Positions 1-38,354 of a stretch of 38,354 bases of DNA are shown piece by piece; positions within the stretch are counted from its first letter, which is position 1, and every line of letters begins with the position of its first letter. The stretch spans positions 1-38,354 of the forward strand of contig JANXAM010000024.1 in assembly GCA_025062155.1 (NCBI GenBank), read 5' to 3'. Under the pieces are notes generated by a model that was not told the origin of the DNA, did no database searches, and was given only the letters and a program-made list of their open reading frames with translations. The position numbers and the translations under genes were made by a program. Source of the DNA: Gloeomargarita sp. SKYB120 (lineage in GTDB: Bacteria > Cyanobacteriota > Cyanobacteriia > Gloeomargaritales > Gloeomargaritaceae).

Positions 1-99
1 CGGATTAAACAAAAGGTGCGTAAGTTACAGGTGAATGCAATCAAAAATCTGCAATCCTTGGTTAATGAAACCATCCGTAGCTTATGTCAATTTTTGTGA
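1..99 (+). CDS. Transposase C-terminus, partial (cut by the window edge)
   Basis: An open frame enters from the left edge and stops at TGA 97-99, leaving 32 residues that begin RIKQKVRKLQ and end IRSLCQFL. The basic, helical stretch resembles the tail of IS630-type DDE transposases, which usually comes after the last catalytic acidic residue. No catalytic residue is in view, so the family call depends on the adjacent terminal inverted repeat. Whether the transposase is intact cannot be judged from this window. Confidence 0.5.
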   Translation, partial: RIKQKVRKLQVNAIKNLQSLVNETIRSLCQFL

Positions 100-108
100 T
101 TTTAGCTA
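1..108 (+). mobile_element. 3' end of an IS630-like (TA-targeting) insertion sequence
   Basis: Only the right end of this element is inside the window. It holds the last codons of a transposase-like frame, followed by a terminus ending TTTAGCTA at 101-108 and a TA at 109-110. Read inward, the terminus is TAGCTAA, 11 bases, then TTGACA. The same arrangement is found at both ends of the small element at 16289-16388, which is strong internal support that this is a true transposon end. The TA target is typical of the IS630/Tc1-mariner group; family assignment is by that and by the basic C-terminal peptide. Beyond the TA, sequence continues directly into the broken DUF3644 gene, so the element landed in that gene. 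Confidence 0.62.
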
Positions 109-365
109 TAGATGATTAGCGCCGTGGGTTAATGGACTGCCCGAGCGACTTCGTTCGTACTTCTGTTTCTTACCACTGCCACTCTGAGGAACATACAAAC
201 TTTCCAATTTATTAACCACTTGGCTTTGAGTAAAAGTTCCTAGGCATTAAACGCGAGGACGGCAAAGGATTCAGCTCTGTACGGAAAATTAGGTTTATTA
301 TGTTCAATCGCGGCCATCATTGCTGCAATTGCTCGTTCAACTAACTCATGAGAGTGAGACTTCAT
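109..365 (-). pseudogene. DUF3644-like protein, truncated and frameshifted by decay and IS insertion
   Basis: Reading minus from an ATG at 365, a 41-codon frame gives MKSHSHELVERAIAAMMAAI, then NKPNFPYRAESFAVLAFNA, and stops at TAG 240-242. The same frame continues as ELLLKAKWLIN, so TAG most likely replaced the Trp codon of the family's NAWELLLKAK motif. A frameshift follows, and another frame continues KLESLYVPQSGSGKKQKYE, then RSRSGSPLTHGANHL, until the insertion-sequence end at 108-110. These blocks resemble the DUF3644 family as I remember it (AIEIYNKPDF-YREE, AWELLLKAK, NRSGNPMT). The gene thus has a nonsense mutation, a frameshift and a transposon at its 3' side. DUF3644 has no established function to my knowledge; some members sit in defence or mobile regions. 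Confidence 0.6.
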
Positions 366-450
366 AGCCGCTTAAAGTTAACCTTGTGAGTTATGCAACC
401 ACAGCAACAACCCAGTAAACGGCCTAGGTAGTTAGGCTCCTTAATTTACG

Positions 451-693
451 TTGATTTTTTACATACCTGATGGGAGGACCCCGCGGTGCCGTTTTACCTC
501 AGTTTTGGACCGCAACAACAACAGGTGGGTACCTCTAGCCTCTGACTTAAAGTTTCTGGGTACTACGCCCAGTCTACTGCCGCCAGAGTTTCGGTTCCCT
601 CATACGTTGGGTGTAGATCGCAAAACATTATTGGCAGTCACCAACACCGCAGAAGAACCTCTTGTTTTACTGTACCAAATTCAGGACGGGTAA
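451..693 (+). CDS. Unidentified protein fragment, probably a 5'-truncated remnant
   Basis: A frame open from 445 to TAA 691-693 encodes about 80 residues, with possible TTG start at 451. The peptide reads naturally (for example RWVPLASDLKFLG, then LLPPEFRFPHTLGV, ending EEPLVLLYQIQDG) and has ordinary codon use, unlike an antisense shadow. There is no ribosome binding site or ATG start, and stops lie just upstream at 442-444, so it is probably the C-terminal end of a gene whose front was lost when the AT-rich debris at 1-450 formed. Its last 27 bases overlap the 3' end of purK on the other strand. I do not recognise the family. The stretch 366-444 upstream shows nothing else. Confidence 0.35.
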   Translation: MIFYIPDGRTPRCRFTSVLDRNNNRWVPLASDLKFLGTTPSLLPPEFRFPHTLGVDRKTLLAVTNTAEEPLVLLYQIQDG

Positions 694-1800
694 ACCACCT
701 GACCAGACAGACTCGACGTGCTCCACCCAGTGAGAAATGGCCGTTGGTGCAACGTTGAGTAAGGTCACGTGCCCGAGTTTTCGCCCCGGTCGCGCCTGCG
801 TTTTCCCATACCAATACACCCGGCCCCATTGCGCCAGTTGCTCCCGCTGTTGCCGGTAGTCGCACATAGCCGTTTCGTAGCCTAGTAGATTAATCATCAA
901 CGCCCCGTCCGTTGTCATGGTCGTGCTGCCCAAGGATTGCCCGGTAATCGCCCGCAGGTGCTGTTGAAATTGGGACGTGACGCAGGCATCAATCGTGTAA
1001 TGGCCAGAATTGTGGGTGCGGGGGGCCACTTCATTGAGCAACACCCGGTCATCGGCGAGATAAAACCATTCCGTTGCCAGGACGCCGTGATAATCCAGTG
1101 CTGTCAATAGGGTATGGGTGTAGTCCCGAATGGCAGTTGCCACCGAGTCGGGCACCGGCGCTGGCGCATAGACCCACCGGCAGACCTGGTTGGCTTGATA
1201 GGTGTGGGCGACAGGGTAAAAGGCCGTTTCTCCCGAGAGACTCCGCGCGGCGACAATGGCTAACTCCTGCACAAAAGGCACGTAGGCTTCCGCCAGCACA
1301 TCGGTCACAGGCCATTCGCGCCAGAGTTGCTCCAGTTGCGCCGGGGTGTGGATGATGCGCGTACCCAGGCCGTCATACCCATAGCGGCGGGCTTTGACCA
1401 CCAAAGGCCAAGTGGGCGCAGGTTCCCCAGGCGTTAGCAACCAAAATTCCGGCACGGGAATCCCCAACCCTTGGGCGTAGCATCGCTGGCGATATTTATC
1501 CAACAGGGGCGCCAGACTCTCTAAACGTGGGCAAAAACGGGTAGTAGGTCGCGCTATCGCCGCCAATAGCTCCAGATTAATAAATTCGTTCTCAAACGTG
1601 ATCACATCGCACTGCTGCACAAGCCGTTCTAACCCGCTGCGGTCATCGAGAGGAGCAATGACGGCGCCGGCGCTCAGGGGAATGGCCGGGGCTTGGGGAT
1701 CCGGTGTTTGCACCCACAAGGGGATATGCAAATCCCGCGCCGCTTGGGCCAGCATCCAGGCCAGTTGCCCCCCACCCAAAACGCCAACCGTGCCGTTCAT
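667..1800 (-). CDS. purK: N5-carboxyaminoimidazole ribonucleotide synthase (PurK)
   Basis: PurK uses ATP and bicarbonate to carboxylate aminoimidazole ribonucleotide in de novo purine synthesis; the product goes to PurE. The 377-residue length is normal for the family. The N-terminus VGVLGGGQLAWMLAQAA is the characteristic PurK opening of the ATP-grasp preATP domain, followed by the central ATP-grasp region (PLVVKARRYGYDGLGTR near residues 130-147) and the metal/substrate segment NEVAPRTHNSGHYTIDAC near residue 255. It is the last gene of a minus-strand run and starts three bases after the rnhA stop, so it is probably translated from a shared transcript. Its 3' end overlaps an unrelated plus-strand fragment by 27 bases. 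Confidence 0.95.
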   Translation of the reverse strand: MNGTVGVLGGGQLAWMLAQAARDLHIPLWVQTPDPQAPAIPLSAGAVIAPLDDRSGLERLVQQCDVITFENEFINLELLAAIARPTTRFCPRLESLAPLLDKYRQRCYAQGLGIPVPEFWLLTPGEPAPTWPLVVKARRYGYDGLGTRIIHTPAQLEQLWREWPVTDVLAEAYVPFVQELAIVAARSLSGETAFYPVAHTYQANQVCRWVYAPAPVPDSVATAIRDYTHTLLTALDYHGVLATEWFYLADDRVLLNEVAPRTHNSGHYTIDACVTSQFQQHLRAITGQSLGSTTMTTDGALMINLLGYETAMCDYRQQREQLAQWGRVYWYGKTQARPGRKLGHVTLLNVAPTAISHWVEHVESVWSGGLPVLNLVQ

Positions 1801-1803
1801 CCT

Positions 1804-2406
1804 TTATTTCCGTCCAAAATCAGCAGGAATTTGTCCCCAACGCTCCGTGTCCCACTTGCACAAGGGGTTGGGATAGGTATGGGTTTGCAACCAGGCTTCC
1901 GCTGCCTGGATTTCATCACCCAAGGCTGTTCCCTCCACCGGCAATTGACTCCCGCACCGCTTCTTTTTCACCCAACCCAAAGCCACGTCAGAGTCTGAGT
2001 AAATGGGCCAATCACACCCCCGTTCGGCGCACCATTGCAAAGCCGTGACAATGGCTAAAAATTCCGCAATGTTGTTGGTGCCCCAGGGATACGGCCCGCG
2101 CCGGAAAATTTCTTCCCCCGTGACTGTATTCACCCCGCGATATTCCATGACCCCCGGATTGCCGGAACAGGCCCCGTCCACGGCATAGCTCGGTGTCAGG
2201 TAGGGCACGACTGGTTGCTCTGGAGCTAGGGACGGTTGAACCCCTTCCTGCCCTTGGGCAAACGCCTGGCGCGCCATTTCCCAGTTAGGATAAGCCTTGT
2301 ACTGAGCGCCACTGTAGCCGCCTACCTGTGCCCAACACTCATCCCACCGGCGATAAATGCCCGGTTTTCGTCCCCGCCAGACTACGTACACCTTGTTGCG
2401 CGTCAT
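1804..2406 (-). CDS. rnhA: Ribonuclease H with N-terminal hybrid-binding (viroplasmin) domain
   Basis: The 200-residue protein has two parts. Residues 1-50 (KVYVVWRGRKPGIYRRWDEC, then GYSGAQYKAYPNWEMARQAF) form the RNase H1 RNA/DNA hybrid-binding domain also found in caulimovirus viroplasmin. From about residue 68 comes an RNase HI fold with a first acidic residue in the DGACSGNPG motif and further acidic residues in NNIAEFLAIVTALQWC and YSDSDVALGWVKKK. It degrades RNA in RNA-DNA hybrids such as primers and R-loops. The ATG overlaps the stop of the upstream membrane-protein gene by four bases (ATGA), indicating translational coupling, and purK follows after three bases. Confidence 0.92.
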   Translation of the reverse strand: MTRNKVYVVWRGRKPGIYRRWDECWAQVGGYSGAQYKAYPNWEMARQAFAQGQEGVQPSLAPEQPVVPYLTPSYAVDGACSGNPGVMEYRGVNTVTGEEIFRRGPYPWGTNNIAEFLAIVTALQWCAERGCDWPIYSDSDVALGWVKKKRCGSQLPVEGTALGDEIQAAEAWLQTHTYPNPLCKWDTERWGQIPADFGRK

Positions 2407-2843
2407 GGGGATTCAAGAAAGGGTGCTAGAACAGCCCGGAGTTCAGGGTAGTGGGCGTGCATGTAGCGGATGGTCGCTTGCAGACGGGGCAGTTCGTCCG
2501 GTGGGGCCAGGCGGAATAGGCGCTTCACAGTCGGTTCATCCCACGCTCGCTGGCCGGTCAGGAGCTGGTGAAACATCTGGGTGAATGCGGCACGGTTGCG
2601 GTCCGGTGGTCCCAGCCAATACCAGCTCAACAGTCCCCCCAGAGCAAAGGCACCGGCGCTGGCGAACGCTCCTGGCACCGTCATGCCGGTTTCCCACCAA
2701 ACGCCGACACCGGCCAAGGACGCCAAGCTCACTGTCCAGCCCCACAGGCGGTAGCGTGGTGAACGCAACCACTCCTGGAGCCAGGGAAACACCAGCAGTA
2801 TCGCCAAGCCCAGTCCAATGACAGTTGCGAGTGCGTTGAGCAC
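2403..2843 (-). CDS. Small membrane protein of unknown function
   Basis: The 146-residue product begins with a hydrophobic helix (LATVIGLGLAILLVFPWL), followed by two more likely membrane segments around residues 33-50 and 57-77, and then a soluble C-terminal half of about 65 residues rich in charged and aromatic residues (for example AAFTQMFHQLLTGQRAWDEP and RLQATIRYMHAHYPELRAVL). I do not recognise a named family. It sits between lysC (33 bases upstream) and rnhA (four-base overlap), so it is co-transcribed with housekeeping genes and is probably a conserved cyanobacterial hypothetical protein. No catalytic motif is visible. Confidence 0.75.
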   Translation of the reverse strand: MLNALATVIGLGLAILLVFPWLQEWLRSPRYRLWGWTVSLASLAGVGVWWETGMTVPGAFASAGAFALGGLLSWYWLGPPDRNRAAFTQMFHQLLTGQRAWDEPTVKRLFRLAPPDELPRLQATIRYMHAHYPELRAVLAPFLESP

Positions 2844-2876
2844 GGTGGCATGCCTGCAACCTATCCGTACAGTATT

Positions 2877-4640
2877 CTAGCCTGTGGCCTGAGCCAGCGC
2901 GAACCCTTGATGCACCACTTGCAGCGCTTTTTTGCCCTCCGACCGGCTCACCAGGCAACTGATTTTGATTTCCGACGTGGCAATCATCTGGATATTGATC
3001 CCCGCCTGGCCCAAACTGGCAAACATCTGCGCCGCAACGCCGGGTTTGCGTACCATGCCGCTGCCCACCACGCTGACCTTGGCAATGTCGGCATCCACGG
3101 CCAGGTACTCACAGTTCAGCTTGGCCAGGGCAGGAACCAAGGCCGCTTGCGCGCGTTCCACATCGTCCTGGTGAATCGTAAAGGCAATGTCTTTGGTGGG
3201 CCGGCCATCGATCCACGTCACCCGCTCGGACTGGATGATCATATCCACGCTCACCCGCGCCTGGGCCAACGCTAGAAAAATGCAGGCTGCGGAACCGGGC
3301 CGGTCGGGAACGCGGCGAATCACCAGCCGCGCCTGCTCGTCGTCTAGAGCGGCTCCCCGCACGGGTGTCATCTCTCCAGTATCTTCCGGCAGCGGCAAGA
3401 CCGGCACTTTGAAACTGCTGCTGAGGACCCGCACCGCCTGGGTAGCATTGGCCAAATCCACCAGACAACTGACCTTGATTTCTGAGGTGGAGATCAGGTC
3501 AATGTTAATCCCAGCTTCCCCTAGGGCGCTGAACATACTGGCAGCCACGCCCGGTCGGCCCACCATCCCCGCTCCAACAATGCTCACCTTGGCCATTGCC
3601 GCCGAGACGTGACAGGTGACAGGGTCGCCCCACTGCCCTACGAATTGCTGCACCACCTGCTCGGTCTGCGCCAAATCCGATCGCTGCACGGTAAAAGCAA
3701 TGTCATTCGTGGCTCCCGCCTGGATGGATTGGATGATCAAATCCACGTTGATTCCGGCGTTAGCCAGCGCCCCGAACAACTGGGCTGCAACGCCTGGCCG
3801 GTCAGGGACATTGCACAGGGCCACTTTTGCCTGCTGGTCATCCAGTTCCACCCCATCTACGAGCCGAGCCACCTCCAAATCTCGGTGGGGAATCGTGCGC
3901 CGCGTGGGCGTGATCAAGCGCGTGCCCGGCTCATCGGTCCAACTGGAGCGCACCACCACTGGCACCCCGAAATTGCGGGCAATTTCCACTGCGCGGGGAT
4001 GCAACACCTTGGCCCCGAGACTGGCCAACTCCAGCATCTCTTCGCAGGTGACTTGGGGAAGCACCTGGGCGTCTGGCACAATGCGGGGGTCGGTGGTCAA
4101 AATCCCCGGCACATCGGTATAGATTTCGCATCCATCTGCGCCTAGAGCCGCTGCGATGGCCACCGCCGATGTATCCGACCCGCCCCGCCCCAAGGTTGTA
4201 ATTTCCAGAGTGCGACTGCTGCTGATGCCCTGAAACCCGGCAATGACCACCACCTTGCCCTGCTCTAGCTCCTGGCGAATCCGGTCGGTGGGGATGTGCA
4301 AAATGCGGGCGCGTCCATGGTCTGCTTCGGTGATGATGCCGACTTGCGTCCCCGTTAGGGAAATGGCCGGTTGCCCCAGGGCTTCGAGCGCCATTGCCAC
4401 CAAGGCAATACTCACCTGCTCGCCGGTCGAGAGCAACATATCCATTTCGCGGGGAGACGGCTGGGGATTTACCGCCTTCGCCAGGGCAATCAGCTCGTCA
4501 GTGGTGCGGCCCATCGCTGAGACCACCACCACCACCTGGTGCCCTTGGGCCACCGTCTGGACAATCCGCTGGGCGACCGCTTGGATGCGCTCGACATTGG
4601 CAACCGAAGTGCCGCCGTACTTTTGAACGATTAATCCCAT
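2877..4640 (-). CDS. lysC: Aspartate kinase with four ACT repeats
   Basis: Aspartate kinase phosphorylates L-aspartate, the first step to lysine, threonine and methionine. The N-terminal amino-acid-kinase domain (about residues 1-240) carries the KYGGTS motif at residue 8, LLSTGEQVS, GRGGSDTSAVAIAAALGA, and YTDVPGILTTDPR. The remaining 340 residues hold two ACT pairs: LCNVPDRPGVAAQLFGAL and VSIVGAGMVGRPGVAASMF, then the parallel set RRVPDRPGSAACIF and VSVVGSGMVRKPGVAAQMF. At 587 residues it is longer than the two-ACT bacterial enzyme of about 400, and matches the four-ACT cyanobacterial form. The ACT domains are expected to bind the feedback inhibitors lysine and/or threonine. It starts 19 bases after the sugar-dehydrogenase gene. 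No lysine riboswitch fits in that gap. Confidence 0.97.
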   Translation of the reverse strand: MGLIVQKYGGTSVANVERIQAVAQRIVQTVAQGHQVVVVVSAMGRTTDELIALAKAVNPQPSPREMDMLLSTGEQVSIALVAMALEALGQPAISLTGTQVGIITEADHGRARILHIPTDRIRQELEQGKVVVIAGFQGISSSRTLEITTLGRGGSDTSAVAIAAALGADGCEIYTDVPGILTTDPRIVPDAQVLPQVTCEEMLELASLGAKVLHPRAVEIARNFGVPVVVRSSWTDEPGTRLITPTRRTIPHRDLEVARLVDGVELDDQQAKVALCNVPDRPGVAAQLFGALANAGINVDLIIQSIQAGATNDIAFTVQRSDLAQTEQVVQQFVGQWGDPVTCHVSAAMAKVSIVGAGMVGRPGVAASMFSALGEAGINIDLISTSEIKVSCLVDLANATQAVRVLSSSFKVPVLPLPEDTGEMTPVRGAALDDEQARLVIRRVPDRPGSAACIFLALAQARVSVDMIIQSERVTWIDGRPTKDIAFTIHQDDVERAQAALVPALAKLNCEYLAVDADIAKVSVVGSGMVRKPGVAAQMFASLGQAGINIQMIATSEIKISCLVSRSEGKKALQVVHQGFALAQATG

Positions 4641-4659
4641 AGTTTTCTAGGGTAGGGCA

Positions 4660-5814
4660 TCAGGGGACGGGTTCGATGCGTAGGAGTTGACCGTCATCGG
4701 CATCCGTGAGCACGTAAACCAGGCCATCGGGTCCCACCCGCACGTCCCGCACCCGCTGGCGCAGGTCAATCCGCTCGACTTCTTTCACCTTGCCGTTGGG
4801 CAGCACCTGTAACCGATGCACCGCCCGCGAGCGCAATCCACCTGCTAGCAATTGCCCCTGCCAGTCGGGAAAGCGTTCACCCCGGTAAATGGTCAGCCCA
4901 GACGGCGCTACCGTTCCCGGCCAGACCAACGCAGGGTCCACCATCCCCGGCAACGACCGGTAGGGGGTGATTTCTTCGCCGCTGTACTCGCGACTGTGGG
5001 TCACCCGCGGCCAGCCGTAATTTTTCCCCGCCTCCAGCCGGTTCACCTCGTCCCCTCCTTTCGCCCCGTGTTCCGTCGCCCAGACTTGCCCTGTCACCGG
5101 GTCCACCACCAGCCCTTGGATATTGCGGTTGCCCAGTGTCCAGACTTCCGGCGCGGCTTTTGCCCCCAACGGGTTATCCGCCGGTGCCGTGCCGTCGGGA
5201 TTCAGGCGCAAGACTTTCCCTAGGTGACTCTTCGGGTTCTGGGCTTGCTCGCGGATCAAGCGCCCCCCGTAGCTGATGGGCGGGTTGCCGCCATCCCCAA
5301 TGCTCACCAGCAGCGTAAAATCCGGCAGCCAGGCCAGGCGCGACCCAAAGTGCTGCGTCCGGTACTTGGTCTGGGCCACCCGGAAAATCTCCCGCACCTC
5401 CGTCAGCCGCCCGTTTTGCCAGGTGCCACGCCCCACCACCGTGCGATTGGCCTCCACCGTCCCCTGCGCGTAGGTGAAATAGACCCAGGCGGGATTGGGA
5501 AAACAGGGGTGCAAGGCAATATCCAGCAGGCCCCCTTGCCCCAGGTTCAACACGGGGGGAATGCCAGGCACCGGTTCCGGTCGTAACTTACCCCCTTGCA
5601 CCCAGCGCAGGCGTCCCGGTCGCTCCGTAATCAACATGTCTCCGTTGGGGAGCCACACCATGCCCCAGGGCCGTTCCAACCCCTTGATCACCGATACCAC
5701 GCGATAACGGGTAGCGGGTTGCACCTGCGACACCGGCAGTGGTTCCGGCTGGGAATGGACACGACACCCCAGCAACCCCAGCAGCAGTACCCAGCCCAGC
5801 CAGCGCAACCGCAT
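4660..5814 (-). CDS. PQQ-type sugar (aldose/sorbosone) dehydrogenase-like lipoprotein
   Basis: The 384-residue product begins with a lipoprotein signal (WVLLLGLLGCRVHSQP; lipobox LLGC, lipidated Cys at residue 17). The mature part is a six-bladed beta-propeller of the glucose/sorbosone dehydrogenase family: ERPWGMVWLPNGDMLITERP, GGLLDIALHP near residue 95, the His-containing strand YRTQHFGSRLAWLPD, LLVSIGDGG, and GLVVDPVTGQVWATEHGAKG. Relatives oxidise aldoses with PQQ, but many bacterial members have no proven substrate and no PQQ biosynthesis gene is seen here, so cofactor use is an inference. The ATG directly follows the ctaB stop (TAGATG), so it is translationally coupled to heme A synthesis genes. 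Confidence 0.88.
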   Translation of the reverse strand: MRLRWLGWVLLLGLLGCRVHSQPEPLPVSQVQPATRYRVVSVIKGLERPWGMVWLPNGDMLITERPGRLRWVQGGKLRPEPVPGIPPVLNLGQGGLLDIALHPCFPNPAWVYFTYAQGTVEANRTVVGRGTWQNGRLTEVREIFRVAQTKYRTQHFGSRLAWLPDFTLLVSIGDGGNPPISYGGRLIREQAQNPKSHLGKVLRLNPDGTAPADNPLGAKAAPEVWTLGNRNIQGLVVDPVTGQVWATEHGAKGGDEVNRLEAGKNYGWPRVTHSREYSGEEITPYRSLPGMVDPALVWPGTVAPSGLTIYRGERFPDWQGQLLAGGLRSRAVHRLQVLPNGKVKEVERIDLRQRVRDVRVGPDGLVYVLTDADDGQLLRIEPVP

Positions 5815-6735
5815 CTAGCCCCAAAACGTCAACGCCTTCTGCACCAGCCACTGTTGCCAATTCTGCACCGGGGACCAGCGGTCCAACCCGATCCCGACCG
5901 ACAGCAGCAGCAAGTACACAATCGAGTACTTGAACACACCCCGCGCCCGCTGCGTGTCCTGGGGTTGGTCAAACAATCGCAGGACTTTGTACAGAAATAA
6001 TCCCCCTAGAATCAGGGCCGTCAAGGCATACAACCCGCCCACCACCCCACAGGGATACACCAGCAGCAGACTGGTGGGCACCAGCAACAGCGTATAGACC
6101 AGAATTTGTTGCGCTGTGCACTCCGCCCCGGCCACCACCGGCAACATGGGTACACCCACCTGCGCGTAGTCATCGCGGAGCATCAGCGCCAGTGCCCAGA
6201 AATGGGGGGGCGTCCAGATAAAAATAATCGCAAACAAAATCCAGGCGCAGGGGGATAGCTCACCGGTCACAGCAGCCCAGCCCACCAAGGGAGGAATCGC
6301 TCCTGCTGCGCCACCGATGACGATGTTTTGGGGACTGGAACGTTTCAGCCAGTGGGTATAGACCAGGACGTACACGGCAATACCCGCCCACTCCAGCCAG
6401 GCACTCGTCCAGTTCACCCGCCAGCCTTGGAGTAATAACGCACCCACCGCCAGCGTCAACGCAAACGCCAGAGCCTGGAACGGCGTAATGCGGCCAGCCG
6501 GAATCGGTCGGTTTTGGGTGCGCGCCATCACCTGGTCAATATCCCGGTCATAGAGGCAATTGATGGTATTGGCTGCCCCCGCCGCCATCGCTCCCGTGAC
6601 CAGGGTCGTTAAAAACACACCCACATCGGGTTTCCCGCCCGCCGCCAACCACATCGCTCCCGCCGTGGTCACCAGCAACAGAAAGATGATGCGGGGTTTC
6701 GTCAGTTGCCAGTAATCCCGCAGGCGTTCCCACAT
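5815..6735 (-). CDS. ctaB: Protoheme IX farnesyltransferase (heme O synthase)
   Basis: CtaB attaches a farnesyl group to protoheme to make heme O, the precursor of heme A for cytochrome c oxidase. The protein is a UbiA-superfamily polytopic membrane enzyme. The first Asp-rich prenyl-diphosphate site is [19 protein letters not shown], and a conserved segment [19 protein letters not shown] follows in the second half. I chose the ATG at 6735 ([16 protein letters not shown]), giving 306 residues, because a longer open frame to 7047 would run antisense-like through ctaA and lacks membrane-protein character. A GGGAG sequence lies upstream within the end of ctaA, and the gap from the ctaA stop is two bases, so the two are translated together. 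Confidence 0.96.
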
Positions 6736-6737
6736 CC

Positions 6738-7631
6738 CTAGCGCTCCCAGGCCCGTCGTTGGAGTCCTACGGCAAGCACCACCAATGCCCCCAGCAACAG
6801 TGCCCCAATTGCCTGGTGCATGACGGTTAAAGGTTCCACCTGCAACCGCAACCGGTACGTCCCCCAGCCCACCAGGATTTGCAGCCCCAATAGCAGCAGG
6901 ATTCCCTGACCAAGCCATTTCCAACCTGCACGCCACGCTTGGATCCCCGCTAGTAAGGATAAAACCGCCGCCGGAACGAGTCCCAGCAAATGCCCATAAA
7001 ACACTTGACACAACTGCTGACCTGCTAGGCACTGGTGCGCCGCCCACCGCGAAGCCACCAAGCCCCCCAGCAAACTTTGCCCATAAACCGCCAGCGCCGC
7101 CGCCAAGGACAAAGCCGGTAAGGAGGACGGCAACGGCTGACGCGGAGCAGGCATTTCCAAGAGCAAGACCCCCAGCGCCAGCAACAGACTGAAAAACGCC
7201 AGCCCCGTACCCAGGTGCGCCGTGACAATGTCAAACCGGAGCAGTTCCGTGACCGTGAGTCCCCCCAGCACACCCTGCCAAATCACCAGCCCCAGCGCCG
7301 CCGTTACGCCCCAGGGCAACCAACGCGGCAGTTGTGCTCGCCACCACCAGGTCACGGCGGTTAACCCCAGCACGCCCAACCCCACGGTCGCCGCCACCAG
7401 CCGGTGGAACCACTCCAGAAACACCTGCAAATCCATCTGCGCCGGCACCACCTGCCCAAAACACAAGGGCCAATCGGGACAGGCCAATCCCGCTTCCATC
7501 ACCCGCGTGGCACTCCCCAGCGCCATTAACCCCCAGGTCGCTGCCGCCAAGCCCCACAAGCCTCGCTGCACCCACACCCGCGGGTTGAAGTCTCTGACTG
7601 GGGACGATGCGCCAACGGTGGTCATGGTCAT
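6738..7631 (-). CDS. ctaA: Heme A synthase
   Basis: CtaA oxidises heme O to heme A in the membrane for aa3-type cytochrome c oxidase. The 297-residue sequence has about eight hydrophobic segments and the conserved features [20 protein letters not shown] (residues 36-55) with the paired-Cys/Trp-Pro motif, the heme-ligand-containing [12 protein letters not shown] near residue 74, [14 protein letters not shown] near residue 133, and [15 protein letters not shown] near the C-terminus. It is the first gene of the seven-gene minus-strand run, so the promoter for the run is expected in 7632-7819. ATG 7631 is used; an in-frame ATG at 7625 is possible. No ctaC/D/E subunit gene is in the window. Confidence 0.96.
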
Positions 7632-7819
7632 ACTCGCTGCTACACCTAATTCCCGTTGTAGATAGCGGCGGTGCTACAGTTGCGCAGGTTTAAGCATTTC
7701 TTCGGGAATGAAAAGAATGTTGAGTTTTGTGAAGGGCTGGCCTGTCTCCTAATCCCGATTGGCCGCTGGCCAGGGCGCTACACTGCTATATTGAAGGTTT
7801 TGACGTATGCACAACGGCA
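7632..7819. promoter_or_regulatory. Divergent promoter region between ctaA and the YebC-family gene
   Basis: This 188-base gap must hold the start signals for both ctaA (leftward) and the YebC-family gene (rightward). A TATATT hexamer at about 7790 lies near the expected position for a rightward -10 element, but no well-spaced -35 partner is obvious. Nothing else is recognised here. Confidence 0.4.
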
Positions 7820-8578
7820 ATGGCGGGGCACAGCAAGTGGGCCAATATCAAGCGCCAAAAAGCGCGGGTGGACGCCCTGAAGGGACAAACCTTTGCCAAG
7901 TTATCGCGGGAAATCATCGTGGCGGCGCGCATGGGACTCCCTGACCCTGCTGGCAACTTTCGGCTCCGCACCGCCATTGAAAAAGCCAAGGCCGCCGGCA
8001 TGTCCCAGGAGAATATCGAACGGGCGATTGCCAAAGGCGCGGGTCGCTTGGGTCCCGACACGGAAAACCTGGAATCGGTGCGCTATGAAGGCTATGCGCC
8101 GGGAGGCGTGGCGGTACTGATTGAAGCCCTAACGGACAATCGCAACCGGACGGCGGGGGAAATCCGGGCGGCCTTTAACAAGCACGGCGGCAATTTGGGG
8201 GAAACTGGATGCGTCGGCTGGATGTTTACCCAGGTGGGTTGGATTCCCGTGACCGGCATCACTACTGAGGAGGACCTGCTGGCGTTAGCGTTAGAGGTAG
8301 GAGCGACCAGTTACGAGTGGGATGCGGAAACGCCGGCGCTGTTGACCGACCCCCAGGACTTGGACCAAGTGGCTGCTGTGGTGCAGGTCAAGGGCTATGG
8401 TGTGGAGGGCGCAACCACCCGCTGGCAACCCACGACGACCGTGACGATTACCGACCCAGACCAGGCGCGAAAGGTGTTGCGGTTGCTGGACGTGCTGGAG
8501 GACCTGGACGATGTGCAGAGCGTGACAGCCAATTTTGAGATGGACGAGGCGCTGCTGGGGGCCACGATGGGGCTATGA
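7820..8578 (+). CDS. YebC/PmpR-family (TACO1-like) translation or transcription factor
   Basis: The 252-residue protein begins MAGHSKWANIKRQKARVDAL, the diagnostic YebC opening, followed by FAKLSREIIVAARMG, the RLRTAIEKAKAAGMSQENIE helix, and VRYEGYAPGGVAVLIEALTD. The central acidic domain NRTAGEIRAAFNKHGGNLG is also typical. Members were long annotated as DNA-binding regulators; more recent work on YebC and TACO1 points to relieving ribosome stalling. Both roles are family knowledge and not visible in the sequence. Length and order are normal. The pentapeptide-repeat gene follows eight bases after the stop. Confidence 0.95.
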   Translation: MAGHSKWANIKRQKARVDALKGQTFAKLSREIIVAARMGLPDPAGNFRLRTAIEKAKAAGMSQENIERAIAKGAGRLGPDTENLESVRYEGYAPGGVAVLIEALTDNRNRTAGEIRAAFNKHGGNLGETGCVGWMFTQVGWIPVTGITTEEDLLALALEVGATSYEWDAETPALLTDPQDLDQVAAVVQVKGYGVEGATTRWQPTTTVTITDPDQARKVLRLLDVLEDLDDVQSVTANFEMDEALLGATMGL

Positions 8579-8585
8579 TAAAGCC

Positions 8586-9806
8586 ATGGATGCCGATACG
8601 TTGTTAAGGCGCTATGCCGATGGGGAACGGGATTTCCGCCAAGTGAATTTGAGCGGCGCCGACTTGTCGTTGGCCATCCTGCGGGAGATCAATTTCAGCC
8701 GGGCGAAATTAGCGGGTATTAGTCTCAGCCAAGCGAACTTAACGCGGGCGGATTTGAACCGGGCGATTCTGCGGGAAGCGGATTTGAGCCGCGCTATTTT
8801 ACGGGAAGCCAACCTGATGGCGGCCAAGCTGGTGGGGGCCTATCTGAATCAAGCGGATTTACAAGACGCCAACTTGAGCAAGGCCAAACTCACGGAGGCA
8901 GATTTGGCGGGGGCCAATCTGCGGGGTGCCAAGCTCATGGGAGCCAATCTCAGCCGGGCAGTGCTCATTGAAGCCGATTTGAGCGGCGCAGACTTGAGTG
9001 GCGCCGACTTGACGGGAGCCAATTTGAACGACGCCAAGTTGGTGGGCACGAATCTCGCGCGGGCGGACTTGACGCGGGCGGCGTTGCGCAATAGTGATCT
9101 CAGCCAAGCGAACTTCTTTGAAGCAGACTTGAGCCGCGCGATTCTAGCGGGAGCGAAGTTGCTAGGGGCCGGTTTCAGCGACGCCATGTTGAGCGAAGCC
9201 AACCTGACCAATGCCGACCTGACCGATGCCCAGTGTGTCAACGCCGACCTCAGTCGTACAAATTTGCGAGGCGCGAATTTGACGGGAGCTGGCTTGAGCG
9301 GGGCGATTTTAGACCGGGTGGATTTGGGGCACGCCAACCTGACGCGGGCGGATTTGACCGGAGCTGATTTGAGCGGGGTGGACTTGAGTCGCACCAATTT
9401 GACCGGCGCCCAACTCCGCAAAGCCATCCTGCACCGGAGCAATCTGGAGCAGGCCACGCTCAAGGATGCTGACCTGACCGAAGCTGACCTGACGGATGCT
9501 CGCCTGGCGCGGGCGGTGATGCCGGGAGTGAAACTGATTCAGGCGAATTTAACGGGTGTGGATTTGGCGGGTGTGATGCTACAGGGCGCCGATTTGAGCC
9601 GAGCTAGCTTGGTGGGGGCAATTTTGAACCAGGCGGACCTGACCAATGCCAAGTTAATCGCGGCGGACCTGAGCGGGGCCTCGCTGTACGACGTACTGTT
9701 GCAAGGGGCGGATTTGAGCCAAGCTTGTCTAGCCGATGCCTATCTAGATGCGACGGATCTGCAGGGCGCTTTCCTGATGGAAACGGTGTTACCAGGTCAA
9801 GCCTGA
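8586..9806 (+). CDS. Pentapeptide-repeat protein
   Basis: Almost the whole 406-residue protein consists of tandem A(D/N)LXX pentapeptides (for example LSGADLSGADLTGANL), which build a right-handed quadrilateral beta-helix. After a 20-residue N-terminal segment (MDADTLLRRYADGERDFRQV) the repeats start at VNLSGADLS and continue nearly to the end. I chose ATG 8586 over an open-frame start at 8535 because the extra 17 residues lie within the YebC-family gene and read as shadow sequence. Large pentapeptide proteins are common in cyanobacteria; functions are mostly unknown. The repeats create long false antisense frames here, which I have left out. Confidence 0.93.
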   Translation: MDADTLLRRYADGERDFRQVNLSGADLSLAILREINFSRAKLAGISLSQANLTRADLNRAILREADLSRAILREANLMAAKLVGAYLNQADLQDANLSKAKLTEADLAGANLRGAKLMGANLSRAVLIEADLSGADLSGADLTGANLNDAKLVGTNLARADLTRAALRNSDLSQANFFEADLSRAILAGAKLLGAGFSDAMLSEANLTNADLTDAQCVNADLSRTNLRGANLTGAGLSGAILDRVDLGHANLTRADLTGADLSGVDLSRTNLTGAQLRKAILHRSNLEQATLKDADLTEADLTDARLARAVMPGVKLIQANLTGVDLAGVMLQGADLSRASLVGAILNQADLTNAKLIAADLSGASLYDVLLQGADLSQACLADAYLDATDLQGAFLMETVLPGQA

Positions 9807-9884
9807 GGGTTATCCCTGCGCGACGGCTGGCTTGGGAATTTGTCATAAATTGAACACAGAGCTGGCTGTCTTCGGAAATTGACT

Positions 9885-11168
9885 ATGGACCGGCGCTACT
9901 TCACCGCCCTAATTGTCGCCTTTGCCCTGGTCGCCTGTGGTATTGTCGCCAAGATCATCTACGACCGCACCCGACAAATCGAGTTGGTGATTGCCACTGG
10001 TAGCGCCCAAGGGGAGTACTACGCGATGGGACAGGCATTTGCCCGAGTGCTCCCCCGCCACATTCCCCGCCTGCGTCTCCAGGTGCGCGAAACTAAAGGG
10101 GCGACCGAAAACCTGGCCCTGGTGGCTGAAGGAAAAGCCGACTTGGGTTTTGTGCAAAACGACACGGACACAAAGCCCCCCATCCGCGCGATTGCCGGGC
10201 TGTACCTGGAGACTTTTCATCTGGTGGCGCGGCCAGGGGTTAACATCCGGGAATTTGGCGATATTCGCGGCAAGCGGGTGGTGACGCCGCCGCCGGGGAG
10301 CGGGGCCTACAACAGTTTTTTGGAACTCCTGCGGCACTACGACATAGATTTGCAGGACATTCAACCGATTCACTTGGCGGGACCGGCGGCCAGCCAGGCG
10401 CTCGTGCAAGGTCAGGTTGATGCCCTGTTTCGGGTGATTGGGTCCGGCAACCTGGAGATGCGCCGCCTGCTTCAGCAAAGTCGGGGCCGTTTAGTGCCCA
10501 TCGACCAGGCCGCCGCCATTCAGATTTTTTATCCCGAGACCGAACCTGCCGTCATTCCCAGGGGCACCTACAGTGCCAGTCCACCGGTGCCGCCCCAGGA
10601 CTTGCCCACGGTGGGAGTGCGTTCGCTGCTCATTACCCACCAGCGCCTGGACAAGGAAATTATCCGCGACATCACCCGCGTTTTGTTTGAGTACCGGAAC
10701 GACCTCGTGACCTTGAACCCCCGCACGGCTTCGATCAGCTATCCGGGTTCAGGACAAGCGCTGGGTATCCCGCTTCATCCGGGGGCTAGGGCATACTACG
10801 AGCGAGATAAACCGTCATTTCTCCAGGAAAACGCCGAGCCGATTGCCCTGCTGATTACCCTGGCAACGATTGGGTTTTCGTTGCTAGCCCAAATCCGTTC
10901 CCAAATCAGCGAGCGCCAAAAAAACCGCGCCGATTTATATAACTTGGAGCTGGTTGAAATTATTGAGGCAGTGGACCGGGCTGAAAGTGTGCAAGAGCTG
11001 GATAAAGCTCGCCAGCGGTTGTTGAGCATTTTTCGCCGTGTGATTGAGGATTTGGATAAGGACCGTCTTTCCCCAGAATCCTATCAACTCTTCGTGTTTC
11101 CCTGGGAAATGGCGATGAATACCCTGCGGCACCGGGAGGCATTGTTACTAAGTAAAACCCTGCGCTGA
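9885..11168 (+). CDS. TAXI-family TRAP-type solute-binding protein with extra C-terminal membrane anchor
   Basis: The 427-residue product has an uncleaved-looking N-terminal membrane segment (ALIVAFALVACGIVAKIIY), then a TAXI binding domain: ELVIATGSAQGEYYAMGQAF, TKGATENLALVAEGKADLGF, GDIRGKRVVTPPPGSGAYN, and VQGQVDALFRVIGSGNLEM. Such proteins bind solutes (glutamate or other carboxylates in some relatives) for TRAP transporters. Unusually, a second membrane helix follows near residue 325 (PIALLITLATIGFSLLAQI), then about 85 charged, coiled-coil-like residues expected in the cytoplasm. No permease gene is adjacent; an unrelated-looking TRAP permease lies 24 kb away. ATG 9885 is preferred; TTG 9879 is possible. 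The stop abuts the stop of the convergent gene. Confidence 0.85.
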   Translation: MDRRYFTALIVAFALVACGIVAKIIYDRTRQIELVIATGSAQGEYYAMGQAFARVLPRHIPRLRLQVRETKGATENLALVAEGKADLGFVQNDTDTKPPIRAIAGLYLETFHLVARPGVNIREFGDIRGKRVVTPPPGSGAYNSFLELLRHYDIDLQDIQPIHLAGPAASQALVQGQVDALFRVIGSGNLEMRRLLQQSRGRLVPIDQAAAIQIFYPETEPAVIPRGTYSASPPVPPQDLPTVGVRSLLITHQRLDKEIIRDITRVLFEYRNDLVTLNPRTASISYPGSGQALGIPLHPGARAYYERDKPSFLQENAEPIALLITLATIGFSLLAQIRSQISERQKNRADLYNLELVEIIEAVDRAESVQELDKARQRLLSIFRRVIEDLDKDRLSPESYQLFVFPWEMAMNTLRHREALLLSKTLR

Positions 11169-11723
11169 TTAGAATGCGTAACGCTGGCCGTGCAACCACA
11201 GGGCGCGCACCAGGGCCAACCCTGAATCTCCCACTTTGACCTCCACCAACGCCTGGCGTTTTTGACTGGCCTGGGTGACCGCGGCGTTTATTTGCTCCCG
11301 CCGGTTTTCGGGGATGTAGATTTCTTCAATCCCATAGCGAACCCTGTTGCCCTCCAAGCGCCCCTTCAGCGCAATTTCCTGGGGTCCTAAATCGCGGGGC
11401 AAGGATGGGCTAACGCGCACCGGTCGCCAGGGCGCCGGAGCGGTCGCGTTTGGGTTGTTCGGCGCTGCCAAAATCACATAAATTTCCGACCCAGCGCCTA
11501 TCCGTTTGCCGCCGGGAAGGGATTGCAAGACCTCAAGCCGGGCAAACTCATAGCCCAAAACCTGGGAATACCCCCGCAGCGGGTCGTAGGGGTCAACGGG
11601 CAACGTTTCCAGATAAACCGTGCGACTGGCGGCGATGACGGTCAGGTAGGGAGCGGCTACCGCTAGGGGAATCGCCACCTGCACCAGCAAGGGCAACCCA
11701 AAGCGCCACAGGGGTAATTTCAT
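11169..11723 (-). CDS. GDYXXLXY-domain membrane-anchored protein
   Basis: The 184-residue protein has one N-terminal hydrophobic helix (LPLLVQVAIPLAVAAPYL) and then the motif region VDPYDPLRGYSQVLGYEF, a variant of the GDYXXLXY signature (here RGYSQVLGY). The C-terminal half (LKGRLEGNRVRYGIEEIYIP) matches the usual end of this family, which has no known biochemical role. These proteins are commonly encoded with a DUF2157 membrane protein, as here: the ATG overlaps the DUF2157 stop by four bases. The gene ends back-to-back with the TAXI gene, with stop codons abutting. Confidence 0.88.
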   Translation of the reverse strand: MKLPLWRFGLPLLVQVAIPLAVAAPYLTVIAASRTVYLETLPVDPYDPLRGYSQVLGYEFARLEVLQSLPGGKRIGAGSEIYVILAAPNNPNATAPAPWRPVRVSPSLPRDLGPQEIALKGRLEGNRVRYGIEEIYIPENRREQINAAVTQASQKRQALVEVKVGDSGLALVRALWLHGQRYAF

Positions 11724-13000
11724 GGGCTTGGCTCCCGCGCAACACGGGCCAGATGACGTTCAAACCCGAAACCGGCACCCACCAGCGCCAGGCCGCCCAA
11801 ACCGAAACCTAGGGCTTTCCCCATCAATCCCGTATCGTACTCAAGCAAACGGCTCAGGATTTGAAAACCCAGCAACACCATGCCCAACCAGAACGGACCC
11901 CTGCGCAGGTGAGTTGTACCCACGCGCACGAGACCAAGGCTGTAGACAAGCAGCAGGAGGTTACTCACTACGACGCGCAGCACAGACATGTCTGTTCCCC
12001 CTGGGATGAAACTCATACTCGCCAAGACCCCCGCCACACCGACCAGCGCGATGGCGGTCGCGTCACGCCGAACGAAGCATTGATGGAGAGCGACATAGAC
12101 CGCCAAGACGAGCAACAGCAGGCCAGCGCCCGGCACTGGGGAAACCTCCCAGCCGAATCGAAAGGCATAAACCGTCAAACCGAGACCCAGCAGCACCAGG
12201 CTGAAAGCGCGGGCAACGGGTTGCATGGGACGCGCCGTGGGGCATAGTCGCTGACCGAGCCGGTCGAGTCTGAGACTTTCGCCGTAACCCCACAAGATGA
12301 CCGCCGGTAGTGCAAACGCCAATGGCCCAGAAAGCCATCTCCCTGAACTCACGCACCAAAGCAGCGTGACGACGACAAAAACGGCCCGCGAGTCAAACCA
12401 GTAGGCCAGCGGCGCCAGCAAGACCGAGATGTAGGGCATCGCTTCACCCACCAGGTTGGCTGTGTCACCGCCAATGCGATAACTGGCGTAGCCAAGGCCC
12501 AAGAGCACCAAACCCAACATGCCCAGCGTTTGTAATCGCAAACTGACGGCCATCGCCAGCACCCCCAGGCTCCAAGCAAAGAACAATTCGTGCAGGGGGC
12601 CACTGAGGTTAAACGTTTGGGCGACCAGCGCAATCACCGCGCCCAAGATCAGACCCGCCGCCAGCAATATCCCCTGGCCCAAGCGCCGGAACCCCGTCGT
12701 GTACTGCCACAGGTAAAATCCCAAGGTATTGGTGACCACCAGGAGCAAAAGCAATACCGTCAACCGGCTGACTCTATCCAGGTTTGACCAATTGGCTGCA
12801 ACAAAAGTGATGACCGCCAGGCCAACGAAAAGACCACCGAAAGAGTACAGGATTGTGCTGAAAATTTGCGGTCGGGGCGTCAGTTGGTCCAGTTGATAGC
12901 GAGCAACCAGTTGCTGCCACAGCGCCTCAGAGATCAAACCTTCTTGCCGCCATTTCGCTGCCTCTTCCTGCAACTGCCGCCGAAAACGCTCGTCGGGCAC
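11720..13000 (-). CDS. DUF2157 polytopic membrane protein
   Basis: The 426-residue protein starts with a soluble N-terminal stretch (RFRRQLQEEAAKWRQEGLIS, then WQQLVARYQLDQL) that is typical of the DUF2157 domain, followed by about a dozen hydrophobic segments, beginning with FSTILYSFGGLFVGLAVITF. DUF2157 proteins are inner-membrane proteins of unknown function, often partnered with GDYXXLXY proteins. GTG 13000 is the likely start, giving MPDERFRRQL. It lies 33 bases after argZ across a C-rich tract and is probably read from the argZ promoter, but the C-rich gap could also be a weak processing or termination point. Confidence 0.88.
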   Translation of the reverse strand: MPDERFRRQLQEEAAKWRQEGLISEALWQQLVARYQLDQLTPRPQIFSTILYSFGGLFVGLAVITFVAANWSNLDRVSRLTVLLLLLVVTNTLGFYLWQYTTGFRRLGQGILLAAGLILGAVIALVAQTFNLSGPLHELFFAWSLGVLAMAVSLRLQTLGMLGLVLLGLGYASYRIGGDTANLVGEAMPYISVLLAPLAYWFDSRAVFVVVTLLWCVSSGRWLSGPLAFALPAVILWGYGESLRLDRLGQRLCPTARPMQPVARAFSLVLLGLGLTVYAFRFGWEVSPVPGAGLLLLVLAVYVALHQCFVRRDATAIALVGVAGVLASMSFIPGGTDMSVLRVVVSNLLLLVYSLGLVRVGTTHLRRGPFWLGMVLLGFQILSRLLEYDTGLMGKALGFGLGGLALVGAGFGFERHLARVAREPSP

Positions 13001-13033
13001 ACCGGTTGCTCCCCGCCCCCCCCCTGCCGCCGA

Positions 13034-15145
13034 TTATAACCCACCGGCTGAGCGACTTAGGGAGTTGGCTGTGAGATGGTAGGGCTGTCCCAACTGTTGC
13101 AAATGACGCACCAGCAAGCTCAAAAACAGTCCCACATCCGTCACCACGCCGATGGATTCCAAAGACCCCCGGTCGGCCAGTTTGGTCACCACGGCCGGGT
13201 TAATGTCCACGCAGATCAACTTCACCCCCGCCGGCGTCATATTCCCCACCCCAATCGAGTGCAGCATGGTGGAGAGCATGAGAATCATATCCGCCCCCTC
13301 GATGAGCTGGGCGTACTCCGCCTGGGCCTGGATTAAATCCATGCGCGTTTCCGGCAACGGACCATCGTCCCGGATCGAACCGGCGAGCGAAAAGGGCACC
13401 CCCCGGCGGATGCACTCGCAGAAAATGCCCGATTTGATGACACCCGCTTCGACCGCTGCGCGGATACTGCCGTAGCGCCGGATGAGGTTGATGGTTTTCA
13501 GGTGATGCCGGTGCCCGCCTTTGACTACTCGCCCTCGCGCCAAATCCACCCCCAGCGACGTGCCGTAGAGACTTTGCTCCAAATCATGCACAGCAATCGC
13601 GTTACCACCGAGCAGCGCCTGCACATAGCCCTCGCGGATCAGGGTCGCCAGATGAGGACCGCCCCCTGTGTGAATCACGACTGGGCCGGCCACGACCACC
13701 GTCTTACCCCCGCGCTCTCGGATGCGGCGCAGTTCCCAGGCGATTTCCTCCACCACCAGTTCCACTCGCCGCTCGCTAGAGACCCCCGATTCCATAAACC
13801 CAAATTCCTGGCTGCGCTCCTGGGTCGGTCTGTGCAACGTACGAATGCCGTCCACACCACACACCACCAGGTCTCCCACTTGCAAATCCCGCAGCAACCG
13901 GCAGGTGGCTGTCAACCCCTCCACGACAATCACCGCATCCATCCGTTGTTTTTGCACCCGGATCCAGCGGTTTTGGTGGTAAATTTCGGTGGGGTAAATC
14001 GTGGTGACGTAAAAATCGTCGGGAGCAACCCCCGGCTGCGTGACGGGTTCCAACCGCACCGGCGTTTCCATGCCGTCGGCCAGCCGCGCCCCCAGGTCAA
14101 TCAAGTTGTTCAGAATGTCCGCCAAAACCGCTTCCGTCGGCGCTGAGACCCACAGGTGAATCTCGGACGGGTCGGGCCGGTGCGCCCCCAGTTGCAGCCG
14201 TTCAATCTGAAAACTGCCGCCCCCATCGGTAATTCGGTCCAGGGCCTCCGTGAGCAAATTGCTGTCCACTAGGTGACCACGCAAGGACACCAGACGCTTG
14301 GCCACTTCCGCCATGGCCGGCACCATCGCCACCGGTTCATCCAACCGCAGCGTCAGACACTTGGCCGCGCCCCCCGCCTTGATAAATTCGCTCAAATCGG
14401 TGGTGATGACGTGAAAGCCCAACTGCTCTAGCCGTTGTTGCAAGGAAGCGCTCATCTGATTGGCGATAATCACCCGATTGATTTCCACCGCATTACAGGC
14501 AAATTGAATCGCGTCTAACTCACTCACGGGAATCCGTTTTTCAGGGGGAATCCGGCGTTCAATCAGATGATTTGAGTAGGTGTCAAACGCGGGGGGATAG
14601 TACAGCAAATACCCATCGCTCAAGGGGCAAAAACAGGTGTCCAAATGATAAAAACGCTTGTCAATCAAATGCAGCGATAGCACTTCCAACGACAGCCATT
14701 TGGCCAGGTAGGGATGGGCCTCCAGCATAGTGCGAAACCCATAACCACACCAGAGCCAGCCTGACTGGCGGTCCAGCAGGGCATCGCCAGCGCCTTCAAA
14801 CGCAATTCCTTCCGGCAGCTCCAACACCTGATAGCCCTGGGCCTGGAACCATTCTCGAAAGAAGGGTTGTTCCCCCTGGCGTTCCGGGTGATAGAAGCGA
14901 CTCAAGACCACCTGCTGGTTCACGACCAATCCCGCGTTGGCGGTAAACACCATGTCGGGCCAGCCGGGGGCCGGCGTGAGCAACTCCACCTCGGCGTACT
15001 GCTGCACAATCTGGTACAACCGTTGCCACTGGGTGACCGCCTTGGGTTGGGAAGAGCGATGCACATTGCCCTCCATCCAGGGGTTGATTACGTAGTTCAC
15101 CTGGTAATGGTCAGGCGGGCACATCAAGTAGCGCAAACGATTCAT
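13034..15145 (-). CDS. argZ: Arginine dihydrolase fused to ornithine cyclodeaminase-like domain (ArgZ/AgrE)
   Basis: ArgZ converts arginine to ornithine, CO2 and two ammonia, and in AgrE-type proteins the C-terminal domain converts ornithine to proline. It is the entry step of the cyanobacterial ornithine-ammonia cycle and of cyanophycin use. The 703-residue length is full. N-terminal guanidine-modifying-enzyme residues are all present: Asn21 (VNYVINP), Asn70 (MVFTANAG), Glu117 (IAFEGAGDA), His167 and Asp169 (FYHLDTCFC), and nucleophile Cys263 (GGAAKCLTLRL). The C-terminal half, from about residue 280, contains the LOR/SDH bifunctional-enzyme region (DNN-type loop ADILNNLIDLGARLADGMET, then TVVVAGPVVIHTGGGPH and VGNMTPAGVKLICVDINP). 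Assignment is secure; whether the cyclodeaminase half is active is not shown by sequence alone. Confidence 0.95.
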   Translation of the reverse strand: MNRLRYLMCPPDHYQVNYVINPWMEGNVHRSSQPKAVTQWQRLYQIVQQYAEVELLTPAPGWPDMVFTANAGLVVNQQVVLSRFYHPERQGEQPFFREWFQAQGYQVLELPEGIAFEGAGDALLDRQSGWLWCGYGFRTMLEAHPYLAKWLSLEVLSLHLIDKRFYHLDTCFCPLSDGYLLYYPPAFDTYSNHLIERRIPPEKRIPVSELDAIQFACNAVEINRVIIANQMSASLQQRLEQLGFHVITTDLSEFIKAGGAAKCLTLRLDEPVAMVPAMAEVAKRLVSLRGHLVDSNLLTEALDRITDGGGSFQIERLQLGAHRPDPSEIHLWVSAPTEAVLADILNNLIDLGARLADGMETPVRLEPVTQPGVAPDDFYVTTIYPTEIYHQNRWIRVQKQRMDAVIVVEGLTATCRLLRDLQVGDLVVCGVDGIRTLHRPTQERSQEFGFMESGVSSERRVELVVEEIAWELRRIRERGGKTVVVAGPVVIHTGGGPHLATLIREGYVQALLGGNAIAVHDLEQSLYGTSLGVDLARGRVVKGGHRHHLKTINLIRRYGSIRAAVEAGVIKSGIFCECIRRGVPFSLAGSIRDDGPLPETRMDLIQAQAEYAQLIEGADMILMLSTMLHSIGVGNMTPAGVKLICVDINPAVVTKLADRGSLESIGVVTDVGLFLSLLVRHLQQLGQPYHLTANSLSRSAGGL

Positions 15146-15195
15146 AGGCTGGCTTTAGCGAAGCGTCAGGGGCGTGCAAGTTGACAACGAGCGTA

Positions 15196-15224
15196 ACTAT
15201 ACCGCTGCTAGGCACGTGTATCCA
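15196..15224 (-). promoter_or_regulatory. Probable argZ promoter
   Basis: On the minus strand, TGGATA (15224-15219) and TATAGT (15201-15196) are separated by 17 bases, a good sigma-70-type match. The leader to the argZ ATG at 15145 would be roughly 45 bases. No NtcA-type palindrome was noticed close by. Confidence 0.5.
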
Positions 15225-15327
15225 ATGCTACCGTTTTTTGCCGGGTAGTCAAACTGAATAAGGCACAGCGCCCTGCAACGACAAAACCTCGCTGGAACCA
15301 CTCGCGCACTTACAGGCCCTTCCCCTG

Positions 15328-15342
15328 CTTCATATCATGAAG
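15328..15342. promoter_or_regulatory. Inverted repeat upstream of the truncated ferredoxin copy
   Basis: CTTCAT-ATC-ATGAAG is a perfect six-base inverted repeat with a three-base centre, lying about 46 bases before the ATG at 15388. It could be an operator. The other ferredoxin copy retains only the right-hand part of the block in diverged form (CATTGAA), so a conserved operator is not supported. Confidence 0.3.
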
Positions 15343-15387
15343 TAGTATGTAGAAATGTAAAGAATTGCGAGAGATAGGGGACCGGCG

Positions 15388-15546
15388 ATGGTCACAACCA
15401 CCACAGCGAGCATCCGGTTTGTCAAGGAAGGCAAGGAGGTCATTGTGGCCAATGGCGCGAATTTGCGGCAACAGGCGTTGGCTAACGGTATTGATCTGTA
15501 CAACTGGCGGGGCAAGTTGATGAATTGCGGGGGCGTGGGCCAGTGC
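15388..15546 (+). repeat. Direct repeat, left copy (first 159 bases of ferredoxin gene)
   Basis: This stretch matches 18756-18914 at 157 of 159 positions; the two differences are at the end of the ACAGC(G/A)AGC and TGGCG(G/A)GGC words. The match begins at the ATG (with weaker similarity upstream) and stops sharply after CAGTGC. Together the copies bracket a 3.2-kb interval. Confidence 0.97.
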
Positions 15547-15567
15547 TGCAGACGGTTGAACCCATGA
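15388..15567 (+). pseudogene. Truncated 2Fe-2S ferredoxin, 5' half only
   Basis: The frame starts exactly like the intact ferredoxin at 18756 and encodes the same first 53 residues up to CGGVGQC. It then runs into unrelated sequence, adding CRRLNP before TGA at 15565-15567, for 59 residues. It keeps the first two cluster cysteines, but the third and fourth, and the C-terminal half of the fold, are missing, so it cannot be a working ferredoxin. A plausible ribosome binding site (AGGGGA) remains, so a short product may still be made. The junction fuses it, out of frame, to the cheA-like remnant. Confidence 0.9.
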
Positions 15568-16993
15568 CCTCAGCCGAATTACACGTTGACATTGCCTGCA
15601 CCATTTTTGAGACCGATATTGCGCCTAAAATTGCCGAAATCCGTGCGACGCTGGCCCAACCCGATTCCCCCCTTTTGCTGGGAGAGTTACGAGCGCAATT
15701 CGATGTATTGGCCGGCTTGGGGGAAATACTGAACTTTCCAGCGCTGGTGCGAATTAGCCGCTTAGCACTGGCCGCCTTGACTTACCATCCCGACCAAGCT
15801 GTGGCGATTGGTGCACTAGCCCTTGGCGATTTGGAAAGGATGGAACAAAATCCTGAACCCGATCCTGAACTCGTTGCCCTGAGTGAACTGCCGTTGGATG
15901 GGTGGGACGGCCCAGAGTTATCGTCATTTGGGGGAGATGAGGCCTCTCCTGGGGAAGCGGCAATCACCTCGCCCTTATCTGTGTGGGAAGAAATCGGCAG
16001 TTTCGTCGAAGCGGCGTCACCTCCATATCCGGAATAACGATTACCGAACTGCTGGTTTTTCAGTTAGAGCAGCGATTATTGGCACTGGCGGTGGACAGTT
16101 TGGCGGGCATTGTCAGTGTTGCCCAGGACGCCTAGGTAACTGTACAAGGACGGCGGTTATACCGCTGGCAGGGACGGTTGGTGCCGGTGATTGCCCCCTC
16201 AGTTTTGGAATATCGCTACCCCGTGCGGTGGCCAACAGGAATGACTAGAGGCGAGAACTTACCGGCAGGGCGAGGACAACCCCTTCTATAGCTAAGCCAT
16301 CTATGCTTGTCATGTCTTAGAGTCGCAGGACGTAGCCCCGTCCTTGGTTTTCCTGTCATCTCTCTGACAACCTAAAGCAGCTCAGCTATATTAATCAATG
16401 TGGGGGAGGAAATTTACGGGCTAGAAATTGACCAGATTTTACTAGAGCAGGATTTGGTGATTAAGCTATTGAGCGGCCTGTTTTCGGCACCGGCGTATGT
16501 GTATGGTTGTACGATTCTGGGGGATGGGCGTTTAGTGCCGGTGATAGATGCCAGTGCTTTAGTGCAACGCTGGTTACGCACACCAGATATAGGGGTTGTG
16601 GTTCCCAAGGCGCCCATTCGTACAGTCCGTCAAACCGAAATTTTGGTTGTGGATGATTCCTTGACCATGCGGGGAATGCTGAGCAAAACGTTAACCAAAC
16701 ATGGCTACCAAGTCTATACAGCCGCAGACGGGCGAGAAGCGCTAGAAATCCTGGCGCAACATCCAAGCATCAAGGCGGTTGTTTGTGATGTGGAAATGCC
16801 GCGCATGAATGGATTTGAGTTTTTGAGTATTTGCCGCCAAGAAGGCTACTACCCCAACCTGCCAGTCATCATGCTGACGTCGCGGGCAGGAGAGAAACAC
16901 CAGCAAGTGGCTCGAAATTTAGGCTGTAATGCTTATTTAACCAAGCCCTATTTGGAACCGGAATTACTAGCAACCCTGCGGCAGTTTATTTGA
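15544..16993 (+). pseudogene. Decayed CheA-type hybrid kinase (Hpt-like, CheW-like and receiver pieces)
   Basis: Three pieces of one chemotaxis/phototaxis-type kinase survive. From about 15547 to 16030, one frame encodes an Hpt-like block (IFETDIAPKIAEIRATLA, LAGLGEILNFPALVRIS, LALAALTYHP). A second frame from about 16013 encodes the CheW-like domain (ITITELLVFQLEQRLLALAV), with a TAG at 16133-16135, and is split at 16289 by a small transposable element. It resumes as VGEEIYGLEIDQILLEQD and ends in a receiver domain at about 16630-16993 (ILVVDDSLTMRGMLSKTL, acceptor Asp in VVCDVEMPRMNGFEF, LTSRAG, TKPY). The dimerisation and ATP-binding domains are absent, so an internal deletion accompanies the frameshift. 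The N-terminus was lost at the ferredoxin junction. A GTG at 16400 could still start a CheW-receiver fragment of 197 residues. Confidence 0.85.
16289..16388. mobile_element. 100-bp MITE with IS630-like ends and TA duplication
   Basis: The element begins TAGCTAAGC and ends GCTCAGCTA, an imperfect inverted repeat, and is flanked by TA at 16287-16288 and 16389-16390. Both ends also carry TTGTCA at inward positions 19-24. The same TAGCT(A/G)A-11-TTG(A/T)CA pattern is seen at the insertion-sequence end at 101-108. It has no coding capacity. Deleting it with one TA joins CTA to TTA ATC AAT GTG GGG and restores the CheW frame (QPLLLINVGEEIYG), so its boundaries are precise. It is probably moved in trans by the related transposase. 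Confidence 0.85.
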
Positions 16994-17110
16994 TAACAAA
17001 AAGCCAATCCCAGTCGCACTCTATGGAAAATCAACCCTGTAACTTCGTAAGCGCATACCATATCCTGGGGTGCAAAACGTAAGCCCGTTCTTGATGCTCC
17101 CACTAGGCAC

Positions 17111-17138
17111 AAAAAAAGACCCGCTGTGTTTCAGCAGG
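17111..17138 (-). terminator. Rho-independent terminator of the secreted-protein gene
   Basis: On the minus strand CCTGCTG (17138-17132), loop AAACA, and CAGCGGG (17126-17120) form a seven-base-pair stem with one G-U pair, followed after TC by seven T residues (17117-17111). It lies 45 bases beyond the stop at 17183. Confidence 0.75.
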
Positions 17139-17182
17139 CCTGGTCTAAGGTGGGTTTGCCGATTCTGGATAATCCTGCAGGA

Positions 17183-18571
17183 CTAAGGACCCATAGGACG
17201 TGGCCCGGGGTTTACACGCGCTCCTCCGAATGGGTCAATGCGAGACGGATCAGGGCCAGACGCGCGCCCTGGAGGTTCAAAGCCGGGATTCCAAACCGGA
17301 ATGCGCTCGTCAAGTTGAATCCGAGGCCCAGTACCTTGGGTGTCATGACCATCGCGGGGAGGGAGAACCTGAGCACCGGGGCGGTCTTGCTCCATGACTT
17401 GTTCAATAGGTGTTTTAGGACGCAGGTGCCCAAACACTCCTGGTGCTATCTCCCAAGGCGCCGGAGCGTTTGCTCCCCCGCAGGGCAAATCAGGGTCGCA
17501 CATATGATGACGGCGTTGCCTGGAAGGAGACCCGATGTCCAACTCACCATTTCTCCCATTTCGGTCATAGCGGACGATGAGCATGCCCTCTATTATGCCC
17601 CCCGCTGGCCTGTTGGAGTGGTACTCCTTGATTAGCACCGGTGGGTCGGTTGAATTACGGTTCTCCTTATAATAAACACGCACATCATAGCCGCTTCTGC
17701 TGGCCGTGGATTCCGCACGGTAGTAACGGCCGTCGGGCGTGTACACATGGACGATATAGGTTGGGGAATTGGGATAGTGCTCTGTCTCAACCCTGTAGCC
17801 ACCTTCGACTGCATAGCTCTTGCCCCCTTGGCCGTTAGGCCCTAAATCCGTATACTTGACGGGCCGGTTATCACCCTGGTTTCCATCAGCGACCAAACTG
17901 CGCTTATTGATCTGGCTAAGATCAGGAGCAAGCAGGCCGTTTCTCCCTTGGTTACGGTGCTGGGCACCTGCATCATTACGAGGAGCATTACCAGTCCTGA
18001 GCCGCTGCCGATGCGACTCCAACCGCTCCATGAAGCCATAGTCCCCCCGGTCGCCTGGATAACGGGGACGCTTCTGCTGGTGGGAGGCTGATTCTGGAAC
18101 CTGGCGTTGCCGATTCCGGTTGCGCGGGTTGAGTTCTTCGACGTTGACTTGCGACCCTTCGGGCAAGAGGTTAGCAGAGTCTTTCATCCCTTGGGCCGCT
18201 TCTTGAATGGACTGTGCTTCAGCAGCGTGCCTTGCTCCTTCCGGCAAAGGTGGCAGTAGCCGGGGGTCAATTTGCAAGAGCCGTTCCTGATTGGGAAGAG
18301 TTCCAGTGATCCCCCGTTGCCCATCCCGGTCGCGGTTAAATAACTGCTGCTGCAGATGACTAGGCACTGTTGGCATCGTATTGGTCGTATTTCCTGAGTC
18401 TTTGGGTATCGGCGGGGTAACTGGCGGCGGTGGGAGATATTGGTTGTAGGGATTCCCGAGGTTGGTTCCTGATGTCGGTTTGGCGTGGGTGATCTGGGCC
18501 AGTGCCCGTAGTGGCATACCCCCTACTAAAACGGCGCTCAGGAAGAGTATTGGTAGCACTTTCGACTTCAT
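17183..18571 (-). CDS. Secreted, basic, low-complexity protein of unknown function
   Basis: The 462-residue product starts with a clear Sec signal peptide (KVLPILFLSAVLVGGMPLRA; likely cleavage after ALA near residue 25). A proline-rich linker follows (YLPPPPVTPPIPK). Residues of roughly 60-215 are rich in Arg, Asn, Gln and Gly (NPRNRNRQRQ). From about 225 to 335 comes a more ordered, beta-rich block with many aromatics (YRVETEHYPNSPTYIVHVYT, then DGRYYRAESTAS, YDVRVYYKENRN). The tail is again Pro/Gly/Arg-rich with two cysteines in MCDPDLPC. I recognise no family. It lies alone inside the disturbed island, with its own terminator, and its ATG faces the intact ferredoxin 184 bases away. It could be a surface or matrix protein; that is a guess from composition. 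Confidence 0.8.
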   Translation of the reverse strand: MKSKVLPILFLSAVLVGGMPLRALAQITHAKPTSGTNLGNPYNQYLPPPPVTPPIPKDSGNTTNTMPTVPSHLQQQLFNRDRDGQRGITGTLPNQERLLQIDPRLLPPLPEGARHAAEAQSIQEAAQGMKDSANLLPEGSQVNVEELNPRNRNRQRQVPESASHQQKRPRYPGDRGDYGFMERLESHRQRLRTGNAPRNDAGAQHRNQGRNGLLAPDLSQINKRSLVADGNQGDNRPVKYTDLGPNGQGGKSYAVEGGYRVETEHYPNSPTYIVHVYTPDGRYYRAESTASRSGYDVRVYYKENRNSTDPPVLIKEYHSNRPAGGIIEGMLIVRYDRNGRNGELDIGSPSRQRRHHMCDPDLPCGGANAPAPWEIAPGVFGHLRPKTPIEQVMEQDRPGAQVLPPRDGHDTQGTGPRIQLDERIPVWNPGFEPPGRASGPDPSRIDPFGGARVNPGPRPMGP

Positions 18572-18755
18572 AAGAGTGAACCTCCAAACCCCTTTCTACT
18601 GCCCATAATCGCTGCCATCCCTGCCACTCGGGTACTAACCTTGTCACCACTGACCCCTGATCACGATCACATTCCAACCCTGACCCTAGCCTTGACATTG
18701 AAACAATATGTAGGATTGTTAAGGAATTTTTAGGGAAGAGAAGAGGAGTCAGGCA

Positions 18756-18914
18756 ATGGTCACAACCACCACAGCAAGCATCCGGTTTGTCAAGGAAGGC
18801 AAGGAGGTCATTGTGGCCAATGGCGCGAATTTGCGGCAACAGGCGTTGGCTAACGGTATTGATCTGTACAACTGGCGAGGCAAGTTGATGAATTGCGGGG
18901 GCGTGGGCCAGTGC
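18756..18914 (+). repeat. Direct repeat, right copy (first 159 bases of intact ferredoxin gene)
   Basis: Partner of 15388-15546, same orientation, 157 of 159 identical. Upstream of the ATG the two copies are only loosely alike, sharing a TATGTAG core and a roughly alignable 30-base block. Confidence 0.97.
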
Positions 18915-19064
18915 GCGACCTGTGTAGTGGAAATTGTCGAAGGCATGGAATATCTTTCCCCGCCCACTGATTTTGAGCAGCGCCGGTTGCGGAATAAACC
19001 CAATTGCCGCTTGGCATGTCAAACATTGGTCTACGGGCCCGTGACGGTGAAAACAAAACCCTGA
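18756..19064 (+). CDS. 2Fe-2S ferredoxin (adrenodoxin-like cysteine spacing)
   Basis: The 102-residue protein carries the cluster ligands as [10 protein letters not shown] (Cys-x5-Cys-x2-Cys) and a fourth in CRLACQT near residue 87. This spacing differs from the plant-type photosynthetic ferredoxin (Cys-x4-Cys-x2-Cys) and resembles the bacterial or vertebrate-type 2Fe-2S group. It is a soluble one-electron carrier; the partner is unknown. An AGGAG sequence lies seven bases before the ATG. A TTGACA at about 18702 may be part of its promoter, but the -10 element is weak. The Mce/MlaD gene follows 47 bases downstream. Its 5' half is duplicated at 15388. The call as ferredoxin is firm; the gene symbol is not. 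Confidence 0.93.
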
Positions 19065-19111
19065 ACCCGGGGTATACTCAGGCTAAGGGCAATCGCATCT
19101 TTCGAAGTTCC

Positions 19112-20062
19112 ATGACTTCTGCCACCAAGCCCTCGCGTCGCCAGCAGGAAGGATTCTTGGGATTGTTTATTGTGATGACAGTGCTACTGCTGGCTGGGGT
19201 ATGGGTCTGGGTGGAAGACGTGGCCTTTAACGCCAATCGCTACCGGTTTCAGGTGGCCTTTCGCCATGCGGCTGGTCTTGGGGTAGGGTCCACAGTACGG
19301 CTGCGAGGTGTGGAAGTGGGCCGTGTGGTCGCGGTGGAACCTGGCGTCAATCAGGTGCTGGTGACGGTTGAAATCCATCATCAGGGCATCTTCATTCCCA
19401 AAAAGAGTCACTTTCGCGCGCAGACGGGGGGACTGGTCGGCCAGCCGTCCTTGGAGATTAGTCCCCAGGCGGACCTGGATGTGGCCACTGTGAACGCGGG
19501 TCCTCGTAGCCCTGACTGTGATGCGAACTTGCTTGTTTGCCAGGGGGCGCAGGTCACCGGTCAAACCAGCCCTACCTTTGATGACCTGGTCCGGTCGGCG
19601 GCCAACCTGGTCAACCAACTCGATAACTCGGAACTGGTGGACAACATGGCGAAATTGACCCAGAGTTTGGGGGATTTGAACCAGGACATCCGCCGGTTGA
19701 CGGTGGAGGCACGCCAGACGTTGCAACAGGTGCAGGCGGCGGCCAAGCAGGTCGAGCAAGCGGGGACGCGAATGGCAACTGCCGCAGATACCACAACCGC
19801 CATCTTGCGGGAGAATCGGGCGGCCCTGCGCACGAGCCTGGTGCGGCTGAATCGTACATTGGAGACAGCTCAATCGGCATTTACGGCCTTTCGCAAAGTG
19901 GCTACTGACGTGGACCAGATCACCGGCGACCCCCGGATTCGCGAGGACATCAAGAATTTAATCCGGGGCTTAGGCAAGCTGTTGAAGCTTACGGAAGACA
20001 TGCGCCAGCAACTGCAGGCCTTGGCCCAGGAAAATCCCCAGGGAACCAACCCGTTACAATAG
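19112..20062 (+). CDS. MlaD/Mce-family lipid transport protein
   Basis: The protein has a short basic N-terminus (SATKPSRRQQEG), one membrane helix (LGLFIVMTVLLLAGVWVWV), and an MCE domain (YRFQVAFRHAAGLGVGSTVR, LRGVEVGRVVAVE, GLVGQPSLEIS). The second half is long helical sequence with heptad-like repeats (QTLQQVQAAAKQVEQAGTRM). MCE proteins form rings that pass lipids between membranes together with an MlaE/MlaF-type ABC transporter, which is not in this window. The start is taken at ATG 19112 (316 residues). The frame is open from 19004, but that extension overlaps the ferredoxin gene and reads as shadow. Confidence 0.9.
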   Translation: MTSATKPSRRQQEGFLGLFIVMTVLLLAGVWVWVEDVAFNANRYRFQVAFRHAAGLGVGSTVRLRGVEVGRVVAVEPGVNQVLVTVEIHHQGIFIPKKSHFRAQTGGLVGQPSLEISPQADLDVATVNAGPRSPDCDANLLVCQGAQVTGQTSPTFDDLVRSAANLVNQLDNSELVDNMAKLTQSLGDLNQDIRRLTVEARQTLQQVQAAAKQVEQAGTRMATAADTTTAILRENRAALRTSLVRLNRTLETAQSAFTAFRKVATDVDQITGDPRIREDIKNLIRGLGKLLKLTEDMRQQLQALAQENPQGTNPLQ

Positions 20063-20095
20063 AGACAAAAACCTAGGCGCTGCACGAGACGGGTC

Positions 20096-20992
20096 ATGGT
20101 GAAACGGAAGTGGATAAACGTCATTTTGGCGGTAGTTCTGGCGGCCCTTTTGACGGTGGGCTATGTATCGCCAGCCTGGGCGGCCAAAACCGGTGGACGC
20201 ATTAGCGGTGGTTCGTTTCGGATGCCAACAAGCACCTACCGGCTGCCGAGTCGTTCGGTGAATCCCAGCTATGGTTACAACCGGGGTTATTACGGCGGCG
20301 GCATTGGGTTTCCAGTCTTTTCGCCCTTCCCATTCTTTTTTGTGGGCGGCGGTGGGTTGCTCTCAGTGGTGCTGCTGTTGGGGGTGGCCGGTTTGATTGC
20401 CCAGACGGTGCAGCGGTTCCAAGAGCAGCGGCAAGAAGAAGCGTTACTGAACCCCACGGTGACGGTGGCCCAGGTGCAGTTGGCCTTGCTAGCGCAAGCC
20501 CGTTCGCTCCAGCAGGAGTTGAACCGTTTGGCCCAGACAGCACGTCCCGATACCCCTCAAGGCCGCGTGCAATTGATCCAAGAACTGACGTTGGCCCTGT
20601 TACGGCACCCAGAGTACTGGAGCTACGGCTATGCCAGTACGGAAAAGGCGCCTCTGAATCAAGCGGAGTCGGAATTTAACCGGATTGCGTTGCGGGTGCG
20701 GGCGCAGGTGCAAAAGGAAACGCTGGTCAACGGCGTTTTCACACCGGTGACGGTCGATGCGGAGCAGCCGGGGGAATATATCCTCGTAACGGTGCTAGTG
20801 GCAACCACAAGGCCGGTGAAACTGCCGGTGATTCACACACTGGCGGATGTGAAAAACGCTTTGACCACCTTGGGCAGCATTGGTGCAGATGACCTGCTGG
20901 CGCTGGAGATTCTCTGGGCACCCCAGGCGGAAGGGGATACGTTGACCCGTGAAGAGCTGGTTACGGCGAATCCGTTGCTGCGCCCGCTGTAA
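20096..20992 (+). CDS. DUF1517 family membrane protein
   Basis: A 298-residue protein with an N-terminal signal or anchor (INVILAVVLAALLTVGYVSP, then AWAAKTGGR), a Gly/Ser/Tyr-rich segment (GGRISGGSFRMPTSTYRLPS; YNRGYYGGGIGF), a membrane helix (GGGLLSVVLLLGVAGLIAQT near residue 82-101), and a soluble domain ending ILWAPQAEGDTLTREEL. This is the standard DUF1517 layout, known from cyanobacteria and chloroplasts and without an assigned function. Its last 32 bases overlap the convergent eda gene. It lies 33 bases after the Mce/MlaD gene and may share its transcript. Confidence 0.9.
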   Translation: MVKRKWINVILAVVLAALLTVGYVSPAWAAKTGGRISGGSFRMPTSTYRLPSRSVNPSYGYNRGYYGGGIGFPVFSPFPFFFVGGGGLLSVVLLLGVAGLIAQTVQRFQEQRQEEALLNPTVTVAQVQLALLAQARSLQQELNRLAQTARPDTPQGRVQLIQELTLALLRHPEYWSYGYASTEKAPLNQAESEFNRIALRVRAQVQKETLVNGVFTPVTVDAEQPGEYILVTVLVATTRPVKLPVIHTLADVKNALTTLGSIGADDLLALEILWAPQAEGDTLTREELVTANPLLRPL

Positions 20993-21626
20993 GCCCGAGT
21001 CCCTTGAGCCATTGCCCCAGCTCCTGAGCCAGTCCCACCCAATCCCGCTGGGAGTACCAGGGTTCGGGAAACAGGTCTCGCCCTAACCCAACTGCGATGG
21101 CCCCTGCCTCCAGAAACGCCTGCGCATTGGCCCGAGTGACACCGCCGGTGGGAATGAGGGGGATGGGTCCCAAGGGTTGCCGCAGGTGTCGCAGGTAACT
21201 GGTGCCCCCGACGCTGGCGATGGGAAACACCTTGACCGCTGGCGCTCCTAGTTGATAGGCGTGCAGGATTTCAGTGGGGGTTAGAGCACCGGGCACTAAG
21301 GGAATTCCCACCGTGCGACTCCGTCCCAGCCACTCCCGTTGGGTGTGGGGGGTCAAGATAAAGTCCACTCCTAGGCTCAAGGCGGCCTCTAACTCGGCAT
21401 CGCGCCGGATGGTGCCAGTTCCCACCCAGCAGTCGGGATAGGCGATTTGCAGACGGGGAATGATTACTTCCACATCTGGACAATCCCAGGTGACCTCGAT
21501 AAAACGAAAACCCGCCTGGGCCAGCGTTGCTCCCATCTGGTAGGCCAGTTCCGGTTCGCCAGCCCGCACAATCCCGATCAGCCGGTGGCGCTGGAGATTT
21601 TTCAGCCAGGCGTCTATCCCGTCCAT
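20961..21626 (-). CDS. eda: KDPG/KHG aldolase
   Basis: The enzyme splits 2-keto-3-deoxy-6-phosphogluconate to pyruvate and glyceraldehyde 3-phosphate, the last step of the Entner-Doudoroff route, which operates in some cyanobacteria. It also cleaves 4-hydroxy-2-oxoglutarate. Features: LIGIVRAGEPE at the N-terminus, FIEVTWDCPDVE, WVGTGTIRRDAELEAAL, the Schiff-base Lys in APAVKVFPIASVGGTSYL, and the phosphate site PTGGVTRANAQAFLEAGA. ATG 21626 (221 residues) is chosen because GGGGAG lies five bases upstream; GTG 21632 is also possible. The 3' end overlaps DUF1517 by 32 bases. Confidence 0.93.
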   Translation of the reverse strand: MDGIDAWLKNLQRHRLIGIVRAGEPELAYQMGATLAQAGFRFIEVTWDCPDVEVIIPRLQIAYPDCWVGTGTIRRDAELEAALSLGVDFILTPHTQREWLGRSRTVGIPLVPGALTPTEILHAYQLGAPAVKVFPIASVGGTSYLRHLRQPLGPIPLIPTGGVTRANAQAFLEAGAIAVGLGRDLFPEPWYSQRDWVGLAQELGQWLKGLGLTAGAATDSP

Positions 21627-21663
21627 TGCCACTCCCCATTTTTACTTCTATTCTGAGCAACGT

Positions 21664-21692
21664 TTGACAAGGCTGGTCCCCTTTGGCATAAT
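21664..21692 (+). promoter_or_regulatory. Promoter of the str operon (rpsL)
   Basis: TTGACA at 21664-21669 is followed after exactly 17 bases by CATAAT at 21687-21692, a near-consensus sigma-70-type promoter 28 bases before the rpsL ATG. It fits the high expression needed for ribosomal proteins and elongation factors. Confidence 0.85.
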
Positions 21693-21719
21693 TGTTGATT
21701 GTTGCGAAAACGCCATTGC

Positions 21720-22145
21720 ATGCCCACAATTCAGCAGCTAGTCCGCTCGGAGCGGCAGAGTGTCAAGCGTAAAACTAAGTCGCCGGCGCTCAAGGGATGT
21801 CCTCAACGGCGCGGGGTTTGCACCAGGGTTTACACCACGACCCCTAAAAAACCCAATTCCGCCCTGCGAAAGGTGGCACGGGTACGGTTGACATCGGGCT
21901 TTGAGGTGACGGCCTACATTCCGGGCATCGGGCACAACTTGCAGGAGCACTCGGTGGTGCTGATCCGGGGCGGTCGAGTCAAGGATTTGCCGGGCGTGCG
22001 CTACCACATCATCCGGGGGACGTTGGATGCCGCTGGCGTGAAACATCCCGGTTCTCTGCCGCCGCGCAACCAAGGACGGTCCAAGTACGGGGTCAAGCGG
22101 CCCAAACCCGGTCAACCGGCGGCTCCGGCTGGCAAGAAGAAGTAG
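21720..22145 (+). CDS. rpsL: Ribosomal protein S12
   Basis: S12 is part of the decoding centre of the 30S subunit. The start is [20 protein letters not shown] at ATG 21720; the open frame from 21699 adds only leader sequence. Conserved elements include the [18 protein letters not shown] segment, [20 protein letters not shown] and [14 protein letters not shown]. Unusually, the normally fixed stretch GVKDRKQxRSKYG is replaced by [19 protein letters not shown], about six residues longer, and the tail (PAAPAGKKK) is extended, giving 141 residues against the usual 123-130. No strong ribosome binding site precedes the ATG. It heads the rpsL-rpsG-fusA-tuf-rpsJ operon. Confidence 0.97.
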
Positions 22146-22164
22146 TCCCATTCGGAGTTGCACA

Positions 22165-22635
22165 ATGCCGCGTCGTCGTCGTGTTAAACCCCGTGTCATC
22201 GAAGCCGACCCCAAGTACAACAGCCGGTTGGTGAACATGTTGGTCAGTCACGTGTTGCGGCGGGGGAAGAAGCATTTAGCCTACCGGCTGGTGTATCAAG
22301 CGCTGGATCTGGTGCAGGAACGCACAGGCGGCGACCCCCTGGAAACCCTGGAAAAGGCGGTGCGCAACGTGACGCCTCTAGTGGAGGTCAAAGCCCGGCG
22401 GGTTGGCGGGGCCACGTATCAAGTACCGGTGGAAGTGCGACCGGAGCGGGGAACGTCCCTGGCCTTACGCTGGTTGACCACCTATGCGCGGCAACGTAGC
22501 GGTAAAACCATGGCCATCAAGCTGGCCAACGAACTCATGGATGCGGCCAATGAAACCGGGGCGTCCATCAAAAAGCGGGAGGAAACCCACCGGATGGCCG
22601 AAGCCAACAAGGCCTTTGCCCATTACCGCTACTAG
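22165..22635 (+). CDS. rpsG: Ribosomal protein S7
   Basis: S7 binds the 3' major domain of 16S rRNA and starts head assembly of the 30S subunit. The 156-residue sequence ([78 protein letters not shown]) has normal length and shows no anomalies. It starts 19 bases after rpsL and belongs to the same transcript. Confidence 0.98.
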
Positions 22636-22707
22636 GGCACTGTCACATTTGCCCAAACAACGATAAAATTTGTAACGGACGATTTCCAGGTCATTCAGGA
22701 GGAAGCC

Positions 22708-24825
22708 GTGGCTCGAACGACCCCCATTGAACGTGTGCGGAACATCGGGATTGCTGCCCATATTGACGCCGGTAAGACTACGACGACTGAGCGCATCTTG
22801 TTCTATTCCGGTTTGATTCACAAGATGGGGGAAGTGCATGAGGGCACCTCGGTCACCGACTGGATGGCCCAGGAGCGGGAACGGGGGATTACGATTACGG
22901 CGGCGGCGATTAGCACCCGCTGGACCAAACGCAACCCGGATGACCCGTCCCAACCCATGCCTGGCGAACCGGACTACGCTATCAACATCATTGACACGCC
23001 GGGACACGTGGATTTCACCATCGAAGTGGAGCGCTCGCTGCGGGTGCTCGACGGGGTGATCACGGTGCTGTGTTCGGTGGGGGGCGTGCAACCCCAGACG
23101 GAAACGGTGTGGCGCCAGGCGGACCGCTACCGGGTGCCTCGGATTATTTTTGTGAACAAAATGGATCGGTCGGGGGCCAACTTTTACAAGGTCTATGACC
23201 AGGTGCGTGACCGGTTGCGGGCCAATGCGGTGCCGATTCAATTGCCTATCGGCGCTGAGGACGGGTTTCGGGGCGTGGTGGACCTGGTGCGGATGTGCGC
23301 GTTTGAGTATTTCGATGAGATTGGCAAGGACATTCGCAAGGTCAGCATCCCTGCCGAGTTGATGGAAAAAGCGCAGGAATTTCGGGCCAAATTGGTGGAA
23401 GCGGCTGCCGAAACGGATGATATGCTGACAGAAAAATATCTGGAAGGGGAAGAGCTGACCGAGGAGGAAATCCGCACGGCCATCCGCAAGGCGACGATTG
23501 CTGGGAAGGTGGTGCCCATGCTGTGCGGGTCGGCGTTCAAGAACAAGGGGGTGCAGTTGCTCCTGGATGCGGTGGTGGACTACCTGCCGTCGCCAGTGGA
23601 TATCCCGGCGATTAAAGGCCGGTTGCCTAGCGGCGAAGAGGTGGAACGGCACGCCGACGACAACGAACCGATGGCGGCCCTGGCGTTTAAGATCATGGCG
23701 GACAAGTTTGGCGATTTGACGTTTGTGCGGGTGTATTCTGGGGTGATGCAGCGGGGCACCTACGCGCTGAACGCCACCAAGAAAAAGAAGGAACGGCTGT
23801 CGCGCCTAGTGGTGCTCAAGGCGGATGAGCGGATTGAGGTCGAGGAACTCCGGGCTGGCGATTTGGGGGCGGTGGTCGGGCTGAAGGACACCATCACCGG
23901 CGATACCTTGTGCGACGAAAACCATCCAGTGATCCTGGAAACGCTATTTATTCCCGAGCCAGTGATTTCGGTGGCGATTGAACCTAAGACCAAGGCGGAC
24001 ATTGACAAGCTCTCCAAGGCGCTGCAGGCCCTAGCAAAGGAGGACCCCACCTTCCGGGTGGCGGTTGACCCGGAAACCAACCAGACGATTATCTCCGGGA
24101 TGGGCGAGCTGCACCTAGAAATCCTGGTGGACCGGATGTTGCGGGAATTTGGTGTCGAGGCCAACGTGGGAAATCCCCAGGTGGCCTACCGGGAAACCAT
24201 CCGCAAAAAGACGGTGCAGGAGGGTAAATACATCCGCCAGACTGGTGGGCGCGGCCAGTACGGTCACGTGATACTCGAAATCGAGCCGGCGGAACCGGGT
24301 TCCGGCTTGGAATTTGTCTCCAAGATCGTAGGTGGGGTGGTGCCCAAGGAATACGTGCCGGCGGTAGAGCAGGGGGTGCGGGAGGCCTGTGAAGGTGGCA
24401 TCCTGGCCGGTTATCCAGTGATTGACCTGCGGGTGACCCTGATTGATGGCTCCTACCATGAAGTGGACTCGTCGGAAATGGCGTTCAAGTTTGCCGCCTC
24501 GATTGCCATGAAGGAGGGGGTGATGAAGTGCGCCCCAGTGTTGCTCGAACCGGTGATGAAGGTAGAAGTGGAGGTGCCAGAAAACTTTTTAGGTGATATC
24601 ATGGGAGATCTGAACTCCCGCCGTGGTCAAATCGAGGGGATGGCCTCGGAAGCCGGGGTAGCGAAGGTAACAGCCAAAGTTCCCCTGGCGGAAATGTTTG
24701 GCTACGCGACGGACATCCGCTCCATGACGCAGGGGCGGGGTGTCTTTACAATGGAGTTCAGCCATTACGAAGAAGTGCCGCGTAACGTGGCCGAAACTAT
24801 TATCAAAGCAAAAGGGAAGGCGTAG
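22708..24825 (+). CDS. fusA: Elongation factor G
   Basis: EF-G is the GTPase that drives translocation and, with RRF, ribosome recycling. GTP-binding motifs are intact: [45 protein letters not shown], and CGSAF. The sequence between switch I and DTPGH ([20 protein letters not shown]) is longer than in many homologues; EF-G varies there. The 705-residue length is otherwise standard, with domain IV motif GGRGQYGHV near residue 515. It starts with GTG at 22708, preceded by a strong AGGAGG site six bases upstream, in the str operon. Confidence 0.98.
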
Positions 24826-24845
24826 TTTTAGAGGGAAGAACATCC

Positions 24846-26075
24846 ATGGCACGCGCGAAATTTGAACGGACGAAACCCCACGTGAACATCGGCACCATTG
24901 GCCACGTGGACCACGGCAAGACCACCCTGACAGCCGCCATTACCATGGTTTTGGCAGCGCAGGGCAAGGCCAAAGCTCGTAAGTACGACGAAATTGATGC
25001 AGCTCCCGAGGAAAAGGCGCGGGGGATCACCATCAACACGGCGCACGTGGAGTACGAGACGGACAAGCGCCACTACGCCCACGTGGACTGCCCCGGCCAT
25101 GCGGACTACGTCAAGAACATGATCACGGGGGCGGCCCAGATGGATGGCGCGATCCTGGTGGTGGCGGCGACAGACGGCCCGATGCCCCAGACGCGGGAGC
25201 ATATCCTGCTGGCAAAGCAGGTGGGGGTCCCCAGCATGGTGGTCTTCCTCAACAAATGCGACATGGCCGACGATGAGGAATTGCTGGAGCTGGTGGAACT
25301 GGAGTTGCGGGAACTCCTGAGCAAGTATGATTTTCCGGGGGATGAGATTCCCATCATTCGCGGGTCGGCCTTGAAGGCGCTGGAGCAGATGCAGGCGAAA
25401 CCGAACACGCAGCGCGGCGAAGACCCCTGGGTGGACAAGATTTACGAATTGATGGATGCGGTGGATGAGTACATCAAGACGCCGGAGCGGGAGATTGACA
25501 AGCCCCTGCTGATGGCGGTAGAAGATGTGTTCTCGATTACGGGTCGGGGGACCGTGGCGACTGGGCGGATTGAGCGGGGTCGCGTGAAGGTGGGCGACAC
25601 CGTGGAAATTGTGGGTCTGCGGGAAACACGCACCACCACGGTCACCGGTCTGGAAATGTTCCAGAAAACCTTAGATGAAGGGATTGCTGGAGACAACGTA
25701 GGGATGCTCCTGCGGGGGATGCAAAAGACTGATGTGGAGCGGGGGATGGTGATTGCCAAGCCCGGCACCATCACGCCCCACACGGAGTTCGAGGCGGAGG
25801 TGTACGTGCTGACCAAGGAGGAAGGCGGTCGCCACACACCGTTTTTCGCCGGCTATAAGCCCCAGTTCTACGTGCGGACGACGGACGTCACTGGAACGAT
25901 CAAGGCCTACACCAGTGACGATGGCAAGAACGTGGAAATGGTTATGCCAGGAGACCGCGTGAGAATGACCGTGGAGTTGATCCGCCCCATCGCTATTGAG
26001 CAAGGGATGCGGTTTGCTATTCGGGAAGGAGGACGCACGATTGGTGCTGGCGTCGTGACCAAGATCATTAAATAG
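24846..26075 (+). CDS. tuf: Elongation factor Tu
   Basis: EF-Tu delivers aminoacyl-tRNA to the ribosome. Motifs: [53 protein letters not shown], and GSALKALE. At 409 residues it matches the cyanobacterial/plastid form, including the 10-residue-type insertion before [12 protein letters not shown] ([13 protein letters not shown]). Domains 2 and 3 are complete. It starts 20 bases after fusA, with GAGGGA upstream as a binding site. It is a single copy within this window. Confidence 0.98.
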
Positions 26076-26103
26076 TCGGTCATTTCCAATTCATTCGTTG
26101 CGA

Positions 26104-26141
26104 GAGGGGGGAGCCGGGGGGTTCCCTCCTGTTTTGGGAGG
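26104..26141 (+). promoter_or_regulatory. Possible alternative hairpins around the rpsJ ribosome binding site
   Basis: CCTCC (26125-26129) can pair with GGAGG (26137-26141), which is the rpsJ ribosome binding site. The overlapping CCCTC (26124-26128) can instead pair with GAGGG (26104-26108), freeing that site. Each stem is only five base pairs, so this could be chance in a G-rich gap. Confidence 0.3.
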
Positions 26142-26148
26142 AAAAACA

Positions 26149-26472
26149 ATGGCCCCATTGACCAAGCAAAAAATTCGCATCCGCCTGCAGGCCTACGACC
26201 ACCGTCTGCTGGATGCGTCCTGCGAAAAGATCATGGACACGGTAAACCGAACGCAGGCCCATGCGGTAGGGCCGATTCCCTTGCCCACTAAGCGGCGCAT
26301 TTACTGCGTGTTGCGTTCGCCCCACATTGATAAGGACTCGCGGGAGCATTTTGAAATCCGCACCCATCGCCGGATCATTGACATCTACCAGCCCCAGGCC
26401 AAGACGATTGACGCGCTGATGAAGCTGGACTTACCGGCAGGGGTGGATATCGAAGTGAAATTGCCCAGCTAA
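26149..26472 (+). CDS. rpsJ: Ribosomal protein S10
   Basis: S10 is a 30S head protein that also acts as NusE in antitermination. The ATG at 26149 follows GGGAGG by seven bases and gives 107 residues ([60 protein letters not shown]). The open frame from 26098 is not used. In cyanobacteria rpsJ is the last gene of the str operon rather than the first of the S10 operon, as here. The next gene, ruvB, starts two bases after its stop. Confidence 0.97.
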
Positions 26473-26474
26473 TC

Positions 26475-27527
26475 ATGGCAATTGTCTCCTCCCAGAGCGA
26501 GGGGGGACGTCATCCGCTCCTGAAACCTCAAGCCACCGCTCAGGAAAGCCAGGGGCTGCCAGAGGATTCTCTGCGGCCTGCTTCACTAGCGGAATATCTA
26601 GGGCAGACGGAACTGAAACAGGTACTTAGCATTGCGGTAGCGGCAGCACAGGCGCGCGGGGAACCGCTGGACCATCTGCTGCTGTACGGACCGCCGGGGT
26701 TGGGTAAAACGACGCTGGCGCTGTTGCTGGCTCGGGAGATGGGTAGACGCTGTCACCTCACAAGCGGCCCGGCGCTGGAACGGCCCCGCGACATCGTCGG
26801 CTTGCTGGTGAATCTGGAACCCGGCGACATTTTGTTTATAGACGAAATCCATCGCTTGCCCCGGATCACCGAGGAAACCCTCTACACCGCCATGGAGGAC
26901 TTCCGGGTGGATGTGACGGTGGGGAAGGGGGCCGGCGCCCGCACGCGCTCGCTCAAGTTGCCGAAATTTACCCTGGTGGGAGCGACCACCCGAGTGGCAG
27001 CGCTCAGTGCACCCCTGCGGGACCGGTTCGGGCTGGTACAACGGTTGCGGTATTACACCGTCCCAGAATTGGCCCAGATTCTCACCCGCACAGCCCAGTT
27101 ACTCAACGTGGCCATTACTCCTGAGGGCGCCGAAACCATTGCCCAGCGTGCCCGAGGCACTCCCCGGATTGCCAATCGCCTGCTCAAACGGGTGCGGGAT
27201 TACGCGCAGGTGCAACAGGCTTCAGTGATTACCCCGGAGGTCGCCGCCCAGGCCTTGGACCAGTTAGGGGTGAATCCTCAAGGTCTAGACAGCGTTGATC
27301 GGGCGTTACTGACGGTGATCATTGAGCAATTTCAAGGCGGGCCAGTGGGGTTGGAGACCCTAGCGGCGATGACCGGCGAAGACCCCCAGACCATCGAGGA
27401 CGTGTACGAGCCGTACCTGATGCAGATCGGGTATCTCCAGCGCACCCCGCGCGGGCGCGTTGCTTTAGCACCAGCTTGGCTGCATTTGGGCCGGACGCCG
27501 CCCGAACAGCAATTGCCCTTACTCTAG
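26475..27527 (+). CDS. ruvB: Holliday junction branch-migration ATPase RuvB
   Basis: RuvB hexamers, with RuvA, move Holliday junctions using ATP. The 350-residue protein has an extra 20-25 residue N-terminal leader ([20 protein letters not shown]), then [20 protein letters not shown], Walker [16 protein letters not shown], Walker [14 protein letters not shown], sensor [20 protein letters not shown], and the winged-helix C-terminus ([20 protein letters not shown]). It begins two bases after rpsJ, so it probably shares the ribosomal transcript, with weaker translation because no good ribosome binding site is seen. The stop shares CTAG with the stop of the convergent dnaA. Confidence 0.97.
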
Positions 27528-28882
27528 GCCCCCAACTCCTGAGCTGAGCGGTGAATCCGGTCTTTGATTTGGGCAAGAAGCTGGGCAAACTTGGGGTCGC
27601 TGTCGCGTTTCTGGGCAATTTTTTCGCAGGCATAGAGAACGGTGGTGTGGTCTTTGCCCCCGAACAGTTGGCCGATCTGGGGCAGGCTTAAATTGGTGTA
27701 CTGGCGCACTAAGTACATCGCCACCTGGCGGGGAAAACTCACCTGCCGTCGCCGCGTGTTGCACATGAGTTCCTGCACCGGCACCTCAAACGTGGCCGCC
27801 ACTATATCCACCACTAGCTCTGGTGTGGTCTTGGTCATCTGCACGGGGGAGTTGAGCAACTCGGCGACATTTTCGACGGTGATCGCCGCCCCGGAAATCG
27901 CCGTGTAGGCCAGGGTGCGAATCAAGGCCCCCTCCAGTTCCCGGATGTTGGAGGTGTAGCGGGTAGCAATGTAGGTAATCACTTCCACCGGCAGATAGAC
28001 GTTCTCCTGCTCGGCTTTTTTCTGCAGGATGGCCATGCGGGTTTCCAGGTCGGGGGGCTGAATATCGGCAATCAACCCCATGGAAAACCGGGAACACAGG
28101 CGCTCCTGCAGGCGGGGGATGCACGTGGGCGGGCGGTCGGAGGCAATTACCACCTGTTTTCCCGCTTCATGCAGGGCGTTGAACGTGTGGAAAAATTCTT
28201 CTTGGGTGTATTCCTTGCCCTCGATGAACTGGATGTCATCCACCAGCAGCAAATCCGCCGCTCGGTATTTCTCCCGGAATTGCTGCATATTGTCCCGGCG
28301 AATGGCCTCAATCAGGTCGTTGGTGAACTGCTCGGTGGAGACGTAAAACACCCGTGCATCTCGGTCAATTTCTAGGCGGTAATGGCCGATGGCTTGCATC
28401 AGATGGGTTTTCCCTAGTCCCACCCCGCCGCATAGAAACAAGGGGTTAAATTCCCGGCCTGGGGATTCCGCCACCGCCAAGGCCGCTGCATGAGCCATGC
28501 GGTTGTTGGCTCCCACCACAAACCGACTGAAGGTGTACTTGGCGTTTAAGTTGCTGGAGAGCACCGGTTCTGGGTCGGGAGTGGTCACCCGGGGGGGCGG
28601 TGGGGCCGCTGGGGCCGCCGGGACTATGTCGCTTTCTAGGCTGTCGATTTCCACCTCCAGGGGTTCGCCCCAGACTTCGGCCACCACAGCGCTGATGGTT
28701 TTCAAGTAGGACTTGACCAGCCAGTTGCGGGCAAACAGGTTGGGGGCTAACAGACGCAGGCGGTTCCCCGTCAGGGCGTCCGGGCGAATGGTTTTGATCC
28801 AGGTCTCAAACGTAGGGCGGCTCAGGCGCAGTTGAAGCTGCTCCAATACCTGATGCCACCGTGCTTCCAGCGACTCGGCCAC
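27524..28882 (-). CDS. dnaA: Chromosomal replication initiator DnaA
   Basis: DnaA binds origin boxes and opens DNA for replication. Domain I is [20 protein letters not shown] near the N-terminus, followed by a short Pro/Ala-rich linker ([13 protein letters not shown]). The AAA+ core has Walker [19 protein letters not shown], Walker [21 protein letters not shown], and an arginine-finger region [19 protein letters not shown]. The C-terminal helix-turn-helix has the signature [15 protein letters not shown]. Length is 452 residues. The start is GTG at 28882. It stands apart from dnaN, as is usual in cyanobacteria, and diverges from rpmH. No cluster of DnaA boxes is seen in the 144-base gap. Confidence 0.98.
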
Positions 28883-28991
28883 GGCAGCGAACAGTCATTG
28901 CAGTGAGGTTGATAGGGAACAGGCTACCCCATTTTTTCGTTCGTGCCTAGTCCCCTTAACCATTGATTCATGAAAGTTTTTGTGATACTCT

Positions 28992-29003
28992 ACAAAATTT
29001 TGT
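28992..29003. promoter_or_regulatory. Palindrome in the dnaA-rpmH divergent promoter region
   Basis: ACAAAATTTTGT is a perfect 12-base palindrome 23 bases before the rpmH ATG. It lies just after a possible rightward promoter (TTGATT, 17 bases, TACTCT). It could be an operator or simply AT-rich promoter DNA. The full gap 28883-29026 holds no gene. Confidence 0.3.
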
Positions 29004-29026
29004 GAACTAGCTTCACGGGAGGCGGT

Positions 29027-29167
29027 ATGACCAAGCGCACGTTGGAGGGCACTTGTCGCAAACGCATCCGGCGGTCGGGGTTTCGGGCGCGCATGGCGAC
29101 TCCGGGCGGACGACGAGTGATCAAAGCGCGACGGGCCAAAGGACGCAAACGGCTCGCTCCCGTGTAG
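29027..29167 (+). CDS. rpmH: Ribosomal protein L34
   Basis: A 46-residue, highly basic protein, [19 protein letters not shown] then [20 protein letters not shown], ending KRLAPV: the complete L34. A GGGAGGCGGT sequence precedes the ATG. It is the first gene of a rightward rpmH-rnpA cluster; rnpA begins one base after its TAG. It is too short for most gene tracks. Confidence 0.97.
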
Positions 29168-29168
29168 G

Positions 29169-29540
29169 GTGGGATTACCCCGGATTCATCGGCTGCGGGG
29201 ATATCGAACGTTTGAGGCGCTCTACGCCGATAGCCAACAACTGCGGGGGGAACGGTTCCGGTTGCGCTACCGGCGGGTGGATGAACAGACACCGGCCCAA
29301 TTCGCCGTGGTGGTCAGCAACAAGCTGGTAAAAAAAGCAGTCCGACGCAACCGGCTCAAGCGACAGATACGAGCGGCCCTGCGACAGTTATTGCCCCGCT
29401 GTACGCGAGGCTGGCAAGTGATTGTGTCGGCCCAACCTGCAGCCCTAACCGGACAATACGCCGATTTTTTGCGAGAATTAGAACAGCTTTTGCAACAGGC
29501 GGGTGTTTTATATGGGGATTCGGGAGGACGTGTTCTTTGA
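29169..29540 (+). CDS. rnpA: Ribonuclease P protein component
   Basis: RnpA supports the catalytic RNase P RNA in 5' tRNA maturation. The 123-residue sequence has LPRIHRLRGYRTFEALYADS at the N-terminus, AVVVSNKLVKKAVRRNRLKR with the RNR motif near residue 58-60, and WQVIVSAQPAAL. GTG 29169 is the start, one base after rpmH. The 3' end overlaps the next gene by 29 bases. The rpmH-rnpA pair is almost universal in bacteria. Confidence 0.96.
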   Translation: MGLPRIHRLRGYRTFEALYADSQQLRGERFRLRYRRVDEQTPAQFAVVVSNKLVKKAVRRNRLKRQIRAALRQLLPRCTRGWQVIVSAQPAALTGQYADFLRELEQLLQQAGVLYGDSGGRVL

Positions 29541-29922
29541 GGGAGGGCCGCACCGGGGCGATTTGGTCATGAATCTGCTCCTGGGCGTGACGATTGTGTG
29601 GCTGCCGTTGACGATTGGGGCGATTACGCGGGCGCTCTGGGTGCGCTATCGGATTACCAACCGGCGGGTGACGGTGATTGGGGGTTGGCTGGGCCGGAAT
29701 CGGTCGGACATTATCTACAGCGAAATTGCCCGGGTGGTGACGGTGCCGCGCGGCTTTGGACTCTGGGGCGATATGGTGATCACGCTCAAGGACGGCAACC
29801 GGCTGGAACTGCGCTGTTTACCCCGCTTCCGGGAACTGGCGGCCTATGTTATCGAGCGCATCAGCCCTGAAGCCCGGCGCGTGAGCGGTCCGATTGGTCA
29901 AGCGATGCAACAGGCGACGTAG
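29512..29922 (+). CDS. PH-domain (bPH2-like) membrane protein
   Basis: The 136-residue protein starts MGIREDVFFEGGPHRGDLV at ATG 29512 (GTG 29503 also in frame), has one hydrophobic segment (NLLLGVTIVWLPLTIGAIT) and then a bacterial PH-like domain: YRITNRRVTVIGGWLGRNRS, VTVPRGFGLWGDMVITLKDG. It is the small PH protein commonly found after rnpA in cyanobacteria, usually followed by yidC. Here the next gene is leuS, starting immediately after its stop (TAGATG). Function is unknown; a role at the membrane with YidC has been guessed from gene order in relatives. Confidence 0.9.
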   Translation: MGIREDVFFEGGPHRGDLVMNLLLGVTIVWLPLTIGAITRALWVRYRITNRRVTVIGGWLGRNRSDIIYSEIARVVTVPRGFGLWGDMVITLKDGNRLELRCLPRFRELAAYVIERISPEARRVSGPIGQAMQQAT

Positions 29923-32484
29923 ATGACGGCATCCCGTTATCAACCGGCGGACATTGAACCCCGCTGGCAACGGACCTGGCTGGAACAGGGACTGTATCGC
30001 ACGGACACCGACCCCAGCCGTCCCAAGTACTATGCCCTGTCCATGTTTCCCTATCCGTCGGGGAATTTGCACATGGGGCACGTGCGCAATTACACCATTA
30101 CGGATGTGATTGCCCGGGTGCGGCGGATGCAGGGCTACCGGGTGCTCCATCCCATGGGTTGGGACGCCTTTGGGCTGCCGGCGGAAAATGCGGCGATTGA
30201 CCGGGGGGTGCATCCGGCGGACTGGACGGAGCGTAACATCGCTAATATGCGCCGGCAACTGCAAGCCCTGGGGTTGAGCTACGACTGGGAGCGAGAACTG
30301 GCGACGTGCGACCCCCGCTATTACCGCTGGACCCAGTGGCTGTTTTTGCAGATGTGGCACCTGGGCCTGGCCTACCAGAAAGAGGCGCTGGTGAACTGGG
30401 ACCCGGTGGACCAGACGGTGCTGGCCAATGAGCAGGTGGACAGTGAGGGGCGTTCCTGGCGGTCGGGAGCCAAGGTGGAGCAGCGTTACCTGAAGCAGTG
30501 GTTTTTGCGCATCACCCATTACGCGGAGGAATTGCTCCAGGATTTGGACCAACTGCCGGGCTGGCCGGAGCGGGTGAAAACCATGCAGGCGAACTGGATC
30601 GGGCGGTCGGTGGGGGCGTACCTGGAATTTCCGGTGGTGGGTCGCCCGGCGAAAATCGGGGTGTTTACCACGCGCCCGGATACAGTGTGTGGGGTGTCCT
30701 ACGTGGTGCTGGCGCCGGAACATCCCCTGGTGGCGGAACTCACCACGCCGGAACAGCGCCCCAGGGTGGAGCAGTTTCTCCAGGAACTCCAGCAACTCTC
30801 GCCTGCGGAACGCACCGCCGAGGACCGGCCGAAACGGGGAGTGCCGATTGGCGCCATGGCATTGAACCCCTTCAACCAGCAGCAGGTGCCGGTGTGGATT
30901 GCCGATTACGTGCTGTACGAGTACGGGACAGGGGCGGTGATGGGCGTGCCGGCCCACGATGAGCGGGATTTTGCCTTTGCCCAGCAGTATGGGCTGCCGA
31001 TTACCCAGGTGATCCTGCCGCCGGGGGTGGACCAGCCCATGCCCCTGGAGAACGCCTACACCGGGCCGGGAACGCTGGTGAATTCCGGGGAGTTTGACGG
31101 TCTGGACAACGAGACGGCCAAGGAAACAATCACCCAGAAGGCCCAGGCGCAGGGGTGGGGCGAAGCGCGGGTGCAGTACCGGTTGCGGGACTGGCTTATC
31201 TCGCGCCAGCGGTACTGGGGGGTGCCGATTCCGGTGATTCACTGCCAGCACTGCGGGGTGGTGCCCGTGCCCGAACCGGACTTGCCCGTACTGTTGCCGA
31301 GGGATGTGCAGATTACCGGACGGGGATTATCACCGTTGGCGCAGCTAGAGGCATGGGTGAATGTCCCCTGTCCCACCTGCGGGCGACCGGCGCGACGGGA
31401 GACGGACACGATGGACACGTTTATTGACTCGTCCTGGTATTTCTTCCGGTTTGCCGACCCCCACAACGACCAGGCCATCTTTGACCCCCAGGTGATTCAG
31501 AACTGGTTGCCGGTGGACCAGTACGTGGGGGGCATTGAACACGCCATCTTGCACTTGCTCTACTCCCGGTTTGTGACCAAAGTGTTGCGGGACCGGGGAT
31601 TGATTGCCTTTGACGAGCCGTTTACCCGCCTGCTGACCCAGGGGATGGTGCAGGGCTTGACTTACAAGCATGTGCAGACCGGGCGGTATCTGCCCCCTGA
31701 CCAGGTGATTCAGGAAAACGGCGAGTACCGGGACAAGGAAACGGGAGCGCCCGTGGCGGTGGTTTATGAAAAGATGTCCAAGTCTAAATACAACGGGGTG
31801 GACCCGGAGCAGGTGCTCGCTCGCTACGGCGCGGATACGGCCCGGATGTTCATTTTGTTCAAAGCGCCGCCGGAAAAAGACCTAGAGTGGGACGAAGCCG
31901 ACGTCGAAGGGCAGTTTCGCTTCTTGCAACGGGTCTGGCGCTTGGTGCAGCAGTATCGGGAACAGCCCCCCGCTCCGGCGACCGACACCACACCGGCGGA
32001 ACGGGAATTGCGGCGCACGATTCACCAGACGATCCAGCAGGTGACAGCGGACACCACGGGCGAGTACCAGTTCAACACGGCGATTGCGGCGCTGATGAAG
32101 CTCACCAATGCCCTAACGGATTACCAGGGCACCAATTCTGGCGTTTTTGACGAGGGGATTCGCACGCTGTTGCTGCTCCTGGCGCCGTTTGCTCCCCATA
32201 TCACGGAGGAACTCTGGCACCAGTTAGGTCATCAGGATTCCATCCACCGGCAACCGTGGCCGCAGGTGGACCCCAGCGCGCTGGTGGTGGACGAAATTCC
32301 CCTGGTGATTCAGGTGATGGGGAAAACGCGGGGAACTATTCCAGCGCCAGCACAGGCGGACCAAGCGACCTTGGAACAATTGGCCCTGACGTCGGAGATT
32401 GGCCAGCGCTATCTCCAGGGCAAAACCATCAAAAAGGTGATTTATGTGCCGGGGAAACTGTTGAATTTCGTGATAGAGGGATGA
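29923..32484 (+). CDS. leuS: Leucyl-tRNA synthetase
   Basis: LeuRS charges tRNA-Leu. The 853-residue class I enzyme has the HIGH-type motif [18 protein letters not shown], the CP1 editing insertion from about residue 220 ([39 protein letters not shown] with the editing Asp), the leucine-specific/tRNA region with [14 protein letters not shown], and [15 protein letters not shown]. The C-terminal domain ends [19 protein letters not shown]. The start follows the PH gene without a gap and the stop overlaps the Uma2 start by four bases, so PH, leuS and Uma2 look translationally linked. Confidence 0.98.
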
Positions 32485-33062
32485 CAACTACCCAGAAGAA
32501 ACTCACCGTTGCCGAGTTTTTGGCTTTGCCGGAGGGGGACATCACCTACGAACTGGTGGAGGGCCAAGCAGTTCCCAAGGATAAACCCATGTCACCCAAA
32601 CGTTTTCACGCCCGTGTGCAGCCGGTGCTGTGGCGAATCATTGAGGACTGGTGTACGGCTCCGAATTGCCCCAAACCGGGTTCAGCCTACACGGAGTGGG
32701 CGGTCGTTTTGCAACACCAGGGGGAGACCTGGATTCCCGTTCCTGACATCATCTACATTTCTGAGCAGCGATTGCCCCTGGCTGACATGACCGATGAACC
32801 CTGTCTAGTGATTCCCGAACTCGTCGTCGAGGTGCTTTCCCCTAGCCAGACCTTTGGCGACATGGCCCAGAAGGCGGTGGATTATTTAGAAGCCGGCGTC
32901 AATCGCGTGTGGATTGTGGACCCCGCCGCCAAGACCATCACCGTCTTTTATCCCGACCGGCCCCCGCGTACGTTCCGCGACACGCAATCGCTGTCAGATG
33001 AGTTGCTCCCTGGCCTGACCGTGATTCCCCAGGAGGTCTTTGCCCAGGCGCGGATTCCCTAG
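32481..33062 (+). CDS. Uma2-family PD-(D/E)XK nuclease-like protein
   Basis: The 193-residue protein has the Uma2 pattern: [34 protein letters not shown] with the conserved [22 protein letters not shown] with the E and following K, and [20 protein letters not shown]. Uma2 (DUF820) genes are greatly expanded in cyanobacteria, with no settled function; a nuclease role is inferred from the fold. It overlaps leuS by ATGA and shares CTAG with the convergent ABC transporter stop. The longer open frame from 32256 lies inside leuS and is rejected. Confidence 0.92.
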
Positions 33063-34678
33063 CGCATCCGTTTTAGGTACTTGTCGTATTCCACCTGACC
33101 GTAATTGAGCTTAATCAAGCGGTCAGCGGTGTGGAAGTAATGGTCATCGTGACTAATCACAAACGCCGTTTTACCTTCAGCGCGCAACTGGGGCAAAAAC
33201 TCCCGGTAGAAAAAGTCTTTGAAATGGGGGTCTTGGTCAGCGGCCCATTCGTCAAATACATAAATGGGGCGGTTTTCCAGGTAGGCCACCAGCAGAGCCA
33301 GGCGCTTGCGTTGTCCTTGGGACAGGGCTAGGGTGGAAAAGCGACCATTTTCGATACGTACCTTATGGTCCAATTGCAATTTTTTGAGGAGTTGCTGTGC
33401 TAGTTCCAGGTCATCACTAACCCCCAGCAAGCTATCGAACAAATAAAAGTCCGAAAAAACAACTGCAAAATGCTGCCGGTACCAGTAGCGATTACTGGCG
33501 TCAATGGGTGTTTCATCCAAAATAATCTGGCCAGATTGGGGTGGGTATAGACCCGTAATGAGTTTTGCCAAAGTGGATTTACCGCTGCCGTTACCCCCAA
33601 TAATCATCACAATTTCGCCAGGAAAAAAAGTCAAATTCACTGGCCCTACTTGAAACGCTCTGTCATCGGCTTGGCTGTGATATTGATGGACAACGTTTTG
33701 CAAAACGAGCTGTTGCCAATGGGTGTGCAAAGGCTGGTCCAAGGTTTGCGGCTCGCCGGCGTCACGCAAGGATAGACCCAGCGCCGTAATCTTATCCAGT
33801 GCGACACCTGCCCGGCTGAAGGTGGGAAGATTGCTAATCAGATGCTCCATCGGCAACATTAAGTAGGTGAAAACTAACACATAACCCGAAAGGGTCTGGG
33901 GATTGAGGGTGAGCAATTTGGGCAAGCTAAACAACACAAACCCAATGGCAAAAAAGAAAATAAATTTTCCCAGGCTGGAGGTATTGGCAAAGTAGGTCAG
34001 CCCAATGGTGGTGTAACGGCGAAACGCCTGGGCATGGTCCATGAGATAGTGCTGGAAAAAGAACTGCTGTTTGCGGTGGTTGAGTTTCAGTTCTTTGATG
34101 CCAGCCGTCAAACCTTGGAAATCTTGAAATAAATCGTCCTGTTTTTCGCGAGCTTTGGCGAGATATTGGCTACCAAGATGGGTCAAAAATTGGCAACTGG
34201 CAATCGCAATCGTGGTTAATACAAACACGAGCAAAAATACTCGCCAGGATAGCCAGGTGATATAGACCAAACTACCCAGGACAATGGCCGCGTCAATGCA
34301 GAGAAACGGAATGGCAAAAACTGCCTGGGCAACGGCTTGCACGTCTTCGGTCAAGGTGGCTAGCAGGCGGGGCGTCCCTAGTTGCTCTAAGTGACCCAGT
34401 TCTGCCCGCAAAATCTGTCGACTCAAATGCAAACGCAAATCCAATACTGCCTGTTGCGACAACCGGATGAGCATGACTTGGGACACGACACTGGTGCCCA
34501 GGGCAACCATCGCCAGGCCAATAAACGTGAGAATGACCATGGGTGTCACCCCTTCCACGAGGGCGCGGCTAATGAGAGCGAGCAATCCAGCGCTGGCGCC
34601 GCCGCTGAGAAAACCCATACTGACGGCCAGTAGCACCAGCCACCAGGAACCCTGCAGCAAGAACAGAAAAAGTTTCAC
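33059..34678 (-). CDS. Cyclic-peptide-export type ABC transporter (SyrD/PvdE-like), fused membrane and ATPase domains
   Basis: The 539-residue half-transporter has six predicted membrane segments in the first 300 residues and a nucleotide-binding domain with Walker A IGGNGSGKSTLAKLITG, signature LSQGQRKRLALLVAYLEN, Walker B IYVFDEWAADQDPHFKDF, and switch His in ISHDDHYF. The FDEWAADQDP Walker B extension is characteristic of SyrD/PvdE-type exporters of cyclic or non-ribosomal peptides and siderophore precursors. No peptide synthetase or precursor gene is in the window, so the substrate is unknown; the nearby genes are housekeeping. It diverges from ubiA over a 77-base gap. Confidence 0.92.
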   Translation of the reverse strand: MKLFLFLLQGSWWLVLLAVSMGFLSGGASAGLLALISRALVEGVTPMVILTFIGLAMVALGTSVVSQVMLIRLSQQAVLDLRLHLSRQILRAELGHLEQLGTPRLLATLTEDVQAVAQAVFAIPFLCIDAAIVLGSLVYITWLSWRVFLLVFVLTTIAIASCQFLTHLGSQYLAKAREKQDDLFQDFQGLTAGIKELKLNHRKQQFFFQHYLMDHAQAFRRYTTIGLTYFANTSSLGKFIFFFAIGFVLFSLPKLLTLNPQTLSGYVLVFTYLMLPMEHLISNLPTFSRAGVALDKITALGLSLRDAGEPQTLDQPLHTHWQQLVLQNVVHQYHSQADDRAFQVGPVNLTFFPGEIVMIIGGNGSGKSTLAKLITGLYPPQSGQIILDETPIDASNRYWYRQHFAVVFSDFYLFDSLLGVSDDLELAQQLLKKLQLDHKVRIENGRFSTLALSQGQRKRLALLVAYLENRPIYVFDEWAADQDPHFKDFFYREFLPQLRAEGKTAFVISHDDHYFHTADRLIKLNYGQVEYDKYLKRMR

Positions 34679-34755
34679 CCGCCCCCCAGCAACCTGTGTA
34701 ACCTACCTTAACAAAACCTTTAACCTAGGTAATAGCCCATCCCCTGCATTTTCCC

Positions 34756-35607
34756 ATGAAGGACTCCCTGGTCTATCGCGTCATCCGCCTGTTGCGCTGG
34801 GACAAACCGACAGGACGTTTGATTCTGATGGTGCCGGCGCTATGGTCGCTGGTGTTGGCTGCCGATGGTCATCCCCCCTGGGACTTACTGCTGGTGGTGG
34901 TCTTGGGGGCGGTGGCGACGAGTGCGGCGGGTTGTGTAGTGAATGACCTATGGGACCGGCGCTTGGATGCCCAGGTGCAACGGACTCGCCAGCGGCCTTT
35001 GGCGTCAGGGCAACTGTCGGTGGGTCTAGCAATGGTCATTGCAGCAATATGTTTGTTGTGCGCCTACCTGCTGGCCCGTTACTTGAACCCCCTGGCGTTT
35101 GGATTGGCGGTGCTGGCGGTGCCGGTGATGCTGCTCTATCCATCGGCCAAACGCTGGTGCCCCATACCCCAAGTGATCCTGGCGACGGCGTGGGGATTTG
35201 CGGTGTTGATTCCCTGGGCGGCGGTCACGGGCACCCTAACGGCGGCGACGTGGTGGTTGTGGGGCGCGGTGTGGTGCTGGACGCTGGCGTTTGACACGAT
35301 TTACGCGCTGATGGACCGGGAGGACGACGCCCGGGTGGGAATTCACTCCAGCGCACGGTTTTTTGGTCGCTATACCCCTTGGGCCGTGGGTGTGCTCTTG
35401 GGTTTGACGCTGGCGTTGCTGGCGCAGGTGGGGCGAGTGCTGCACCGGCAATGGCCCTACTACCTGGCTATGATGTTGACGGCTGTGGTGTGGGCCACCC
35501 AAGTGTACCGTTTGCGCCGTTCTCAACCCTTGCCGGTGTATAGTCGGATGTTTCAAGAGCAGGTGGCAACCGGTTTTTTACTTTTGCTAGGGATGGTGGC
35601 GTCCTAG
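34756..35607 (+). CDS. ubiA: 4-hydroxybenzoate polyprenyltransferase (plastoquinone pathway)
   Basis: This 283-residue UbiA-family membrane enzyme carries both Asp-rich prenyl-diphosphate sites: VNDLWDRRLDAQVQRTRQRP near residue 60, and DTIYALMDREDDARVGIHSS near residue 180, between about eight hydrophobic helices. The first residues (VYRVIRLLRWDKPTGRLILM) are typical. In cyanobacteria the orthologue prenylates 4-hydroxybenzoate for plastoquinone, so photosynthetic electron transport is the probable pathway. The TRAP permease begins a few tens of bases downstream. Confidence 0.93.
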   Translation: MKDSLVYRVIRLLRWDKPTGRLILMVPALWSLVLAADGHPPWDLLLVVVLGAVATSAAGCVVNDLWDRRLDAQVQRTRQRPLASGQLSVGLAMVIAAICLLCAYLLARYLNPLAFGLAVLAVPVMLLYPSAKRWCPIPQVILATAWGFAVLIPWAAVTGTLTAATWWLWGAVWCWTLAFDTIYALMDREDDARVGIHSSARFFGRYTPWAVGVLLGLTLALLAQVGRVLHRQWPYYLAMMLTAVVWATQVYRLRRSQPLPVYSRMFQEQVATGFLLLLGMVAS

Positions 35608-35643
35608 ACCCGATAATCAGGAGTTGTGACCCATGAGGTGGGC

Positions 35644-36951
35644 ATGGAGGCGGGGATTCTAGGGCCACTGATGTTTGTAGGGGCATTGGTTTTTTTAGCG
35701 ACAGGGTATCCAGTGGCCTTTGCCCTAGGGGGTGTCGCCATAGCCTTTGCCTTGCTAGGCGTTGCCCTGGGTGTGTTTGATCCGGTCTTTCTCACCGCCC
35801 TGCCCTACCGGATTTTTGGGATGATGGCGAACTACACGTTGCTGGCGATTCCCTACTTTATCCTGCTGGGGTCGCTGTTGGAGCAATCGGGTATCGCGGA
35901 GCGCCTGTTGACTACGGTGGGGAGTTGGTTTGGTCGGCTGCGGGGGGGATTGGGCGTGGCGGTGGTCGTCGTCGGCGCGCTCCTGGCGGCAACCACGGGC
36001 GTCGTCGCTGCAACGGTGGTGGCCATGGGTCTTATTTCGTTGCCAGTGATGCTGCGGCATGGCTACCGACCGGAACTGGCAACGGGGGTGATTGCGGCGT
36101 CAGGAACGCTGGGGCAAATCATCCCGCCGAGTGTGGTGCTGGTGGTGCTAGGGGACCAGTTGGGGGTATCGGTTGGGGACTTGTTTGTGGGGTCGTTTGC
36201 GCCAGGTCTAGTGCTGACGGGGATGTACGCGCTGTATGTCCTAGCGGTGGCCTATGTCCGTCCCCAGTGGGCGCCGGCGTTGACGGATGTACCCCCTGCA
36301 TCTTTACAGAGCGTGTTGCGGGCTGTGTTGCCGCCGCTGGCGCTGGTGCTAGTGGTGCTGGGGAGTATTTTCTGGGGCATTGCCACGCCGACAGAGGCTG
36401 GTGCGGTGGGGTGTATTGGAGCGGCGGTTTTGGCCTGGGCGGAAGGAAAACTCTCCTGGGCGGCTGTGTGGCGGGCCTGCGAGTCCACGGTGCGCACGAC
36501 CAGTTTGGTGATGATGATTTTGATTGGGTCCACCGCCTTTAGCCTGGTGTTTCGGGGGCTGGAGGGGGACCAGTGGGTGTCGAATCTCCTGCTGAATTTG
36601 CCGGGGGGACGGGCCGGTTTCTTGCTGGTGAGTATGGCGGTGGTGTTTATCCTGGGCTTTTTCATTGACTTTTTTGAAATTGCCTTTATCGTTGTGCCGT
36701 TGCTCATTCCGGCGGCGCAGCAACTGGGTACGGATTTGGTCTGGTTTGGGGTGTTATTGGGAGCGAATTTACAAACGTCCTTTTTAACACCGCCGTTTGG
36801 GTTTGCCCTGTTTTATCTCAAGAGTGTGGCCCCGCCAGAGGTGACCACCGGCCACATTTATCGGGGGGTGATTCCCTTTATCGGGATGCAATTGCTGCTG
36901 GTGGTTTTACTTATCCTATTTCCCCAATTGGTGACGCTGGCCCTGAGCTAG
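35644..36951 (+). CDS. TRAP transporter large permease (DctM-like)
   Basis: A 435-residue polytopic protein with 12 or so hydrophobic segments. DctM family features: [75 protein letters not shown], and [20 protein letters not shown]. It imports an organic acid using a sodium gradient together with a DctQ small subunit and a periplasmic binding protein; neither is adjacent. ATG 35644 is preferred; GTG 35626 is in frame, with AGGAG only two bases before it. The stop overlaps trpB through CTAG. Members of the mannitol/chloroaromatic-like subfamily in cyanobacteria include glutamate importers. Confidence 0.92.
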
Positions 36952-38171
36952 AGCGACAAATACTTCATCACCGTTTGCACATCCTTGTCCCCGCGTCCCG
37001 AACAATTAACCACGATGCGCGTCCCCGGCGGGCATTGGGGGGCTAATTCGTCCAAATAGGCCAGGGCGTGGGCGGTCTCTAGCGCTGGGATAATGCCTTC
37101 CAGTTGACTCAACCGTTGAAAAGCCGCCAGCGCCTGCGCGTCCGTCACACTCACGTAGGTGGCGCGGCCCGTGTCTTTGAGATAACTGTGCTCAGGACCC
37201 ACTCCTGGGTAGTCCAACCCGGCGCTGATGGAATGGGCTTCCACTACCTGGCCGTTGTCGTCTTGGAGCAGATAACTCATTGCCCCGTGCAGGACGCCCA
37301 CCCGTCCTTGGGTCAAAGTAGCAGCGTGCCTGCCCGTGTGAATCCCTTCCCCGGCGGCTTCCACCCCAATCAACTGCACCGTCGGTTCGTGGACAAACTC
37401 GTAGAACAAGCCCATGGCATTAGAGCCACCCCCTACGCAGGCCAGCAGGATGTCCGGCAAGCCCCCCCAGCATTCCTGGCACTGCGCTCGCGTCTCTTTG
37501 CCAATCACACTCTGAAAATCCCGCACGATCATGGGGTAAGGATGCGGCCCGGCCACCGACCCCAGGATGTAGTGGGTGGTTTCCACATTGGTTACCCAGT
37601 CGCGAATCGCTTCCGAGGTGGCATCTTTGAGCGTCCCCGTGCCGCTTTCCACCGGTTGTACCTGCGCTCCCAGCAACCGCATCCGAAAGACATTGAGCGC
37701 TTGGCGTTCCATGTCCTGCACGCCCATGTAAATCACACACTCCAGCCCAAAGCGCGCGCAGACCGTCGCCGTCGCCACACCGTGTTGTCCAGCCCCCGTT
37801 TCAGCAATAATCCGCCGTTTCCCCATGCGCCGGGCGAGTAACACCTGCCCCAGAGCGTTATTAATCTTATGCGCCCCGGTGTGGTTCAGGTCTTCCCGCT
37901 TGAGATAGATCAAGGGATACGACCCATCGTCCCGCTGATAGGAACGGCTTAACCGTTCGGCAAAATACAGCGGCGTCGGCCTTCCCACATACGTCTTGTA
38001 TAGAAACTGTAATTCTTGTTGAAAATCAGGGTCATCCTTGCATTGAATATAGACCTGTTCCAATTCCGCAAGCGCCGGCATCAACGTCTCCGGGACGTAT
38101 TTCCCCCCAAACCGGCCAAATCGCCCCAATGCATCCGGTACCTGTGTGACCGTCACCGTCTCCGACCCCAT
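36948..38171 (-). CDS. trpB: Tryptophan synthase beta subunit
   Basis: TrpB joins indole, passed from TrpA, with serine to make tryptophan, using PLP. The 407-residue protein has [20 protein letters not shown] near the N-terminus, the PLP lysine in [14 protein letters not shown] (Lys102), [19 protein letters not shown], and the PLP-phosphate loop [15 protein letters not shown]. The C-terminal [18 protein letters not shown] is also complete. TrpA is not adjacent, as is common in cyanobacteria, where trp genes are scattered. Confidence 0.97.
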
Positions 38172-38186
38172 CGCATCTCTTCAAGG

Positions 38187-38214
38187 ATTATACCTTTTGT
38201 GTGAGGCCGGTCGA
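38187..38214 (-). promoter_or_regulatory. Probable trpB promoter
   Basis: On the minus strand TCGACC (38214-38209), 16 bases, and a perfect TATAAT (38192-38187) lie just before the trpB ATG at 38171, implying a leader of only about 10 bases. No attenuator peptide or terminator could fit in such a leader. A further promoter upstream is not excluded. Confidence 0.5.
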
Positions 38215-38354
38215 GATTTCCTACTTCTAAAAAGTTGCAAAATAACGTCGCCATTTTGGTTTTACCCAACCTACAAATAGGTGAGTGATATTTTTGCGCT
38301 CCCATTTGTCATACAAATCTCCGTCTAATATAGAAGTTGTTTTTCGGGAATAAT
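38215..38354. other. AT-rich region upstream of trpB, no gene seen
   Basis: This 140-base end of the window is AT-rich. A TTGTCA and a TAATAT lie near 38309-38334 on the plus strand, but with a 14-base spacer that makes a promoter doubtful. No reading frame or RNA is recognised. Confidence 0.4.

Follow-up and report, generated by a model that had tools for sequence, protein, structure and literature searches.

A predicted exported protein of Gloeomargarita whose central block is exchanged between close relatives while its ends are conserved

What is a 462-residue protein of no recognisable family, encoded by an intact gene beside a kinase gene in decay, and does its preservation mean anything? 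The gene lies in a window that comprises the whole of contig JANXAM010000024.1 (38,354 nt) of Gloeomargarita sp. SKYB120, a genome of 2.48 Mb in 91 contigs. Gloeomargarita is close to the plastid ancestor, and to our knowledge no exchangeable-domain system of the kind considered below has been described in it. It is an early-branching genus (PMC9600594). The closest relative compared here is SKYG116 (G006), a genome of the same genus titled as a MAG; a second and more distant homologue comes from the Gloeomargarita genome G002. The gene and its parts, in window coordinates, are these:

17183..18571 (-): whole gene, 462 aa, a probably exported orphan protein (open frame; homologues in SKYG116 and G002)
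18497..18571 (-): putative signal peptide, residues 1-25, ending ALA, followed by Q (sequence read by eye, and alignment)
18308..18496 (-): proline-rich linker, residues 26-88, containing PPPPVTPPIP (sequence and composition)
17954..18307 (-): conserved N module, residues 89-206, R/N/Q-rich (identity to SKYG116 and composition)
17501..17953 (-): exchanged block, residues 207-357 (49 of 140 aligned residues and 193 of 420 nt identical to SKYG116)
17537..17878 (-): predicted beta core within the block, residues 232-345, with a DGR hairpin (alignment and models)
17186..17500 (-): conserved tail, residues 358-462, C358-C364 and then proline/glycine-rich (100 of 105 residues identical to SKYG116, 52 of 99 to G002)
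17117..17141 (-): terminator-like hairpin and T run, about 40 nt beyond the stop (hairpin scan against shuffled DNA)

The frame at 17183-18571 (-) is open across all 462 residues, and the ORF is real. Every element that a sequence-only reading of this DNA had named (a signal peptide, a polyproline linker, an R/N/Q-rich region, YY and YxV patterns, a cysteine-bearing tail) is present, with the cysteines spaced as C-x5-C. Judged by eye, the start MKSKVLPILFLSAVLVGGMPLRALA, followed by Q, resembles a signal peptide, with two lysines, a hydrophobic core and ALA before the Q; in the alignment the signal peptide of the G002 homologue ends AKA before its Q. Arg, Asn and Gln make up 31% of residues 89-206 by composition count, a composition from which we would expect the N module to be probably disordered; the sole part of it covered by a structure model, residues 194-206, has low pLDDT. 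The aromatic patterns within the block are YRV, YIV, RYY, YDV and VYY. Both the DGR hairpin of the core and the C358-C364 pair are kept in all three homologues, and the tail ends in GPRPMGP, with no hydrophobic stretch visible by eye. The claim that the gene has its own terminator holds in part: a hairpin with a T run does follow the stop, but the scan found one such site against a shuffle mean of 2.2, so that by count these sites are no rarer in shuffled DNA and only the hairpin's position supports a terminator role.

The same reading placed the gene in an island and took the contrast with the decayed kinase as a sign of selection. The neighbourhood contains the following:

15376..15546 (+): truncated second copy of the ferredoxin gene, start only, fused to the CheA remains (171 nt, 96% identical to 18744-18914)
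15537..16993 (+): hybrid CheA remains, 5' part missing (comparison with the 1348-aa SKYG116 copy)
16286..16391 (+): dispersed repeat of about 106 nt inserted in the CheA remains (genome matches)
18756..19064 (+): intact 2Fe-2S ferredoxin gene, divergent from the secreted-protein gene (domain match and ORF)

The kinase has indeed decayed, by truncation, deletion and insertion of the dispersed repeat. Its first ~131 codons are lost and replaced by the ferredoxin-start copy, which stands 3368 nt from the real one, and ~2.3 kb is deleted at 16034/16035; the duplicated ferredoxin start joined to the CheA remains marks a rearrangement. The intact hybrid CheA of SKYG116 (1348 aa) has Hpt, dimerisation, ATPase, CheW and receiver parts, and since the surviving pieces in the window are 97-98% identical to it, the decay must be recent, which makes the contrast between intact and decayed gene weak evidence of selection when taken alone. 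A foreign-gene island was rejected: the order hybrid CheA, secreted-protein gene, ferredoxin is also that of SKYG116, spread there over two contigs (CheA convergent with the gene on one, the gene divergent from ferredoxin on the other), and what the gene adjoins is a resident CheA recently decayed in this genome. In G002 the CheA-ferredoxin interval is occupied instead by a PMT-type (PMT_2) glycosyltransferase gene (L024:10167-11420), and the homologue lies on a different contig, next to genes that look by eye like TPI, cupin and CtpA; the gene's place is therefore not fixed.

The 106-nt repeat is palindromic, folding at -35 kcal/mol between TATAGCT and AGCTATA ends, with a possible 3-nt duplication at its insertion. 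At least 43 matches occur in the window genome, at least 40 in SKYG116, at least 2 in G001 and at least 1 in G005; none was found in G002 or G004, nor among the 40 of 85 candidates scored in G003. Its features are those of a MITE-like family.

That the protein is unrecognised was borne out by every collection searched. Pfam and NCBIfam (the latter searched with the window protein alone) offered no family for it even at E 10; matches below the Pfam cut-off were fn3 for the SKYG116 protein (E 0.15) and DUF6911 (E 0.11) and Tudor (E 0.21) for the window block alone, and the G002 protein had no Pfam match. PADLOC gave no family above threshold, the sequences of solved structures in the PDB no match, and PHROGs weak matches only (best E 0.082). 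Nothing was found on this protein in the literature searched, which is no proof of absence. By profile search, homologues are present in 3 of 7 Gloeomargarita genomes (3 of 8 in the family), namely the window's own, SKYG116 and G002, and a one-protein search of 59 genomes was positive in the same three; no other genus searched yielded a homologue. The four genus genomes without a match include one that is only 83% complete. In the phylum sample the whole-protein profile found the window's own genome alone among 386 (at most four candidates scored in each, among the matches listed), while viral contigs, plasmids and phages held no relatives, and an exact-peptide-pattern scan of genome contigs, which detects close relatives only, returned SKYG116 as its sole match.

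Searching with a profile of the block brought up, apart from the block itself, five weak matches (E 0.001-0.08, over short stretches), which we treated as noise: the longest forward frames at four of the five loci are two long DG-type-hairpin proteins, one helicase/primase-like protein and one 105-aa frame. A silent cassette store was likewise rejected, a second block copy being absent from the own genome and from the family genomes (E <= 10 in both).

The G002 homologue is full-length, 424 aa in an open frame, and shares 39% identity with the window protein in the multiple alignment (33% by BLASTP). That so distant a homologue is also open indicates that the intactness of the gene, as first claimed from the window alone, is more than chance.

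The most telling feature of the gene is one that a single sequence gave no way to see, and it thus escaped the sequence-only reading. Between the window and SKYG116 the ends of the protein are 85-98% identical, while residues 207-357 are 35% identical. Counted by segment, identical residues number 40 of 47 (89-135), 66 of 71 (136-206), 49 of 140 (207-357) and 100 of 105 (358-462), with DNA identities of 91%, 95%, 46% and 96%, respectively; residues 1-133 differ from the SKYG116 contig C189 by 4 nt (98% identical). Blastn aligns 17183-17485 (inside a 98.3% match) and 17951-18311 (91.6%) and finds no alignment over 17486-17950. The edges of the block are sharp, within ~20 nt, and fall just outside the predicted beta core. 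The two blocks are nevertheless homologous (37% over 100 aa, E 5e-14), with a dN of 0.74 and a dS saturated beyond estimation, against a dS of ~0.1 in the ends. Mutation in place cannot have produced such a saturated middle between such ends, and the block must therefore derive from another lineage or from another old allele. The alignments establish a swap of the central block between two close relatives, and allele replacement by recombination can explain its divergence. Identity to G002 is likewise lowest in the block (28%, as opposed to 38-53% elsewhere), and by BLAST the G002 block is not recognisably homologous to either close block (best E 0.021 and 1.3).

How unusual such a pattern is was gauged by comparing 838 kb of the window genome with 372 kb of SKYG116, ORF by ORF, down to a length of 120 aa. 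The 252 pairs were reduced to 207 without overlap by a longer one, of which 205 were scored and 162 retained at >=60% identity; the 43 pairs dropped are likely paralogues, some with lower minima. Among the 162, none falls below the secreted-protein gene in 100-residue identity (0.31; next 0.46; median 0.88), and the same holds among the 32 ORFs crudely predicted to be exported (next 0.57), though with the gene chosen before the control its rank is descriptive. Under a stricter rule (both fixed flanks >= 0.8, minimum <= 0.5) no ORF passes, the secreted-protein gene failing because its fixed right flank still takes in part of the block (0.58). When the drop is measured from the lower flank, it comes second (0.27), behind a Uma2 ORF (0.31).

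The ends themselves give dN/dS values of 0.57 (residues 89-206), 0.31 (136-206, a subset of these) and 0.34 (358-462), which are imprecise, coming from 22, 10 and 14 nt differences. Between these close strains the ratio thus stays below one, yet it is high for a genome with a median of 0.065 and a 90th percentile of 0.184 (130 usable of the 162 pairs), and the ends look to be under purifying selection that is loose by the standards of this genome. Together with the intact distant homologue, these ratios make a better case for selection than the contrast with CheA did.

That the beta-rich block might be a separate unit was a sound suggestion: it has been exchanged as one piece, and its predicted structure is a compact beta fold (confidence low to middling). 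AlphaFold2, run with two sequences, predicts seven antiparallel strands and a helix for the window block (mean pLDDT 49.1; ~65-77 in core blocks) and six antiparallel strands and a helix for the SKYG116 protein trimmed to the domain (mean pLDDT 65.6, pTM 0.62), so modelled that the fold seems to have been kept while the block's sequence was renewed. No described domain matched the block with confidence, either in Pfam or by Foldseek against PDB and viral models at E <= 0.001. Structural re-comparison (VIA) gave best Z scores of 6.9 for one block model and 7.1 for the other, below the value of 8 under which a score does not mean more than a common arrangement, and the models compared are of low to middling confidence. 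The scores go down from 7.1 and include CapZ (3aa1_A, Z 7.1, 93 aligned, rmsd 4.3, 5% sequence identity), DUF3836 (4r8o_A, Z 6.9, 82 aligned, rmsd 3.4, 7%) and OspA (7jwg_C, Z 6.3, 66 aligned, rmsd 4.0, 17%), with no family standing clear. The likeness to these meander beta proteins, a structural lead only, lies in the antiparallel beta arrangement and may be no more than that common arrangement. Lack of a structural match does not show that the fold is new.

Constant ends around an exchangeable part often mark contact with a changing partner (phage, rival or kin, for instance), and a swapped middle between near-identical ends may mark a recognition surface pressed to change. A MYXO-CTERM sorting tail includes a hydrophobic segment; the window protein has no NCBIfam match to MYXO-CTERM, and its tail lacks a hydrophobic stretch by eye. 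A MYXO-CTERM tail belongs to TraA of myxobacteria, an example of such contact; TraA is described as a polymorphic receptor for self-recognition, in which the variable domain determines what is recognised (PMC6372800). The likeness lies in a surface protein with one highly divergent domain and a more conserved remainder, allele recombination being proposed for TraA. Peculiar to TraA are Cys-rich repeats, the MYXO-CTERM tail, a partner, TraB, and a variable domain that is N-terminal and a remote relative of PA14 (PMC6372800). The Gloeomargarita protein, in contrast, has no Pfam domain (and hence no PA14 match, though TraA's own domain is only a distant PA14 homologue), its variable part is central and its tail is without a hydrophobic anchor. 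By analogy it may work like proteins of the TraA kind; we do not class it as TraA. What the polymorphic surface or secreted proteins have in common, conserved ends around a domain diverged far above background, is found here in two close alleles and one distant homologue.

We tentatively favour, with a probability of roughly 0.42, an exported display protein of some Gloeomargarita, associated with envelope or matrix, in which conserved ends carry an exchangeable recognition domain. The signal peptide, predicted by eye, would route the protein through the Sec pathway; the probably disordered N module and the C-x5-C/proline tail would tie it to a partner that stays the same, located in the matrix or on the cell surface; and the ends would thereby hold out a central beta domain to a variable external target, for instance a glycan or enzyme, a phage or an adjacent cell. 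Recombination within the near-identical flanks would pass the whole domain between strains in a single piece, as the sharp edges and the homologous but saturated block suggest, and selection for rare or matching variants would keep divergent alleles. We infer this function from the pattern of variation, and with two close alleles and one distant homologue, maintained diversity and one chance import look the same. A more specific version, and a rather unlikely one, is a new variable-recognition family in early-branching cyanobacteria, a constant exported scaffold whose exchangeable beta domain sets kin or phage specificity and is renewed by recombination. If more alleles appear, the causes of allelic diversity in a bacterial surface protein could be tested directly in natural Gloeomargarita populations.

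Nearly as likely as the display reading is a neutral import, in which an exported protein under weak constraint, structural and perhaps part of a sheath or matrix, acquired its middle from a diverged lineage through one recombination event, the block playing no role in recognition. It owes that standing to the hybrid alleles widespread in hot-spring Synechococcus and to the mosaic flank of the gene itself. Within-gene hybrids made by recombination are common there (PMC12755884) and need not imply recognition. The likeness is one of within-gene mosaics in a cyanobacterium; those mosaics, however, are described as blocks of linked SNPs in alignable DNA (PMC12755884), whereas the Gloeomargarita piece no longer aligns as DNA. 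The 19-kb flank compared with SKYG116 is mosaic as well (63 windows of 300 nt, median identity 95%, lowest 65%). The high dN/dS of the ends relative to the genome median fits weak constraint and counts against display, and the lack of a match in four of the seven genus genomes (allowing for the incomplete one) makes the gene probably dispensable. What speaks against a merely neutral event is that the block's 46% DNA identity goes beyond the exchange seen in the flank, whose 15 lowest windows are at 73-90% except one at 65%, and that the breakpoints sit just outside the beta core.

Assembly and toxicity offer two further explanations, neither of them probable. The swap could be an artefact of strain-mixed metagenomes, which we think very unlikely: the SKYG116 gene is broken at contig ends, and its two pieces, without exact overlap, show 13 differences across 45 shared codons, but the block is not touched by the break, which lies within residues 88-133, the two blocks keep the reading frame, are mutually homologous and are rightly placed, neither genome has a second copy apart from the overlapping pieces, and a strain chimera would still require two existing alleles. 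The two contigs have similar coverage (252.6 and 267.9 in their titles), and the imperfect overlap would fit two haplotypes, that is, ongoing polymorphism, with mis-assembly as the alternative. A predicted exported protein with an exchangeable domain might also act as a toxin, or in the manner of a bacteriocin, once secreted, with the middle domain deciding what it targets or does. We consider this improbable, as PADLOC has no match and the exchanged part is central rather than C-terminal. The gene, moreover, is flanked by the ferredoxin gene, which diverges from it, and by the kinase remnant, which converges on it. Among ORFs of at least 100 aa, the next one on its strand (16461-16766) runs antisense to this remnant, so that ORFs of this size offered no recognisable immunity gene, and the G002 gene sits among TPI-, cupin- and CtpA-like genes. 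Of these readings we continue to prefer the display protein.

Two other stretches of the window also depart from SKYG116. The Uma2-type ORF at 32256-33062 has a low-identity middle (100-residue minimum 0.59, flanks 0.90 and 1.00), and in the 19-kb comparison identity across the 63 windows of 300 nt reaches its minimum at 32573 (0.646). The second stretch, 19073-22672, follows the ferredoxin gene and holds MlaD-like, DUF1517 and other genes. Of the 12 consecutive 300-nt windows there, 11 belong to the 15 with the lowest identity (0.727-0.893, against a median of 0.953), a profile that identifies this stretch as a longer, putatively recombined tract.
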